Below are positions 1 to 64,000 of a stretch of DNA of 64,000 bases, piece by piece. The stretch's first letter is position 1. Each line of letters begins with the position of its first letter. This DNA comes from Ekhidna lutea. GTDB taxonomy: Bacteria; Bacteroidota; Bacteroidia; Cytophagales; Cyclobacteriaceae. Both the position numbers and the translations under genes were made by a program. The notes under the pieces were generated by a model. The model did no database searches. It saw only the letters and a list, made by a program, of their open reading frames with translations, and was not told the origin of the DNA. Where the stretch lies: assembly GCF_900188325.1 (NCBI RefSeq), contig NZ_FZPD01000002.1, positions 372,001 through 436,000 on the forward strand, written 5' to 3'.

Positions 1-2808
1 GAGCATTTTGATACCATTCAGCAGCAAATACAGGAGGAAAACGATAAAAGATTAGCCCTTAATGCACTTGTAAATGAAAAGGAAGCAGCTATTGAAAAAG
101 CAAAATCAGACCTCATAAATAAAGAGAAACTGCTTTCGTCGAGGCAAAAAACGCTAAATGAACATGTTAGCAAGATCCGACAATATGAGAGTGACAAGAA
201 GATAAAAAATGAGCGTCAGAAATTTCTACATGACAAAATTGAAACACTTAAAGAACAAATAAGTCAGGATAAACAAAGCAGTGAAAGGGCTGCAGTTTCA
301 TTAGAAGGCCTCAGAATTGAAGCTAAAGAGGCCGAAAAAGAAGTAAATGAAATTCTTACTAAAGTTGAAAAACTTAAGAGTGACTATGAAGCTCAAAAAA
401 ATCTCACAACCGAAGGTCAGGAAAACTTAAACTCCCTAAATCAATATTACTCAGAGAAGAAAGATCACCAATTTCAGTTAAGTAAGGAGATAGAAATCAA
501 GGACATTCAACTTCGCTCTATGATGAATGAGCTTGACAAAACAAGCGAAGATTCAAGCGAGAAAAGTGCCAATATTGAAGAATTTAAAGGCAGACTTGAG
601 GAAATAGGAAAAGAAAAAGAGGAGAAGCAAGGAAGATATGATCAGCTAAAGAACAGCGAAGAACATCTAAAGGATCAAATTGCACAAACGGAAGAAGGCA
701 TTGAAAAAGTTCGTACAGAACTCACTCAGGTCAATCGATCGCTTGATGCAAAACAAAATGAATATAGTCTAACCAAATCACTTGTCGATAACCTTGAAGG
801 CTTTCCTGAGGCTATTAAGTTTTTGAAAAAAAATCCAAAATGGAAGGATGCCCCTCTCCTCTCTGATATACTGACATGTCCTGAAGAATACAGGATTACG
901 ATCGAAAACTTCCTGGAGCCCTTCATGAATTATTACATCGTAGATACTCAGGATGATGCGCTAAAAGCGGTGAATCTTCTAAGTGAATCAACAAGAGGTA
1001 AGGCTAACTTCTTTATCCTGGAAAACCTCTTATCATACAAGTCGGATTTTGTAGAGGCACCAGCAGGAAGCAAACCTGCTCTGGAACTTATCGATTACGA
1101 TTCCCGGTATGAAAACCTAATCAAGCACTTGCTTTGGAATGTGTTCATAACTCCAAGGCCAGAAAAATCAGATGATTCTAACATCGTGGTTCTTGACAAG
1201 GAGGGGAAAGTAACCTTTAGAAGATATAGCATGTCTGGTGGCTCAATAGGCCTTTTTGAAGGAAAAAGAATTGGACGAGCTAAAAATCTGGAGAAGCTTG
1301 ATAAAGAAATTAAAGATCTTAAAAAGAAACAAGCCGCATTTGAGAACGAAATAGCCGGATTACAGACAAAGCTTGAAGAACTACGACTTTCTTCTAAAGC
1401 GAATCAGCTCGATGAGGTGAAAGAGGAGTTGGCACGAATCAAAGAAGTTGAAGTGTCAGTACAAACAAAACAAGACCAATTTCTTGAATTGCTTTCTTCA
1501 AATAAAAACCGCAGAGAAGATATCCAGCAGCAGATCGTTGAATTAGAGAAAGCGCTGAAGGAGCTTAAACCTCAAGCAGAAAAGGAGATCTTAGAGCTTA
1601 ATGAGCTGGCACAAAAAGTAGAAGTAAAAAAAGAAGAGGCACTGACATTACAAGAAGCTTTAGATCTAAAGTCCGCAGCTTACAATGAAGAAAATGTCAT
1701 CTTCCACCAAAAGCAAAACAAGCTAAACAGCATACTTCAAGAGATAACTTACAAAGAAGAATCATACAATAATTCACTTCAACGAATTGAAAAAAATAAC
1801 GACGAATTAGGTGATGCCACTTCTAATTTGAACGAATTGGTTAAGAAAAGTATCGCCAGCGATGATGAATTGATCTCAATGTATGAGGAAAAAGAATCGC
1901 TTGAGTCAGGGGTTAATGAAGCTGAAAAAGAATATTATGAAGCTAGGGGTTTAATTGATGATGAAGAAAAGAACCTTCGAGAAACTCAACGTAAAAGAGA
2001 AGGAATAGACCATGCCCTAATGGAATGGCAAAATAAGCTTAATGACGCTAAAATGGGTCTTAATTCAGTTAAAGACCGACTGTCGGTTGAGTTTAATATT
2101 GACCTGGAAAAGATCAAAGAAGAAGAAGTTTCCGACTACAAAAAATTCACCGAAGAGGAGCTTAGAACCAAAGTAGACAAACTGCGAAATCGCCTAGATA
2201 ACATGGGGCCGATTAACCCAATGGCGATGGAAGCATTCGAAGAAATAAAGGAACGACACACTTTTATTACAGATCAAAAGGAGGATTTGATCAATGCCAA
2301 AGAATCGCTGTTAACTACAATTAGTGAAATCGATGAAGTTGCAAAAGAAACGTTTATGGAAGCGTTTCAGCATATTAAAGACAACTTCATAAAGGTTTTC
2401 AGGACGTTGTTTACAGAAGAGGATGACTGTGATTTAATCCTTACCACTCCGGATCAACCACTGGAAAGTTCTATCGATATTATTGCTAAACCAAAAGGCA
2501 AGCGTCCGCTTACGATTAATCAGCTTTCGGGAGGCGAGAAAACGCTGACCGCTACCTCTCTCCTGTTCTCGATTTACTTACTCAAACCTGCCCCATTCTG
2601 TATATTCGATGAGGTTGATGCACCACTTGATGATGCTAACATTGATAAGTTCAATGAGATAATCCGCAAGTTTTCCAAAGAGTCTCAATTCATAATTGTT
2701 ACCCATAATAAAAGAACAATGGCAAGCACCGATGTTATTTATGGAGTTACAATGCAAGAACAAGGTGTTTCTAAAGTCGTTCCTGTAGATTTACGGGAGC
2801 TAGCATAA
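1..2808 (+). CDS. smc: Chromosome segregation ATPase Smc, C-terminal part (5' end outside window)
   Basis: The frame is open from base 1, so the gene starts upstream; 935 residues are visible. Smc is the cytoplasmic condensin-type ATPase that compacts and segregates the chromosome. Visible in order: Glu/Lys-rich coiled coil (about 1-260), a hinge domain (about 262-420, containing GFPEAIKFL and FLEPFMNYYIV), the returning coiled coil (about 430-770), and the C-terminal ATPase half with signature LSGGEKT near residue 842 and Walker B CIFDEVDAPLDD near 867. The N-terminal Walker A half is missing only because of the window edge. The next gene starts 11 bases after the stop. The assignment is secure. 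Confidence 0.96.
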   Translation, partial: EHFDTIQQQIQEENDKRLALNALVNEKEAAIEKAKSDLINKEKLLSSRQKTLNEHVSKIRQYESDKKIKNERQKFLHDKIETLKEQISQDKQSSERAAVSLEGLRIEAKEAEKEVNEILTKVEKLKSDYEAQKNLTTEGQENLNSLNQYYSEKKDHQFQLSKEIEIKDIQLRSMMNELDKTSEDSSEKSANIEEFKGRLEEIGKEKEEKQGRYDQLKNSEEHLKDQIAQTEEGIEKVRTELTQVNRSLDAKQNEYSLTKSLVDNLEGFPEAIKFLKKNPKWKDAPLLSDILTCPEEYRITIENFLEPFMNYYIVDTQDDALKAVNLLSESTRGKANFFILENLLSYKSDFVEAPAGSKPALELIDYDSRYENLIKHLLWNVFITPRPEKSDDSNIVVLDKEGKVTFRRYSMSGGSIGLFEGKRIGRAKNLEKLDKEIKDLKKKQAAFENEIAGLQTKLEELRLSSKANQLDEVKEELARIKEVEVSVQTKQDQFLELLSSNKNRREDIQQQIVELEKALKELKPQAEKEILELNELAQKVEVKKEEALTLQEALDLKSAAYNEENVIFHQKQNKLNSILQEITYKEESYNNSLQRIEKNNDELGDATSNLNELVKKSIASDDELISMYEEKESLESGVNEAEKEYYEARGLIDDEEKNLRETQRKREGIDHALMEWQNKLNDAKMGLNSVKDRLSVEFNIDLEKIKEEEVSDYKKFTEEELRTKVDKLRNRLDNMGPINPMAMEAFEEIKERHTFITDQKEDLINAKESLLTTISEIDEVAKETFMEAFQHIKDNFIKVFRTLFTEEDDCDLILTTPDQPLESSIDIIAKPKGKRPLTINQLSGGEKTLTATSLLFSIYLLKPAPFCIFDEVDAPLDDANIDKFNEIIRKFSKESQFIIVTHNKRTMASTDVIYGVTMQEQGVSKVVPVDLRELA

Positions 2809-2819
2809 TTCAATAAAAC

Positions 2820-3740
2820 ATGAAACTAACGCTTAAGGTCTCGATTTTTGCATTAATAATTGTCACTGCATGCGAAACCAAAAACCAGGAGAGCAAACCG
2901 ACTACAAACAAGCCAATTGAGCTTGTAGAAACTCCAAAGACATTTGATTACCAACCGCAATCACCAATCAATGGAGAATTAAATGCAGTTATTGAGCTCG
3001 GGTCATTGGGACTGAATTATTTCATTATTGATATTGACAGAAAAGGAAGGTGGATCTTAAAAGGTCAAAAATTTGGAAGGAGTAACATCATTTATGGTGC
3101 AGACACTTCCAATGAAATCATTGGCAACATTATGCGATTTAAGGAAGAGATTATCGGACTTGGAGTAGATGAAAGTAAAATATTTCTTGTAGCCAGCTCC
3201 AGTGTTGTAGAAAACAACAATATTAATCTCATTGAAGCAATTAGCAATGTTGGTATCCCCCTGAAAACGGTCTCACCAGAGGAAGAAGCTAAATATGCGA
3301 TGATAGCAACAATACCGAGGGAATTTGTAGATGAGTCATTTTTGGTGGATATAGGCTCGGGTAAAACCAAAATATCATGGGTAAATGATGCAGATACGTC
3401 CACGATAGAAATTTATGGGTCAAAGTATTTTCTGGATGACGTTCAAGATACCACAGTTTTCAGAGAAGTAAGAAATGCCCTTTTAAAAGTGCCTGAAGAA
3501 AACAGAAACTTATGTTTTATGTTAGGTGGCATTGTTTATGAATTCTCAAAAGCTGAAGTGAGTAATACCAATCGAAGATATCACGTCATGAGTAATCCCG
3601 ATGAATATCCCACATATAACGAAAAGTTTAAAGCTGGAAGAGTGATATACAATGCTCTTTACTTACCGTCCACCTACTCTTATATTTTTGACAGCTATTC
3701 TAACTTTTCGATTGGCTATCTGGTAAGCCAAAAAAAATAA
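2820..3740 (+). CDS. Lipoprotein with Ppx/GppA-like (ASKHA) fold
   Basis: The 306-residue protein starts with a lipoprotein signal peptide (lipobox VTAC, Cys18), so it should be anchored outside the cytoplasm. The body resembles the N-terminal half of exopolyphosphatase/guanosine pentaphosphatase: a phosphate-1-like motif AVIELGSLGLNYFIID near residue 58, a segment FLVASSSVVENNN followed by VSPEEEAKYA (the family has ATSA..R and SGEEEA), and a second phosphate-binding-like strand FLVDIGSGKTKISW. Ppx/GppA enzymes are normally cytosolic and use nucleotides or polyphosphate, so an exported version is odd. The usual C-terminal HD-like domain is absent. It lies 11 bases after smc and ends in a strong terminator. 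Fold similarity is my inference from motifs; activity is unknown. Confidence 0.7.
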   Translation: MKLTLKVSIFALIIVTACETKNQESKPTTNKPIELVETPKTFDYQPQSPINGELNAVIELGSLGLNYFIIDIDRKGRWILKGQKFGRSNIIYGADTSNEIIGNIMRFKEEIIGLGVDESKIFLVASSSVVENNNINLIEAISNVGIPLKTVSPEEEAKYAMIATIPREFVDESFLVDIGSGKTKISWVNDADTSTIEIYGSKYFLDDVQDTTVFREVRNALLKVPEENRNLCFMLGGIVYEFSKAEVSNTNRRYHVMSNPDEYPTYNEKFKAGRVIYNALYLPSTYSYIFDSYSNFSIGYLVSQKK

Positions 3741-3745
3741 ATTAT

Positions 3746-3772
3746 AGGCTGTCCATATGGACAGCCTTTTTT
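3746..3772 (+). terminator. Rho-independent terminator
   Basis: A perfect inverted repeat with 11-base arms (AGGCTGTCCAT and its complement, directly abutting) is followed by a run of T. It ends the smc-lipoprotein unit. Confidence 0.9.
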
Positions 3773-3806
3773 CGTCTTATCAGTAAACATTAAAACTATA
3801 AGTACA

Positions 3807-4409
3807 ATGAAAAGATTTATGCTTAACTCACTTTGTTTGATGGTATTATCGCTATCTATGGCCCAGACTACTATCAACAGCGAAGAACGAAAAAAGGCCC
3901 TTGATCACTTAAAAGAAACACAAAGTGAACTACTGTCGACTGTGAAAGGCTTAAATGATGCTCAGCTCAACTATAAAGCTGACGAAACATCCTGGTCCAT
4001 TGCGGAGTGTATGGAGCACATTGCTATATCTGAAAAAAACATTATAGGAATGGTTCATGTGAGTCTTAAAGAAGATGCGGATCCATCAAAAAGATCTGAA
4101 GTAGCCATGGATGACCAACAAATTCTGAGTCTTATTACTAGTCGCGAGCAAAAAGTTCAAACGAGAAAAGAGTTCGAACCAACCAATAGCTTTGGGGGAT
4201 ACGATGAAACGGTCAAGGCGTTTAAGGAAAGAAGAAAAAGCAATATGAAGTTTTTAAAGACTTCAGAAGAAGACCTTAGAAATCACTATATGCAATTCCC
4301 GTTTGGCTTAATAGATAGCTACCAGGGAATTTTGTTTATGTCAGGCCATACACAAAGGCATACAGATCAAATTAAAGAGATTATCGAAAGTGATGGCTTT
4401 CCAGGTTAA
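3807..4409 (+). CDS. Exported DinB-like four-helix protein
   Basis: This 200-residue protein begins with a Sec signal peptide (MKRFMLNSLCLMVLSLSMAQ). The rest matches the DinB/YfiT-like metalloprotein fold (DinB_2 type): LKETQSELLSTVKGLNDAQLNYKADETSWSIAECMEHIA carries the first His of the putative metal site, and SGHTQRHTDQI near the C-terminus carries the other His residues. Family members are often thiol-dependent S-transferases or of unknown function and are usually cytosolic; here the signal peptide suggests a periplasmic location. It is a single gene between two terminators. The exact substrate cannot be told. Confidence 0.82.
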   Translation: MKRFMLNSLCLMVLSLSMAQTTINSEERKKALDHLKETQSELLSTVKGLNDAQLNYKADETSWSIAECMEHIAISEKNIIGMVHVSLKEDADPSKRSEVAMDDQQILSLITSREQKVQTRKEFEPTNSFGGYDETVKAFKERRKSNMKFLKTSEEDLRNHYMQFPFGLIDSYQGILFMSGHTQRHTDQIKEIIESDGFPG

Positions 4410-4433
4410 CAAAAAACAATTACTATTTAAAAC

Positions 4434-4466
4434 AAAAAGAGCTTATGAAATTCATAAGCTCTTTTT
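4434..4466. terminator. Bidirectional terminator
   Basis: A perfect hairpin with 16-base arms (AAAAAGAGCTTATGAA and its complement) and a one-base loop has an A run on its left and a T run on its right. It can stop both the DinB-like gene and the opposing minus-strand gene block. Confidence 0.9.
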
Positions 4467-4485
4467 GTTAAAGGCTAGCTCTGCT

Positions 4486-4704
4486 CTAGCACGATAGTCG
4501 ACTCTTTACTTTTTCTATCCCTCTGACAGAAATTAAATCCTTACTTTCAGCAGATCTTAAGTTAGATTCTGCAAGTTCCAGGAGCGTTTCCTTCAGTTTC
4601 TTAGAGGAAAAAGATTGTGTGTTTTGTATAGCAGTGTTCATAATCGTGTGATTCAAATGTGATAATGCTAAGATCACCGCTATTGCACTTAATATCAATA
4701 CCAT
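4486..4704 (-). CDS. Small membrane or exported protein of unknown function
   Basis: This open frame of 72 codons starts with a hydrophobic segment (MVLILSAIAVILALSHL) that could be a signal anchor, followed by a polar helical stretch rich in Lys, Glu and Ser. It begins 12 bases after the stop of the UDG-like gene on the same strand and ends just before the bidirectional terminator, which supports it being the last gene of that operon. I recognise no family. A shorter protein starting at the internal Met22 is possible. Confidence 0.5.
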   Translation of the reverse strand: MVLILSAIAVILALSHLNHTIMNTAIQNTQSFSSKKLKETLLELAESNLRSAESKDLISVRGIEKVKSRLSC

Positions 4705-4716
4705 TTTTCTGGTATT

Positions 4717-5292
4717 TTAACTACCAAAAAAATTACGAAGGTGAGTTCTAATGTTTGGAATTAAGTCTTTCTCAAACCATTCGTTTTTCTTCATCCAAAT
4801 CCTATTTCTGGGTGAAGGATGAGGTAAGGGAATATACTTAGGAAGGTATTCCCTATAAGCAAAAACCGTTTTTGTCAGATTTTCCTTCATAGCTGATCCC
4901 AGATAGTATTTCTGAGCGTATTGACCAATCAATAACGTTATTTTTACGTTTTTACACTTCATAAGGAGTCGATCGTGCCAAAGCGGTGCGCACTCAGCGC
5001 GAGGTGGAAGGTCACCGGACTCACCTGATCCCGGGTAGCAAAATCCCATAGGAACCAATGCGACCTTAGATTCATCATAAAAGACTTCCTCATCAATCCC
5101 CAGCCATGCGCGTAGGTTTCTTCCGCTGGCATCATCCCAGGGCACTCCTGATTCATGAACCTTTCGTCCGGGTGCTTGACCTATTATTAGAAGCTTGGCA
5201 GATTCAGATGCTGCAACTACCGGTCTGGGCTTATGAACAAAAAAGGAGCTACACACCGTGCAACTCCTAATTTCTTTCATCAAGCTTTCCAT
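4717..5292 (-). CDS. Uracil-DNA glycosylase superfamily protein
   Basis: The protein has 191 residues and the two diagnostic UDG motifs: GQAPG (residues 38-42) in the first uracil-binding motif and HPSPRN (158-163) near the C-terminus. A pair CTVC (11-14) near the N-terminus and further Cys residues recall the iron-sulfur cluster of family 4/5 enzymes, but I cannot confirm that a cluster is formed. Such enzymes remove uracil from DNA for base excision repair. It lies 6 bases downstream of the desaturase gene on the same strand, so the two are probably co-transcribed although their functions are unrelated. The exact UDG subfamily is uncertain. Confidence 0.8.
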   Translation of the reverse strand: MESLMKEIRSCTVCSSFFVHKPRPVVAASESAKLLIIGQAPGRKVHESGVPWDDASGRNLRAWLGIDEEVFYDESKVALVPMGFCYPGSGESGDLPPRAECAPLWHDRLLMKCKNVKITLLIGQYAQKYYLGSAMKENLTKTVFAYREYLPKYIPLPHPSPRNRIWMKKNEWFEKDLIPNIRTHLRNFFGS

Positions 5293-5298
5293 GTCGGT

Positions 5299-6402
5299 TT
5301 ATCTACCTAATGAATGCAGCATTTTTCCGTGAGATACCAATGCAGACATGAAGGTCGGATAGGATCTATATGGAATATTGTATTCCTCTGCGGTTGCTTT
5401 TACAATTTTTGAAATCTTGCGATAATGCACATGGCAGATATTTGGAAACAAATGGTGCTCTATCTGATAGTTTAAGCCACCAGCAAACCATGATAATACC
5501 TTATTCTTCTGAGCAAAATTACAAGTTGTTTTTAGCTGATGTACAGCCCAATTTTCCTCAACAGTATCTGTGTGCTCAACACTCTCGAAAGAATGATCTT
5601 CCATCACGTGTGCCGGTTGGAATATACACGCAAGGCTAAAGCCTGCTACATAATGCATCAAGATAAAGCCAAGCAAAATATGATACCATGGCAATGAAGT
5701 AAATAGAATCGGTAATGCCAGGATATATGAATAGTAGAATACTTTAGTCAGAATCAACCAAATCCAGGCTTTGGTAACACTCTTTGTTTGCTTTTTCAAC
5801 ATTCCATCTTTGGTGTACTCAGCCAGTTGGCTAAAATCTTTCACCACTATCCAACTCATGGTCATCAATCCATAAAGGAACCATGCATAAATATGCTGCC
5901 ATTTGTGGTGAGGCTTTACCGGTGAGTTTGGATCAAATCGAAGAATTCCTCCCTTTGGAGAAATATCCTCATCCATTCCCGATACATTGGTATATGTATG
6001 GTGTTTTACATTGTGTTGAATCTTCCAGTTGGTAGCATTTGCACCTACTAAATTTAGTGAGTAACCAACAAGGTTATTTACCCATTTCTTTCTAGAGTAG
6101 GCTCCATGATTGGCATCATGCATTACGGAAAGACCGATCCCAGCCTTTCCAAGACCCATTAGAAATGCCATAAGGTAGAAAATCCATATACTCTCTACAA
6201 TCCCTAACAAGAACATGAAATAAGGGACAAAATACAAAGCAAACATGAAAATTGTTTTGGTGATCATCTCCCAATTTGCATACCTGCCATTCTTCGATGA
6301 TTTAAAATACTGATTCACTCGCTGATTCAGCGTCTTATTAAATTCTTCGTGTAAATTATTTTTAAACCTAACAACCTTCCGGCTCATAGCTGCTACTGAC
6401 AT
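5299..6402 (-). CDS. Membrane fatty-acid desaturase (acyl-lipid/acyl-CoA type)
   Basis: A 367-residue membrane-bound diiron desaturase. All three histidine boxes are visible: HDANHG (about residue 95), HNVKHH (about 130) and QIEHH (about 312). The Q-for-H change in the last box is typical of front-end desaturases, although no cytochrome b5 domain is fused here. Four or so hydrophobic segments flank the boxes. It would insert a double bond in membrane acyl chains. The frame extends upstream to a TTG at 6474, but the ATG at 6402 (or 6387) starts right before the conserved RKVVRFKN segment and is preferred. It follows the LytTR regulator gene by about 80 bases. Confidence 0.9.
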   Translation of the reverse strand: MSVAAMSRKVVRFKNNLHEEFNKTLNQRVNQYFKSSKNGRYANWEMITKTIFMFALYFVPYFMFLLGIVESIWIFYLMAFLMGLGKAGIGLSVMHDANHGAYSRKKWVNNLVGYSLNLVGANATNWKIQHNVKHHTYTNVSGMDEDISPKGGILRFDPNSPVKPHHKWQHIYAWFLYGLMTMSWIVVKDFSQLAEYTKDGMLKKQTKSVTKAWIWLILTKVFYYSYILALPILFTSLPWYHILLGFILMHYVAGFSLACIFQPAHVMEDHSFESVEHTDTVEENWAVHQLKTTCNFAQKNKVLSWFAGGLNYQIEHHLFPNICHVHYRKISKIVKATAEEYNIPYRSYPTFMSALVSHGKMLHSLGR

Positions 6403-6483
6403 AAATTGAATTTGAATTACTAATTCTGTAAAAATAAAGAAGAAGTAGCTTAAATACTTAAAGTTTTTGACCAATGACCTTTT

Positions 6484-7239
6484 TTACCTGTCCAGCCAGT
6501 CCTTAAAATCCCCTACTCGCTCTCTGGCGACAATTATTTGATCTTCATCAAAGTGATCAACCACGATTTCCAATCTAGAGTTCGTAAATGCGATTATATC
6601 TTTTATAAAATTGATGTTTATAATGAATTTCCTGGATATTCTAAAAAAATGAGACGGATTAAGCAGATCTTCAACTTTATCAAGTGTATAATCAACCAAA
6701 AATCGTTTTCCGGCATCTGTAAACAAATATGTGCCTTTGTCCTGGCTGTAAACCAACTGAACGTTTTTTGATTCTACCGTCTTTAGATGCTCACCAACCT
6801 TAACCACAAACCTTTCTTTTCCACTTGGTTGCAATGCTTTCATTAAGCTATCTAAATCTCCACCTATGGTTTTGGGTTTAGGCTTATCGAAATTGGTTTC
6901 ATACTTATTTATTGCATTACCCAGCTCTTCTTCAGAAATCGGCTTCAACAGATAGTCTACGCTGTTGGTTTTAAAAGCCTTAAGGGCAAATTCGTCGTAT
7001 GCCGTGGTGAAAATGATTGGTTTCTTAATATCAATCTGATCAAAAATATCAAATGAAAGACCATCAGCTAACTGGATATCCATAAATAACAGGTCATATG
7101 AAAGTGCGGGTAAGGAAATAGAAGCCGATTCGACAGAGTCAAACTTGGTCACAAATTCATACTCGGGCTTCAGTTTTTCTACAAGAGACCGCAACCTGTT
7201 AGCTGCTAGCTGTTCATCTTCTATGATGATGTATCTCAT
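6484..7239 (-). CDS. LytTR-family response regulator
   Basis: A 251-residue response regulator. The receiver domain (1-115) shows the acidic pair E7/D8, the phosphoacceptor D54 in FMDIQ, T78/T79 and K99 in LLKP. After a linker follows a LytTR DNA-binding domain (about 140-245) with the typical RISRKFIININFI segment. It overlaps its kinase gene by four bases, which means translational coupling. Such pairs in Bacteroidota control envelope or small operons, and the target here may include the neighbouring desaturase or DUF2141 gene, but that is inference. Confidence 0.95.
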   Translation of the reverse strand: MRYIIIEDEQLAANRLRSLVEKLKPEYEFVTKFDSVESASISLPALSYDLLFMDIQLADGLSFDIFDQIDIKKPIIFTTAYDEFALKAFKTNSVDYLLKPISEEELGNAINKYETNFDKPKPKTIGGDLDSLMKALQPSGKERFVVKVGEHLKTVESKNVQLVYSQDKGTYLFTDAGKRFLVDYTLDKVEDLLNPSHFFRISRKFIININFIKDIIAFTNSRLEIVVDHFDEDQIIVARERVGDFKDWLDR

Positions 7240-8291
7240 TTCTTAACTTTTAATAGTGGAAGTTTTACTTCAAAAAATTTAGATGTTTTGGTGACTATTA
7301 CCTCTCTGTCCGTCAAGTATTTGTATCTAGCTTTCAGATTTTCAAGTCCAATACCGGTGGAGTCCTTCACCTTCTTTTCCTTCAGACTATTCCAAATGGA
7401 GCAAGTATCTTCTTTGAATTGAACTTTAACAGTTAAAGGATCTTTCTCACTAACCACATTATGCTTAATGGCATTTTCCACCAGTATTTGAATAGCCAAT
7501 GGAGGAACAAAGAAATCACCTTCTAATGCGCCTATTTCCACTTTTAGATTCTCTCCAAATCTGATCTTCTGCAAGAAAACGAAGTTGGTAACAAACTTCA
7601 TTTCATCCTGTACTGGAATGACTTCCTCATCTTTACTATCCAATACATATCTGTATACAGATGATAGTTTACGAATGAATTCTACCGCCTTATCCTGATC
7701 TTGATAGACCAATTCGCTTAATGCATTCATCGCATTAAACAAAAAATGAGGGTTAACCTGGTTTTTTAGGCTATTGAACTGTGATGAAATCTGCTCTGTT
7801 TTCAATTTTTCATTATCAATTGCCGCCTGGCGCCAGGCAATGAGGAATCCTCGACCATGCATGAAAACATTAATTCCTAATGTAATCCATAAAGTATTCC
7901 AATAGGGAGCTCCGCTAGACTTAATGGTTTCAGTCCATGTCTTTCCAAGAACGATTAGGTCAAAAAATAAATCTAAAGCCCAAACGGCTATAAATACAAA
8001 AATTATAATGGAGATGACACTTGCTAAAAACCGCTTTATGGGTGAAACAACCCAGGGAATATGCAAATCCCAGAAATCAACCAACAGCTCACTACCCTTC
8101 CAGAATAAAATCCATGCGAGTCCACTGTAGGAGAAACTAAGCCAGAAATTATAAGAGAATAAAAATGGTTCCTGTAGGCAATTGTCACAAAAGACAACCA
8201 TATTCATCGCTCCACCAAAAGGAAAAATTAGAAGGGCACCTATCAGATGCCTCTTCCAGTTATTCCTACAATACTGACGCCAATTGCTCAT
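7236..8291 (-). CDS. LytS/YehU-type sensor histidine kinase
   Basis: The 351-residue protein has about four transmembrane helices in the first 150 residues, then a linker and the His_kinase domain with the phosphoacceptor motif NPHFLFN near residues 178-185. An HATPase domain follows (VENAIKHNVV N-box and GIGLENLKARY). It lacks a large periplasmic sensor, so it may sense membrane state. It overlaps the upstream DUF2141 gene by four bases and the downstream regulator gene by four bases, so all three are one translationally coupled operon. Confidence 0.94.
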   Translation of the reverse strand: MSNWRQYCRNNWKRHLIGALLIFPFGGAMNMVVFCDNCLQEPFLFSYNFWLSFSYSGLAWILFWKGSELLVDFWDLHIPWVVSPIKRFLASVISIIIFVFIAVWALDLFFDLIVLGKTWTETIKSSGAPYWNTLWITLGINVFMHGRGFLIAWRQAAIDNEKLKTEQISSQFNSLKNQVNPHFLFNAMNALSELVYQDQDKAVEFIRKLSSVYRYVLDSKDEEVIPVQDEMKFVTNFVFLQKIRFGENLKVEIGALEGDFFVPPLAIQILVENAIKHNVVSEKDPLTVKVQFKEDTCSIWNSLKEKKVKDSTGIGLENLKARYKYLTDREVIVTKTSKFFEVKLPLLKVKK

Positions 8292-8707
8292 AGTGATATT
8301 ATAATTTCCTGAGTACCCCCTATGACCTCAAACTGACAGTCTTCAAAACTTGGAGGACCAAACATCCCTTTTGCGTTGTTAGAAAAAGCATAAGGCTCAG
8401 ACGGAATCCCCATAAAATTTGCGTCCAGCTTACCATTATCATTCTCATCCTGATATATGGATATAGCATAAATTCCTTTTCCAAGCCCTTTAAAAGTGAA
8501 CTTCATTTCATTTTCTTCAATACTCTTTCCATCACTCATGATTTCCTTAGAAAGAAAATGAGCTTCGTGATCGTAAATTGCAATCTTCAAAGAACCCTTA
8601 ATCTCTTTAATGTTTTTCACCTTTACAATCAACTCACAAGGATTTTGCGCTATAGCAGCTACTGCAATAACACTAGTAAATAACATTGTCAAGCCTAGTT
8701 TTTTCAT
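8288..8707 (-). CDS. Exported DUF2141 protein
   Basis: A 139-residue protein starting at the ATG 8707, which places a clear signal peptide (MKKLGLTMLFTSVIAVAAIAQ) at the N-terminus; the 21 extra codons upstream are not plausible. The mature part is a small beta-rich DUF2141 domain with the characteristic segments LKIAIYD, YAISIYQDENDNGKLD and GIPSEPYAFSNNA. The family is exported and common in Bacteroidota and Proteobacteria, of unknown function. It is the first gene of the operon with the LytS/LytTR pair, overlapping the kinase gene by four bases, so it may be part of the signal input; that is inference. Confidence 0.9.
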   Translation of the reverse strand: MKKLGLTMLFTSVIAVAAIAQNPCELIVKVKNIKEIKGSLKIAIYDHEAHFLSKEIMSDGKSIEENEMKFTFKGLGKGIYAISIYQDENDNGKLDANFMGIPSEPYAFSNNAKGMFGPPSFEDCQFEVIGGTQEIIISL

Positions 8708-8853
8708 AATTTCTGATTTTTCTTCAAATAGACCGTCAAAGCATTGAATACTTAAAAAACAATTACTCAACTGTTGATTTTTAGGATTGAATTGTAAGTC
8801 TTAAATTCAAAGAACAATTATAGGGTATTAATGACATGAAAAATATTTTAAAA

Positions 8854-8903
8854 TGTTATGCATGCAGAGTAATTACTTGTATATTTGTTATGCATGCAGA
8901 GTA
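8854..8903 (+). promoter_or_regulatory. Paired 18-bp direct repeats with embedded promoter element
   Basis: The sequence TGTTATGCATGCAGAGTA occurs at 8854-8871 and again at 8886-8903, exactly 32 bases apart, about three helical turns. The core TGCATGCA is palindromic. A TAnnTTTG element (TATATTTG, 8880-8887), the Bacteroidota -7 consensus, overlaps the start of the second copy. This looks like an operator pair that controls the acyl-CoA dehydrogenase gene starting at 8938. The regulator is unknown. Confidence 0.65.
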
Positions 8904-8937
8904 TTTTTAATTTAAAAAAAGATAGATATCAACTAAA

Positions 8938-10746
8938 ATGGAAGCAGCAGTAGAAAAATCAGCTTTAAAAGGCGGTGAATTTCTCATAAAAGAAACTCAG
9001 GCTAATAACATATTCATACCGGAAGAGTTCTCAGAAGAGCAAAAGATGATGGCAGCAGCCACGCTGGACTTTATTCATATGGAAATTGATCCGAATACGG
9101 AACGAATTGAAAATATGGAAGAAGGAATGATGTCCGGTCTCATGGACAAGGCTGGAGAACTGGGGTTATTAGGTGTTAATGTACCTGAAGAATATGGTGG
9201 ACTTGGGATGAGCTTCAATACAGGAATGTTAATTGCTGATATGATGGCTTCTGCAGGTTCATTTTCAACTGCTTATGGAGCGCATACTGGTATCGGTACC
9301 CTTCCAATTCTATATTACGGTACAGAAGAACAAAAAAAGAAATACCTTCCAAAACTAGCTTCAGGCGAATGGAAAGCGTGTTATTGCCTCACTGAGCCAG
9401 ACGCTGGTTCAGACGCCAATTCTGGAAAGACCAAAGCGAAACTCACAGATGATGGTAAGCATTATATCATCAACGGTCAGAAGATGTGGATTTCCAATGC
9501 TGGATTTGCCGACCTCTTTATCATCTTCGCAAAGATTGATGACGACAAAAAGTTGTCAGCATTTATAGCAGAAAGGACGTGGGATGGAATTACGATGAAT
9601 GACGAAGAAAAAAAGCTTGGGATCAAAGGCTCTTCCACCAGACAGGTTTTCTTCAATGATTTAAAGGTACCGGCTGAAAACCTACTCTCTGAAAGGGAAA
9701 ATGGATTTAAAATCGCAGTGAATGTACTTAATGTTGGCAGGATCAAACTAGGTGCTGGCTGTATAAACGGATGTAAGGATGTTGCATCTAAATCCACACA
9801 GTATGCTAATGAAAGAAAGCAGTTTGGCGTGTCTATTTCAAGCTTCGGTGCTATTAAGCAGAAGCTAGCGAAGATGGCAACAAAGACTTTCGCCACAGAA
9901 TCTGCCAGCTATAGAGCCGGACAGGATATTGAAGACTTAATTTCCAAACTGCAAAGTGATGGCCTTGAAGCTAGCGAAGCGAAGCTAAAAGGTGTAGAGC
10001 AGTACGCCATTGAGTGTGCAATGATCAAAATTCATGGATCAGAAGTGCTTGACTTCTGTGTAGATGAAGGCGTGCAGGTATATGGAGGAATGGGCTTCTC
10101 AGAGGAAGCACCAATGGCACGTGCATACAGAGATGCACGTATTACACGAATCTATGAAGGAACGAATGAGATTAATCGTATGCTCCTTGTGGGGATGATG
10201 TTTAAGAAAGCGATGAAAGGTGAAATAGATTTACTGGGACCGGCTATGGCAGTTGGTAAAGAGTTGACTGGTGTGCCTTCTTTTGATACACCAGACTTAT
10301 CTGCGCCTCTAGCTAAGGAAAAGGAAGTCATAAAGAACTTGAAGAAAGCAGTACTGATGGCAGCCGGAAAAGCAGCAGAAAAATTTGGTCCTAAGCTAGA
10401 TCATGAGCAAGAAGTGTTAATGAGTCTTGCCGACATGTTGATCGAAGTATACGTGGCAGAATCAACCATTTTGAGGACTGAAAAGCTGATTAGTAAATAT
10501 GGAGAAGAAGGTAGCAAATTGTATCAAAACATGGCTAAGCTATACCTATATGAAGCTGTTACTAAAATCAAAAATGCTGGTGATGAAGCAGTAGCCTGTT
10601 TCGCAGAGGGTGACGAGTTAAGAGTAATGCTTATGGGATTGAAGCGATTCACAAAAATGGACCCTGTCAATACCAAAGAGTTAAGACAAGCCGTTGCTGA
10701 TGTGATGATAAAGGAAAATAAGTTTCCTTATTCACTGTACAACTAA
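8938..10746 (+). CDS. Acyl-CoA dehydrogenase, long C-terminally extended form
   Basis: A 602-residue flavoenzyme of fatty-acid beta-oxidation that oxidises acyl-CoA to enoyl-CoA. Visible motifs: the FAD-binding LTEPDAGSD (151-159) and QKMWISNAG, RKQFG near the middle, QVYGGMGF (380-387), and YEGTNEINR with the catalytic Glu at about 407. The extra 170 or so C-terminal residues are as in very-long-chain dehydrogenases and FadE-like Bacillus enzymes, so long acyl substrates are likely. The gene stands alone, with a terminator at its end and an operator-like repeat pair upstream, consistent with fatty-acid-responsive control. No thiolase or hydratase gene adjoins it. Confidence 0.95.
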   Translation: MEAAVEKSALKGGEFLIKETQANNIFIPEEFSEEQKMMAAATLDFIHMEIDPNTERIENMEEGMMSGLMDKAGELGLLGVNVPEEYGGLGMSFNTGMLIADMMASAGSFSTAYGAHTGIGTLPILYYGTEEQKKKYLPKLASGEWKACYCLTEPDAGSDANSGKTKAKLTDDGKHYIINGQKMWISNAGFADLFIIFAKIDDDKKLSAFIAERTWDGITMNDEEKKLGIKGSSTRQVFFNDLKVPAENLLSERENGFKIAVNVLNVGRIKLGAGCINGCKDVASKSTQYANERKQFGVSISSFGAIKQKLAKMATKTFATESASYRAGQDIEDLISKLQSDGLEASEAKLKGVEQYAIECAMIKIHGSEVLDFCVDEGVQVYGGMGFSEEAPMARAYRDARITRIYEGTNEINRMLLVGMMFKKAMKGEIDLLGPAMAVGKELTGVPSFDTPDLSAPLAKEKEVIKNLKKAVLMAAGKAAEKFGPKLDHEQEVLMSLADMLIEVYVAESTILRTEKLISKYGEEGSKLYQNMAKLYLYEAVTKIKNAGDEAVACFAEGDELRVMLMGLKRFTKMDPVNTKELRQAVADVMIKENKFPYSLYN

Positions 10747-10770
10747 GTAAGTTTCTTTACGTAACTAATA

Positions 10771-10796
10771 AAACCGGCCATTGGTCGGTTTTTTTG
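10771..10796 (+). terminator. Rho-independent terminator
   Basis: The stem AAACCGGCC/GGTCGGTTT (one G-T pair) with a tiny loop is followed by seven T. It ends the acyl-CoA dehydrogenase transcript. Confidence 0.9.
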
Positions 10797-10859
10797 TATA
10801 CGGGTTTGTTTTGGATACAATTAAAAATAGCTTTGTGATGGACGCAATAGCATCCAACA

Positions 10860-12290
10860 ATGGAAGAATTCAATAAGAAATTAACCACGAAGGAGAAAGC
10901 TTTACAGCTGAATCTGGATACCAGAATTTACGGCACAGTTGCTGAAATTGGTGGAGGACAAGAAGTAGCCGCATACTTTTTTAAGGCAGGAGCAGCATCT
11001 GGAACCATAGCAAAGACCATGTCTGCCTATGACATGACATTCAGTGATGCCATTTATGGCAAATGTGATCGCTATGTGTCACAGGAAAAACTGATGAAAA
11101 TGCTGGATAGGGAGTATACCTTACTCGACCAGCGGCTGACTCAACGAGCGAAAAAGAGTACATTTTTTGCATTTTCCAACACTGTAGAAACAATCAACTA
11201 TAACCGAAGCAATGAAGGTCACGGTTGGATGGGTATCCGCTTTCAAAGACACTCTCAAACCGAGCCCAACGAATGCATCATCCATGTTTCGCTAAAAGAC
11301 AGAGATGCAGAATGGCAGCAGCAGGTGCTTGGCATTGTGGGTGTCAACCTCATACACTCTTGCTATACATACAATACTTCTGAAGAAATTATCGACTCAC
11401 TGGTTGATAATGTAAGAAAGGATAGATTAGAGATTGATATGTTTAGCATATCAGGCCCAGACTTTCATCATGTAGACAACCGCTTGATGACGCTTAAGCT
11501 TGTAAAGAATGGGTTGACTAAAGTGGCTATGTTTGGTCCGGATAAAGAGGTTACCCTTCCTTCAGATATTATCTATCGTAAAAATGCAATTGTTTTGAGG
11601 GGAAGATTCCGGCCGGTCACACATGTAAATGTAGACATGATGATTACCGGAATGCGAGCTTTCAAAAAGGAGTTAGGGCATTCAAAAGACATTGTTTCCG
11701 TAGTAGAGATCACATTAAAAGATCTTACACTCGCAGGAGAGTTGGATGAACAAGACTACCTCGATAGAGTGGACCTTCTCTGTTCTCTAGGTCAAAATGT
11801 GATGATTTCGAATTACCAGGAACACTATAAACTTGCTGGCTACCTATCGCAATTCATCAAGGATAAAACCCTTGGAATTGTAATTGGTCTAAACAACCTC
11901 TCTCAGATTTTTGATGAAAAGTATTATCAAAACTTAGATGGCGGAATCCTTGAATCATTCGCTCGTTTGTTTGGAAGCAATGTAAAGTTGTTTGTATATC
12001 CTATCATAGATTCAAAAACAGGAAACATCAAAACGGGGAATGACTTCTCCCCTGACCGACATCTTCAAAGCCTATTCTATTACTTTGTAGAGAATCATAA
12101 GATTTTAAGTATTCCTGATGCCAAGACTGATAATCTACATATTATCTCTGATCAGGTTCTCGATATGATCCAAAATGATGAAGATGGATGGGAAGATATG
12201 GTGCCAAACAGAGTTTCAGAAGCAATCAAAGAAAATCATTTATTCAATTATCCATATGAGATTGAGATGGATGAGGAAGACCTCTCCTAA
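10860..12290 (+). CDS. Conserved cytoplasmic protein of unknown function (476 aa)
   Basis: No signal peptide or membrane segment is visible. The N-terminal half is dominated by strongly patterned segments such as YGTVAEIGGGQEVAAYFFKAG, ASGTIAKTMSAYDM, SNEGHGWMGIRFQ and GIVGVNLIHSC, which I recall as typical of a family widespread in Bacteroidota and other phyla. To my recollection some homologs carry transferred names such as nicotinate-nucleotide adenylyltransferase; I see no HxGH motif or other support for that. The C-terminus is acidic. It is monocistronic between the acyl-CoA dehydrogenase and the symporter gene. Function cannot be assigned. Confidence 0.85.
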   Translation: MEEFNKKLTTKEKALQLNLDTRIYGTVAEIGGGQEVAAYFFKAGAASGTIAKTMSAYDMTFSDAIYGKCDRYVSQEKLMKMLDREYTLLDQRLTQRAKKSTFFAFSNTVETINYNRSNEGHGWMGIRFQRHSQTEPNECIIHVSLKDRDAEWQQQVLGIVGVNLIHSCYTYNTSEEIIDSLVDNVRKDRLEIDMFSISGPDFHHVDNRLMTLKLVKNGLTKVAMFGPDKEVTLPSDIIYRKNAIVLRGRFRPVTHVNVDMMITGMRAFKKELGHSKDIVSVVEITLKDLTLAGELDEQDYLDRVDLLCSLGQNVMISNYQEHYKLAGYLSQFIKDKTLGIVIGLNNLSQIFDEKYYQNLDGGILESFARLFGSNVKLFVYPIIDSKTGNIKTGNDFSPDRHLQSLFYYFVENHKILSIPDAKTDNLHIISDQVLDMIQNDEDGWEDMVPNRVSEAIKENHLFNYPYEIEMDEEDLS

Positions 12291-12369
12291 CAAGTTGTAA
12301 AAAATGGCCTTTGTGGCTATCCTCCTTTTGCTATATTTGGCGCTTCAACCTAAAATCTAAAATTAGTAT

Positions 12370-13758
12370 ATGAGTGCACGCGGTAACTTTTCCAGCAGAA
12401 TTGGATTCATCTTGGCAGCTGCTGGATCAGCAGTTGGGCTGGGGAATATTTGGAAATTTCCTTTTGAAGTAGCAGATGGCGGTGGTGCAGCATTCGTACT
12501 CATTTATTTGATTTTTGCGTTCATTCTTTGCTTTCCTGTAATGGTCACTGAAGTGGCCATTGGAAGAAAGACAGAGAAAAACCCCATCGGTGCATTTAAT
12601 GCATTAGGCTTCAGAAGATGGAATATTATTGGAAAATTCGGAATTCTTTGTGGTGTATTAATACTCTCCTTTTATAATGTTGTTGCTGGCTGGGCATTTG
12701 GATACTTCCTGGAAATGATCGTGGGTAACTTCGGAATTGGTGACACCTTCGGAACATTCACCTCAGATATCGTAAAGGTTGGTGGCTATGCAGTCGTCTT
12801 CATGCTTACAACTGCCTACATCGTATCAAAAGGAGTATCAGGTGGTATAGAAAAGCTAGCAAAAATTTTGATGCCTACATTGATCATTATGATTTTATCA
12901 TTGGTGGCATACTCTTTTACTCTCCCGAATGCCATAGAAGGAGTAAAATATTATTTAGTTCCTGATCTCTCTAAACTCACCAATGTAAATACAATTGGAG
13001 GGGCATTGAGACAGGCATTCTTCTCACTTTCTCTGGGTATGGGAGCCCTTATCACTTACGGATCCTATCTTTCTAAAAAGGAAAATATTGTAAGCTCTTC
13101 TGTTATGATAACGCTGTTTGATGTTGGGATTGCTTTCATCGCAGGATTAATGATGTTTCCTCTAGTAGCATACAATCTAGGTGGTGAAATGAGTAATGTT
13201 CAGGGAGGTGCAGGATTAATCTTTGTCACTTTGCCAGGTGTATTTGAAACGCTTGGAGGAACGCTTGGCGTAATTGTAGGAGGGTTTTTCTTCCTTCTCC
13301 TATCATTTGCAGCTTTAACTTCTACTGTATCACTATTGGAAGTCCCTGTGTCATTCGTAGTAGATGAGTATAAAATGAAGAGAACCAAAGCTGTAATTAT
13401 CATGTCAGCAATCATTTTCATTATTGGATTGCCTTCTTTGGTAGGGAATGGTTACAGTGAGTTTTTTACAAATGCGTTTAAACTCCCTGGGGGCTCAACT
13501 GATTTTATGACATTAGTCGGCTATATCACAGATGTTTTACTCATGTTTGGTGGATTCCTAATTGTAACATTTGCTGCGTACGTATGGAAGAAGGAAAATC
13601 TTGCAGAGGAAATTTCTCAAGGATATCCGGGATTTAATGATAGCATTATCAAAAAGCTTTTGAACTTCTGTATCTCTTATCTATGCCCTGTGCTACTTGC
13701 TCTACTGTTTGTGATGGTCGTGCTCAATAACTTTTTCGGGATCAACTTGCTAGGGTAG
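12370..13758 (+). CDS. Sodium-dependent transporter of the SNF/NSS family
   Basis: The protein has 462 residues and about 11-12 transmembrane helices. The N-terminal segment SRIGFILAAAGSAVGLGNIWKFPF is the signature first helix of neurotransmitter:sodium symporters, with unwound GSAVGLGN contributing to the sodium and substrate sites. GALITYGSYLSKKENI and the segment SFAALTSTVSLLEVPVS are also characteristic. Bacterial members such as LeuT and MhsT import amino acids with sodium. The substrate cannot be told. It is followed by a convergent gene two bases away. Confidence 0.95.
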   Translation: MSARGNFSSRIGFILAAAGSAVGLGNIWKFPFEVADGGGAAFVLIYLIFAFILCFPVMVTEVAIGRKTEKNPIGAFNALGFRRWNIIGKFGILCGVLILSFYNVVAGWAFGYFLEMIVGNFGIGDTFGTFTSDIVKVGGYAVVFMLTTAYIVSKGVSGGIEKLAKILMPTLIIMILSLVAYSFTLPNAIEGVKYYLVPDLSKLTNVNTIGGALRQAFFSLSLGMGALITYGSYLSKKENIVSSSVMITLFDVGIAFIAGLMMFPLVAYNLGGEMSNVQGGAGLIFVTLPGVFETLGGTLGVIVGGFFFLLLSFAALTSTVSLLEVPVSFVVDEYKMKRTKAVIIMSAIIFIIGLPSLVGNGYSEFFTNAFKLPGGSTDFMTLVGYITDVLLMFGGFLIVTFAAYVWKKENLAEEISQGYPGFNDSIIKKLLNFCISYLCPVLLALLFVMVVLNNFFGINLLG

Positions 13759-13759
13759 A

Positions 13760-14572
13760 TCACTCCTTAATAAAGGTCCCAGGATCTTTCCCATTAAAAT
13801 ATATGACGTACTGTCCTTGTCTTAGGACGGTTACGTCTATTTCATTTCCTTGCCCCTCCAGTACCATTTTCTGTCCGGCATCATAAATTTCATAGTGTGT
13901 AGATCTGGAAAGATATAATCGGGTTTTTGCTGATTTTGGCTTGAACTCAACAGGTTCGGGATAAAAATCAAAATCCACTTCCCTTGAATATAAATATTTG
14001 GTCCTGCTTCCACGTGGAAAATTATAGCGCACTCTGTATTTATTTGCACCTTCTTCTAAATTTGGATAATACGTATAATCGACCCCTTCATACCTACCGA
14101 TTGCTTGTTGCACTTCCTGATCAACCCAAATTCCGTTATTTAACCTTTCTATCTCAAACTCTCCTACTCCGGTTTCGCCTTTGGTTGACCATACTAAAGC
14201 AGAGTCTGTTAAAGAAATATCTACAAATCTGAAAATTGTATGGAAAAGAATAGCTTCAGGATTAATGATCGTAGGAATACATACAGAATCCTTATGTACC
14301 AATCTTATTTTAACGGGTGTATACAGGTCAAACCCTTCAAAATCGATCTTGATTGCGCTTAATTTATTGTTAAGATCAACCTGACGTTCATTGATTAGTA
14401 TCTTCTCAATACAAAATCTTCTATCTGTTCTATCGAATGGGTTTTGAATAAAAAGTGTCTTCCCCTGGTATACCCCGGCGAGGTTGGTTTCAATCTTGGG
14501 GTCTACCTGAGCTTGTATTGAGTTGAATCCAAATACAGTAAGTGCTAAAAAACAGATTTTCTTATTCATCAA
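13760..14572 (-). CDS. Exported protein with a degenerate T9SS-type C-terminal domain
   Basis: This 270-residue protein starts with a signal peptide (MMNKKICFLALTVFGFNSIQA). A middle segment, SLTDSALVWSTKGETGVGEFEIER, is like the fibronectin-like module that precedes T9SS signals. The last 55 residues (RLYLSRSTHYEIYDAGQKM to GQYVIYFNGKDPGTFIKE) follow the pattern of the T9SS type A sorting domain but lack the usual YPNP entry motif. It may be an exported cell-surface protein or one that has lost sorting. It converges on the symporter gene. No enzymatic domain is seen. Confidence 0.7.
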   Translation of the reverse strand: MMNKKICFLALTVFGFNSIQAQVDPKIETNLAGVYQGKTLFIQNPFDRTDRRFCIEKILINERQVDLNNKLSAIKIDFEGFDLYTPVKIRLVHKDSVCIPTIINPEAILFHTIFRFVDISLTDSALVWSTKGETGVGEFEIERLNNGIWVDQEVQQAIGRYEGVDYTYYPNLEEGANKYRVRYNFPRGSRTKYLYSREVDFDFYPEPVEFKPKSAKTRLYLSRSTHYEIYDAGQKMVLEGQGNEIDVTVLRQGQYVIYFNGKDPGTFIKE

Positions 14573-14740
14573 AGAAATTTGTCATTGCCACTTCAAACAT
14601 GATGCTACCATAATGAAAAGTATCAATTATTTCGATGAGTACACGTAATAACCCACTCAAATATTTTACAATTAGTAATAAATAAAGAATAATTATTAAT
14701 ATTTTTACTTTTCAACCAGCTGTATAAGAACCGTGCTCAC

Positions 14741-14962
14741 ATGACAGATACACTTCTTATATGGTTTAATCCTGATCGTCAGCTATACGAAATCGGGCCT
14801 TATTATGACTTTATAACTCTGGCATCCTCCAGTAAAAATGAGGACAGGTTTGAAGTTTTATATGAATTCAACACGGAGACAGTCCGTGTTGCTGACAAAA
14901 TAATAAGGTCGCTAAATAAGGTTAGGGACATGACCTTCCCCTCACACGTTAAATCAAGGTAA
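14741..14962 (+). CDS. Small conserved protein of unknown function
   Basis: A 73-residue frame without signal peptide: MTDTLLIWFNPDRQLYEIG, then an acidic middle (DRFEVLYEF) and a helix ADKIIRSLNKVR. The composition is protein-like and it lies 19 bases ahead of the DUF4136 lipoprotein gene on the same strand. I think similar short proteins exist in related Cytophagales, but I cannot name a family. The gene is supported by position and codon pattern only. Confidence 0.6.
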   Translation: MTDTLLIWFNPDRQLYEIGPYYDFITLASSSKNEDRFEVLYEFNTETVRVADKIIRSLNKVRDMTFPSHVKSR

Positions 14963-14981
14963 TTGCATAAATTAGCCACTC

Positions 14982-15539
14982 ATGAAAAAGTGGATTTTTA
15001 TTGCATTTATTTCGCTTTCTGGTTGTAGTCCAAGAGTGGTTTCATACTTAAATGAGAATGCACACTTTAAGACTTTCGAAACTTACAGGCTCGTTAGCGC
15101 CAAGTCCGAATCAAAAAATGTAGCGCCTGAAAACTCTATGATTTTTGACCTGATCAGACAAAACATTCATAATGAAATGGAGCGACGCGATTATATAAAA
15201 TCTAATGTCACGCCTGATTTAACCCTAAGATATGAAGTCGTCTCTAACACGAGAGTAGAAAATGATAACAATCAAAATTTTGGCCTTTACCCAACATTTC
15301 GAATAAACTCCAGAACTATTTACGAATCGATCTTACTGCTGGAGCTAACGGATCAAAATAAAAAACTAGTTTGGCAAGGAAGTTATGATCTGGCACAGGA
15401 AAAGAAAGAAAAGAAAGCATCAAGGGCAATTGAGAAAGCTGTGGGACATATCTTCACCACTTTCCCGTACAGAGCTAAATCCACTCTTATCGATGAGAGC
15501 TTAAAATCCAACAACAAAAAGAAAGAAAGCAAGAAATGA
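14982..15539 (+). CDS. DUF4136-type lipoprotein
   Basis: The 185-residue protein starts with a short lipoprotein signal (MKKWIFIAFISLSGC, Cys15). The rest follows the DUF4136 pattern: HFKTFETYRLV near the start, MERRDYIKSNVTPDLTLRYEVV in the middle, and LLLELTDQNKKLVWQGSYD near the end. The family is anchored in the envelope and its function is unknown. The C-terminus is strongly Lys/Ser rich. The stop overlaps the start of the NhaC gene by four bases, so the two are translationally coupled. Confidence 0.85.
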   Translation: MKKWIFIAFISLSGCSPRVVSYLNENAHFKTFETYRLVSAKSESKNVAPENSMIFDLIRQNIHNEMERRDYIKSNVTPDLTLRYEVVSNTRVENDNNQNFGLYPTFRINSRTIYESILLLELTDQNKKLVWQGSYDLAQEKKEKKASRAIEKAVGHIFTTFPYRAKSTLIDESLKSNNKKKESKK

Positions 15540-16951
15540 CAGATTACGGTTTTTGGTCTTTGATACCACCCTTATTAGCCATTGGTTTAGCTATCAGAAC
15601 AAAACAGGTTGTCTTTTCACTCTCGCTAGGAATTTTTGTCGGATACTTAATTATTCAAAAGGGCAATTTGTTTGAGGGATTTCTATCGACCATTACTGCG
15701 TTTGTAGATGTGTTTCAGAGCAAAGGAAATACAAGAACGATCGTGCTGACGCTAATTATTGGCGCACTAATCCAATTAATAAAATATTCTGGAGGCATCA
15801 ATGGATTCATCAATTGGGTGCAAAAACGACTTGCAGGACAAAGCAACTTTAAAGGAAAAGTACAGGCCACTTCAGCGCTAACAGGCTTTCTTATTTTCGT
15901 AGAATCTAACATTTCCATTCTTACCGTTGGGACAATATTCAGGCCCCTTTTTGATAAGCATAAAATCCCACGTGAAAAGCTGGCATATCTGGCAGATTCC
16001 AGTTCAGCACCATCTTGCGTACTATTTCCATTAAATGCTTGGGGAGCATACGTAATGGGGCTTCTGTTAGCCTTTCCTGAGGTAGATCCTTTCCAAACGT
16101 TGATCTACTCCATCCCATTTAACTTCTATGCAATACTAACGCTAGGCTTTGTTTTCTGGCTGGCACTCTCAGGGAAGGAATTCGGTGAAATGAAAAAATT
16201 TGCGGAGAGAAAGCAGCCTCAACATGAACACAATGACAATACGGAAGACCGGACATCTTCACCTCTGAATATGGTTGTACCCATTGCGACGATGGTTTTA
16301 ACCATGCCATTTTTTCTGATTTATGGTGGATGGGATGCAGGATTAGAAGGTGGATTTACTGATAAAATCTGGAACAGTATCAGTAATGGATCAGGATCAG
16401 AAGCAGTATTAAATGCGTGCTTCGCAGGATTCCTTACAGCAGCTATCATGTACGGTTTTCAGAAAATGCTTACGATCAAAACCTTTATCGATCAGTCATT
16501 CAAGGGAATGAATGATATGGTAGTAATGGCTGTGCTTATGGTATTGGCATTTGCAATTGGAAACCTTTGTAATGAGCTTGGAACCGGAATCTACGTTTCC
16601 AGAGTTACCTCTGCCTGGTTGATTCCGGAAGTGGCTCCAGCACTTATCTTCATAATAAGCAGTTTCATAGCTTTTGCAACGGGCACCTCATGGGGCACAT
16701 TCGCAATCATGATATCCATTGGTGTACCTCTGAGCTTTGCCGTAGATGCTAATCTTTATTTGGTTATCGCTGCTGTGCTTGGTGGTGGTGTATTTGGTGA
16801 TCACTGCTCTCCTATCTCCGATACCACGCTTATCGCTTCTGTAGCATCAGGGTGTGATCATATAGACCATGTGAGAACACAATTACCTTATGCGCTCTTT
16901 ACTGGTGGATTAGCAATACTTTGTTACTTGATTGCAGGTTTTATTTTCTAA
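15536..16951 (+). CDS. NhaC-family sodium/proton antiporter
   Basis: The 471-residue integral membrane protein has about 11-12 hydrophobic helices. The conserved segments FVESNISILTVGTIFRPLFDKHKIPREKLAYLADSSSAPSC and GGGVFGDHCSPISDTTLIASVASGCDHIDHVRTQLPYA are those of NhaC-type antiporters and related Na+/dicarboxylate or malate exchangers. It most likely exchanges sodium for protons at the inner membrane, for pH and salt balance. It overlaps the upstream lipoprotein gene. Substrate choice within the family is not decidable. Confidence 0.9.
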   Translation: MTDYGFWSLIPPLLAIGLAIRTKQVVFSLSLGIFVGYLIIQKGNLFEGFLSTITAFVDVFQSKGNTRTIVLTLIIGALIQLIKYSGGINGFINWVQKRLAGQSNFKGKVQATSALTGFLIFVESNISILTVGTIFRPLFDKHKIPREKLAYLADSSSAPSCVLFPLNAWGAYVMGLLLAFPEVDPFQTLIYSIPFNFYAILTLGFVFWLALSGKEFGEMKKFAERKQPQHEHNDNTEDRTSSPLNMVVPIATMVLTMPFFLIYGGWDAGLEGGFTDKIWNSISNGSGSEAVLNACFAGFLTAAIMYGFQKMLTIKTFIDQSFKGMNDMVVMAVLMVLAFAIGNLCNELGTGIYVSRVTSAWLIPEVAPALIFIISSFIAFATGTSWGTFAIMISIGVPLSFAVDANLYLVIAAVLGGGVFGDHCSPISDTTLIASVASGCDHIDHVRTQLPYALFTGGLAILCYLIAGFIF

Positions 16952-16963
16952 ATCCAACATTGA

Positions 16964-17551
16964 TTACTTACAGTAATCATTCACGGCTTTTTTAGCCTCA
17001 GGAACGTTTAATGATTGCGCGAATTTGAAATCTTCACATGCAGATCGCATATTTTCCTTACCAACTTTAACCGCTCCACGATAAAGATAAGCTTCACCGA
17101 AATCACGATTGATGGCTATGGCATTATTGTAAGACTCCAGCGCTTGATCGAAGTATCCAAGCTGATGTTCGGCTCTACCGGCCAGAAAGTGAGCTTGAGC
17201 AGAATTCTCATTTAAGTCAATAACACTTCCGGTATAAATCAATACCTTATTGAATTCCTGATTATTATATGCAGTCTTAGCCAGACTCAAATACGCACTA
17301 ATATGCTTAGGGTCCAACTCGATTATGGTCTCAAAGTCTTTGATCGCTTTTTCTGACTGGCCCACTTCTTCGTAAGAACGCCCCCTATTATAAAGACTCT
17401 TGATATGATCCGGATGAGTTGAGAGGTATGAAGAATAAGCTTCAATTGCCTCTTCATACTTTTCATCGTCGAAAAGGTCGTCTCCACTGATCGAATCCTG
17501 AGAGTTACAACCTAAGAGCAAAAGAGCTAGTACTGGTATTAGATATTTCAT
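16964..17551 (-). CDS. TPR-repeat lipoprotein
   Basis: Starting at the ATG 17551 gives a perfect lipoprotein signal (MKYLIPVLALLLLGC, Cys15); seven codons upstream are unlikely. The 195-residue protein then consists of about four to five tetratricopeptide repeats (for example YEEAIEAYSSYLSTHPDHIKSLYNRG and FDQALESYNNAIAINRDFGEAYLYRG) and ends in MRSACEDFKFAQSLNVPEAKKAVNDYC. It is probably an envelope scaffold. It sits 32 bases downstream of the DUF3108 gene on the same strand. The precise partner is unknown. Confidence 0.9.
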   Translation of the reverse strand: MKYLIPVLALLLLGCNSQDSISGDDLFDDEKYEEAIEAYSSYLSTHPDHIKSLYNRGRSYEEVGQSEKAIKDFETIIELDPKHISAYLSLAKTAYNNQEFNKVLIYTGSVIDLNENSAQAHFLAGRAEHQLGYFDQALESYNNAIAINRDFGEAYLYRGAVKVGKENMRSACEDFKFAQSLNVPEAKKAVNDYCK

Positions 17552-17583
17552 GTGCTTGTATAAAGTGCGCAAAAGTAGACTGA

Positions 17584-18372
17584 TTATTCAAAATCAATCC
17601 CGCTTTTTACATTTTTATACGAAGTAAGCTCACAATAAGCTGTCCCAAATTTCATATTAGCTGAAACTCTTAAAGGAAGCCTGTTGGCATCAGCTGAGAC
17701 CCAAAAGGTAACCGCATCTTTCCCGACAAAAACGCTATTTTTCTCCATTATAGGAACAACCTTATGACAATTGATCTCTCCTACCTTGGTGTTTACCATT
17801 TCAATTCCATGGTAAACCATTTCAAAATCATAAAACTTTTTGTCAAAAAAGGCATCAAGCTGAATTGTATCCCCCTTTTTCATGTTCCTGTAATCGAGAC
17901 TTCTGGCGTACATCAAACCACCCATCATATCAAAGACATTGTCTTTTTCTAACTCATAAAACCTTGTAGGTCTTGGTCTAGGTTCTGTAGGTGAAGTTTG
18001 TTCAAACCTGATATTCATGGAGTCATAGTCAAAGAATACCTCTTCTTCTAACTCATAGTCTCCTTCTGAAAGATCTCGATAGGAGTAATATGGACGGAAA
18101 GTATTTTTATCAATTACAGCTCCCCATTTATCATCTACTTTTGAGAAAACACCCGCCAAACCGGCAGTTTTCCCAGCTACATTAATTTCGATACACTCGC
18201 GTCCATCTCTTTCAATGTATTTGTTAGATACTTGAAAAGTGCCACGACCAATCGTGAACCATCCATATGATAGTTTGAACTGTAGTTCCTCCCCTTTACT
18301 AACAGGTTTATTTTCAACAACTTGAGCGTTGGAAAGCAACCCACCTAATAGTAACAATGCAATTGTTTTCAT
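17584..18372 (-). CDS. DUF3108-domain exported protein
   Basis: The ATG at 18372 gives a signal peptide (MKTIALLLLGGLLSNAQ) and a 262-residue protein; nine upstream codons are rejected. The mature part matches DUF3108: KGEELQFKLSYGWFTIGRGTFQVS, then RDGRECIEINVAGKTAGLAGVFSKVDDKW, and a C-terminal half with KVVPIMEKNSVFVGKDAVTFWVSADANRLPLRV. This beta-rich envelope family of unknown function is commonly encoded next to dapD or TPR genes in Bacteroidota. It follows dapD by about 50 bases on the same strand. Confidence 0.88.
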   Translation of the reverse strand: MKTIALLLLGGLLSNAQVVENKPVSKGEELQFKLSYGWFTIGRGTFQVSNKYIERDGRECIEINVAGKTAGLAGVFSKVDDKWGAVIDKNTFRPYYSYRDLSEGDYELEEEVFFDYDSMNIRFEQTSPTEPRPRPTRFYELEKDNVFDMMGGLMYARSLDYRNMKKGDTIQLDAFFDKKFYDFEMVYHGIEMVNTKVGEINCHKVVPIMEKNSVFVGKDAVTFWVSADANRLPLRVSANMKFGTAYCELTSYKNVKSGIDFE

Positions 18373-18422
18373 TATTCTAACAGTTGGTACGCATTCCATA
18401 ACTGCAACTAGAGTGCCATTTA

Positions 18423-19235
18423 TCAGACTGAGACGTTGTTTTCTCTCAAAGCTTCGTTGAGTGAGGTCTTTTTATCGGTGCTTGCCTTTCTTTTTCCGAT
18501 AATCAAAGCACATGGAACCTGAAACTCCCCGGCCGGAAATTTTTTCGGGATTGTTCCCGGAATTACAACTGATCTTGGGGGAACCTCTCCTTTGAACTCC
18601 ACAGGCTCTGAGCCAGTGACATCTATTATTTTCGAACTGGCAGTAAGTACAACATTTGCACCCAGAACTGCTTCTTTACCAATTTTTATTCCTTCTACCA
18701 CAATACACCTTGAACCGATAAAGGCATTATCCTCAATGATTACTGGTGCAGCCTGTACAGGCTCCAAAACCCCTCCTATTCCGACTCCACCACTCAAGTG
18801 CACGTTTTTACCTATTTGTGCACAACTCCCTACAGTCGCCCAGGTATCCACCATTGTTCCTTCGTCCACATAGGCTCCTATATTGACATAACTAGGCATA
18901 AGAATTGTATTCTTTTGAATGAAGGCTCCATAACGAGCTATTGCATGAGGGACGACACGAACACCCAGTTGATCATAACCAGACTTGAGCTTTATCTTAT
19001 CATGGAATTGGAAAGGTCCAACCTCAATAAGCTGCATTTTCATTAAAGGAAAGTACAAAATCACCGCTTTCTTCAGCCATTCATTTACAACCCAGCCATC
19101 TACTGAAGGCTCAGCAATTCGTCGCTTGCCGTTATCAAGATCTTCAATGACTGTTTTTATAGCCACTGACACATCTTTTTTGTTAACAAGAGACCTATCT
19201 TCCCATGCCTCTTCTATGAGGTTTTTTAATTCCAT
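18423..19235 (-). CDS. dapD: 2,3,4,5-tetrahydropyridine-2,6-dicarboxylate N-succinyltransferase
   Basis: A 270-residue enzyme of the succinylase branch of the lysine/diaminopimelate pathway that supplies peptidoglycan. The length fits the family. After an N-terminal helical domain comes a left-handed beta-helix with hexapeptide repeats (for example IGAYVDEGTMVDTWATVGSCAQIGKNVHLSGGVGIGGVLEP), and a C-terminal IIGKRKASTDKKTSLNEALRE. The start at ATG 19235 (MELKNLIEEAWEDRS) matches the family N-terminus; the frame is open 21 codons further upstream. The start of a divergent glycosyltransferase gene is only 25 bases away. Confidence 0.97.
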   Translation of the reverse strand: MELKNLIEEAWEDRSLVNKKDVSVAIKTVIEDLDNGKRRIAEPSVDGWVVNEWLKKAVILYFPLMKMQLIEVGPFQFHDKIKLKSGYDQLGVRVVPHAIARYGAFIQKNTILMPSYVNIGAYVDEGTMVDTWATVGSCAQIGKNVHLSGGVGIGGVLEPVQAAPVIIEDNAFIGSRCIVVEGIKIGKEAVLGANVVLTASSKIIDVTGSEPVEFKGEVPPRSVVIPGTIPKKFPAGEFQVPCALIIGKRKASTDKKTSLNEALRENNVSV

Positions 19236-19260
19236 TGAATATCCAATATTTACATTGAGT

Positions 19261-20361
19261 ATGAAAAAAATCGTGATTGCTTCTATCCTAAAACCCACCG
19301 ATGATGTGCGTGCATTCCGGAAGCTTTCTCAATCAATAGCGAAAACAAATAAATATGAAGTTAATATCATAGGAAATGAGGGGAAAAAACAATCAGATCA
19401 AAATAATATCAACTTCCATTCGCATAAAGTAAACAGGTCTGACATATTAGGGCGGCTCCTAATTCAATTTCATATTTTCAGAAAAATCTTGAAGCTGAAG
19501 CCTGAAGTTTTAATTATTTCTACTCATGAGTTAATTGTAGTTTCAGTTTTATCCAAGCTAATCATTGGGTGCAAGCTCATTTATGATGTGCAGGAAAACT
19601 ACTTTTTAAACCTGTTTTGCTTAAACTCCAATTTCTTTAAGAAACTCTATGCCAGATTTGTTCGATTGAAAGAATACATTACCAAGTCATTCATTGATCA
19701 ATATTGGCTGGCTGAAAAATGCTATGAAACTGAGCTTAGTTTTAGCCGTGGAAAAAGTCTGGTTGTTGAAAACAAGGCGCTGGGAATTGAGCGAAATGGA
19801 ATTAAAAGCAGCACTCCAACGATCCTGTTTACAGGTACCATTTCTGAATACGGTGGCGTCAGAAAAGCTGTTGAAATATTTCAAGTACTTAGGAAAAATG
19901 ACCCCTCCTTTTCCTTGCATATCATCGGGCAAATTCATGATGTGAATTTGTGGAAATGGCTACAAAAGCAACAGCAAAAACTGGATAAATTAAAACTCAC
20001 CGTCTCACAAAATCCTGTACCTCATGATCAAATTACTGAAGCAATTTTTTCATCTACACTTGGAGTAATTGGATACGAACCCAACCGGGTAACCCAAAAT
20101 AAAATACCAACCAAGCTTTATGAATATTCCAGATACAAGCTTCCATATGTGGTGAGTGAAAACACAAAATGGAGTGAAATTGGGATCACTCTTGGGGGAG
20201 CAATTCCAATAGATTTTCAAAGTATCAAGGCTGATTTTATCCTCAACTCTTTAGAAAAAACTGATAGTCTCTTCCCAAATCAATATCCAAAAGAAGCAAC
20301 TTGGGAGAATGAATCCATCGAAATGATTCATTCATTTGAAAAATTAATCAAACAGCAATAA
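19261..20361 (+). CDS. Glycosyltransferase, GT4-like
   Basis: A 366-residue protein beginning at ATG 19261 (MKKIVIASILKPTDDVRAFRKLSQSIA), the standard start of a GT-B fold N-terminal domain. The C-terminal half has TILFTGTISEYGGVRKAVEIF, then SFSLHIIGQIHD and the sugar-nucleotide region LGVIGYEPNRVTQNKIPTKLYEYSRYKLPYVVS, where the family usually has an EPxR/K..E pattern. It probably transfers a sugar to a surface glycan or lipid. The frame stays open 92 codons upstream, but this part lies antisense to dapD and is not protein-like. It stands alone rather than in a polysaccharide cluster. Confidence 0.85.
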   Translation: MKKIVIASILKPTDDVRAFRKLSQSIAKTNKYEVNIIGNEGKKQSDQNNINFHSHKVNRSDILGRLLIQFHIFRKILKLKPEVLIISTHELIVVSVLSKLIIGCKLIYDVQENYFLNLFCLNSNFFKKLYARFVRLKEYITKSFIDQYWLAEKCYETELSFSRGKSLVVENKALGIERNGIKSSTPTILFTGTISEYGGVRKAVEIFQVLRKNDPSFSLHIIGQIHDVNLWKWLQKQQQKLDKLKLTVSQNPVPHDQITEAIFSSTLGVIGYEPNRVTQNKIPTKLYEYSRYKLPYVVSENTKWSEIGITLGGAIPIDFQSIKADFILNSLEKTDSLFPNQYPKEATWENESIEMIHSFEKLIKQQ

Positions 20362-20417
20362 CTATATTGATTTTCAATAATTTATGATGCAATAAAAGTA
20401 TCACACTAAATTTATTT

Positions 20418-20447
20418 TTAGATTAATCTAACTATTAATTAGCTTTG
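20418..20447 (+). promoter_or_regulatory. DtxR-type operator and promoter of the metal-uptake operon
   Basis: A perfect 14-base palindrome TTAGATTAATCTAA (20418-20431) fits the general DtxR/IdeR/SirR box pattern TTAG-N6-CTAA. Nine bases further on is TAGCTTTG (20440-20447), a TAnnTTTG -7 element, only five bases before the ATG at 20453. The box would cover the -33 region, so the metal-loaded regulator could repress its own operon. The mRNA would be leaderless or nearly so. Confidence 0.65.
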
Positions 20448-20452
20448 CAAAC

Positions 20453-21130
20453 ATGATTTCAGAGTTAAGCTTCACAGAGGAGAATTACCTCAAGGCAATA
20501 TTCCACCTTTCGTCAGAAGGAACTGAGACAGTGAATACAAATTCACTGGCAGAAAGCATGAGCACGACCCCCGCCTCTGTCAATGACATGGTTAAAAGAC
20601 TGGCTCAAAAAAAACTCATCGGTTATCAGAAGTATAAAGGAGCCACTCTCCTACCCAAGGGAAAAAAAGTGGCACTGACCATCATCAGAAAGCACCGTCT
20701 TTGGGAAGTTTTCTTAGTGGAAAAGTTGGAATTCAAATGGGACGAAGTGCATGAGATCGCCGAGCAACTGGAACACATAAAATCTCCTACCCTTATTAAG
20801 AAACTCGATAAGTTTTTAGGGTTTCCAACAATGGATCCTCATGGCGATCCCATACCCGATGAGGATGGCGTAATGAAGGCAAGCATTCGAGCTTCGATTT
20901 CTGATGTAAATATAAACTCCAGGGGAATTGTAGTTGCAGTGAATAACGATGACACTTTACTTCTACAGCATTTGGATTCCATTGGGATTAAGCTTGGCTC
21001 CCGAATACATGTAATAGACCGCATGGAGTTTGATGGTTCTGTTTCTGTCACCATCGATGATGGGAAGAAACAATTCATCTCTAAACCTGTTGCAGAAAAT
21101 CTAATGATCACAATCACAGACACAAAATGA
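20453..21130 (+). CDS. DtxR/MntR-family metal-dependent transcriptional regulator
   Basis: The 225-residue protein has an N-terminal winged helix (LSFTEENYLKAIFHLS, AESMSTTPASVNDMVKRLAQKKLIGYQ), the dimerisation and metal-binding domain (RKHRLWEVFLVEKLEFKWDEVHEIAEQLEH, where the family's His and Glu ligands lie), and a C-terminal FeoA/SH3-like domain (about 155-225). It overlaps the substrate-binding protein gene by four bases. It most likely senses Mn2+ or Fe2+ and represses the uptake operon through the palindrome in front of it. Mn or Fe specificity is not decidable. Confidence 0.94.
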   Translation: MISELSFTEENYLKAIFHLSSEGTETVNTNSLAESMSTTPASVNDMVKRLAQKKLIGYQKYKGATLLPKGKKVALTIIRKHRLWEVFLVEKLEFKWDEVHEIAEQLEHIKSPTLIKKLDKFLGFPTMDPHGDPIPDEDGVMKASIRASISDVNINSRGIVVAVNNDDTLLLQHLDSIGIKLGSRIHVIDRMEFDGSVSVTIDDGKKQFISKPVAENLMITITDTK

Positions 21131-22041
21131 AGAACCTGTTTTTCATATTTATAGCCCTAATTACTCTTGGCTGCACAACCGCTGAAAAGTCTGGGGATGG
21201 TAACGAAAAACCACACATTGTAGCTACCACAGGAATGCTCTATGATGCTGTGATTAACATTGCCGGAGATAAAGTAACAGCTGAGGCGATCATGGGGCCC
21301 GGAGTTGATCCACACTTGTACAAGGCTACACAGGGTGATCTGGCAAAATTCAATAAAGCAGATCTCATCGTTTACAATGGCATCTATCTGGAAGGAAAAA
21401 TGAGTGATATTCTTGCAAAGCTAGGAAGGCAAAAGCCTGTTGTTGCAGCTGCAGAATCAATACCTAAAGAAATGCTCAAATCAGCGATCGGTTACGATGA
21501 TGCCTATGATCCTCATGTGTGGTTTGATGTACAGCGTTGGAGGTACGTTGTAACATCAATCAATGAAGCATTGATCAAATTAGATTCAACCAATCGAGAA
21601 TACTTCCAAACTAATGCGGCATCCTATCTCAAGGAGCTGGATAGTCTTGATCGATATGTGAAGCAGCGAATCAATGAGATACCAGAGGATCAACGAATTC
21701 TTGTGACGGCACATGATGCCTTTGTCTATTTCGGAGATGCGTATGGAATGCAGGTTGAAGGCTTACAAGGCATTTCCACTGTGGCTGATTTTGGTTTGAA
21801 GGATATCGCTGAAGTAATCGATCTCATCATTGAAAATAACATCAAAGCCATTTTTGTTGAGACAAGTGTATCGGATAAGTCCATAAAAGCAGTGGTAACG
21901 GGATGCCAGGAAAAAGGGCATGAAGTTAAAATTGGAGGTTATCTATACTCTGACGCTATGGGTGAGTTAGGGACTGAAGAAGGAACTTATACTGGGATGT
22001 TTAAGAGTAATGTTGAGACCATAGTAAATGCCTTAAAATGA
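21127..22041 (+). CDS. Metal ABC transporter substrate-binding lipoprotein (TroA/MntA type)
   Basis: The 304-residue cluster 9 solute-binding protein has a lipoprotein signal (MKNLFFIFIALITLGC, Cys16). Metal ligands typical of TroA/PsaA are visible: the first His in GPGVDPHLYKAT, the second in DPHVWFD, an acidic residue in IKAIFVETSVSDKS and one in YLYSDAMG. The His-rich loop of zinc-specific ZnuA proteins is absent, which favours manganese or iron. It overlaps both neighbours by four bases in the uptake operon. Confidence 0.93.
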   Translation: MKNLFFIFIALITLGCTTAEKSGDGNEKPHIVATTGMLYDAVINIAGDKVTAEAIMGPGVDPHLYKATQGDLAKFNKADLIVYNGIYLEGKMSDILAKLGRQKPVVAAAESIPKEMLKSAIGYDDAYDPHVWFDVQRWRYVVTSINEALIKLDSTNREYFQTNAASYLKELDSLDRYVKQRINEIPEDQRILVTAHDAFVYFGDAYGMQVEGLQGISTVADFGLKDIAEVIDLIIENNIKAIFVETSVSDKSIKAVVTGCQEKGHEVKIGGYLYSDAMGELGTEEGTYTGMFKSNVETIVNALK

Positions 22042-22829
22042 TACAACAAGTAGAAAATCCCGCCTTAGAAATCCATGATCTAACGGTAAGCTACGACAAG
22101 AAACCGGTTTTATGGGGTATCGATTTATCGATTCCAAGAGGTGCACTGTGCGGAATTATAGGCCCCAATGGTGCTGGGAAGTCTACGCTTATCAAGGCGA
22201 TCATGAATCTGGTAGATATGAACTCAGGATATGTCAAGCTTTTTGATCAGACACTGGATGAGGTTCGAAAAAAGGTCAGCTATGTTCCGCAACGTGAATC
22301 GGTAGATTGGGATTTCCCAGCATCTGTTTTGGATGTTGTTTTAATGGGTAGGTATGCCAATCTGGGATTATTCAAAAATCCACGAAGAGCGGATAAAGAT
22401 GCTGCCCTTAAGGCACTGGAGATGGTCGGCATGGAAAAATATTCCAAACGTCAGATTTCACAACTTTCCGGCGGCCAGCAGCAACGCGTGTTCCTTGCAA
22501 GAGCACTTACCCAAAATGCAGACATCTACTTTCTGGATGAGCCATTTTCCGGAGTAGATGCCGCCACTGAAAAAGCAATATTTCAAATCCTTAAAAATCT
22601 ATCAAAGGATGGTAAAACAATCATTGTCGTCCACCATGACCTTCAGTCTGTTGAACCCTACTTTGAATGGGTGATACTTCTCAACTTGAGATTAGTCGCT
22701 TCCGGGCCTACCAAACAGGTCTTCACTCCCGCTCTGTTGGAGGAAACCTATGGTGGAAAGCTAACCTTACTCACAGAGGTTGGTGAGCTGGTGAAGAAAG
22801 GTGAATTTGAGGCAAGAGAAAAGCAGTAA
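22038..22829 (+). CDS. Metal ABC transporter ATP-binding protein (TroB/MntB type)
   Basis: The 263-residue ATPase has Walker A GPNGAGKST (about residue 40), a Q-loop VPQRESVDWDFP typical of the TroB/MntB group, the signature LSGGQQQR (about 142), Walker B IYFLDEPFSGVD and the switch His in IVVHHDL. It powers import by the two permeases encoded next. The start overlaps the preceding gene by four bases, and its stop shares one base with the start of the next gene. Confidence 0.95.
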   Translation: MIQQVENPALEIHDLTVSYDKKPVLWGIDLSIPRGALCGIIGPNGAGKSTLIKAIMNLVDMNSGYVKLFDQTLDEVRKKVSYVPQRESVDWDFPASVLDVVLMGRYANLGLFKNPRRADKDAALKALEMVGMEKYSKRQISQLSGGQQQRVFLARALTQNADIYFLDEPFSGVDAATEKAIFQILKNLSKDGKTIIVVHHDLQSVEPYFEWVILLNLRLVASGPTKQVFTPALLEETYGGKLTLLTEVGELVKKGEFEAREKQ

Positions 22830-24115
22830 TGGAAACCCTGATCGAATTTTTTTCTTTCAAATACCCAAACATCAAATACGTGGTGTTCGGTACCATTCTC
22901 TTGTCGATCAGCTCAGCTGTTGTCGGCTGTTTCACTTTCATCAAGAAGAAGTCATTGGTAGGAGACGTGATCTCTCATGCCGTCCTTCCAGGGATTTGTA
23001 TCTCTTTTATGGTATCAGGCAGCAAAGATCCATTCTTGTTGATTATTGGTGCTTTTATCTCAGGTTGGATTTCCATTTTAGTCATGGACGCCATAATCAG
23101 AAACACGAAAATCAAAGAGGATGCAGCCACCGGCTTATCACTCTCTGTATTTTTTGGGATAGGCATACTATTGATGACTTACATCCAGCATTCTGGTAAT
23201 GCTGCTCAAAGTGGGCTAGATACTTTTCTATTTGGAAAAGCAGCCGCACTTGTAGGTAAGGACCTGATGGCATTTAGCATCATCGCCGTAATAGTGTTAT
23301 TGACTGTGTTCTTCTTCTACAAAGAATTCAAGCTCATCAGTTTTGATCAGCAATTTGCTAAGGTGATCGGATTACCCATCAGAAGACTGGAAATGGTTTT
23401 AACATCCATCACTGTACTTGCTGTGGTCACAGGCATACAAGCTGTTGGCGTTGTTTTGATGGCAGCAATGCTGATTACCCCTGCTGCTGCGGCTAGGTTT
23501 TGGACAGATCGTCTATCCCGAATGATTTTAATGGCATCCATTTTTGGGGCATTCTCGGGAATTAGTGGAGCTTTTATCTCTTATAGTGCACCGTCTATGC
23601 CCACAGGACCATGGATGGTCATGGTCTTGTCCATCATAGCGCTGATCTCTTTTTTCTTTGCCCCAAGAAAGGGAATTGTCATAAGGCAATGGCGGAGGTT
23701 TTCAATTCAGCGTCAGCTTTTAGAAGAAAACCTATTGAAAGCCTTTTACAGAATTGGTGAAAACAGCGGCGAGCATTTCAATCGTGTAGCTGTTGATGAT
23801 ATTCAATTAATAAGAAACTTCTCGCCTGCTCAACTTGCAAAAGGGTTAAGAAAACTTCGGGTAAATGGATATGTTCAAAGAGCTAACGGGAGCTGGTATC
23901 TCACAAATGAGGGGTTTGAAAAAGGGAAGCGAATCACACGCTTACATAGGCTGTGGGAGTTGTACTTAACTAAATATCTTCGAATAGCACCAGATCATGT
24001 GCATGAAGATGCCGACACTATTGAGCACGTTATTACACCTGAATTGGAAGCTCGACTTGTGAAGTTGTTAGAATATCCCACTGAAGATCCACACCTATCT
24101 GAAATACCTAAATAA
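22829..24115 (+). CDS. Metal ABC transporter permease fused to a DtxR-like domain (TroC-type)
   Basis: Residues 1 to about 285 form a cluster 9 ABC permease with eight or nine hydrophobic helices (GDVISHAVLPGICISFM, IGLPIRRLEMVLTSITVLAVVTGIQAVGVVLMAAMLITPAAAARFWT). Residues about 290-428 are a cytoplasmic winged-helix and dimerisation domain like that of the regulator at 20453: GLRKLRVNGYVQRANGSWYLTNEGFEKGKRITRLHRLWELYLTKYLRIAPDHVHEDADTIEHVI and the ending YPTEDPHLSEIP. The metal-ligand His and Glu positions appear kept, the FeoA-like third domain is missing. Such permease-DtxR fusions are known in Bacteroidota; role is probably feedback on transport or expression (inference). Confidence 0.93.
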   Translation: METLIEFFSFKYPNIKYVVFGTILLSISSAVVGCFTFIKKKSLVGDVISHAVLPGICISFMVSGSKDPFLLIIGAFISGWISILVMDAIIRNTKIKEDAATGLSLSVFFGIGILLMTYIQHSGNAAQSGLDTFLFGKAAALVGKDLMAFSIIAVIVLLTVFFFYKEFKLISFDQQFAKVIGLPIRRLEMVLTSITVLAVVTGIQAVGVVLMAAMLITPAAAARFWTDRLSRMILMASIFGAFSGISGAFISYSAPSMPTGPWMVMVLSIIALISFFFAPRKGIVIRQWRRFSIQRQLLEENLLKAFYRIGENSGEHFNRVAVDDIQLIRNFSPAQLAKGLRKLRVNGYVQRANGSWYLTNEGFEKGKRITRLHRLWELYLTKYLRIAPDHVHEDADTIEHVITPELEARLVKLLEYPTEDPHLSEIPK

Positions 24116-24954
24116 TGGATGCATTTTGGATCATATTAACCGGTTCTTTAGTGGCAGTCAGCTGTGCTTTGTTGGGCTCATTTCTGATCCTTCGCAAAAT
24201 GTCGATGGTAGGTGATGCAATCTCTCACTCTGTCCTTCCGGGAATCGTCATTGCGTTTTTTATTGCAGGAAGTATGCAATCCATCTGGATGTTGGTCGGT
24301 GCAGGCATTCTGGGAATCCTCACGACATTTCTTATTGAATTCTTCCATCAAAAAGGACGACTTCAAACCGATGCTTCCATTGGAGTCACATTTACCTGGC
24401 TTTTTGCACTTGGGGTGATATTGGTTACCTATTACGCCGGAAATGCTCACATAGATCAGGATTGTATCTTACACGGTGAGATCGCTTATGTGCCAATTGA
24501 CCTAATGTATGACTCGCAAGGAAATCCGATTGGCCCGAAGGCTGTGATCATTCTATCCTTTGTTCTTGTGCTCATTCTGGCTTTCATATTCCTCTTTTAC
24601 AAAGAACTTTTCATCACTACTTTCGATGCTTCGTTTGCCAGCGCGATTGGTCTTAACACTTCCAGATGGCATTATGCGCTTATGGGTTTGGTATCACTAA
24701 CTACAGTTGCATCATTTGAATCTGTTGGGGCTATTCTGGTGGTTGCTTTACTCATTGCTCCAGCTGCTTCGGCTTACCTGATAACAACACAACTAAAAAC
24801 AATGTTGATACTGAGTTCAGGTTTCGGAATTCTCAGCTCCTTTTTAGGGTATTGGCTTAGTTATCTTTTAGATGGATCGATTGCTGGTGCAATGGTCACC
24901 GTCTCAGGCTTTATTTTCGCAGTATGCTACGTCATCGTACGAATCAAAAAATGA
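24115..24954 (+). CDS. Metal ABC transporter permease (TroD type)
   Basis: The 279-residue permease has eight or nine transmembrane helices. Conserved family segments are MVGDAISHSVLPGIVIAF, ASAIGLNTSRWHYALMGLVSLTTVASFESVGAILVVALLIAPAASAYL. It carries a roughly 30-residue insertion (HGEIAYVPIDLMYDSQGNPIGPK) between helices, common in TroD permeases. It shares one base with the preceding gene and four with the lipoprotein gene that follows, and would pair with the fused permease to form the channel. Confidence 0.94.
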   Translation: MDAFWIILTGSLVAVSCALLGSFLILRKMSMVGDAISHSVLPGIVIAFFIAGSMQSIWMLVGAGILGILTTFLIEFFHQKGRLQTDASIGVTFTWLFALGVILVTYYAGNAHIDQDCILHGEIAYVPIDLMYDSQGNPIGPKAVIILSFVLVLILAFIFLFYKELFITTFDASFASAIGLNTSRWHYALMGLVSLTTVASFESVGAILVVALLIAPAASAYLITTQLKTMLILSSGFGILSSFLGYWLSYLLDGSIAGAMVTVSGFIFAVCYVIVRIKK

Positions 24955-25328
24955 AAAAAGTAACGATTATAATCTTCCTGGTTTTAACCATGTCTTCTTG
25001 CTACAAAACCATCTCCATTGATGGGTTTGATAAAGAAAAGTGGGTCAATAACCTTACAGCATGTAGTAGCTACAGAAACGACATCTCTACTCTGTTATTA
25101 GATAATGAGGGAGTCATTCTTAAGAGTACCCAAAATGAAGTGGAGAGTTTACTAGGCAAAGCCTCAGAACATGAACTCTATGAACGAAATCAGAAGTTTT
25201 TCCACTATAGACTATCTCCTCCTGATAGTTGTGGACAAGAAGAAACACTTAAATACCTATCCATCCGATTCAATGCGATGGGACGTGCAAACCAGGTTCA
25301 GGTAATGCTTAGGGAAGCTAATAAGTGA
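24951..25328 (+). CDS. Small lipoprotein of unknown function, last gene of the metal-uptake operon
   Basis: The ATG at 24951 overlaps the TroD stop by four bases and yields a lipoprotein signal (MKKVTIIIFLVLTMSSC, Cys17), so it is preferred to an upstream start. The 125-residue protein has a region QNEVESLLGKASEHELYERNQKFFHYRLSPP, resembling SmpA/BamE-like small envelope domains in pattern only. It ends 10 bases inside the convergent apt gene. The coupling to the metal operon suggests a shared role, unproven. Confidence 0.8.
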   Translation: MKKVTIIIFLVLTMSSCYKTISIDGFDKEKWVNNLTACSSYRNDISTLLLDNEGVILKSTQNEVESLLGKASEHELYERNQKFFHYRLSPPDSCGQEETLKYLSIRFNAMGRANQVQVMLREANK

Positions 25329-25848
25329 TCAGTGAATGAATGTCATTGGAGTATTTTCTTAATGGGTCCAATCCCTTTAAAAACCCTAATTCCACCAAAA
25401 AGGAAAATCCTGCGACCACCCCTCTGGATATTTTAACCAACTCAGCAGCAGCAATGGCTGTACCTCCTGTAGCCAGCAAATCATCATGAATAAGGGCCCG
25501 TTGACCTTCGCGGAGTGCATCTTTATGTATCTCCACTTCTGCACTTCCATATTCAAGATCATATTTAAACGCATGCGTTTCTGCTGGCAGCTTACCTTTC
25601 TTCCGTATAGGCACAAAAGGAATCTTCATTTTCTGAGCCAATGCATTGCCCCAAATAAACCCTCTGGATTCAATTCCAATAATGACATCAATTTCTTTAG
25701 ATATCCAGTATTCAGCCAAAGCAGTCGTGATATCAGCACTCAATTCTACATCCTTCAGCAAGGGTGTTATATCTTTAAAAACGATTCCGGGTTTTGGGAA
25801 ATCGGGTACATCTCTAATGGATTCAATAATTCTTTTCTCCAGCGTCAT
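25318..25848 (-). CDS. apt: Adenine phosphoribosyltransferase
   Basis: The 176-residue enzyme converts adenine and PRPP to AMP (purine salvage, cytoplasm). The family N-terminus RDVPDFPKPGIVFKDITPLL is present, then IGIESRGFIWGNALAQKM, a flexible loop KKGKLPAETHAFKYDLEYGSAEVEIH, and the PRPP-binding motif ALIHDDLLATGGTA (the usual VDD is HDD here). Length matches the family. Its last 11 bases overlap the convergent lipoprotein gene. Confidence 0.97.
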   Translation of the reverse strand: MTLEKRIIESIRDVPDFPKPGIVFKDITPLLKDVELSADITTALAEYWISKEIDVIIGIESRGFIWGNALAQKMKIPFVPIRKKGKLPAETHAFKYDLEYGSAEVEIHKDALREGQRALIHDDLLATGGTAIAAAELVKISRGVVAGFSFLVELGFLKGLDPLRKYSNDIHSLITY

Positions 25849-25987
25849 ACGATGAGGTTAAAACACTTTTTTCAAAGTGAGGCACAGTATTTGAATTAAG
25901 TCACTAAAAAACTCAAACCACATGAAACGAGCAAGGCAATAATCAAATGGATTTGAACCTGGCTATTCATTTAAACTATTCGCTGAT

Positions 25988-26371
25988 ATGAAAAAGGTAT
26001 TCTTAACTTTGCTAATTATTGGCTCTGCCACTTTCGCTTACACTCAAAAGCTCTCTAAAATTGAAGAGGTCTTACAGTCAAAGCAAAAATGGACAGCCAT
26101 GGACGTGAAAAGTAATCGTCCATACTTTGAAATTGGAGAGACTTTTACCATCCGGATCGATCGCAAGTTTTATCACAACCGAAATAACTATGCGAAACTG
26201 GGTGGTGACTGGTCACTGGACGGGAAGAGGCTAATCCTCACCTATGATTCGTTTACGGAGGAAAGAAGAAGAATTCCGTATGTTTACAAGATCAAAAAGT
26301 GGGGTAAAAATGGATTTCGATTAACCTATCGAAATAAGTACAACAAAAAAGAGAAAGTTTATTTCAAATAA
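25988..26371 (+). CDS. Small exported protein of unknown function
   Basis: The 127-residue protein has a signal peptide (MKKVFLTLLIIGSATFAYTQ). The mature part is basic and beta-rich (GETFTIRIDRKFYHNRNNYAKLGGDWSLDGKRLILTYD), which has the rhythm of a lipocalin-like or similar small barrel, but I do not recognise the family with confidence. It ends in its own terminator and is therefore probably monocistronic. Confidence 0.75.
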   Translation: MKKVFLTLLIIGSATFAYTQKLSKIEEVLQSKQKWTAMDVKSNRPYFEIGETFTIRIDRKFYHNRNNYAKLGGDWSLDGKRLILTYDSFTEERRRIPYVYKIKKWGKNGFRLTYRNKYNKKEKVYFK

Positions 26372-26376
26372 GATTC

Positions 26377-26398
26377 GCCCCATTTAGGGGCATTTTTT
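26377..26398 (+). terminator. Rho-independent terminator
   Basis: Stem GCCCC/GGGGC with loop ATTTA is followed by ATTTTTT, five bases after the stop of the small exported protein gene. Confidence 0.85.
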
Positions 26399-26436
26399 AT
26401 GAGGAATGACTACTATAAGGATACCATTAACAAGTT

Positions 26437-28101
26437 ATGAATTTAAGATCAGCTATTCTATTTATCGGTTTCATTGGACTTTTTGCTTTAAAGGGCTATT
26501 CTCAAGACCCGAAAGAAGATGAATACTCGGACTATTCTTACCTGTGGGCAGATGAGGATGACAAGAAAAAAAAGAAGAAGAAAAAGAAGAAAAAAGATAC
26601 AGTACTGACTGTTCAAGCCGATACGGTAATCAATCCGTCTGACAGTCTTTTGATTGATAGTCTGTCTCAACCATCTATCGTGCAGCCGGACACGATCCCT
26701 CCAGACACCACTCGTCAGACAGAAATTGAATTGCCTGTTGAAGAAGAGGTAAAAGAAGAGAAAGAAAAGAAACCGAAAAGAGAAAAAGCCGAACGTCCAC
26801 CTATTAGTGACTTCAGAGAACCGATGGTCCTGCCGAATGAAGATGGTAGCATCAATGGGGGGATGACTTACACACAGATAGATGGTAAAGACTATGTTGG
26901 GCTTGTGTTATCGCCGGAATTCAAACTCGGCAAAGTGGGTGTCGGATTAAATGTCCCCATTCTATATGGACTTGATGATAAATCCATTCGGACAGAAATA
27001 TTCGAAGATGGAGTTGGTGCCGCCAGGCTTTTCAGATACGTCCGTTACGGCAAGCAAAAAAGTGATCCTGTGTATGTGAAAGCCGGAGAGATCTCCGGAC
27101 TCATGCTAGGTTATGGTGGTTTGATGAACAATTACACCAATTCTACCAGCTACGAAAAAAGTAAAGTAGGTATACATACTGATTTCAATTATGATCGATT
27201 CATAGGGCTTGAAATGATGTACAGTGACCTAAACCCGCAATCCTTTAATCTCTTTGCAGCAAGACCATACATCAGACCGCTCTCCTCCTTCCCAATCAAT
27301 ATTTTAAACACCCTGGAAGTTGGAGCATCATACGTTGTTGATAAGGATCAAACGGATATCATCACCAGTGATTCTACAAGTACCACCTACGCGTTTACTA
27401 AAAGTGGTGCAAAGGGAATGGGCTTTGATATGGGGATTACGCTTTTAAGTTCTCCATTCATCCAGATTGATATGTTTGCTTCCTATTCCAGACTGAATAT
27501 ACAAAGCGATACACTTACCGAGCTGGCGACTGCATCGGGTGAGTCCAATTTTGAAACAGGGTCCGGTGCATCCGTTGGGGTGAATTTCAGGATGCATTTT
27601 ATCGCAGATGTGTTCAGTACGGATGTTCGAATCGAACGTCTGAATAACTCCGATCATTATCAACCTCAGTTTTTCAATGCAACTTATGAAATCAATAAAG
27701 ATGCAAGAATTGCTTCATTGATTGGAATTGAAGGAAAAAATGGCATTTACGGTTCATTGAGAGGACATGTACTCAAAAAGGTTTCGCTTGGCGGAAGCTT
27801 GATGATACCTGATGACATTTCAGCATCTTCACCTGCTTTTGTAGAGTTAACAGCAGACATGGAACGTCTGGCTGATAAATTTTCCTTCCACGGTAATTAT
27901 GTGAAAGGTGACCTGGATGATCTTGGTGATGCGTTTAAATTAGACGAACGTTCTTTGGCTAAAATGAGGTTCATCTATCACATGAATAAGTTTCTGGCTA
28001 CAGGCGTAGATTACTACTGGCTGTTTACTCCTACTGCCGAAGGTGGATTTGAAGCAACCAAATATGTAATGCCTTATTTTGGGGTGAGTATTTCACTCTA
28101 A
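26437..28101 (+). CDS. Probable outer-membrane barrel protein with poly-Lys and Pro/Glu-rich N-terminal linker
   Basis: A 554-residue protein with a signal peptide (to about residue 22, GYSQ). It continues with an acidic stretch, then 11 consecutive lysines (about 46-56), a Thr/Pro/Asp-rich linker (PDTIPPDTTRQ) and a Lys/Glu segment. From about residue 125 on there are alternating beta strands (VGVGLNVPILYGLDD, GAARLFRYVRYG, FIGLEMMYSDLN, FIQIDMFASYSRLNI) ending in KYVMPYFGVSISL with a terminal hydrophobic residue, as in outer-membrane barrels. I do not recognise a named family. A terminator follows. Confidence 0.75.
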   Translation: MNLRSAILFIGFIGLFALKGYSQDPKEDEYSDYSYLWADEDDKKKKKKKKKKKDTVLTVQADTVINPSDSLLIDSLSQPSIVQPDTIPPDTTRQTEIELPVEEEVKEEKEKKPKREKAERPPISDFREPMVLPNEDGSINGGMTYTQIDGKDYVGLVLSPEFKLGKVGVGLNVPILYGLDDKSIRTEIFEDGVGAARLFRYVRYGKQKSDPVYVKAGEISGLMLGYGGLMNNYTNSTSYEKSKVGIHTDFNYDRFIGLEMMYSDLNPQSFNLFAARPYIRPLSSFPINILNTLEVGASYVVDKDQTDIITSDSTSTTYAFTKSGAKGMGFDMGITLLSSPFIQIDMFASYSRLNIQSDTLTELATASGESNFETGSGASVGVNFRMHFIADVFSTDVRIERLNNSDHYQPQFFNATYEINKDARIASLIGIEGKNGIYGSLRGHVLKKVSLGGSLMIPDDISASSPAFVELTADMERLADKFSFHGNYVKGDLDDLGDAFKLDERSLAKMRFIYHMNKFLATGVDYYWLFTPTAEGGFEATKYVMPYFGVSISL

Positions 28102-28116
28102 ACACCAACAAAACTT

Positions 28117-28144
28117 AAAGCTCTGCATTGTCAGAGCTTTTTTA
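28117..28144 (+). terminator. Rho-independent terminator
   Basis: Stem AAAGCTCTG/CAGAGCTTT with loop CATTGT is followed by T residues, ending the barrel-protein transcript. Confidence 0.9.
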
Positions 28145-28202
28145 TAATATTTTTATTTAGTTGCATTAACAACTAATTTTGCGATGACTAAATTATATAG
28201 CT

Positions 28203-29432
28203 ATGCATTGGGAATCATACAGTCACACAAAGCTGAAAAAAATTGTCTTTGATGCCTTAGAGCAAAACCTGGATTACAGGCATAAGCCTGTTTTAGGATT
28301 GCCTGCCTCCTATCTTGACACAGAAGTCTTTTATCAGGACGCCCCTTTCCTTAAAGACGCACCATTCCTTTCGGCAATGATTGCTAATCCTAACCATATT
28401 GGATGTCACACCTTAAATGAATCAGAAAGAGCATTTGAAGGCACTCAGAAAATTGAATCTGAATTGATTCAACTATGCGCGAAAGAAATATTTGAAGGGG
28501 AAGATGATCACTATGATGGCTATGTTGCATCAGGAGGAACAGAAGCCAACATCCAGGCTATCTGGATTTTAAAAAGATATTATGAACAAGAGTATGGGGC
28601 TAAACCTGAGGAAATAGCGCTTGCATTTACAGAAGATGCACACTACTCAATGCCAAAAGCAGGATCACTGTTGAGCCTTGATCGCATCGTTTTACCTGTT
28701 GATACTCACTCAAGAAAGATTTCATTTGAAGCCAAAGGAGTGATTAAGGAGGCGAAAAACGAAGGTAAAAAGTACTTCATTTTAGTCCTGAATATGGGTA
28801 CTACTATGTTTGGCTCTATCGATGATGTAGATGAAGTCTGTGGGTGGATGGATGAGTTGGAGATAAATTTCAAAGTACATATAGACGCTGCATTTGGCGG
28901 ATTTATATATCCATTTGCACAGTCAAACTCCAAAATGACTTTCAAAAATCCGAAGATCATTTCTTTTACTTTAGATGGGCATAAGATGCTCCAATCCCCA
29001 TATGGGACCGGAATCTACATCACACGTGAAGGATTCATGGATTATGCACTAACGGAAGAAGCTAATTACGTAAAGGGCAAAGACTATACGCTTATCGGAA
29101 GTCGATCAGGAGCCAATGCAATAGCTGTGTGGATGATCATGCGCACTTATGGTTCTGAAGGATGGAAGATGAAAATCAAAAAACTGTTAGAAAAAACTGA
29201 CCGTTTATGCGAACAACTTGATGCGAAAGGCATTGGATATTATCGTAACTCATCAATGAACATTGTAACCATCAAATCGGAATACATTGATTCAAAAACA
29301 GCTCAAGATTATCTTTTGGTACCGGATACACACGACGGCCAGCCTAACTGGTATAAGATCGTGGTAATGGACCATGTGACCCAAGGGCTACTGGATCGGT
29401 TTCTATTGGAAGTTCACCCTCAACCGGTATGA
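28203..29432 (+). CDS. Group II PLP-dependent decarboxylase
   Basis: The 409-residue pyridoxal-phosphate enzyme shows VASGGTEANIQAIW (phosphate-binding region), HYSMPKAGSLL, MGTTMFGSIDDVDEV, HIDAAFGGFIYPF (Asp for the pyridine nitrogen) and TLDGHKMLQSPYG with the Schiff-base Lys near residue 261. This matches the glutamate/tyrosine/aspartate (MfnA-like) or histidine decarboxylase group. The substrate cannot be assigned. A TAATTTTG element (28174-28181) 21 bases before the ATG resembles a -7 promoter box. It converges on the permease gene. Confidence 0.9.
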   Translation: MHWESYSHTKLKKIVFDALEQNLDYRHKPVLGLPASYLDTEVFYQDAPFLKDAPFLSAMIANPNHIGCHTLNESERAFEGTQKIESELIQLCAKEIFEGEDDHYDGYVASGGTEANIQAIWILKRYYEQEYGAKPEEIALAFTEDAHYSMPKAGSLLSLDRIVLPVDTHSRKISFEAKGVIKEAKNEGKKYFILVLNMGTTMFGSIDDVDEVCGWMDELEINFKVHIDAAFGGFIYPFAQSNSKMTFKNPKIISFTLDGHKMLQSPYGTGIYITREGFMDYALTEEANYVKGKDYTLIGSRSGANAIAVWMIMRTYGSEGWKMKIKKLLEKTDRLCEQLDAKGIGYYRNSSMNIVTIKSEYIDSKTAQDYLLVPDTHDGQPNWYKIVVMDHVTQGLLDRFLLEVHPQPV

Positions 29433-30671
29433 TTATTCAAACCTTAGCGAATCAATTGGGTCTAATTTAGAAGCTTTATGAGCAGGTATATAGCCTGATA
29501 TCAGGCCAACAACTATGCCTATCACTACTGCTACAAACATCCAAAGCCAGGGCACAATAAAATCAGACTTAAACAGTACGGTAGAGGTTAAATTACCTAT
29601 CCCCATTCCGAAGATGATACCTCCTATCCCACCCATTTGGGTTATTACAATCGCCTCAATTAGAAATTGTTGGCGGATTTTTAAGGGAGTGGCACCTAGT
29701 GCTTTTCTAACTCCAATTTCTCTGGTCCGCTCTGTTACAGACACCATCATGATGTTCATCAATCCGATTGAAGCACCTAACAAGGTTAAAAACCCTACAA
29801 CAAACCCTCCTATGCGCAAATTACCTGTTATAGATCCTATTCTTTGAGCAAGAGATTTGCTCGCTGATAGCTCAAAAGAATCTTCCTGGCCTGGTCGGTC
29901 TCTTCTAATTTTTCTCATCAATCCACGGGCTATGGCCATGGCGTTTTCCATCTGCGTTGGGTCAGCAACCGAAACAGCTATTTCATAACCAAAATTCCTC
30001 TCGGGAGCGATTATCCTTGCCGTCTGCATTGGTATAATAATCGTCCGGTCAATATTGGATGTACCACTTGCGCCTCCTTGCTCGGCAATGGTTCCAACAA
30101 TTCGAAACTTGGATCCCATCAAACTAATTTTCTTTCCTACCGGGCTTACATTATCGTCAAATAATTCATCAATCACATCACTTCCCACCAAAGCAACATA
30201 GCTTCCATTCAAACTTTCATTGGCAGAAAAAGGTCTCCCCTCAGCAACATCATAACCATCCACTGTCAAATAGTTTTCATCTCCACCACGTACAATTTGA
30301 TTCGGATTGGTCACCTTAGACCCATACTTTACTTCTGCCTGACCAGTAATGACGGTATATATAGAAGGTGTACCAGGACCTTCATACTTTTCTTTAAATG
30401 TAAGGAGTTGGTCATAGGTAACTTTTGGATAAGATTTTTCCTTCTTTCCATCGGATGATCCACGTCCTCGCCTCTTGTCCTCAATATCAAAGGTATTAGC
30501 CCCTAGACTTGAAAAACTTTTATCAATGGAGTTTTGAATTCCATCAATAGCTGTGAGGATTCCAACCAAAGAAGTTATTCCTATTGAGATAAGTGCAGCG
30601 GTTAAGAATGTTCTAAGCTTGTTGGCTTTGATAGACTTAATACCCTCTTTGATGTTTTCGCGAATGTTCAT
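29433..30671 (-). CDS. MacB/FtsX-type ABC transporter permease
   Basis: The 412-residue protein has one N-terminal transmembrane helix ([23 protein letters not shown]), a large periplasmic MacB-like core domain (about 45-270; [29 protein letters not shown]) and three C-terminal helices with the conserved cytoplasmic segment [31 protein letters not shown]. This is the typical permease of MacB-like efflux or lipoprotein-release systems. No ATPase or membrane-fusion gene adjoins it in the window, so its partner must be encoded elsewhere. Confidence 0.93.
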
Positions 30672-30732
30672 CGAATGGTTTTAGTAAAACACAAGGTTTT
30701 GTTTAACGTTGTACTATACAAATGTGATGCAT

Positions 30733-31989
30733 ATGAGGGGAATATTGTTACTAATTTTCTTGAATGTCTGTATAGCCAGCCAGGCGGCATATATCCTCAT
30801 CCCAATGGATGAGACCCAATCCAACCATTTAAAGGCATATGGAATAGCTTATTGGATACTTACGAAGGATGTAGAGGTGGATTGGATGCTAAACTATAAA
30901 GGTGGAAGTTTTATGGTCAAGCATCTTCAGGTTTTTGAAAATGAGTGCATCATTCGAGGAGTTTCATACCAGGTGATCTCCGATGCTGAAGCGAATGATA
31001 TTCTAAATGTAATCGCTTCTCCATCCTCCAATATGGATGTGATGAAATTGGAAAAATTTCCCAAAATAGCCGTCTATTCACCCAAAAGCAAGCAACCCTG
31101 GGATGATGCAGTAACGCTTGTGCTTACTTATGCCGAGATTCCCTACGATGTAATCTTTGATGATGAAATTATGGGTGATGAATTACCAAAATACGATTGG
31201 TTACATCTTCACCATGAAGATTTCACCGGCCAATACGGAAAGTTTTATCGTGCGTACCATCACTTCCCCTGGTACCAACAACAGCAACGTGAATATGAAG
31301 AGTCAGCTCGTAAGCATGGCTTCAATAAAGTGTCCCAACTAAAACTCGCTACCGTTCAGCGGATCAAATCATATGTAGCTAGTGGAGGATTCTTGTTTGC
31401 CATGTGCTCAGCTACAGACACCTACGACATTGCCCTTGCCGCAGAAGGATTGGATATTGTTGAGAACATGTATGATGGAGATCCTGCAGACCCCAGAGCA
31501 CAGTCTAAACTCGATTTCTCACAAACCATGGCGTTTGAGAATTTCACAATTGAGCGAGACCCTATGCGGTATGAATATTCGAATATTGACAACCAGGCCA
31601 ATGAAAGAGGGTTAGTTGAAAAGAATGATTATTTCACACTTTTTGAGTTTTCTGCTAAATGGGATCCGATCCCAACCATGCTGACGCAGAATCACCAGGA
31701 GATCATCCATGGTTTTATGGGGCAAACCACAGGATTTAAAAAGCAGCTGGTAAAAGGTGATGTAATTGTGATGGGACAAACGCCAAGCATAAATGAGGCG
31801 AAATACATTCATGGAGTTTTAGGTAGAGGGTTCTGGACATTTTATGGTGGTCACGACCCGGAAGACTACCAGCATTTTGTGAATGAGCCACCTACCGATT
31901 TGAATTTGCATCCTAACTCTCCTGGTTATCGGTTGATCCTGAATAATATCCTGTTTCCGGCTGCTAAGAAGAAGAAGCAGAAGACTTAG
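30733..31989 (+). CDS. Conserved exported protein, glutamine amidotransferase-like region
   Basis: The frame opens at a TTG (30709), but ATG 30727 or 30733 gives a proper signal peptide (MRGILLLIFLNVCIASQA). The 418-residue protein begins AYILIPMDETQSNHLKAYGIAYW, which I recall as the start of a Bacteroidota family often labelled asparagine synthetase B; I see no asparagine synthetase domain. A segment GGFLFAMCSATDTYD with Cys near residue 225 resembles the nucleophile elbow of class I amidotransferase or ThuA-like folds. The C-terminus is Lys-rich. Divergent from the permease gene. Function unknown. Confidence 0.8.
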   Translation: MRGILLLIFLNVCIASQAAYILIPMDETQSNHLKAYGIAYWILTKDVEVDWMLNYKGGSFMVKHLQVFENECIIRGVSYQVISDAEANDILNVIASPSSNMDVMKLEKFPKIAVYSPKSKQPWDDAVTLVLTYAEIPYDVIFDDEIMGDELPKYDWLHLHHEDFTGQYGKFYRAYHHFPWYQQQQREYEESARKHGFNKVSQLKLATVQRIKSYVASGGFLFAMCSATDTYDIALAAEGLDIVENMYDGDPADPRAQSKLDFSQTMAFENFTIERDPMRYEYSNIDNQANERGLVEKNDYFTLFEFSAKWDPIPTMLTQNHQEIIHGFMGQTTGFKKQLVKGDVIVMGQTPSINEAKYIHGVLGRGFWTFYGGHDPEDYQHFVNEPPTDLNLHPNSPGYRLILNNILFPAAKKKKQKT

Positions 31990-32080
31990 CAAACATTTAT
32001 TCTGAATTTAGATCGAATAATCTAAGTTGCACTTAAAAAAACATGAGGTAAATCGGCTTTTCTATTTCTATCTTTATTAA

Positions 32081-33253
32081 ATGAAAAAGCTTGTATATTC
32101 CGTTTTCTGTTATGCAGTTTCGTTAACTGGATTTGCACAATCATGGGATTTGCAAGAATATGAGTTTAATGGTCTGTTTGAAACTGATTCTGCTTTGTTC
32201 AGCGTAATCCAAGATTCGTGGGGTATCTCTTATGACAATGGAGTTACATGGTCATATAACTCACTCAATATTCAGGAAGATTTCACACCTGTCTGGATAG
32301 GTTTTTTCAATGAAAATTACGGACTTGTTGGCTTAAGGAGCGGAACAGAGAACTCTGTAATAAAAACTGTGGATGGAGGAAAAAACTGGATGAGTGATGA
32401 GTCCGGATTCACACCACAGTATTGGAGTGATGAAATTTATCACATTTCAGACGGAACTTTTATCATAAAAGCATCTCAAGGATCAACCAATGATATCACA
32501 TTTGATTATGGTGAGACATGGGAAAAAGTATCACTCCCTACTTCGGGGAATACCTACTTGCCTGAATTAAATGTCTTCGAAAATACAGTCTATTACCGAA
32601 CTGGAAGCGATATTCATAAATCAACAAATGGTGCTCAAAGTTGGAGTTCTATCTATAGCAGAAGTTCTGATGATATGATCACTTTCAGTTTTATAGATGA
32701 AAATACGGGCTATCTAATTACTGGCAATTGTTGTGATGAGTCAAATCATCAATTACATAAAACTATTGATGGAGGATTAAGTTGGTCAACTGTCGAAACA
32801 GATCTCAGTGGTAATATTACAGCACTAATTTTTACTTCTGAATCAAAAGGATTTGTTGTCGAAAATGAAACAGGATGGATTAAAGAAAGTAATGATGGTG
32901 GCAAAACCTGGATTAAAAATACACCTTTTAATTCCGAACCTTACCTTGTCTTAAGAACAAATCAGTCGGCTTATATTTTTGGAAGAGATGCTTTTAAATT
33001 TAACCCTAATGGGTCAGCCTTAGGACTTAACTCAAATAAGTCAACTATTTATCCTAACCCAACGACTGCTTGGGTCAAGCTGGATTTTAAATATGAAAAT
33101 TATAAAATAATTGATCTTTCAGGCAGGGTCATTGCTATGGGGGCTTACTCTAAAAATGGAATCAATGTTTCTTCTCTTCAAAGTGGTGAATACCTTTTAA
33201 TAATAACAATAGGTGAAAAAGTAGAAGCTGCCAGGTTTATTAAAACCGAGTAG
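32081..33253 (+). CDS. T9SS-secreted protein with Ycf48/BNR-like repeats
   Basis: A 390-residue protein with a signal peptide (MKKLVYSVFCYAVSLTGFAQ). It contains about six Asp/Gly-Trp hairpin motifs of the Ycf48/BNR propeller type (DGGKNWMS, YGETWEKV, GAQSWSS, GGLSWSTV, GGKTWIKN). The last 75 residues are a clear T9SS type A sorting domain, from STIYPNPTTAWVKLDFKYE through IIDLSGRVIAMG to LQSGEYLLIITIGEKVEAARFIKTE. It should be exported across the outer membrane and attached or released. Its ligand is unknown. It converges on miaE with two bases between. Confidence 0.9.
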   Translation: MKKLVYSVFCYAVSLTGFAQSWDLQEYEFNGLFETDSALFSVIQDSWGISYDNGVTWSYNSLNIQEDFTPVWIGFFNENYGLVGLRSGTENSVIKTVDGGKNWMSDESGFTPQYWSDEIYHISDGTFIIKASQGSTNDITFDYGETWEKVSLPTSGNTYLPELNVFENTVYYRTGSDIHKSTNGAQSWSSIYSRSSDDMITFSFIDENTGYLITGNCCDESNHQLHKTIDGGLSWSTVETDLSGNITALIFTSESKGFVVENETGWIKESNDGGKTWIKNTPFNSEPYLVLRTNQSAYIFGRDAFKFNPNGSALGLNSNKSTIYPNPTTAWVKLDFKYENYKIIDLSGRVIAMGAYSKNGINVSSLQSGEYLLIITIGEKVEAARFIKTE

Positions 33254-33255
33254 AA

Positions 33256-33858
33256 TTAATGCATCCGATCCGCTCTTGGAGTCAGTTCTTTCATAATCTT
33301 GGCTTCTTCCGAGAGGAAATATTTCCATCGATTTTCAACTTTATCAGCTGGGAGGTACTCTTTTGCCAGATCAATGAAGTTGTGATAATGTCCAGCTTCT
33401 GATACCATGAGATCATAGTAGAATCTTTGAAGTTCTTCGTCTTCAATATTCTTCCAAAGGAGTTTAAAGCGCTCGCAACTTCTAGCCTCAATTAGCGCAT
33501 TCATCAGCAACCGCTCCACCAACTGCTCGTCTCTGGTACCACCCTTTTTCATAATCCCATTCAGTCTGGATACATATTCATCTTTGCGCGCTTTACCCAG
33601 CTTAAACCCACGCTTCTTCAAATGCTCAATGACCAACTCAAAGTGTGCCCATTCCTCCGCAACAACTGGTGTAAGTACATCCACTAGCTTTTCTCGCTCA
33701 GGAAACATAATGATCAGTGAAATGCATGAAGAAGCAGCTTTTTGCTCACAATAGGCATGGTCCACCAGAATATCCTCAATATTTTTCTCGGCAATGTTCA
33801 CCCATCTCGGATCAGTTGGGAGTTCCAGCCCTAATGTCGTTTTATCCTTATTCATCAA
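33256..33858 (-). CDS. miaE: tRNA-(ms2io6A)-hydroxylase-like protein
   Basis: The 200-residue protein is a ferritin-like diiron hydroxylase. Metal-ligand motifs are visible: DHAYCEQKAA (Glu), EEWAHFELV (ExxH), ALIEARSCERFKLL (Glu) and SEAGHYHNFIDLA (ExxH). MiaE hydroxylates the isopentenyl group of modified A37 in tRNAs reading UNN codons. The family start MMNKDKTTLGLELPTDPRWVNIAE is present. It overlaps the upstream porin gene by four bases, an unlikely functional pairing but translationally coupled. Confidence 0.93.
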   Translation of the reverse strand: MMNKDKTTLGLELPTDPRWVNIAEKNIEDILVDHAYCEQKAASSCISLIIMFPEREKLVDVLTPVVAEEWAHFELVIEHLKKRGFKLGKARKDEYVSRLNGIMKKGGTRDEQLVERLLMNALIEARSCERFKLLWKNIEDEELQRFYYDLMVSEAGHYHNFIDLAKEYLPADKVENRWKYFLSEEAKIMKELTPRADRMH

Positions 33859-35750
33859 TCAAAAAACATCCATCTAATAATCAAATCTATCGCTTTTGGC
33901 TGGCCTGGATAATTAGGGGTTGCGAAATAACCATCGTCCTGTGGTTGATTAAAATGCGTCCACTTTAATGAGAAGAAGAACTTATCCACTTTCATATTGA
34001 CGAACAAATTAGCAGCAGCATATCCAAATATCTCCTGCTCATCCTGAAGGTAAAACTGTTGTATTTCAGGAGCGTATGCATTTCCATAATAAGCTGAACG
34101 TGCATGTGCATCTACTCCAAATTCGACAGGCACAAGATCATCAAACCACTTCCCCCTCCAAAAATACCGTCCATTGTACCAGACATCAGGAAGCCGTACA
34201 AACTGAGAAGCTCCGCCTGAAACATTAGTCACCAAAACTTCATTTTCCAAATGCCAGCCTTCGCCTTTACTATTTAGAAACCTGAGATTGAAATCACCCC
34301 CTAAAGAGGAAATGAGTGCGCCATCTGAAGCTTGCTGTGGTTCTATTTCCTGATCAAAATAAATAAAGTTGTTGTAGGCAGCCAGCTTTACTTTTGGCCG
34401 GATATCGAAATGTTTGAAATCCAGGTTTAACTGTCCTTTTAGCTCATTGGAAAATACGGAGCTAAAATCATTATGCCATTCGTGATGGTTGCCAAAATAA
34501 TTCAGATAAACAAATGGAACCCTGTACTTCTTTGACGTGTAACTCACATTGATCAGATCGCTGGAAATATCTCCTCCTAATTGATACTCACCCCCTACCA
34601 GAAACTGCGCATTTCCGGAAACAGCAAATTTGTCCTTCCAATCAAACCGAACATAGCCGCCCAGGTATTTTTCGACAGTTTTGCCCCCTGGATCATACAA
34701 TAAATAATTAAAATCAACCGCTCTGAGTCGTGCGTAAAATCGATAGAACACGCTAGATAAATCCCCTTTCAGCCCCGCTTCATTTGACACTGAAGTGAAA
34801 ACGGACCTTTCTTGTGTACTGTCAGTATCAATTAAAAACTGATCATAGAAATCATTGTAGGTATTGTAGCCATCTGCTGTAGACCCACCGGCAAAATCCT
34901 TATAGATGTTTGACTCTTTGCGATAATCAAACGTGTGGTATAGTTGAAACTGATCTGCGATTTGAAGATCCTGATACAAGTGAAATCTTGCAGTTTTCAC
35001 GATCGCCTGAGCTTCATCAAGCCTAACCAGGGCATTATCAAACAAAAAGAAATCTGTTCTGAGAGAATCTGAAGTAGGTCTTGCGCCCCCCAGCTCCACT
35101 ACTTTATGACTCATACTTGAATAATTGGCTAGCACCTGGTAGGGAATACTAGAATGCTTATAGTGTGTATACCCAACAAACGAGGAGCCGATGACTTGCC
35201 TGTCCGTTTGATTTTCAGGAGCTAACTGCTTGTTCGTTGTGATCTTTCTGATGTCAAAACCCAGGTTCCAGTTCTCATTAACATTTCTTGAAAATCCGAT
35301 ATCTACAATGTTGCGATTGCCCCCACCCAGGTAAACAAGTAATTCAATAAATGGGGATTTTGTGTCGTAATATTTCACATCTGATAGCTGATATGCATAT
35401 CGATCGTATGCATTAAAGCCGGATGTTCGCCCGATTTGGTCTTGTGGAGTGTAGAAGATAGGAAAAAGAGCCGTTCCGAAATTTCCGAGACTTTGAAACT
35501 TACGTCCTGTTTGATCGACATATGATTGTCTTTCAAAAAGGTATATGGATGTGTCTACCGGCTGATACGATTCAATATTGTTTACCAGGTTAAACTCTGA
35601 GGTAAACGTTGTGGTCTCCGGACCATATACCAATTTAGTAGAATCATCTACTATCTGGGCTGAAAGGCAAGAAACTATCAGAACCGTTATAAAATATAAA
35701 TAAATGCGCACGCGCAAATTTAACGATTGCTTTTCATGGAGAAAGTGCAT
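33855..35750 (-). CDS. Putative porin of the Bacteroidota family
   Basis: The 631-residue outer-membrane protein has a signal peptide (about 1-31, ending CLSAQ), then SKTTFTS-type spacer and the family-typical segments LGNFGTALFPIFYTPQDQIGRTSGFNAYDRYAYQLSDVKYYDTKSPFIELLVYLGGG. Beta-strand periodicity continues to the end, which finishes in IIRWMFFD with aromatic residues as in barrel C-termini. The family forms large barrels of unknown selectivity. The first residue could also lie a few codons downstream at the hydrophobic stretch. Confidence 0.88.
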   Translation of the reverse strand: MHFLHEKQSLNLRVRIYLYFITVLIVSCLSAQIVDDSTKLVYGPETTTFTSEFNLVNNIESYQPVDTSIYLFERQSYVDQTGRKFQSLGNFGTALFPIFYTPQDQIGRTSGFNAYDRYAYQLSDVKYYDTKSPFIELLVYLGGGNRNIVDIGFSRNVNENWNLGFDIRKITTNKQLAPENQTDRQVIGSSFVGYTHYKHSSIPYQVLANYSSMSHKVVELGGARPTSDSLRTDFFLFDNALVRLDEAQAIVKTARFHLYQDLQIADQFQLYHTFDYRKESNIYKDFAGGSTADGYNTYNDFYDQFLIDTDSTQERSVFTSVSNEAGLKGDLSSVFYRFYARLRAVDFNYLLYDPGGKTVEKYLGGYVRFDWKDKFAVSGNAQFLVGGEYQLGGDISSDLINVSYTSKKYRVPFVYLNYFGNHHEWHNDFSSVFSNELKGQLNLDFKHFDIRPKVKLAAYNNFIYFDQEIEPQQASDGALISSLGGDFNLRFLNSKGEGWHLENEVLVTNVSGGASQFVRLPDVWYNGRYFWRGKWFDDLVPVEFGVDAHARSAYYGNAYAPEIQQFYLQDEQEIFGYAAANLFVNMKVDKFFFSLKWTHFNQPQDDGYFATPNYPGQPKAIDLIIRWMFFD

Positions 35751-35875
35751 TTGAAAACGTTTTACAAAAAGCGAGCCGATTCTGAAGTGAGATACCTTTC
35801 CAATACTTAAATTCCTCCCAAAGCCGGCGTGTGTTTGACGCGTGACTCAGTTTTAATCAATTGACGGCTTTACGC

Positions 35876-35954
35876 TAGAAAACACCTTGACAAAAGCACG
35901 CGTTACAAACGCGTTAACTGGTGACGAGTACAACGAGGAACGAAGGGTTTTCTA
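35876..35954. repeat. Nested inverted repeat between porin and toxin genes
   Basis: An outer imperfect inverted repeat (TAGAAAACACCTT at 35876-35888 against AAGGGTTTTCTA at 35943-35954) encloses a perfect inner hairpin, ACGCGTT-ACA-AACGCGT (35898-35914). There is no T run that would make it a terminator. It lies at the edge of the accessory patch. Confidence 0.5.
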
Positions 35955-36299
35955 CTGATTTCTTTCCTCAATTCTTGAATCATCCATTTCAGTTGGAAAG
36001 AAATCAGTAACGTAGACCATTTTCGCAGAATTATCTATGAAATAGATAATCTTAATAGTTTTTCGGGTAGTCACTTCATAGAGAAGATACTTATGGCCTA
36101 CCCCAAGAAAGGCTAATTTATCTTCATCACTACCACGATTAGGCATTTTATCAAGTGAAAGTGCCATATCTAAAATCTCATCGGATTTACGATCTGCACT
36201 TTCTTCAGAGTGAGTTGAGTATAAGTATTTTAGTAAATCGTAATAGTAAGTTTCACCTTCAGGAGTAATATCTACTACATAGCTTGATTCTTCTTCCAC
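35952..36299 (-). CDS. RelE/ParE-superfamily toxin
   Basis: The 115-residue basic-to-neutral protein follows the RelE/ParE pattern: VVDITPEGETYYYDLLKYLY at the start, a helix with SADRKSDEILDMALSLDKMP, and strands HKYLLYEVTTRKTIKIIYFIDNSAKMVYVTDFFPTEMD, ending in a short helix. Such toxins cleave ribosome-bound mRNA or poison gyrase. It overlaps the antitoxin gene by 25 bases on the same strand, antitoxin first, as usual. The catalytic residues are not decidable, so which target it has is open. Confidence 0.82.
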   Translation of the reverse strand: MEEESSYVVDITPEGETYYYDLLKYLYSTHSEESADRKSDEILDMALSLDKMPNRGSDEDKLAFLGVGHKYLLYEVTTRKTIKIIYFIDNSAKMVYVTDFFPTEMDDSRIEERNQ

Positions 36300-36517
36300 T
36301 GGTCTACTTCTGCTTTGAAAGATTTAATGGATCGTGTTTTTCCTTCTCTTACTGACTTCAAAGATTGTTTTGCTCTGGAAATCATTTCATCATCAGAAGT
36401 ATTAAAAAAATCCTTCTGAGTTTCTTTTAGAAGCAGCTTCAAATGAAGGCTCAATAATTCTGTATCCTCTATCTTATCAATGATTTCGTGCAATGATTGC
36501 TTTACTGAAGTTGTCAT
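36275..36517 (-). CDS. Antitoxin of the RelE/ParE-type pair
   Basis: The 80-residue protein begins MTTSVKQSLHEIIDKIEDTELLSLHLKLLL, a helical dimerisation region common to a group of Bacteroidota antitoxins, and ends with ISRAKQSLKSVREGKTRSIKSFKAEVDQWKK, which would wrap the toxin. It precedes and overlaps the toxin gene. Antitoxins of this kind usually also bind their own promoter, but I see no clear palindrome in the first 60 bases upstream. Confidence 0.8.
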   Translation of the reverse strand: MTTSVKQSLHEIIDKIEDTELLSLHLKLLLKETQKDFFNTSDDEMISRAKQSLKSVREGKTRSIKSFKAEVDQWKKNQAM

Positions 36518-36680
36518 ATCGAGCTATTTATTACAAATTAACGATATTACTTTGATTGACATACACGAAGAGGGGTATTTTTAGTTCACCCAAAGAAATG
36601 AAACTGCAGTCCTTATTCAATCAAGCCCCACACTGCTGCTGCATTCTATGATAAGCTATGCACATGAATCATTATTAGCG

Positions 36681-36744
36681 TGTCATGCTGTATGCAGTGA
36701 AGAATCTATGTTATTGATGAGATGCTTCGTTCCTCAGCATAACA
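36681..36744. repeat. Imperfect REP-like palindrome
   Basis: Outer arms TGTCATGCTG and CAGCATAACA match at 9 of 10 positions, and inner arms GAAGAATCT and AGATGCTTC at 8 of 9 positions, so a long interrupted hairpin can form. I recall dispersed palindromes with the same flavour (CATGCTGA... GAAGCATCT) as common intergenic repeats in Bacteroidota genomes. No protein-coding role is likely. Confidence 0.55.
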
Positions 36745-36911
36745 ACAATTTAAGGTCTACCCCTCAGAGTCACTCGTATAGGCTCTGAGATCATTGCATA
36801 TACAGCGTAGTATTTACCTACGCTTTCATATCATTTCTAAATCCAATAGATTATTTCTTAGTGTGGGATGTTATGTTGTTGGTTACGTTCTGTTGCTATG
36901 AAAGCAATAAA

Positions 36912-36939
36912 ATATAAAAAGCATAGCTACAAGCTATGC
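36912..36939 (-). terminator. Possible terminator on the minus strand
   Basis: The perfect hairpin GCATAGCT-ACA-AGCTATGC (36921-36939) has an A/T tract on its left side, which on the minus strand reads as a T-rich tail. It could end transcripts coming from the genes at 37170-37719. Confidence 0.5.
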
Positions 36940-36971
36940 CTAGATACCTCTTTATAAACTACGCTTAGTTA

Positions 36972-37070
36972 GGGGTTTCAAAGCTCTCCGATAAAGAAAA
37001 AGAGCATATCTTCATTACCCTGGATGCTATGATCCGGGATTTCAAAAACAAACAGGCATACGGAACCTGA
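36972..37070 (+). pseudogene. C-terminal stump of an XRE-type regulator
   Basis: In this frame 32 codons read GVSKLSDKEKEHIFITLDAM then IRDFKNKQAYGT and stop; an in-frame TAG lies two codons upstream and there is no start codon. The pattern (KLSDKEKEHIFITLDAMIRDFK) is that of the final helix of Bacteroidota HTH_3-type regulators, where DKE(K/E)..(I/L)F..(I/L)DA(F/L/M)I is common. The DNA-binding part is missing, so this is a decayed remnant. Confidence 0.45.
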
Positions 37071-37134
37071 AAAAATCTTAACTTTTTCTAACTCTTCCTC
37101 ATCAGATACTTTTCTCGCCTTTAAGAGCTATAAC

Positions 37135-37159
37135 AAAAAAGCTCAACTTCGTAAGTTGA
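37135..37159 (-). terminator. Rho-independent terminator
   Basis: On the minus strand the stem GCTCAACTT/AAGTTGAGC with a three-base loop is followed by a T run. It lies 11 bases after the stop of the 37170-37544 gene. Confidence 0.85.
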
Positions 37160-37169
37160 GCTTCGAATT

Positions 37170-37544
37170 CTATCTCTTCTTAAATACCGGCTTCTCATCC
37201 CAGCCCCCGGGCGGAGCTTCTATACCATCAGGAACTGGATGGTCCAATAGCATTACACCTTCTCCAGTATGATCTTCAGGATATTCTACCGAGAAGCGTG
37301 TACCCTCTTTTACAAGATTGTAATAACCACTTATACCAACTGACTGATTGTACTCTATACCGTCTACTCTATATTTAAATTGTGCTACTTTCCCTCCTTT
37401 CAGAGGTTTATATACATTGAATACTTCACCTATTGAATAATCCTGAGGTAATGATTCTAACCACTTGAAATAAACAAAAATTCCAATACTGACCAGAATG
37501 AAAGTATAAAGTATTGGATTCTTTTTAAACCGTTCTTTAATCAT
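37170..37544 (-). CDS. Small membrane protein of unknown function
   Basis: The 124-residue protein has one N-terminal transmembrane helix (ILYTFILVSIGIFVYFKWL) and a compact beta-rich domain (KVAQFKYRVDGIEYNQSVGISGYYNLVKEGTRFSVEYPEDHTGEGVMLLDHPVPDG), which recalls DUF3592-like extracytoplasmic domains but is not a clear match. It overlaps by eight bases with the fragment upstream (37537-37719) on the same strand, and this arrangement resembles an immunity gene following a toxin tail. It ends in a terminator, so it is likely expressed. Confidence 0.65.
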   Translation of the reverse strand: MIKERFKKNPILYTFILVSIGIFVYFKWLESLPQDYSIGEVFNVYKPLKGGKVAQFKYRVDGIEYNQSVGISGYYNLVKEGTRFSVEYPEDHTGEGVMLLDHPVPDGIEAPPGGWDEKPVFKKR

Positions 37545-37719
37545 CTTTTGATCCAGCGAATGCAGAACCTGTCCTTATCGTCACACCCGCTCCATTTACA
37601 ACAAAATCATTTGTTCTACTTAGAGGATTGATACCTCTTCCTAGATTTCCTAAACTGGGATTAACAAGTCCTACCAGGCAATAGCAATAAATAGAACAGT
37701 CAGAATGCTCTTGTGGCAA
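37537..37719 (-). pseudogene. Short fragment, possibly the C-terminal tail of a larger secreted protein
   Basis: About 60 codons are open, ending LGNLGRGINPLSRTNDFVV then NGAGVTIRTGSAFAGSKDD. No ATG is available: the frame could only start at a TTG (37719), with a stop seven codons further upstream. The Gly-rich final segment looks like the end of a longer protein, such as a polymorphic toxin. The eight-base overlap with the downstream gene suggests former translational coupling. No family is certain. Confidence 0.35.
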
Positions 37720-37997
37720 TTTTTTGGTGAGATTCGCATGTTACTAATAATAACCTCTAATCAATTGACTAAAGGTTATTTATAAATGTTAGGGTTAGGA
37801 TTTGTAGTTTTTAACTACGTATAAAATTCAAAACTATAATAAATTCTTAATTACTTCCAAGTACCTCTATTGTAAAATGAATAAACAGTTCCTTTTTAAG
37901 GATGAAGGTGTCACTTCAATGAACGAATTAAAAATTGATAAAACACTTCCTAGTTAAAATTGTATTTATTTGGACAATTATATTAATGGAAAGAAAA

Positions 37998-39095
37998 ATG
38001 TTGCGCATTAAAGACATAACTACTTACCTGGAATCATGGGCGCCTTCCTCCCTACAGGAATCATATGACAACTCCGGGCTATTGCTCGGTGAGAAAACGG
38101 ATGAAGTGAATCAAGTCCTAATCTCACTGGATATTACGGAAGAAGTGATTGATGAAGCCATAGCAACACAATCAGATTTCATTATCGCTCATCATCCATT
38201 TATTTTCAAAGGGTTAAAAAAAATTGGTGATTCTCATTGGATTGACCGATGCATTCGCAAGGCAATAAAAAATGACATTGCTATTTATGCCATCCATACA
38301 AATCTGGATAACATTCATACGGGAGTAAATAAGAAAATTGCCGAAAAAGTAGGTCTATCAAAAACATCTATTCTTCAGCCCAAAAAAGAAACCCTTTCGA
38401 AACTGACTGTCTTTATGCCCGTTGAAAATAAAGATGAAGTACTAAATGCGATGTATGCCGCAGGAGCAGGCAATATTGGAAATTATGATCACTGTAGTTT
38501 CCAAATCGAAGGTACTGGAACTTTTAGAGGCAATGAAGACAGCAATCCCACTATTGGTAATCAAGGTGAGGATGAAAGTGTCCAAGAAACCAGATGCGAA
38601 GTGTTAGTTCCAACTTATCGGATAAATCAGGTCTTGAATGCAATGAATGAAGCACACCCCTACGAGGAGGTGGCTCACTATATTAACCCGCTTTCCAATA
38701 TAAATCAGGAGGTTGGAGCCGGAATGATCGGTCATCTCCCCCAGCCTGCTAAAACAAAAGAGTTTCTTCTTAGTCTTAAGAAGAGCATGAATTTGGATAT
38801 CATAAGGCACACCAAAATAGTTCGAGATGAAATTTCGAAAGTTGCTATCTGTGGTGGATCTGGTAGTTTTTTGCTGAAATCAGCTATAGCCAAAAGTGCT
38901 GATATTTTTATCACAGCTGACTTTAAGTATCATGACTTCTTTGAGGCAAATGAGGAGATCATTATTGCGGATATTGGGCACTATGAAAGCGAAGTATTTA
39001 CGAAAGAATTATTACAGGATGCATTAACTAAAAATTTCACTAAGTTTGCGTTCCGTTTGTCTAAGGTAGACACGAATCCAATCAAATATCTATAG
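37998..39095 (+). CDS. Nif3-like dinuclear metal-centre protein
   Basis: The 365-residue protein starts with MLRIKDITTYLESWAPSSLQESYDNSGLLLG, the standard Nif3/YbgI/YqfO start, and has the metal-binding AHHPFIFKG and AIHTNLDN, and the C-terminal DIGHYESEVF with the last His and Glu ligands. The middle third (about residues 130-240; LVPTYRINQVLNAMNEAHPYEEVAHYI) is the PII/CutA1-like insert of the YqfO type. ATG 37986 is four codons upstream, and a TTG at 37935 is unlikely. The family was long annotated as GTP cyclohydrolase-related; its activity here is unknown. A zinc-ribbon gene follows by eight bases, a well-known pairing. Confidence 0.93.
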   Translation: MLRIKDITTYLESWAPSSLQESYDNSGLLLGEKTDEVNQVLISLDITEEVIDEAIATQSDFIIAHHPFIFKGLKKIGDSHWIDRCIRKAIKNDIAIYAIHTNLDNIHTGVNKKIAEKVGLSKTSILQPKKETLSKLTVFMPVENKDEVLNAMYAAGAGNIGNYDHCSFQIEGTGTFRGNEDSNPTIGNQGEDESVQETRCEVLVPTYRINQVLNAMNEAHPYEEVAHYINPLSNINQEVGAGMIGHLPQPAKTKEFLLSLKKSMNLDIIRHTKIVRDEISKVAICGGSGSFLLKSAIAKSADIFITADFKYHDFFEANEEIIIADIGHYESEVFTKELLQDALTKNFTKFAFRLSKVDTNPIKYL

Positions 39096-39103
39096 TAAAC
39101 TGA

Positions 39104-39901
39104 ATGGAAAATACAGTAGCTAAAAAGCTGGAAGCTTTAGAAAAACTACAAGCACTAGACTCAAAAATAGACGAGATAAAGAAAATTAGGGGAGCACTCC
39201 CTGAAGAGGTCCAGGATCTGGAGGATGAGATTGCAGGGTACCAAACACGTATCGACAAGCAAGCTGATGAGCAGAAGGAAATGGATGATTCCATTTCCGC
39301 AAATAAAACTGCAATCAAAGATGCTGAAAAGCTCATCAAGAAGTATGAGGAGCAGCAGATGAATGTTCGAAATAATCGTGAATACGATGCAATCACGAAG
39401 GAAATGGAGCTGCAGCAATTAGAGATTCAGATTCTTGAGAAGAGAATTAAGGAAGCTCACGAAAAAATTGATGCTAAGAAAGGTGAAATTGAGGAGACCA
39501 AGAATATACTTTCTGAACGTGAAAAGGACCTGAAGAGTAAGAAAGAAGAGCTTGCAAACATTATCAAAGAGTCTGAAACGGATGAGCAAAAGATTGAAAA
39601 AGATCGAGCTAAGGCAGCTAAGAACGTGGAGGAAAGACTTTTAAAATCTTATGACAAGGTAAGAACTAACATGAGAAACGGTCTGGCTGTTGTTCCTGTA
39701 AAAAGAGGAGCTTGCGGAGGTTGTTTTAATGTGGTTCCTCCTCAGAAGCAAGCTGAGATCAGAGAGAAAAAGAAAATCATCGTTTGTGAGCATTGTGGAA
39801 GAATTCTTTCCGATGTAGAAGAAGTGATAGAGGAGGAAAAGCCAAAAAGAAGAACCACACGAAAGAAGACTACAACAAAGAAGGCTACTGCTAAAAAATA
39901 G
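39104..39901 (+). CDS. Coiled-coil zinc-ribbon protein (DUF164/zf-RING_7)
   Basis: The 265-residue protein is a long antiparallel coiled coil (about 1-190) followed by a C4 zinc ribbon with CGGC and CEHC knuckles (ACGGCFNVVPPQKQ and IIVCEHCGRIL). It ends in an unusual basic Thr/Lys/Arg tail (PKRRTTRKKTTTKKATAKK) that may bind nucleic acid. The family typically sits next to Nif3-like genes, as here. Function is not established. Confidence 0.92.
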   Translation: MENTVAKKLEALEKLQALDSKIDEIKKIRGALPEEVQDLEDEIAGYQTRIDKQADEQKEMDDSISANKTAIKDAEKLIKKYEEQQMNVRNNREYDAITKEMELQQLEIQILEKRIKEAHEKIDAKKGEIEETKNILSEREKDLKSKKEELANIIKESETDEQKIEKDRAKAAKNVEERLLKSYDKVRTNMRNGLAVVPVKRGACGGCFNVVPPQKQAEIREKKKIIVCEHCGRILSDVEEVIEEEKPKRRTTRKKTTTKKATAKK

Positions 39902-39924
39902 ACTTCTATCAAATATTTAAGAAA

Positions 39925-39953
39925 GAGGCTTCCAGTTTTGGGAGCCTTTTTTA
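39925..39953 (+). terminator. Rho-independent terminator
   Basis: Stem AGGCTTCC/GGGAGCCT (one G-T pair) with loop AGTTTT is followed by six T, overlapping the stop of the convergent acyltransferase gene. Confidence 0.85.
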
Positions 39954-40505
39954 TTTCACACCATCTTCCGGATTCTTACCCTTGAACTGTCTGAAGTAGT
40001 CTTTAATTTCTTCCATCTCTCTTTCCATATCTCCTGATGGATAGAAGGGCTCATCCACAAAGACCGTTTTTGTACCATAGTCAAAGCCAATTTTCACAAT
40101 CGGCACTTCGGCCTGAACAGCAATGCGATAAAATCCTGTTTTCCATTTTGGCGAATAGCTTCGGGTTCCCTCGGGTGTGATAGTCATTATGAATTCTTCT
40201 CGCTCCTTATACAAATCCACCACTTGCTGTACTAGTTGTGTGCTTTTCTTCTTGCTTTTACGATCTACTGGAACCCCACCTATAAATGACAAAAACCAAC
40301 CCACGACCGGAATCTGAAATAATTCTTTTTTCCCAAGAAAATTAGGTCTGAAGCCAATTACATTTCTTGCTCCCCAGCCTACGAAAAAATCCCAGTTACT
40401 TGTATGAGGAGCTACAATGATTACATATTTTTTTAGGTCAGGTTTCTTTCCATCTATTTTCCAGCCTGATAGCTTATACAAACCGCCTAAAATGAATCTA
40501 ATCAA
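39951..40505 (-). CDS. 1-acyl-sn-glycerol-3-phosphate acyltransferase-like (PlsC family)
   Basis: The 184-residue protein has the PlsC catalytic motif in the form APHTSNWDFFVG (HX4D) near residue 32, FIGGVPVDRKSKKKS near 75, and TPEGTRSYSPKWKTGFYRIA near 110 (phosphate-binding EGTR). It would acylate lysophosphatidate or a related lipid at the inner membrane. Its length is shorter than that of typical PlsC, and the group with GGxxVDR/EGTRS is also annotated as a glycerol acyltransferase family. It follows accA by eight bases, so both lipid genes share an operon. Confidence 0.88.
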   Translation of the reverse strand: MIRFILGGLYKLSGWKIDGKKPDLKKYVIIVAPHTSNWDFFVGWGARNVIGFRPNFLGKKELFQIPVVGWFLSFIGGVPVDRKSKKKSTQLVQQVVDLYKEREEFIMTITPEGTRSYSPKWKTGFYRIAVQAEVPIVKIGFDYGTKTVFVDEPFYPSGDMEREMEEIKDYFRQFKGKNPEDGVK

Positions 40506-40513
40506 TATTCATG

Positions 40514-41458
40514 TTATTTATAAGCTCCCATAGAGGAGAACTTCTCAATCCGATCATTGATCCTTTCTTCAGGAGACTTAGAAGAGAGAGCTTTGATTTC
40601 CTTTAGGATAACTTTCTTCAACTCACTTGAAGTTTTATTTAAGTCTGTATGTGCACCACCGAGCGGCTCTTTAATAATACCATCTATTAGCTTATTTTTA
40701 AGCATATCATCAGCGGTAAGCTTTAGGGCTTCTGCTGCCTGCTCTTTATAATCCCAGCTTCTCCAAAGTATTGAAGAACAAGATTCAGGGGAAATAACCG
40801 AATACCAGGTGTTTTCCATCATGAATACTTTATCGCCAATCGCAATACCCAACGCTCCTCCTGAGGCTCCTTCTCCTATTATTATACAAATAACAGGCAC
40901 TTTTAGCATGGTCATTTCTTTCAGGTTTCTGGCAATAGCTTCTCCCTGCCCCCTTTCTTCTGCTTCCAGACCTGGAAAAGCACCGGGAGTATCAATTAAG
41001 GTCACAATTGGCTTATTGAACTTCTCAGCCATTTTCATAAGACGAAGTGCCTTACGATAGCCTTCCGGATTGGCCATACCGAAGTTTCGCATCTGGCGTT
41101 GTTTGGTGGACCTCCCCTTTTGCTGGCCTATAAACATCACTGTTTCACTACCAATGGTACCAAAACCACCAACCATGGCCTTATCATCTTTTACCGTACG
41201 ATCACCATGCAACTCAATGAAGTCGCTAGTCATCTCGTAGATGTAATCCAGCGTGTACGGTCTGTCCGGATGACGCGACAACTGTACCCTTTGCCACCTT
41301 GTGAGGTTGGTAAAGGTTTCCTTTTTCAGTTTCAATATTTTCTTTTCTAATTGGGTTACCGCATCTGAGACGTTAACGTCACTGGACTGAGCCAGCTCTT
41401 TCATATCGGCAAGTTTTGATTCCAGTTCAGAAATCGGCTTTTCAAAGTCTAATAGCAT
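40514..41458 (-). CDS. accA: Acetyl-CoA carboxylase carboxyltransferase subunit alpha
   Basis: The 314-residue subunit transfers the carboxyl group from biotin to acetyl-CoA to give malonyl-CoA. The length and motifs match Acc[68 protein letters not shown] and [15 protein letters not shown]. The partner accD and biotin carrier are not in the window. It opens a two-gene lipid operon with the PlsC-like gene. Confidence 0.98.
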
Positions 41459-41540
41459 AGGATTGAATTTGCAGAGACAAACTTACTGTGAAAGGACTAA
41501 ACGACTTAAAAATATTCTTAAGAAAATTCACATTTAGGTA

Positions 41541-41571
41541 TTGTTTAGGAAAAGAAATGCTCTTACTTTTG
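41541..41571 (+). promoter_or_regulatory. Promoter of the tRNA-Asp gene
   Basis: A -33 type TTG (41541-41543) and a -7 element TACTTTTG (41564-41571), matching the Bacteroidota consensus TAnnTTTG, are 20 bases apart. Transcription would begin about 10 bases before the tRNA. Confidence 0.65.
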
Positions 41572-41588
41572 CAACGCTTTTGTAGCAC

Positions 41589-41662
41589 GGTCCGGTAGTT
41601 CAGTTGGTTAGAATGCCTGCCTGTCACGCAGGAGGTCGCGAGTTCGAGTCTCGTCCGGACCG
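41589..41662 (+). tRNA. tRNA-Asp (anticodon GTC)
   Basis: A complete cloverleaf of 74 bases without encoded CCA. Acceptor GGTCCGG pairs with CCGGACC, the anticodon stem CCTGC/GCAGG carries the loop CTGTCAC with GTC at 41623-41625, and the T arm GCGAG-TTCGAGT-CTCGT is standard. The discriminator base is G, as for Asp. The 3' end is the source sequence of the tandem array that follows. Confidence 0.97.
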
Positions 41663-41998
41663 CTAAAAGCACAAACCCATCTCATTTGAGGTGGGTTTTT
41701 TGTTTGAAAATATGGAGGTCGCGAGTTCGACACTACGCGTGCCGGTGCTCGTCCGGACCGCTAAAAGCACAAACCCATCTCATTTGAGGTGGGTTTTTTG
41801 TTTGAAAATATGGAGGTCGCGAGTTCGACACTACGCGTGCCGGTGCTCGTCCGGACCGCTAAAAGCACAAACCCATCTCTTTTGAGGTGGGTTTTTTGTT
41901 TGAAAATATGGAGGTCGCGAGTTCGACACTACGCGTGCCGGTGCTCGTCCGGACCGCTAAAAGCACAAATCCATCTCTTTTGAGGTGGGTTTTTTTTG
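41663..41998 (+). repeat. Tandem array of 98-bp units made of a tRNA-Asp 3' part and a terminator
   Basis: The sequence CTAAAAGCACAAA recurs at 41663, 41761, 41859 and 41957, exactly 98 bases apart. Each full unit contains a terminator, a spacer ending TTTGAAAATAT, and the last part of tRNA-Asp (GGAGGTCGCGAGTTCGA ... CTCGTCCGGACCG). In the copies at 41714-41760, 41812-41858 and 41910-41956 the T-loop GT is replaced by 17 bases, CACTACGCGTGCCGGTG. Units 1 and 2 differ from 3 and 4 in the terminator loop (CATT vs CTTT). No anticodon or 5' half is present, so none can be a normal tRNA. Confidence 0.9.
41673..41701 (+). terminator. Terminator of tRNA-Asp (first of four copies)
   Basis: Stem AAACCCATCTC/GAGGTGGGTTT (one T-G pair), loop ATTT, then T residues. 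Near-identical copies lie at 41771-41799, 41869-41897 and 41967-41997. The last one has a longer T run and one base change in the stem. Confidence 0.9.
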
Positions 41999-42003
41999 CT
42001 TAT

Positions 42004-42080
42004 TGTCTCGTCCTGAAAAAAGTTGACCATAAATGATAAAAACATGGTCAAGAAGAAACGAAAGCTTACCGGGCCATATA
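42004..42080 (+). mobile_element. Remnant of an insertion-sequence left end (IS3-like)
   Basis: TGTCTCGTCCTGAAAAAAGT followed by TGACC looks like the terminal inverted repeat of IS3-family elements of Bacteroidota. Thirty bases on, an ATG (42044) opens a frame MVKKKRKLTGPYKY that starts like OrfA but runs straight into the next tRNA-like copy and stops at 42167. Nothing else of a transposase is present. The identification rests on memory of similar ends and needs a database match. Confidence 0.45.
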
Positions 42081-42085
42081 AATAT

Positions 42086-42131
42086 GGAGGTCGAGAGTTC
42101 GACACTACGCGTGTCGGTCCCATCCAGACCG
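42086..42131 (+). repeat. Fifth, decayed copy of the tRNA-Asp 3' part
   Basis: GGAGGTCGAGAGTTCGACAC and the following TACGCGTGTCGG repeat the enlarged T-loop unit with several substitutions; the acceptor strand reads CCAGACCG and no longer pairs well. A broken version of the terminator (AACCCTTCTCATTTGAGATAA) follows. It lies directly after the insertion-sequence remnant. Confidence 0.7.
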
Positions 42132-42224
42132 CTAAACCCTTCTCATTTGAGATAACTTATTGAATTATTATTAATTAAGACTTTAATTTTACTGCAACAT
42201 CAATAGTTTAAATTTTTGATAATG

Positions 42225-45200
42225 CTACTTCTTAACCAATGTATGGCTATAAGTTCGATTCCCTACTTCCATTTGTAGTAAGTAAACACCTTCCGGATAT
42301 CCGTTGAGATCAATCTCCAATAAGTTATCATCCGTGGCAATATTCCAAATTGCAATTTCTTGACCTTTTAAATCGACCATTCGAATAGTTGGAGTTCCAA
42401 CATTGAATTCTGAAGAAAACGATACAAACAGTTTATCCTCAATCGGATTAGGATAGACGTTGATAACCAATTGTGATGGACCTTCGAATACCACCAATAC
42501 TGCTTCGGAGTGAGATTGAGTTCCATCATAATCGGTCTGCTTAAGACGATAATAATTTACTCCCAAGAACGGCTTCTTGTCAGTATATTGATAATCCAGC
42601 CTTTCATTGCTATCACCGGCCCCATCTATATTTTCAAGTGCATCAAAATGTTCTCCATCCCTGCTTCTTTCTATCGTGAAATAATCATTGTTAATCTCAG
42701 TTGCAGTAGACCAATCCAGGACAACATACTGATCCAGAATTGAAGCTTTAAACTCGATCAATTCGATTGGAAGTGGATCGTTCAAACCACTTGGAGTAGT
42801 GTGAGGAGCAAACGAGGAGAATGATGAGATACCAATCGTCAGAGATTTGCCGTTGGTTGAATAATTCTGAACTTCCGGATCAAGATTGATTCGTGTACCT
42901 CCTGCAATGAATGGATCAAGACTGTTGGCCACTCCGGTAATTTTCGTAATCCTTAAATGCGCCTCTTCATCAAATGTGAATGATTCTGCAGAAAGCAGTT
43001 CATCGCCCAAATCTGTATGTTCCTCCGCAAGTGCGTAGAATCGAATATATACACCCATGGAATTGGATGGTTGAATAGTTGGGGTTATATACCAGTTTCT
43101 GTCAAGGACATAATCCACGGTATTGTCACGCACATTATCATCAGTAGGATCAACAATACGTACTCCCCAGCAGGTGCTACTCAGGTTGTTTCCAACAGGG
43201 TTGATGGAGAAAACAATATTTCCAAGATTATCAGAAACGTCAATCCATTGGTACCCGCTGATGCTTACACAGCTTGCACCGGATACAGTATAATCGGCTT
43301 GCAGGGATCGAACATTAGGTGTTCCGGACGCAAAAGGATCAGCATCATTAAATGCATCGGTGTTTGTCAACGCTTCAATGTAATCAGGGATGCCATCAGC
43401 ATCTGTATCTGTCGTTGCGTTAACGGGTGCTGTAGCTCCTCCATCAATAAGGATTTGCTCCATCGCATCGCTTAAACCATCGCCATCGGAATCAGTTCCC
43501 CCGGATGCCGTTGGATCGTTTACATCATTTGGATCATTGTCGTTTAATACTTCATAATAATCAGGCACCCCATCACCATCTGTATCTGTATCAAGTGCCG
43601 GGTCTGCTGCTCCACCTGCATTGGCTATATAAACTTCAAATGCATCCGGAATGCCATCACCATCAGAGTCAGCTGCTCCTCCCGTTGTGGGTTGGTCACT
43701 ATCGAATGGGTCTGTACCATCTCTTACCTCCAAATAATCCGGGATTCCATCACCATCTGTATCAGTTGATTTGCTTATAGGTCCTGTAGCTCCACTTGTT
43801 ATTAGCAATTGCTCCAATGCATCCGTAATCCCATCTCCGTTGATTCCAGTATCATTCATTCCTTGATTAGGCGTACCTCCATCCACATTATCGTCCAGGT
43901 TACCATCTGCTACTGGACTATTAACATCATTAGGGTCGGAACCTTTTGCCACTTCAAAATAATCAGGAATACCATCCCCGTCTGAATCAGTCACAAAATC
44001 AGAGCCCGTCCCTAATCCAAAATTGGTAGCCCCGGTAAAGTTGATACCAGAGAACACAACCACATCTGAAGTAAATGAGGTAGCTGGGGCCAGCTCCAAA
44101 ACACCATTTGTAAAGTCTGCATCATTGTCTACAATCAATAAGAAATCTGATGCAGATTTAGCTCCGTAACCTAAACCTGTGAGATCCATGGTGACCCGAA
44201 CGTTTCCAGCGTTTCCGGTTTCATTCACTCCCCAAATGCGGATCATACGTTCAGTGACACCCGCTGGTAGATTTAAGACACCTGTGGTTGTTGTCAATCC
44301 ATCGTCATTACCCCATACCACATAATCGCCATCAGATAACGAGGTGGCATTATCCATGGTCACTATCGCATCCGGATTGATACTTGTGGACGAGCTTTGA
44401 GACAAGTCCTGCGAAGCATTTAATCCGATTCCCGCAATATCATTTGAATAAGCGTTGTAGTTGTAGACCTCTGCTGCTGCAACAGTATATGCATCAAAAG
44501 GATCTGCCCCGGAAATATCCAGCGTAATTCCGTACTTAATAGCTAAGTAAGAGGCTACATCTCTTCTGTCCGCATTGGATAATCGAGCGCTGTAACTAAT
44601 CACCTCTGCGACCTTACCATCAAACGCCTGCCCAGTAGTATAGCGATCACCGATGATATAGTCTACGTTAGATTGATTGGCAAAAGCTCCAAGCGCAGAA
44701 GCATCATCAACCTGTACCTCATCGACAAAAATCTCTTGCGCTGTAGCTCCTGCATTGTTTCTTGAATTAATGATTTGACTTGTACTATAAGATGCCAATG
44801 CGGTATTATCTGCTCTTTCATAGGTTCCAACTGCATGGGTCAGCACTTCGTTTACAATGGTTCCTGAATAAGTACCAAAGAATAGTCCATTATCATTTCC
44901 AGACGCATATCCTAATATCGCCTGAACCGATGATGAGGCGTCCATGGTATTATCTGGCTGCATTACAACAAAATAATCATGGGTGTAGAATCCTGCACCT
45001 GAAATACCATCCATGTAATCATTCGTTCCATCAAAATCGATTAATGGATTTCCATTCAGTGAATTGGATATTAAAGTAGGTCTGGAATCAGATGCTCCCT
45101 GAGCTGCATCATTGTTATTGCCACTTTGATCGGTCCAGTCGGAAATCATACTGGCACTCTCAGTAATGCCATCATCTGCTTTCAGCCATATGGATAAGTT

Positions 45201-48200
45201 GGTTCCAACGTCTCCTGGTGCCGGTGGATTTGGCACAGCGAAGGTGAAGTAGTAATTGTCACTAAATGATACACCAGTAAAAATGATTGTATCACCAGAC
45301 ATGGAGCTTCCTGTTACTTCGCTCACAAGATCTGCTGAAAAGTCACTGTCATCATCGATAAGCAATGTAAAGCCAGCCGGATTGGTCGGGAAGGCGTTGA
45401 ATCCATCAATATCTCCTCCATATATTCTTACAGTTACTGTTCCGGGTGTTCCTGTAACATCTACTTGCCATTCTGCTGCTAATCGCTGATCATATCCAGC
45501 GGCTAGTTCTGATGTCTGAAGCGTACTATTGCTTGCTGTATTTTTACCCCAGACAATATAATCCCCTGAACCAAGTGAGCTCGCATCCTGCATTCTGACA
45601 ATGGCTCCAACATTCTGACTTTCAGACTTAGGTTGACTCAAACCATGATCCAGGTTTGCTCCAATGCCTGCGATGTTTTCTGCGAAAGTAGTATTGTCGT
45701 AGACGTGCACCCCACCTACCGTATAAGCGTCAAATGGATCTGCTCCCGAAATATCAAGTGTAATACCATATTTGATCGCCAGGTATGAAGCTACATCACG
45801 TCTGTCAGCGTCTGAAAGTCTGGCGTTGTAGCTAATAACTTCGCTAATTTTTCCATTAAAAGTCGAAGAAGATGTAAAGTCGTTTCCAATTCTAAAAAAC
45901 TGATCATCCAATTGTCCGAAAGTTCCACTTTCGGCCTCAGTTACTTCAGTCCCATCTACCACAAGGTCTTGTGCTGTCGCTCCGGCATTGTTCCTTGAGT
46001 TTACGATCAGTGCCAGATCATAGGTTGATCCATTATTCAATGCAGCACGATAGGTCCCAGGTCCTTCTGCTATATGTGTAATGATCTCATTGGTCACCCC
46101 ACTGGCACCCGCACCTAAAAACAGTCCGGAAGCTTGACCAGACTCGAACCCAATCACATATCCATTGGTAGAAATATTATTTAATTGCGCATCTGTATCT
46201 ATAACTACAAAATAGTCGTCCGTATAAAACCCGGAAGTACCATCTAGAAAATCACCGTCAAAATCCAATGCCGGATTGAAATTCATACTATTGTTAACCA
46301 AAGTTGGCTTATCGGCATTATCACCCTGGCTAGCATCGCTTTCGCCCGCTCCCAGATTTACCCATGAAGAAACTAAGTTGCTCGATTCTTCGACTCCCTC
46401 ATTGGCTTTAAACCAGACGCTAAGACCACTTGAAATTCCTCCCGGAGAGGTCGTTTGAATATCCCCCGCAATGGTGAAGTAGTCACCATCTGCGAAATCA
46501 ACATCTGTAAAGGTCACTAGCACCTTACCTGCAACCGTTGAAAATGTGCCACCTGTAATGAGTGTTCCTGTTGCAAGATCTGTTGGCATGGTGGCGGTGC
46601 TTGGAGAAACAACCAGATTGACTGTTGAATTCGATTGATCAACTCCAAAACTTGTAATATCAAAGGAAATGGTAACCGTACCCACATCTCCGGTTTCATC
46701 TACTTTCCAGATTTTATTTAATCGTTCTACCGTACCTGTCGGCACATTAGCAGTGGTCAAAGTATTTGATGCACCATCGTTACCCCAAATAAAGTAATCA
46801 CCATCATCCAGGCTTGATGCGGTGGAAACTTTTACTATAGATCCGTCATTTACACTTTGAGAAGTCGTTTGATTAAGGCCCTGGGTAGTTTCATTTTTTC
46901 CAATTCCTGCAATATCATTCGGGTAGGCTGTGTCGTCGTAGACATGCGTCCCACCTACCGTATATGCATCAAATGGATCTGCGCCTGAAATATCGAGTGT
47001 AATACCATATTTAATAGCCAGGTATGTAGCCACATCTCTTCTATCGGCATCTGACAGCTTGCTACTATAGGAAATCACCTCAGCGATGGTTCCTTCAAGA
47101 CCATCTGAGAAATCAAATGGATACCCAAGCTGGTAACCGACATTATCAAAATTTTGGTGGTTAACCGCGGTTACTTCCGTATCATCTACCACAACTCCAT
47201 TCAGAATGATGTCTTGCCCGTTTAATCCTGCATTCAGGCGATCATTTATGATCATAGGGCTTTCGTACACCACCGTTCCGGTTCCATCAGTGTCTGCTGA
47301 AACATATCCACCTCCGGCAGATTGGGTATGTGAAATAATCTCATCTGCCAAGCTAGCACTTGATGGACCTAATTCAAGCGCACCAAAATCCCCAGCCTCA
47401 TATCCAATGATGGTTCCGGCATCCTCCGCTGCACTTGCAAGAAAATCAGGATCTACTACGACAAACATTTCTCGTGTATAAAATCCTGCATCCCCAGTCA
47501 TATAATCAACATCAAATGATATTGCCTCATTCGAATTAATCGCAGAAGAGGTAAGTGTTGGTTTGAATGCATCCTGCCCCTGCAGTGCGTGATTCCCACT
47601 CCCACTATGGTCCAGCCATTCAAAAACCGCATTGCTACTTTCACTAACTCCTTCGTTGGCTTTTAACCATAATGTCAGATTAGTTGCAACTCCTCCGGGA
47701 CCAGGCTCGGTAATATTACCAGCCAGGGTAAAGTATTCGTCATCATTAATCGTGACTCCTGTGAAGGCCACATAGTTCCGTCCATTCACCGTAGAGGTTG
47801 AGCCTGTGGTAATACTGGTAACTGCATCATTATCAAGATCTGCTGGCATAGTGGCTGTGCTTTGCGCAATTAACAGCTCATAGCTTGCCGCAGGACTAAA
47901 CCCAAGCTCTGTCAAATCATACGTAACATCAACTGTTCCAACATTATTGGTATGGTCTGCTCGCCAAATTCTGGTGACTCTGTTTGTTAATCCGGTGCGC
48001 GTGCTAGCGGTCAGTGCTGTGCTTCCGCCATCATTACCCCATACCAGGAAGTCTCCATCATCTTGGCTGGAAGCATTGCCAATGGTCACCAGACCGCCTA
48101 GTTCTTCACTTAATGAGCTCGTCTGATCTAATGCTTGCGAATCGTCCTGTCCAATTCCTGCAATGTTACTATCATAGGCACCATGAGTCGTTCGATCATA

Positions 48201-51200
48201 AATAGATGCACCCATGACCGTATAGTTTTGAGAGGTTATATCTATGGTAAGTCCATATTTAATAGCTAGGTAGGTGGCAATATCTCTTCGTTGAGCTGCT
48301 GTTTTAAGGGCACTATAGCTAATTACTTCAGCTACTCGTCCATCAAAAGCATCTCCATCTTCCGCATTTGATCCAATGGAGTACATCACATCGTTATAAT
48401 GCGCAGTAAAAGCGTTGGGGGTTGTAACAGTGGTGAGAGTGCCATCGATATATAGCTCCATACCTGTTGCAGCCCCATTATCTCTAAAGTTGACAATCAT
48501 AGGTTCCCTATAAGAAATCGTGGTTCCAGTCACTCCGATTCGATAATCTGTAGCATCACTGAAGGCATGTGTTAAAACCTCATCGGTTAAAAAGCCGGTA
48601 TGGTCTCCAAAGGTCATCCCGTTGAAATCTTCGTGATTCAATCCAATGACACAGTCATCCCCTGAAACGGAGGTATACGTCTGCTTTGGATCTACTACTA
48701 CAAAGTATTCATTGGTTGAAAACCCAGCTGCGGCTTTTAATGCACCATTTGTGCCATTGAAGTCTACTACTTCATTTCCATTTAAACCACTGCTTAATAA
48801 AGTGGGTTGCTCATCAACTGCCGGTTGTTTGGCGCTGTTTCCATTTCCACTTTTATCAGCCCATTCCTCAATGAGGCTTCCATTAAGTACCGGACCTTCA
48901 TTCGCTTTTAACCATAAAGCCAAATTTGTCCCCTGATCACCAGGACCTGTTACCGAGGAGAAGGACCCTCCGAGTGTGAAGTAATCATTGTCATTAAAGT
49001 TTACTCCGCTGAAAGTCACAATGGTTCTACCATTGACCGTGCTCACCGTTCCTGCAGCACTTGGAGTAGCTGATGCCATAGTAGTGGTAGTATGCACAAG
49101 TAGGTTGAATGTTGATGTGTTAACATTTATAGGTAGCGTGGTTAAGTCAAAAACGACATCTACTGTTCCTACCTCATTCGTTTCATCTGCTCTCCAAATT
49201 CGCTCCAAACGATCTGTCACTGCACCACCCGGTACGTCAGCAGAATTAATGGTTAATGCTGCACCATCATTACCCCATACGAGGAAGTCGCCATCATCCT
49301 GACTGGAGGCACTGCTCATTTGTAACAGCGATCCATTATTCACACTTTGGCTAGTGGTTTGGTCCAATCCTTGCGAATCATCCTGACCTATTCCGGCAAT
49401 GTCATTACTATACCCGCCATGCGTTGTACGATCATAAATGGTGACACCTCCGGCCGTATAATTTTGAGTTGTGATATCGAGTGTGATTCCATACTTAATG
49501 GCCAGATAAGATGCAACCTCTCTCCGGTTTGCATCAGTACTTCTTGCGCTAAAGCAAATCAGCTCCATCATATAGCCATCATATGGATCTGCCTCCTCGC
49601 CACTTTGTCCCAAACGATATGATACGTTATTGAAGTGTGCTAAAAAAGCATTCGGTGTAGTGACAGTAGTCGATAAACCATTAATATAGAGTTCTATATC
49701 ATTTGCTGTCACATTTTCCCTGAAGTTGATAATCATTGGATCTGTATAAGCAATGGTTGCTCCTTCTACACCGCTTATATAATTATTCGCATCATCCTGA
49801 TAATGCGTAAGTACTTCATCTGTCAGAAACCCTGTTGCGGCTCCAAATTGAAGACCACTAATATCATCATCGTCCCATCCTATGATATAATCAACAGCTG
49901 AGGTGCTAACGTAATCCTGGTTTGGATCCAGGACGATAAAATAATCTTGCGTATAAAATCCTGTTTGAGAATATAAATCATCGTCATTTTCATCAAACTC
50001 CAATGCCGGATTACCATTTAAATAACTTGCAATATAAGTAGGCTCATCATTGGGATCTACTTGCTTTGCACTATGACCATTGCCACTTCTGTCGGTCCAC
50101 TCTCTTACATTATTATTATTATTCCCCTCCACAATTCCTTCATCTGCCTTGAGCCATAGTTCCAGGTTGGTTAATTGATCTCCGGGCGCCTCGGTAATAA
50201 GATTGCCTCCCAAGGTGAAATATTCATTGTCATTGAATAAGATATTTTCAAAAGTTACAATGGTTCTTCCATTGACTGTACTAACTGTTCCAGCACTACT
50301 AACTGAAGCACCGGAGAGCCCGGTAGGCATTGTGGCCCCACTTCCAGCGATGAGTAAATTGAAAGTAGAATTGAAGTCAACTGCTACTTCGCTTACATCG
50401 AAGGATACGTCAACAGTTCCGACTACCCCGGTTTCGTCTACTCGCCAAATTCTGGTGAGTCTATTGGTTACCCCTCCTGGCACATCACTTGTCGTAATAT
50501 CCAGCGATCCTCCATCATTACCCCAAACCAGGAAATCCCCTTCACCCAAACTTCCCGGATTACCCATTGAAACAATACTACCATCATTTATACTTTGGGA
50601 ACTTGTCTGGTTTAATCCCTGTGAGTCATCTCGGCCAATCCCGGCAATGTCACTATCATAAGCTCCATGTGTTGTACGATCGTAAATAATAACACCACCA
50701 GCTGTATAATCCTCAGATGTAATATCCAAAGTCAAACCATATTTAATTGCCAAATACGATGAAACATCTCTGCGTTCAGTATCAGACAATCTAGCTCCAT
50801 AGCTTATGATCTCAGAAATTTGACCATCGTAGATATCTCCGCCAACCCCATTTGAACCAATGATATAATCTTCGTCAAATAAATTTGAAAAGGCATTGGG
50901 GGTTGTTGTTGTGGTTAGTGCACCGTTTAGATACAATTCCTGATCATTGGCAGCAGCATTATTTCTAAAATTTATTAAGACAGGATCAGAAAAGGTCTGC
51001 GTAGTACTTTCGATTCCACTTCGGTAATTGTCAGCAGCAACTGAATGCGTCAACACTTCATCTGTTAGCTGACCTGTATGATCCCCAAAGAAGACACCAC
51101 TAAAATCCACACCATCCCATCCTATAATAGCTTCATCACCATCAGTACTTTGATATATTTCATTTGGATTGATGATTAAAAAATAATCATGCGTGTAAAA

Positions 51201-52739
51201 ACCTGATCCTCCGGCAAGTACATCATCTGCCCCATCAAAAATTAGACTAGGGTTCCCATTTAGTCCTTCCGTGTCTAAAGTTGGCTGAGCAGCACTCGTA
51301 CCCTGACTTGCATCATTATTATTGCCGCTTTGATCTGCCCAGGTAGAAACTGAGTTACTACTTTGCGTAACACCTTTATCCGCTTTTAACCATAGTTTTA
51401 AATAAAATGGACTGTCGCCTGGTGCAATACCTGACGGTGTGGTTGCTCCGAGTGTGAAAAACTCCCCATCACCAATATTTACTCCGGAAAAAGTGACCGT
51501 GCCGTTTGAATAAGTACCGGTGTATGTTGTGCCTGTGCTTAGATCAGCAGGCATGGTTGCTGTATTGGGAGATACAATTAAATAAAACGTGCTTGTATTA
51601 TTAAAACCTGTAGGTGATGTATCAAATGAAAGATCGATAGTTCCCACATCAGCACTCTCATCTACTCGCCATATCCTATTCACTCTGGCATCTACTCCAG
51701 CAGGTACGTTACTGGTAGTGGAGGAAAGTGCTCCATTATCATTGCCCCACATAAAAAATTCATTGTCCTGAAGGTCAGATGCATTACTAACAGTTAGTAT
51801 CGCATCAGCATTTGTACTAATGGTACTTGTTTGATTAAGACCTTGAGAGTTATCGAGAGCAATACCTGCGATATCATTTGAGTACGCGGAATGATTAAAT
51901 ATCTCAACTCCTCCAACAGTATATGCATCGGCCGGGTCTGCTCCGGATATATCCAATGTAACACCATATTTAAGTGCGAGATAGCTTTCAACATTCCGCT
52001 GATCACTTGCACTTAAGTTGGAGCCGTACATGATTATTTCCGCAATTGAACCATCTAGTGTAAATCCTTCACCACCAGCCCCATCACCTCTTGCTCCTAC
52101 TCGAATATTTGTAGTTTCGGAAGCTGTTCCAATTCCTGCCGTCGATTGATCATTTACACCTAAAACATATGAATTAAATGCTGTTGTAGTAATGATAGAT
52201 GAGGCTATTGTCCAGTCGCCTGTGACATCAATAGCACCTGCATCGTTTGTTGTTCCGCCAATAATTGCCCGCCATTCGTCACCAGAACTATAAAACTGCC
52301 ATTGCCTGTTTGCTCCGGTTCCATTATCTGCCCTTGATATGATAGTACCACTTTCTCCGTCAACTATATTCCAAACAGCAAATACCGACCAATTATCGGT
52401 ACCTCCAACGTAATTCAATACATTTCCACCCTCAAGAAAGTCATCTGTTCCTGCTGTAGAGAAGATAATGGAAGGATATCCAGCTACCTGACCTGTATTA
52501 AAAGTTGGTCTTGCAGCTGCAGTAGCCTGCGAAACGTCATTTCCGCTTGGTGATTGATCGAGCCAGTTGAGCACGGCATCCCCATCTTCTGCTGCGTCCG
52601 CTGCTGCTTCTTCTACTCCAGCATCAGCTTTTAGCCATAATTCTAAATTCGTTGAAACGTCTCCGGGCGATTGTGCAGATAGTCCTACAAATAAGAATAA
52701 TCCAAAGATAAATAATAGAACTCTCCTCAACAGTTTCAT
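42225..52739 (-). CDS. Giant T9SS-secreted surface protein with seven LamG-like repeats
   Basis: A 3504-residue protein with signal peptide (MKLLRRVLLFIFGLFLFVGLSAQ). Seven repeats of about 410 residues begin near residues 25, 440, 850, 1265, 1680, 2100 and 2505. Each contains LWLKADxGV, W.DQSGNNNDA, a concanavalin-like domain ending EVISYSARLSDADRRDVASYLAIKYGITLDI, then NDIAGIGxDxSQGL, GDFLVWGNDG and IWRVDETGxVGTVDVSFD. Then come thrombospondin type 3 repeats (about 2915-3135, DSDGDGIPD type), a further domain, a fibronectin-like module (PIELIEFKASILDQYVVLDWS) and a T9SS type A sorting domain (VYPNPIEDK ... GVYLLQMEVGNRTYSHTLVKK). A cell-surface adhesin or matrix protein is likely. Confidence 0.92.
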   Translation of the reverse strand: MKLLRRVLLFIFGLFLFVGLSAQSPGDVSTNLELWLKADAGVEEAAADAAEDGDAVLNWLDQSPSGNDVSQATAAARPTFNTGQVAGYPSIIFSTAGTDDFLEGGNVLNYVGGTDNWSVFAVWNIVDGESGTIISRADNGTGANRQWQFYSSGDEWRAIIGGTTNDAGAIDVTGDWTIASSIITTTAFNSYVLGVNDQSTAGIGTASETTNIRVGARGDGAGGEGFTLDGSIAEIIMYGSNLSASDQRNVESYLALKYGVTLDISGADPADAYTVGGVEIFNHSAYSNDIAGIALDNSQGLNQTSTISTNADAILTVSNASDLQDNEFFMWGNDNGALSSTTSNVPAGVDARVNRIWRVDESADVGTIDLSFDTSPTGFNNTSTFYLIVSPNTATMPADLSTGTTYTGTYSNGTVTFSGVNIGDGEFFTLGATTPSGIAPGDSPFYLKLWLKADKGVTQSSNSVSTWADQSGNNNDASQGTSAAQPTLDTEGLNGNPSLIFDGADDVLAGGSGFYTHDYFLIINPNEIYQSTDGDEAIIGWDGVDFSGVFFGDHTGQLTDEVLTHSVAADNYRSGIESTTQTFSDPVLINFRNNAAANDQELYLNGALTTTTTPNAFSNLFDEDYIIGSNGVGGDIYDGQISEIISYGARLSDTERRDVSSYLAIKYGLTLDITSEDYTAGGVIIYDRTTHGAYDSDIAGIGRDDSQGLNQTSSQSINDGSIVSMGNPGSLGEGDFLVWGNDGGSLDITTSDVPGGVTNRLTRIWRVDETGVVGTVDVSFDVSEVAVDFNSTFNLLIAGSGATMPTGLSGASVSSAGTVSTVNGRTIVTFENILFNDNEYFTLGGNLITEAPGDQLTNLELWLKADEGIVEGNNNNNVREWTDRSGNGHSAKQVDPNDEPTYIASYLNGNPALEFDENDDDLYSQTGFYTQDYFIVLDPNQDYVSTSAVDYIIGWDDDDISGLQFGAATGFLTDEVLTHYQDDANNYISGVEGATIAYTDPMIINFRENVTANDIELYINGLSTTVTTPNAFLAHFNNVSYRLGQSGEEADPYDGYMMELICFSARSTDANRREVASYLAIKYGITLDITTQNYTAGGVTIYDRTTHGGYSNDIAGIGQDDSQGLDQTTSQSVNNGSLLQMSSASSQDDGDFLVWGNDGAALTINSADVPGGAVTDRLERIWRADETNEVGTVDVVFDLTTLPINVNTSTFNLLVHTTTTMASATPSAAGTVSTVNGRTIVTFSGVNFNDNDYFTLGGSFSSVTGPGDQGTNLALWLKANEGPVLNGSLIEEWADKSGNGNSAKQPAVDEQPTLLSSGLNGNEVVDFNGTNGALKAAAGFSTNEYFVVVDPKQTYTSVSGDDCVIGLNHEDFNGMTFGDHTGFLTDEVLTHAFSDATDYRIGVTGTTISYREPMIVNFRDNGAATGMELYIDGTLTTVTTPNAFTAHYNDVMYSIGSNAEDGDAFDGRVAEVISYSALKTAAQRRDIATYLAIKYGLTIDITSQNYTVMGASIYDRTTHGAYDSNIAGIGQDDSQALDQTSSLSEELGGLVTIGNASSQDDGDFLVWGNDGGSTALTASTRTGLTNRVTRIWRADHTNNVGTVDVTYDLTELGFSPAASYELLIAQSTATMPADLDNDAVTSITTGSTSTVNGRNYVAFTGVTINDDEYFTLAGNITEPGPGGVATNLTLWLKANEGVSESSNAVFEWLDHSGSGNHALQGQDAFKPTLTSSAINSNEAISFDVDYMTGDAGFYTREMFVVVDPDFLASAAEDAGTIIGYEAGDFGALELGPSSASLADEIISHTQSAGGGYVSADTDGTGTVVYESPMIINDRLNAGLNGQDIILNGVVVDDTEVTAVNHQNFDNVGYQLGYPFDFSDGLEGTIAEVISYSSKLSDADRRDVATYLAIKYGITLDISGADPFDAYTVGGTHVYDDTAYPNDIAGIGKNETTQGLNQTTSQSVNDGSIVKVSTASSLDDGDYFIWGNDGASNTLTTANVPTGTVERLNKIWKVDETGDVGTVTISFDITSFGVDQSNSTVNLVVSPSTATMPTDLATGTLITGGTFSTVAGKVLVTFTDVDFADGDYFTIAGDIQTTSPGGISSGLSVWFKANEGVEESSNLVSSWVNLGAGESDASQGDNADKPTLVNNSMNFNPALDFDGDFLDGTSGFYTDDYFVVIDTDAQLNNISTNGYVIGFESGQASGLFLGAGASGVTNEIITHIAEGPGTYRAALNNGSTYDLALIVNSRNNAGATAQDLVVDGTEVTEAESGTFGQLDDQFFRIGNDFTSSSTFNGKISEVISYNARLSDADRRDVASYLAIKYGITLDISGADPFDAYTVGGVHVYDNTTFAENIAGIGANLDHGLSQPKSESQNVGAIVRMQDASSLGSGDYIVWGKNTASNSTLQTSELAAGYDQRLAAEWQVDVTGTPGTVTVRIYGGDIDGFNAFPTNPAGFTLLIDDDSDFSADLVSEVTGSSMSGDTIIFTGVSFSDNYYFTFAVPNPPAPGDVGTNLSIWLKADDGITESASMISDWTDQSGNNNDAAQGASDSRPTLISNSLNGNPLIDFDGTNDYMDGISGAGFYTHDYFVVMQPDNTMDASSSVQAILGYASGNDNGLFFGTYSGTIVNEVLTHAVGTYERADNTALASYSTSQIINSRNNAGATAQEIFVDEVQVDDASALGAFANQSNVDYIIGDRYTTGQAFDGKVAEVISYSARLSNADRRDVASYLAIKYGITLDISGADPFDAYTVAAAEVYNYNAYSNDIAGIGLNASQDLSQSSSTSINPDAIVTMDNATSLSDGDYVVWGNDDGLTTTTGVLNLPAGVTERMIRIWGVNETGNAGNVRVTMDLTGLGYGAKSASDFLLIVDNDADFTNGVLELAPATSFTSDVVVFSGINFTGATNFGLGTGSDFVTDSDGDGIPDYFEVAKGSDPNDVNSPVADGNLDDNVDGGTPNQGMNDTGINGDGITDALEQLLITSGATGPISKSTDTDGDGIPDYLEVRDGTDPFDSDQPTTGGAADSDGDGIPDAFEVYIANAGGAADPALDTDTDGDGVPDYYEVLNDNDPNDVNDPTASGGTDSDGDGLSDAMEQILIDGGATAPVNATTDTDADGIPDYIEALTNTDAFNDADPFASGTPNVRSLQADYTVSGASCVSISGYQWIDVSDNLGNIVFSINPVGNNLSSTCWGVRIVDPTDDNVRDNTVDYVLDRNWYITPTIQPSNSMGVYIRFYALAEEHTDLGDELLSAESFTFDEEAHLRITKITGVANSLDPFIAGGTRINLDPEVQNYSTNGKSLTIGISSFSSFAPHTTPSGLNDPLPIELIEFKASILDQYVVLDWSTATEINNDYFTIERSRDGEHFDALENIDGAGDSNERLDYQYTDKKPFLGVNYYRLKQTDYDGTQSHSEAVLVVFEGPSQLVINVYPNPIEDKLFVSFSSEFNVGTPTIRMVDLKGQEIAIWNIATDDNLLEIDLNGYPEGVYLLQMEVGNRTYSHTLVKK

Positions 52740-53203
52740 ACGTCATTCATTTTGCTAATCATCAGTGTGCAATTTCTCTACTGCCACAATCTTTACAATG
52801 GGCTCTAAACACCGACTTTTTCAATGTTGTAAGATACAGTTTTATCAATTGACAATACAGAAATAGGAATTCATTTCGTCGAAGATTAAGTTGGTAAAAA
52901 GCTGAAATTTTTACTTTAAAGGACTTTTGAAATAAAAGAAAATTAATTTGGACGAAACTCATTGGCAAATCGAACATCGTTAAACACCCGATAAGTCAAA
53001 AAACAACTTAAAATGTAAACCTTTGTTTTAACAACTATTACATATAGTTTCAACGACAAAACTGACCGCACAACACTGAAAAAGAACTTTTCATCGAACA
53101 ATTTATCATATGATAAATTATCTATGGTATTTTCGCAAAAAGTCATTACGATAAATCTAGCTAAGCAATTGAGATCGTAATTATTAATAATTCACAGAGT
53201 ATT
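52740..53203. other. Divergent intergenic region between the two giant genes
   Basis: These 464 AT-rich bases contain no convincing gene; short minus-strand frames here have no protein-like pattern. The stretch must carry both promoters. A 20-base palindrome sits at 53100-53119, and TATTTTCG at 53128-53135 is close to the TAnnTTTG element for the rightward gene. Confidence 0.6.
53100..53119. promoter_or_regulatory. Perfect 20-bp palindrome upstream of the TSP3 giant gene
   Basis: AATTTATCATATGATAAATT is a perfect palindrome, 84 bases before the ATG at 53204. It could be an operator or a small hairpin in a long leader; there is no T run after it. In an AT-rich region such palindromes can be chance. 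Confidence 0.45.
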
Positions 53204-56200
53204 ATGAATGCTATTTCTACTGAAAACCATTTAAAATCCATACTTCTTTTTTTCGCCTTTCTATTAGCAAATTTCGTTTTCGCACAAAATGATTGCCCAA
53301 TTCGATCTGACTATGACTGGGATACTTTCGATGGAAATGAGCCGGTAATTGGTGACACCTATGTAGAAGAGAGTGTATCCTTTAGCTTTTCAGCATCTGG
53401 AAACACCAACAGAATTACTGGTGATGTTATAGGAGGTACTTTTCCTATTGGAGCTTTTAACTATCCTGATGCCTGGGTTATCACTCAAGATTTAGCAAAT
53501 ATCACTGAAAGCAATACATTCACCATTGACTTTAATGGTGATTTACTCTATGACTTTTGTTTCACAGTACTTGATATAGACTCAGATCAGGCAAATTTTT
53601 CAGACTTGGTGACTGTGAATGGAATCGACTATTTGGGTGCAACTGTTAGTCTAACAGCTGCTGATTATACAATCAATGGAAATAATCTACAATTCAATGG
53701 TGCTAATCAATTTGAAGGGATAGATGAAGAATTTTGTTGCGGTTTTGAGCCTTCAAATGTGGAGATTTGCTTCCCTACAGCAATTCAAAGAATTGAAATC
53801 GTTTTTGGCAATTCGGATATCGATGCAGGAGCCCAAAATTTCGGTATTTACGACTTTGATTTTTGTTCTATGGATTTTGATGGGGATAGCACGCAAGATG
53901 AAGATGAGTCAGACGCAGATGGAGATGGTATAATAAACACGATAGAAGGATATACAACAGACTTAGATTTGGATGGCGTTCCGAATGTTTATGATGCTGA
54001 CTTTCCTGGCCGTGTTGACGCAAATGGAGACAATACTGATGACAGGTTTGATGCCGATGATGATCAGTTTCCTGATTATTTGGATCTGGATGCTGACAAT
54101 GATGGGATTCCTGATTTTGTTGAAAACCTCCCTACTGAAGGTGCAGGTCTTCCTGCAGATACAGATGGTGACGGAACGGATGACTACTTGGATTCAGACT
54201 CTGATGATGATGGTGTAAGTGATTTCATTGAAGGCAATGACATTGATTTTAATGGTATCGCTGATGTTACAGCTTTGGCAGGAACTGATGCTGATGACGA
54301 TGGAATCGATGATAATTTTGATACCGTAGATGGGAGATCTACTGCAAATAACAACTCTGGGAGTAGGGCTATTATTGCTGCCAGTCTTGTAGATGATGAC
54401 GATGTGGTGGACTTTCGTGATACTGATGACGATGGGGACGGTATCTTAACTAGCGCAGAAATCCCTGACGCCAATGGGGATGGTATTCCTGACTATATCT
54501 CAGCCTGTGAAGATGGTTTTATACTTGACTTTGAAAATTATGGTGTTGGAAGTACGCCTGGTCCGGTTTTCACTGTTGATGAAGTAGATATTACATTCAG
54601 CTTTATTGATCCTAGTGGTGGGTCCGTAGACTATGAAATAAGTGAGCAAATTCATGATCCTGAAAATTCAGTTTTTGCCTCTCAACAATTAACGACCAAC
54701 ACAACTTCCACCCAATTAAAAGTACTATTCAATAAGCCCCTGGAAGGCTTTTGTTTTGATCTGTTAGATATTGATCGTGGTGCTCATCTGGATTCTATGG
54801 CTGTTAACATATTTAGAGATGGCGATGTGATTGTTCTTGATACAGATAACATCATTCCTGGGAGAAGTGCTCAACTTAATTCAAATAATTTTATAGTAGG
54901 TACCTCTTTCGCAGCAGATGACGGATATGACGGTAATGTTCGCGTTTGCTTAGGACAAACAGTTGATTCTTTGGTGGTGTTTTATGCCAACCACACCCCT
55001 GGAAGTATTCAGTATATTGGATTAAATGATTTCACTTGGTGTGGAGTAGATCACGACTATGATGAAATATTAGACATCAACGATCCCGATGATAATAATG
55101 ACGGTATTGATGACCTAACTGCAGGAGGAGGAGTTGATCCATCGCTTGATACAGATGGAGATAGAATTCCAGACTACATGGACGCAGACTTTGCTGGCTT
55201 TACTGATTCAAATGGAGATGGAATTGACGATAGAAGAGATCTGGATCTTGATGGTGTCCCTGATCATCTTGACAAAGACATTGACAATGACGGCATTCCA
55301 AATGCAGTTGAATTAAATGGAGGTGACCTACCTGCAAATATGGATGAAGACGGTGCATACCCTCCTTCTTATGCATTGGCAAATGACTCAGATGGGGACG
55401 GAAGAGTCGATGATGTTGATGATTCAGATGGCGCATATACATCCGGTACACCACTTGCTAACCCTGATACAGATACTGATGGGATAAATGACTTCCGAGA
55501 TCTGGATTCTGACGCGGATGGCATCCCTGATCTGATAGAAGCTGGTGGCACAGACGCTGATGGAGATGGTCGGGTGGATAATTACTCAGATATTACCGGC
55601 GATGGATTTCATGACGATTATGATCCTGATGTTTTTGGAACCACTTTATTAAGAGGTAGTATTTCGAAATTTGCAAAAGATACCGATGGTGACGGTCTGG
55701 CTGACTACATAGATATCGACGCTGATGGAGATGGGGTAATTGATAATATTGAAGCACAGACTAGCACTGGCTATACAGCTCCAGCAGGAGTAGATACAGA
55801 TGGAGACGGCTGGGATGATAATTATGATTCTGACAATGGTGGCACTACTCCTACTCTCCCAGATACGGATTCAGATGCTAGTTCAGATTACCTCGATACA
55901 GACTCTGATGGTGATGGTGTACTTGACAGGACTGAAAGCAGAGATTCGGATAGTGATGGAGTTGCAGACCAATTAGCTTCTGGTACAGATACCGATTCTG
56001 ATGGACTGGATGATGCTTTTGACCCTGATTGCTCACCGTGTGGTAGTATTACTGGTGTATCAGCACCTAATCAGGATACAGATACCGATTCCAGGCCTGA
56101 TTACCGTGATGCTGACGATGACGGAGATGGTGTACTAACTTCCTCTGAAGACTTTAATGGAAATGGAAACTTTGCAGATGACATGACGCAAGGGGGTCCT

Positions 56201-59200
56201 AATCCAGACTACCTACAATTTACAGATGACCCGGATGGTGACGGTATTCCAAACATTGCCGATTTGGACGATAACAATGATGGAATTCCAGATTCAGACT
56301 ATGCGGCATGCTCACTAGTTACAGGAAATGGCGTATCTCAAACTAATACAGGTGTTAATAATGCTGCTGAGGCTTTAGGAGCTCCCGACGGGACTTCTGC
56401 ACAGATTCGTAATGGAGACAATATTATAATCGATCTCAATACTACAGTACCATCTGATGTTCTTATCTATCTCACGCTGGCTAAAATTCAAACCGACCCA
56501 GGTGATGCCGGTGTTATTGTTGAGCAATCCACAGATGGAGTGGCATTCTCAAATAGTCTTAACATTCCATTGTCGTCAAATACTCTCGCTGAATATTCCT
56601 ATACACTTAATGCGGATGCTCAATACATTAGAGTAACTAGAGACGCCAGAGGTAACTATTTAGATGCAGTTACTTTTACCTACGCAGATTGTGTGGCAAG
56701 TGACCTTGACGGAGATGGTATTCCAGACCAATTAGATCTGGATAGCGATGGAGATGGTATTCCAAACGCATACGAAGCAAATAGCGGTGTTCTTCCTGCA
56801 AACATGGACGAAAACGGTCAATACCCATCGACATACGCTTCAGCGAATGATAGCGACGGAGACGGAATTGTAGATGATGTAGACGACACAGTTGGTAGTT
56901 ACACTGCTGGGACTGCTCTACCAAATAATGATTTTGATTCCGATGGAATACCAGATGCACAAGATGCAGACGCAGATGGTGATGGCATCCCTGATTCTAT
57001 AGAATCTGTAGGTACTGACACCAACGCGAATGGTATTCCTGATTCCTTTACAGATACTGATGGCGATGGTAACCCTGATTACCGTGATGGAGACTCGGAT
57101 GGAGATGGGGTTTTAGACCTGAGAGAAGGACAGACAACAGCAGCCTACATTGGATCTCCATCTGGAGTAGATACAGATGGAGATGGGATTGATGATTCAT
57201 TTGATGGAGATTGTACAGGTGCAAACTGTGGTGGTGTTACAGGTATTCCAATTACAGGCAATGATCATGATAGTGATGGCACTCCTGATTTTCAGGATAC
57301 AGATAGTGATAACGATGGCATATCAGACTTAATTGAAGCAAATGACAATAATACGGATGGTGCTGCCGATATAACTCCATCCGGCACAGATGCTAATGAC
57401 AATGGCATTGATGATGATTTCGATGCAACACCAGTCGTGTTACAAAATACTGATGGTGATAGTGAAGCTGACTGGAGAGATAATGATGATGATGGAGATG
57501 GCACTCCTACTGCTGATGAAAATGTAGATATCAATCCTGCAAACGGAACTCCTGATTATTTAGAATCAAATGGAAATACTTGTGGAACAGGAAAGGTGAA
57601 TAATGGAACCGGTTACGGGGATTCCGTATATGAAGATGTAGGGGCAACCAGACAAGATTCAGCCCTTGGTGCGCCAGATTATGCTGGTAGTGGTGACAAT
57701 AACACGCTTCTCGCTTATGTAGATGCTGCAGGTCAATACCTATCCCTTGACTTGGAAGAGATCGTTGCAGAAGGAACTATAATATCTATAGTTACAACTT
57801 CATGGGATGGACAGCCTGCTGCAAGTATGGACGTAAGCTCTTCATTAGATGGAGTAAACTTTGGCAATACTGTTTCCTTTACCGGCATTGTCCTCAGGCC
57901 TAATTCTGAGACACGAACTTATACAGTTCCTGCAGGAGGTATCAGATACATTCGATTCACATGGGTTGCTAACACACCATACATAGATGGATTAACTTTC
58001 ACAAGCTGTGCGGACGACTCGGATAATGATGGAGTTCAAGATACTTCTGATAATGACAGTGATAACGATGGATTGACTGATCTGCAAGAAGGTAATGGTA
58101 CTGATCCTAGTGCCGATGCGGATGCGGATGGCGTTCCAAACTTCCTTGACTCTGACTTTGCTGGATATGAAGATGCTAACTCTGACGGTATAAATGACAA
58201 TTTTGACCAGGATTTAGACGGAGTTCCTAACCATCAGGACCTAGACTCAGACAATGATGGAATTCCAGATGCGGTAGAAGCTAATGGAGGTTCTCTTCCA
58301 GCTAATATGACAGCTGAGGGGGCATACCTTTCTTCATATGTAGCAGCTAATGATGCAGACAATGACGGACTAGCAACAGATGTCGATAATGCAGGTGAGG
58401 CAGGAACTCCCCTTGCAAATCCTGATACTGACAATGGAACCGGCTATGATGATGGTCTTCCTGATTTCCTGGATCGTGATTCTGACAATGACGGAATCAC
58501 CGATGTTGCAGAAAACAATGGAACTGACAACAATCGAGATGGCATACTAGATAACTTCGTTGATTCTGATGGAGACGGACTAAATGATGCTGTCGACCCT
58601 GATAATGGTGGAACAGCGTTGACAATCGTTAATTCTGACGGAGCGGATAATCCTGACTATTTGGATACGGACTCTGATAACGATAGTGTAGGTAGTCCAG
58701 GGCTGGGTGATTTGTTTGAGGGACACGATTCTAATTTTGATGGTACACCATCATGGGATGATGACGGTGATTTAATATTAGACACCAATGAAGGGAACAT
58801 AGATCTGGATGGTGACGGAATCTTGGATGCTTTCGATCCAAATCAGGGAGGTATTGGAGCAGCGCTTCCAAATGCTGATGGAGACGGACTGCCTAATTTC
58901 AGAGATAATGACGATGATGATGACGGAACGTTATCTTCTGCTGAAGATACAAATGGAAATGGTAACTACTTCGATGATTTCACTCAGGGACAAAGTGGAA
59001 CGTATGCCAATGTTCCGGATTACCTATATAATCACACAAGCCCTCTACCTGTTGAGTTTATTAGCTTTAAAGTAGAGTTGAAAGAAAGTGCTTCTCATCT
59101 TCTTTGGTCTACCGCACAAGAGATTAATAATGATCGATTTGAGATAGAGCATTCGATTGATGGAATAAACTTCGAAATGGTTGGAACGATTGGAGGAAAT

Positions 59201-59584
59201 GGAACAGTAAATGAAGTTATGGAGTACACCTTTGTACACAAAGACTTAAAAAGCGGATTCAACTATTATCGACTAAAACAAATTGATTTTGACGGGCAGT
59301 ATGAGTACTCTGAAATTAAAAGAGTAAGTATGGGAGCGTTTGAGGATGTCTCTGTGAATATCTTCCCTAACCCTGCAGATAGTGAAGCAACTATTCAGAT
59401 CCATGATGGGTTTGCAACACGAATTGAGTTGATAACATTAAGAGGTACGATACTCAAGTTTATGGAGTATCAAGATGGCACAAACAAACATACTTTTGAC
59501 TTGACCGATCTCAATGCTGGTATGTACTTAATCAGAATCACAGGTCCGAATGAAACTAAGATCAAACGACTTGTTGTGAAATAG
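53204..59584 (+). CDS. Giant T9SS-secreted protein with many thrombospondin type 3 repeats
   Basis: A 2126-residue protein with a signal peptide ending NFVFAQ. After an N-terminal beta domain (CPIRSDYDWDTFDGNEPVIGD ... DFCSMDFDGD) comes a long Asp-rich region of repeated DSDGDGIPD, DADGDGVxD and DTDGDGxxDxxD motifs that bind calcium. They are broken by three discoidin-like or similar domains beginning CEDGFILDFENYG (about 443), CSLVTGNGVSQTNTGVNNAAEALGAPDG (about 1040) and CGTGKVNNGTGYGDSVYEDVG (about 1460). The C-terminus holds a fibronectin-like module (LPVEFISFKVELKESASHLLWS) and a type A sorting domain (NIFPNPADSEA ... GMYLIRITGPNETKIKRLVVK). Probably a calcium-stiffened surface filament. 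Confidence 0.92.
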   Translation: MNAISTENHLKSILLFFAFLLANFVFAQNDCPIRSDYDWDTFDGNEPVIGDTYVEESVSFSFSASGNTNRITGDVIGGTFPIGAFNYPDAWVITQDLANITESNTFTIDFNGDLLYDFCFTVLDIDSDQANFSDLVTVNGIDYLGATVSLTAADYTINGNNLQFNGANQFEGIDEEFCCGFEPSNVEICFPTAIQRIEIVFGNSDIDAGAQNFGIYDFDFCSMDFDGDSTQDEDESDADGDGIINTIEGYTTDLDLDGVPNVYDADFPGRVDANGDNTDDRFDADDDQFPDYLDLDADNDGIPDFVENLPTEGAGLPADTDGDGTDDYLDSDSDDDGVSDFIEGNDIDFNGIADVTALAGTDADDDGIDDNFDTVDGRSTANNNSGSRAIIAASLVDDDDVVDFRDTDDDGDGILTSAEIPDANGDGIPDYISACEDGFILDFENYGVGSTPGPVFTVDEVDITFSFIDPSGGSVDYEISEQIHDPENSVFASQQLTTNTTSTQLKVLFNKPLEGFCFDLLDIDRGAHLDSMAVNIFRDGDVIVLDTDNIIPGRSAQLNSNNFIVGTSFAADDGYDGNVRVCLGQTVDSLVVFYANHTPGSIQYIGLNDFTWCGVDHDYDEILDINDPDDNNDGIDDLTAGGGVDPSLDTDGDRIPDYMDADFAGFTDSNGDGIDDRRDLDLDGVPDHLDKDIDNDGIPNAVELNGGDLPANMDEDGAYPPSYALANDSDGDGRVDDVDDSDGAYTSGTPLANPDTDTDGINDFRDLDSDADGIPDLIEAGGTDADGDGRVDNYSDITGDGFHDDYDPDVFGTTLLRGSISKFAKDTDGDGLADYIDIDADGDGVIDNIEAQTSTGYTAPAGVDTDGDGWDDNYDSDNGGTTPTLPDTDSDASSDYLDTDSDGDGVLDRTESRDSDSDGVADQLASGTDTDSDGLDDAFDPDCSPCGSITGVSAPNQDTDTDSRPDYRDADDDGDGVLTSSEDFNGNGNFADDMTQGGPNPDYLQFTDDPDGDGIPNIADLDDNNDGIPDSDYAACSLVTGNGVSQTNTGVNNAAEALGAPDGTSAQIRNGDNIIIDLNTTVPSDVLIYLTLAKIQTDPGDAGVIVEQSTDGVAFSNSLNIPLSSNTLAEYSYTLNADAQYIRVTRDARGNYLDAVTFTYADCVASDLDGDGIPDQLDLDSDGDGIPNAYEANSGVLPANMDENGQYPSTYASANDSDGDGIVDDVDDTVGSYTAGTALPNNDFDSDGIPDAQDADADGDGIPDSIESVGTDTNANGIPDSFTDTDGDGNPDYRDGDSDGDGVLDLREGQTTAAYIGSPSGVDTDGDGIDDSFDGDCTGANCGGVTGIPITGNDHDSDGTPDFQDTDSDNDGISDLIEANDNNTDGAADITPSGTDANDNGIDDDFDATPVVLQNTDGDSEADWRDNDDDGDGTPTADENVDINPANGTPDYLESNGNTCGTGKVNNGTGYGDSVYEDVGATRQDSALGAPDYAGSGDNNTLLAYVDAAGQYLSLDLEEIVAEGTIISIVTTSWDGQPAASMDVSSSLDGVNFGNTVSFTGIVLRPNSETRTYTVPAGGIRYIRFTWVANTPYIDGLTFTSCADDSDNDGVQDTSDNDSDNDGLTDLQEGNGTDPSADADADGVPNFLDSDFAGYEDANSDGINDNFDQDLDGVPNHQDLDSDNDGIPDAVEANGGSLPANMTAEGAYLSSYVAANDADNDGLATDVDNAGEAGTPLANPDTDNGTGYDDGLPDFLDRDSDNDGITDVAENNGTDNNRDGILDNFVDSDGDGLNDAVDPDNGGTALTIVNSDGADNPDYLDTDSDNDSVGSPGLGDLFEGHDSNFDGTPSWDDDGDLILDTNEGNIDLDGDGILDAFDPNQGGIGAALPNADGDGLPNFRDNDDDDDGTLSSAEDTNGNGNYFDDFTQGQSGTYANVPDYLYNHTSPLPVEFISFKVELKESASHLLWSTAQEINNDRFEIEHSIDGINFEMVGTIGGNGTVNEVMEYTFVHKDLKSGFNYYRLKQIDFDGQYEYSEIKRVSMGAFEDVSVNIFPNPADSEATIQIHDGFATRIELITLRGTILKFMEYQDGTNKHTFDLTDLNAGMYLIRITGPNETKIKRLVVK

Positions 59585-59612
59585 CAATAGGAAGATATTA
59601 ATTATGAAGAGG

Positions 59613-59646
59613 AAAACCCTGTTAGCTCATGCTTTCAGGGTTTTTT
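59613..59646 (+). terminator. Rho-independent terminator of the TSP3 giant gene
   Basis: Stem AAAACCCTG/CAGGGTTTT with a 14-base loop is followed by T residues, 28 bases after the stop. Confidence 0.8.
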
Positions 59647-59700
59647 ATTTGCTATAAACCACTCAATTTCTCAGTGAGATACATACACCGATAAGAGCAT

Positions 59701-59729
59701 AAAAAAACCCTCACATTTCTGCGAGGGTT
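59701..59729 (-). terminator. Terminator of the thrS-infC-rpmI-rplT operon
   Basis: On the minus strand the stem AACCCTC/GAGGGTT, separated by ten bases, is followed by a run of seven T. It lies 24 bases after the rplT stop. Confidence 0.85.
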
Positions 59730-59752
59730 CCTTTATTATTTTTTTCTAAATC

Positions 59753-60094
59753 TTACTTCACTGCATCAACTACAGCTTTGAAAGCCTTAGGCTCATTCAT
59801 TGCCAAGTCGGCTAACGCTTTTCTGTTGATCTCAATTCCTTTGGCATTCAATTTACCCATGAATGCGGAATAAGACATTCCATGCTCTCTGGCTCCAGCG
59901 TTGATACGCTGAATCCAAAGCGCTCTAAATTCTCTTTTCTTCGCTTTTCTATCTCTGTAAGCATAAGACCATCCTTTCTCGATGGCATTTTTGGACACTG
60001 TCCAAACGTTCTTTCTTCTGCCAAAGTATCCTTTGGCGTGCTTCATCATCTTTTTACGACGAGCTCTTGAAGCTACATGATTTACTGATCTCAT
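59753..60094 (-). CDS. rplT: 50S ribosomal protein L20
   Basis: The 113-residue basic protein begins [31 protein letters not shown] and contains [19 protein letters not shown]-type segments of L20 (here [35 protein letters not shown]). L20 helps assemble the 50S subunit and in many bacteria represses its own operon. It is preceded by a 103-base gap with a hairpin, unusual between rpmI and rplT. Confidence 0.98.
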
Positions 60095-60112
60095 TTTGTT
60101 TTGTTTTTGACG

Positions 60113-60148
60113 ATTGGCGCCCCGTCTTTCACGGAAACTTCAGCCAAT
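60113..60148 (-). promoter_or_regulatory. Structured leader between rpmI and rplT (candidate L20 site)
   Basis: On the minus strand ATTGGC (60148-60143) pairs with GCCAAT (60118-60113), and inside it CCGT pairs with ACGG around a GAAAG loop, with an internal loop between the stems. It ends 18 bases before the rplT start, so it could regulate its translation. L20 is known to repress its operon in E. coli and Bacillus through RNA sites further upstream. Confidence 0.4.
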
Positions 60149-60197
60149 AATCGGGTTTTACATTTAACCTGACCATTCGGTCATTAATTAATCGAAA

Positions 60198-60392
60198 TTA
60201 CAGATTCAAAAGACGTTTGATATTTGGTTCATCCGCCTTATCCACTACTGACATATATCGAAGATTTCGCTTTTGCTTCGTCTCTTTCTTCGTCAGAATG
60301 TGGTTTTTGAATGCATGCTTTCTTTTAATCTTTCCAGTACCTGTTAGCTTAAATCGCTTCTTAGCACTAGAGTTTGTTTTAAGTTTCGGCAT
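60198..60392 (-). CDS. rpmI: 50S ribosomal protein L35
   Basis: The 64-residue protein [20 protein letters not shown] followed by [25 protein letters not shown] is a full-length L35. It lies 26 bases after infC and 103 bases before rplT in the translation operon. Confidence 0.98.
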
Positions 60393-60418
60393 TTCTACTT
60401 TATTCTATTCTACTTTAA

Positions 60419-60973
60419 TTACTTTTTAGCTTGCTTTGGTGCCACGAACAAAATCATTCGCTTACCCTCCATCTTCGGTAGCTGCTCTACTTTTCCTAGC
60501 TCTTCAAGTGCTTGTGCAAACTTGAGTAGCAAAATCTCTCCCCTGTCTTTGAAAACAATCGTTCTTCCATAAAAATGAACGTACGCCTTCACCTTAGCTC
60601 CGTCTTTCAAAAACTTCTTCGCATGATTCAGTTTAAAATTGAAATCATGGTCATCAGTATTAGGGCCAAAACGGATTTCCTTAATAACGGTCTTCTGCGC
60701 CTTAGCCTTGATTTCCTTTTGCTTCTTCTTTTGTTCGTACTTGAACTTAGAGTAGTCAATCACTTTACAAACAGGCGGATCAGCATTTGGTGAAATTTCC
60801 ACCAGGTCAAGATTTTGTTCTTGTGCAATTTTGATTGCCTGATCTGTTGGGTAAACATCAACCTTCACATTGTCTCCAACCACTCTTACCTTTCGTGCAG
60901 TGATTTTCTCATTTACCTTGTAAGGCTCTTCCTTTCTGATTCTGGAAGGTCCTCTTCTTCGTAGTTTAGCGAT
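60419..60973 (-). CDS. infC: Translation initiation factor IF-3, with ATC start codon
   Basis: The IF-3 N-terminal domain requires residues upstream of the first GTG (60883). The frame extends to an ATC at 60973-60971, preceded by AAAGGAG four bases before it; a TAA lies four codons further upstream, and there is no ATG, GTG or TTG between. Translated from there the 184-residue protein starts with [20 protein letters not shown] then [15 protein letters not shown], the conserved IF-3 N-terminal region, followed by the C-terminal domain ([39 protein letters not shown]). Rare AUU-like starts in infC allow IF-3 to autoregulate. It follows thrS by about 70 bases. Confidence 0.92.
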
Positions 60974-60977
60974 TGTA

Positions 60978-60984
60978 CTCCTTT
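60978..60984 (-). promoter_or_regulatory. Shine-Dalgarno sequence of infC
   Basis: AAAGGAG on the minus strand, four bases ahead of the ATC start. It is notable because other genes here lack such a sequence, and it supports a non-AUG start at that place. Confidence 0.75.
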
Positions 60985-61044
60985 ATTTTAGTTGAACATT
61001 AAAAACAAAACGCAAATATCGTGATTATTTAGTCTTAACAAAAC

Positions 61045-62988
61045 TCATTTGATAAGTTCAGCTACTTTATTGTTGAAATAACCCACAAATTCATCTTTTT
61101 TCATTGATCCAATATCTCCTTCACCGTGTTGTCTAACTGAAACGGCTCCATCAGCTGATTCTTTCTCACCTACAATGAGCATGTAAGGTATCTTCTTTAC
61201 CTCTGCATCACGGATTTTTTTACCGATTTTTTCATCTCTTTCATCGATGAAGCCTCGGATGTCTTGTTCCTGCATTTGAAGATACACCTCCTTTGCATAG
61301 TCGTGATACTTCTCAGATATTGGCAAGATGGCAATTTGCTCTGGTGCGAGCCACAATGGAAAATCGCCCGCACAGTTTTCAATCAAAATGGCAATGAATC
61401 GCTCCATCGAACCGAACGGTGCTCTGTGGATCATCACTGGTCGGTGCTTTTGATTGTCATTACCAACATATTCCAGTTCAAAACGATTTGGTAAGCTATA
61501 GTCCACCTGGATAGTTCCCAACTGCCATTTCCTGCCCAAAGCGTCTTTAACCATGAAATCTAGCTTAGGGCCGTAAAAAGCAGCCTCTCCATATTCGACC
61601 ACAGTCTGAAGTCCCTTTTCATCAGCCACTTCCTGGATTTCGCGCTCTGCCCTGTCCCAGTCTTCATCTTTACCGATGTATTTATCCGGATTATCAGGAT
61701 CTCTAAGAGACACCTGAGCTGTAAAATCCCCAAAACCCAATGCTCCAAATACATGAAGAACCAGGTCAATTACTTTGGCAAACTCTTCTTTTACCTGATC
61801 CTGACGACAGAAAATATGTGCGTCATCCTGGGTAAACCCTCTTACTCTTGTGAGTCCATGTAGCTCTCCGCTTTGCTCATATCGATATACTGTACCAAAC
61901 TCTGCATATCGAATTGGAAGATCTTTGTATGATCGAGGACGAGATTTATAAATCTCGCAGTGATGCGGGCAGTTCATAGGCTTTAGCAAAAACTCCTCAT
62001 CTTCAGCAGGTGTTTTAATCGGCTGAAAGGAGTCTTCTCCATACTTTGCATAATGACCGGAAGTCACATACAATTCTTTACTGCCAATATGTGGTGAAAC
62101 CACCTGATCATAGCCTGCCTTCAGCTGCGCCTTACGCATAAAGTTCTCAAGACGTTCTCTCAATACAGCGCCTTTAGGTAACCATAGAGGAAGCCCTTTT
62201 CCTACTTTTTCGGAGAAGGTAAATAGTTCAAGCTCCTTTCCTATTTTTCTGTGATCCCTAAGCTTGGCTTGCTCAAGTAATTCAAGGTACTCCTTCAGTT
62301 CCTTTTGCTTTGGAAATGAAATAGCATAAAGTCTGGTCAGCTGCTTTCTTTTCTCATCACCTCTCCAATATGCTCCGGCCACATTCAGAATCTTTACCGC
62401 CTTAATGTATCCCGTATGTGGAATGTGTGGCCCTCGACATAGATCAGTAAAGTTCCCTTGATTGTAAAAAGTAATGCTGCCATCCTCAAGTCCATCAATT
62501 AGCTCGAGCTTATACTCGTCCCCTTTCTCCTCATAAAACTTGATGGCATCTGATTTAGAAATTTCCTTTCGTGTGAATTCGTTCTTCTCCCTTGCAAGCT
62601 CAAGCATTTTATCCTCGATCGCTTTGAGGTTGTCCGCATCAAATTCTATGTCACCAAAATCAATGTCGTAATAAAATCCATTCTCAATTGGCGGGCCTAT
62701 CCCAAGCTTTATTCCAGGATATAATGCTTCCAGTGCTTCTGCCATTATGTGAGCAGAAGAATGCCACATCGTGGACTTACCTTCTTCATCATTCCAGGTG
62801 AGCAACTGCAACTCCGCATCCTCCTCAATCGGACGAAAAGAGTCTCTAACTTCCCCGTTCACTTTGGCTGCAAGGACGTTTCTTGCAAGGCCTTCACTAA
62901 TGCTCATTGCCACATCCAGTGCCGTACTTCCTTTATCATAAGTACGATTGGAACCATCCGGCAGTGTAATGGTGATTTGATCACTCAT
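61045..62988 (-). CDS. thrS: Threonyl-tRNA synthetase
   Basis: The 647-residue enzyme has the TGS domain (about 1-62, [24 protein letters not shown]), the editing domain with [16 protein letters not shown] (about 75-90), a class II catalytic core with zinc-ligand region [32 protein letters not shown] and [15 protein letters not shown], and a C-terminal anticodon-binding domain ([13 protein letters not shown] ... [13 protein letters not shown]). It charges tRNA-Thr. Its ATG shares one base with the stop of the upstream TPR gene (TAATG), and infC follows. Confidence 0.98.
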
Positions 62989-64000
62989 TAATTCTCAATT
63001 TTTTTAGGTTTTAATTCAATTGTTGGAGTTTTACGCTCCTCAAATTTTAAGCGCTGCAAATATGCAATTTTTCGCTGTATAAGGTCTATTCTTTGTGCTG
63101 CTAATGTATCCGCTGGATTCAAATCAACAAGGTATTCCAGGTAAGGAATGGAAGTAAGTAGCCATCCCCTGTCTTCATACAATCTTGCAAGTTTCCAAAT
63201 GGGCTTTCTCCTGGAAGAATCCTTCGCTATAACTTTTTCCAATACATAGACGGCTGAATCCCACATTTGATCTCTCCTATAAGTATCAGCAACTAAGTAT
63301 GAAACGGTATCTTTTGCTGTAAAAGGCTTTAGAGTCTCTCTTAATTGCCTATTTCTATTCGCTTCCCACAAAAGAGACGCAAAGGCAAATTGAATATCAA
63401 AATCTCCGTTATTTCTATCTGCATACTCGCTTAAAACTGACAACCCCTTTTCCTGATAACCTAGCTGAAAAAGAAGTTGACCATAATTCCATATCAGGTC
63501 ATTTTGTGAATCTATTTGAAAGAGCTTGCCAAGGTAATAGCTTGCCAGGGCCGTGTCACCCAGCATTAAATATTGTATAGATGCAAATTCAATGTCCTGA
63601 TTTGATTGATGATTAATTAAATAAAGACGAAGTTCATTTAGAGCTCTTTTTTTCTTTCCAGATCTGGAAAGACTATTGATATATGATTTACGGAATTCAT
63701 CAAAGAGTTCATATTCTTCACTCCATCTATCATACAAATCCAGCAAAAGCTGGTACCTCTCATGCTTTTCATAATAAGCAATGTATTGTTTAACCAACTG
63801 ATTGGTCATGCCGTGGGCTTGCTTATATGTATCAAGAGCAGAAATACAGGTCGTTGGCCAATCTAGTTGTTCACAGTAAAACAATTTTTGATCTATTAAT
63901 CGTTGATCGTCAGGATCAGCCCTTAATTTTTCATTAATACGATCCAATGCTTCACTATAGAATCCTGCGTGCAGTTCCGGAATCACAATTTTATCCTTCT
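62988..64000 (-). CDS. TPR-like repeat protein, 5' part outside the window
   Basis: The frame is open to the window edge ([21 protein letters not shown] reads through base 64000), so the start is upstream. About 337 residues are visible, made of helical hairpins typical of degenerate tetratricopeptide repeats ([80 protein letters not shown]). No enzymatic domain is seen. It is directly coupled to thrS by a one-base overlap. It may be an envelope or cytosolic scaffold; no signal peptide can be judged because the start is missing. Confidence 0.85.

Follow-up and report, generated by a model that had tools for sequence, protein, structure and literature searches.

The window, by which we mean the whole 64,000-nucleotide stretch of Ekhidna lutea DNA analysed here, contains a single intact copy of tRNA-Asp, at 41589-41663 (ARAGORN; Rfam RF00005, 70 bits, with the Rfam end at 41662). 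The gene is followed by broken copies of itself, a feature that it has in common with the tRNA-adjacent GIY-YIG elements described below. TRF placed a tandem repeat at 41650-41995 with a period of 98, 99% matches and a score of 671, and we are certain that the array is real. The features of the locus are as follows.

41589..41663, + strand: intact tRNA-Asp (GTC), the parent gene (ARAGORN, RF00005 70 bits)
41664..41761, + strand: unit 1, with terminator, spacer, tRNA-Asp 3' part carrying an insert, and acceptor 3' strand (sequence, TRF)
41673..41701, + strand: intrinsic terminator of tRNA-Asp, which recurs in every unit (sequence, hairpin z -4.9)
41731..41747, + strand: 17-nt T-loop insert of unit 1 (sequence)
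41762..41859, + strand: unit 2, the same as unit 1, with its insert at 41829-41845 (sequence comparison)
41860..41957, + strand: unit 3, with one difference and its insert at 41927-41943 (sequence comparison)
41958..42132, + strand: unit 4, with terminator, presumed IS-like piece and worn T-arm copy; insert at 42103-42118 (sequence, folding)
42004..42080, + strand: presumed IS-like piece splitting unit 4 (single copy in the genome, weak plasmid resemblances)

Each clean unit is made up of the tRNA terminator, a spacer, the 3' part of tRNA-Asp with an insert in its T-loop, and the acceptor 3' strand. The 17-nt insert, CACTACGCGTGCCGGTG, occupies 41731-41747, 41829-41845 and 41927-41943, in each case in place of the T-loop's GT. 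Upon sequence comparison, units 1-3 differed from one another at 0-1 of 98 positions. The suggestion of the first-pass annotation that one altered copy had been amplified is supported. That annotation had also given the 98-bp period correctly, with each start placed one base early, and had seen the same insertion replacing two bases, which the three clean copies confirm. Its "fourth" and "fifth" copies are a single unit, split by the piece at 42004-42080, so that the array contains three clean T-arm copies and one worn copy. In unit 4 the terminator (41958-41997) is followed by this piece, which we take to be IS-like (~42004-42080), and then by the worn T-arm copy, which extends to 42132 and whose insert could form a longer hairpin (CGACAC-TACGC-GTGTCG). 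The IS-like piece is present once in the source genome; its first 26-34 bases weakly resembled unannotated plasmid stretches in five records (E 0.004-0.05), from Hymenobacter, Spirosoma, Adhaeribacter, Runella and Persicobacter.

The terminator hairpin folded better than its shuffles (z -4.9), the worn copy scarcely beyond them (z -1.25), and the 48-nt T-arm copy no better than they did (z 0.26). The array DNA occurs at one location genome-wide, and a 16-mer of the insert, TTCGACACTACGCGTG, matched 18 genome contigs and 2 viral contigs in public collections, with one match each. When ORF translations and sequence were read by eye, neither a GIY-YIG ORF nor a remnant of one was found within the 98-bp unit. 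An integrase gene is likewise absent between tRNA-Asp and the repeat of its 3' end, and the 98-bp units contain no such ORF. Directly downstream of the array, on the minus strand at 42225-52739 of the window, lies a gene for a repetitive protein of 3504 aa that ends in a T9SS sorting domain, a domain that fits Bacteroidota.

Tail copies of this kind are not confined to tRNA-Asp. Among 30 fetched loci of the source genome, nine tRNA genes had 12-mers of their own 3' end downstream (Phe, two Val, Gly, Asp, Met, Arg, Cys and Pro), and an integrase island of ~33 kb has a tenth set, copies of tRNA-Thr, at its far end. A stricter test, which required 15 nt with at most one mismatch within 1 kb and which misses Asp and Cys of the source genome, was positive for 7 of 33 tRNAs in the source genome (G000) and 10 of 32 in its congener G141. 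Further out, it was positive for 9 of 37 in G221, where a single cluster of whole tRNA-like genes supplied four of the nine and two were tRNA-Glu genes with one common repeat, and for 5 of 23 in G431, a member of a different family in which 23 of the 28 tRNAs found were scanned. Controls with the tails of other tRNAs gave 1/1048, 0/986, 7/1314 and 2/502 for G000, G141, G221 and G431, and the reverse-complement control gave 0.

The array behind tRNA-Asp itself was absent in G141 and G035, and G035 seems, as read from its sequence, to retain a similar gene downstream of tRNA-Asp. Seven further members of the genus, inspected by eye, showed an Asp copy in G242 only, with a different insert. An Asp unit with a GIY-YIG ORF was found in 0 of 9 other genus members (700-900 nt behind tRNA-Asp by eye, or the tail-copy scan). 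Three loci held more extensive copies: a tandem tRNA-Cys-like cluster with a period of 128-130 bp behind a tRNA-Arg with a common 3' end (L170, G221), four nearly whole tRNA-Met copies with a period of 162 and a D-loop insert (L156, G141), and a nearly whole tRNA-Gly copy with inserts in two places (L035, source genome).

The position at which a copy departs from its parent is biased toward the T-loop. From 239 tRNA contexts we obtained 135 copies, 99 of them distinct, and identity was lost inside the T-loop in 72 of the 99, in the T-stem or acceptor in 13 and further 5' in 14; these fractions are no unbiased census, because the loci were partly chosen for carrying such elements. The T-loop consensus TTCRANY was present in 92 of 99 parents versus 19 of 99 copies. 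Compared with mononucleotide shuffles, the 72 T-loop inserts folded somewhat better, with a mean z of -1.3 and half of them below -1. The source genome contains two main insert types and a separate one at Met. Short hairpin-like inserts occur at Asp, Phe, one Val, Gly and one Pro type, and a long insert of ~100 nt occurs at Val, Arg, Cys, Pro and Thr. Related inserts were also seen at different tRNAs, for example the GTGGAACGCCACTCCGATC-type at Phe, Pro and Ala and a longer form of it at Asn.

The long insert type has relatives of its own. The pattern TTCACGANGGG..GAGTAATCC matched 32 of 290 genomes of the family, the source genome included, and the reversed pattern matched none. Of 38 long-type elements in 30 fetched loci, 33 had a tRNA no more than 700 bp upstream, and in 29 of the 38 the tail of that same tRNA followed. 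In an alignment of 25 elements (A2), in which the pairings drawn were the 5' arm with the tRNA tail plus inner stems, 34 cells had changed on both sides compared to 16 in shuffles (0 of 500 reached this value), and 28 of them lay in the 5' arm; the number of pairs changed on both sides was less striking, as 33 of 500 shuffles reached it. A model, R1, built only from genomes of the source genome's family, matched under strict filters in 4 of 295 genomes class-wide, again including the source genome. Two long-type places in the source genome lie away from any tRNA (L125, L127), and a long-type repeat unit, TTCACGAGGGG..GTATGAG, occurs several times intergenically with no tRNA nearby at C6:240200-241060 (L132, 8222-9017).

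This other insert type of the source genome resembles the E. coli RtT RNA, as judged from the following searches. On a 4-kb stretch around E. coli K-12 tyrT/tyrV, a locus picked for its likeness, the four best R1 scores were the four RtT units (E 7e-6 to 2e-4; next match 1.3). Conversely, the Rfam model RF00391 gave 14 sub-threshold matches in 5 of 9 chosen genomes, the best two at E 5e-4 and the rest at 0.05-0.84; 13 of the 14 overlapped elements found by the pattern or by R1, and the 14th lay one period further in the same array. Among 14 control genomes RF00391 matched in E. coli only. No match in the window or the chosen genomes rose above the gathering cut-off of RF00391, the relatives' best score being 32 versus 45. 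The Asp unit was not matched by R1 when the window was searched, and by this measure it does not have the conserved RtT core and pairing.

Several other origins were considered for these inserts. The one viral match to the long-insert pattern was read as chance, because it lies inside a long ORF on a contig with no tRNA, and searches of plasmid and phage DNA with one long-type element as query returned nothing. A hammerhead-like reading of the long insert (GATGAG..CGAAA) was dropped, because eight loci gave no Rfam ribozyme match and CUGAUGA, the hammerhead motif, is incompletely present. The source genome has four Y1_Tnp (RAYT-like) genes (L128-L131), whose flanks hold other repeats, such as GGTTTAAGTCTTTTGGACTTAAACC at L131. 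Of four strings sought there, TTCACGA, GTATGAG, ATGAGTAA and GTTCGAA, none was found; the shorter strings ATGAGAA, TACGC and one ACGCCAC do occur. We set RAYT/REP mobilisation aside; it may still apply to the short inserts.

Relatives carry units in which the repeat contains a gene. A small GIY-YIG ORF lies inside the units behind tRNA-Glu and tRNA-Val of G221 and tRNA-Leu of G431, and GIY-YIG-bearing units also stand behind Asp, Met, Val, Leu, Glu, Asn, Thr and Ser; Pfam gave E 4e-20 and 6e-17 for two of the relatives' ORFs. Across 25 family genomes there were 127 GIY-YIG matches, of which 86 had an open frame under 240 aa; the 41 with frames over 240 aa were left out of the count of tRNA adjacency. 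A same-strand tRNA or tmRNA was located within 700 bp upstream of 42 of the 86 small genes, 6 more had just a downstream tRNA close by, and the remaining 38 lacked a nearby tRNA on the same strand, whether before or after the gene. Ten of the 42 are second-in-line ORFs; 31 first-in-line genes were tested, and a 32nd, located at a contig end, was excluded. Two of the 31 stand behind tmRNA, and in 24 no more than 64 bp separate the end of the tRNA from the start of the domain. When scores were compared with those of other tRNAs, a copy of the gene's own tRNA was detected after the ORF at 16 of the 31, four by modest margins, and no copy at the other 15. As a control, long GIY-YIG genes (UvrC-length and others, with three long-frame loci from the class-wide sample counted among them) had a tRNA in the locus in 0 of 16 cases.

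In five arrays, tandem units 1 and 2 were identical at 345/346, 359/361, 373/379, 379/384 and 390/430 aligned positions (91-99.7%). Behind tRNA-Asp itself, a GIY-YIG ORF was found in five genomes of other genera (G001, G003, G011, G017 and G020; genera g2, g4, g12, g18 and g21). A broken Asp copy follows that ORF in G001 and G003 by score and in G011 and G017 by eye; none was seen after the ORF in G020 (g21). The source genome and G141 have in common a GIY-YIG gene between tRNA-Gly and tRNA-Leu, located after a hairpin-broken 5' part of tRNA-Leu. In several ORF-bearing units the T-loop is kept and it is the anticodon or D region that is broken, so that a single, fixed site of cutting in the T-loop is insufficient to account for all of them. 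The long RtT-like insert was present at 1 of 38 GIY-YIG loci. A class-wide sample comprised 26 single-domain genes, for the most part the top scorer of each genome. An upstream tRNA was present at 2 of them, in both cases together with a copy, and 1 other had a downstream tRNA only; the link between GIY-YIG genes and tRNAs is thus strong in the family (42/86) and weaker elsewhere (2/26). Two family genomes also have a single-domain GIY-YIG gene behind tmRNA, at distances of 219 and 255 bp (L289, L294).

We believe, with somewhat better than even confidence, that the Asp array is an ORF-less, non-autonomous derivative of a GIY-YIG element that cuts a tRNA gene and restores it. Beside the observed architecture, the association with GIY-YIG genes, the T-loop break bias and the near-identity of tandem units, we infer cutting, a repair route, shielding and mobilisation in trans. 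The full form of such an element would consist of an intact tRNA, a terminator, a small GIY-YIG gene, a hairpin-broken tRNA copy with the tRNA 3' end, and a second terminator. The GIY-YIG enzyme would cut the tRNA gene in the T-arm or elsewhere, and recombinational repair would copy the cassette in, such that an intact tRNA is restored upstream and the displaced part remains as the copy. The insert would destroy the cut site in this copy, which would both shield it and prevent a second tRNA from forming. As the restored tRNA would keep its site and all units share one 3' tail, repeated cycles or unequal exchange could build up a tandem series of near-identical units. Any unit that has lost its ORF, as the 98-bp Asp unit may have, would persist or be driven in trans. 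A broader proposal, which we put forward tentatively and hold to be less likely than not, is that Bacteroidota harbour tRNA elements of a self-limiting class. Each would be a small GIY-YIG cassette that cuts a tRNA gene and then reconstitutes it, with a palindrome-broken copy left behind, and tandem arrays and ORF-less satellites would arise in this way at many isotypes; the E. coli RtT repeats may be a distant ORF-less form.

Part of the same evidence could be produced by passive repeats. One tRNA 3' end would be duplicated, a dispersed palindrome would insert into the palindromic T-arm, and unequal crossing-over would amplify the product, with GIY-YIG genes merely settling behind tRNAs and being co-duplicated. 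The near-identical units within each array, the many arrays with no ORF, the recurrence of related inserts at different tRNAs and the better-than-shuffled folding of roughly half of the breaking inserts (mean z -1.3, n = 72) are all consistent with this scheme. However, it gives no reason to expect that many unrelated tRNAs across several genera would share the same T-loop break, or that GIY-YIG ORFs would lie within units ending in a broken copy of the same tRNA, and we consider it rather unlikely. A function at the RNA level, as suggested for E. coli RtT, would have the arrays yield processed RNAs with a T-arm-like end, which perhaps act in stress or on tRNA-processing enzymes. The long insert type covaries and resembles RtT, and the available passages of one study report RtT as an RNA released from tRNA transcripts and located near tRNA genes in Pasteurellaceae (PMC4986893). 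The Asp array itself may likewise yield a small T-arm-like RNA, as the first-pass annotation had proposed. RtT RNAs elsewhere are reported as transcribed, whereas the Asp unit was not matched by the RtT-like model in the window, its T-arm copy folds no better than shuffles, and it sits behind a strong terminator. For the arrays we hold an RNA function to be improbable.

The first-pass annotation had also read the array as a possible fossil of repeated site-specific integration into the tRNA 3' end, which would point to a tyrosine integrase. In the source genome, tRNA-Thr does house an island of ~33 kb that encodes a tyrosine recombinase (C11:361760-394800; L133, L134), and island and tRNA have 26 bp in common, running from the T-stem's 5' strand through to the 3' end. 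This shared T-arm end is intact, however, and the tail copy bearing the long insert is located immediately beyond the island's far end. Translations read by eye over 36-48 kb of the window revealed no integrase-like ORF, the inserts vary between tRNAs, and the units contain only a terminator or, in relatives, a GIY-YIG endonuclease ORF. Repeated events at the tRNA 3' end fit the data, and the integrase fossil, already disfavoured, is very improbable in the form in which it was written.

If the GIY-YIG reading is true, it would explain a class of tRNA-tail repeats, perhaps including the E. coli RtT locus, whose RNA has only a tentative role. It would also mean that a nuclease gene can inhabit an essential gene harmlessly if it restores that gene at every round. 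A testable role would follow for the small GIY-YIG genes behind tRNAs, with the clear prediction that the parent tRNA gene is cut and the broken copy spared. Tail arrays (RtT), tRNA-linked GIY-YIG enzymes (SegB) and endonuclease ORFs that carry a gene end are each known separately. Among the matches listed by a full-text literature search, whose coverage excludes most subscription journals, none dealt with GIY-YIG genes or with 3'-tail arrays located behind tRNAs in Bacteroidota, nor with a combination of the three known kinds at many tRNAs of that phylum; with the literature covered in part, this is weak evidence of novelty.

The closest array of known kind is E. coli RtT (RF00391), in which each of the tandem units that follow a tRNA closes with 19 nt of that tRNA's 3' end, CCA included, with identity beginning in the T-loop at the junction AATAATCC or GAGTAATCC. 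The Asp array is like it in that a unit stands behind a tRNA and ends in that tRNA's 3' tail, and unlike it in its other, shorter insert. The long insert type shares with RtT the 5' arm, the GGATGAGAACC..GGTTCGA core and the GAGTAATCC end. The 4-kb E. coli tyrT/tyrV stretch has no annotated GIY-YIG gene, and RtT-like sequences have been linked to BIME repeats in the passages available of another study (PMC2965389). SegB, a free-standing GIY-YIG endonuclease, is described in the accessible part of its report as cutting within tRNA genes, and the motif RAWTSGAAC was present at 23 of 83 sites. For a tRNA gene to be amplified in tandem, both SegB activity and recombination genes are required (PMC13096335). 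By our reading, RAWTSGAAC would correspond to the reverse complement of the T-arm sequence GTTCGAATC. SegB of the T-even phages thus parallels the present elements in its position beside tRNA genes, in tRNA-gene cutting and in recombination-driven tandem amplification; it differs in being a phage gene and in amplifying an intact tRNA, and the passages seen mention no broken tRNA tail. Certain fungal mitochondrial endonuclease ORFs insert with a C-terminal gene copy that replaces the end of the host gene, and in part of these cases, according to the passages available, the native gene end stays downstream; the ORF in atp9 is of the GIY-YIG type (PMC3630166). Those ORFs reside in organelle protein genes rather than bacterial tRNA genes, and no broken-loop arrays appear in these passages. 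Taken together, SegB and the fungal mitochondrial ORFs suggest an element that cuts a tRNA gene, rebuilds it and leaves a broken copy behind.
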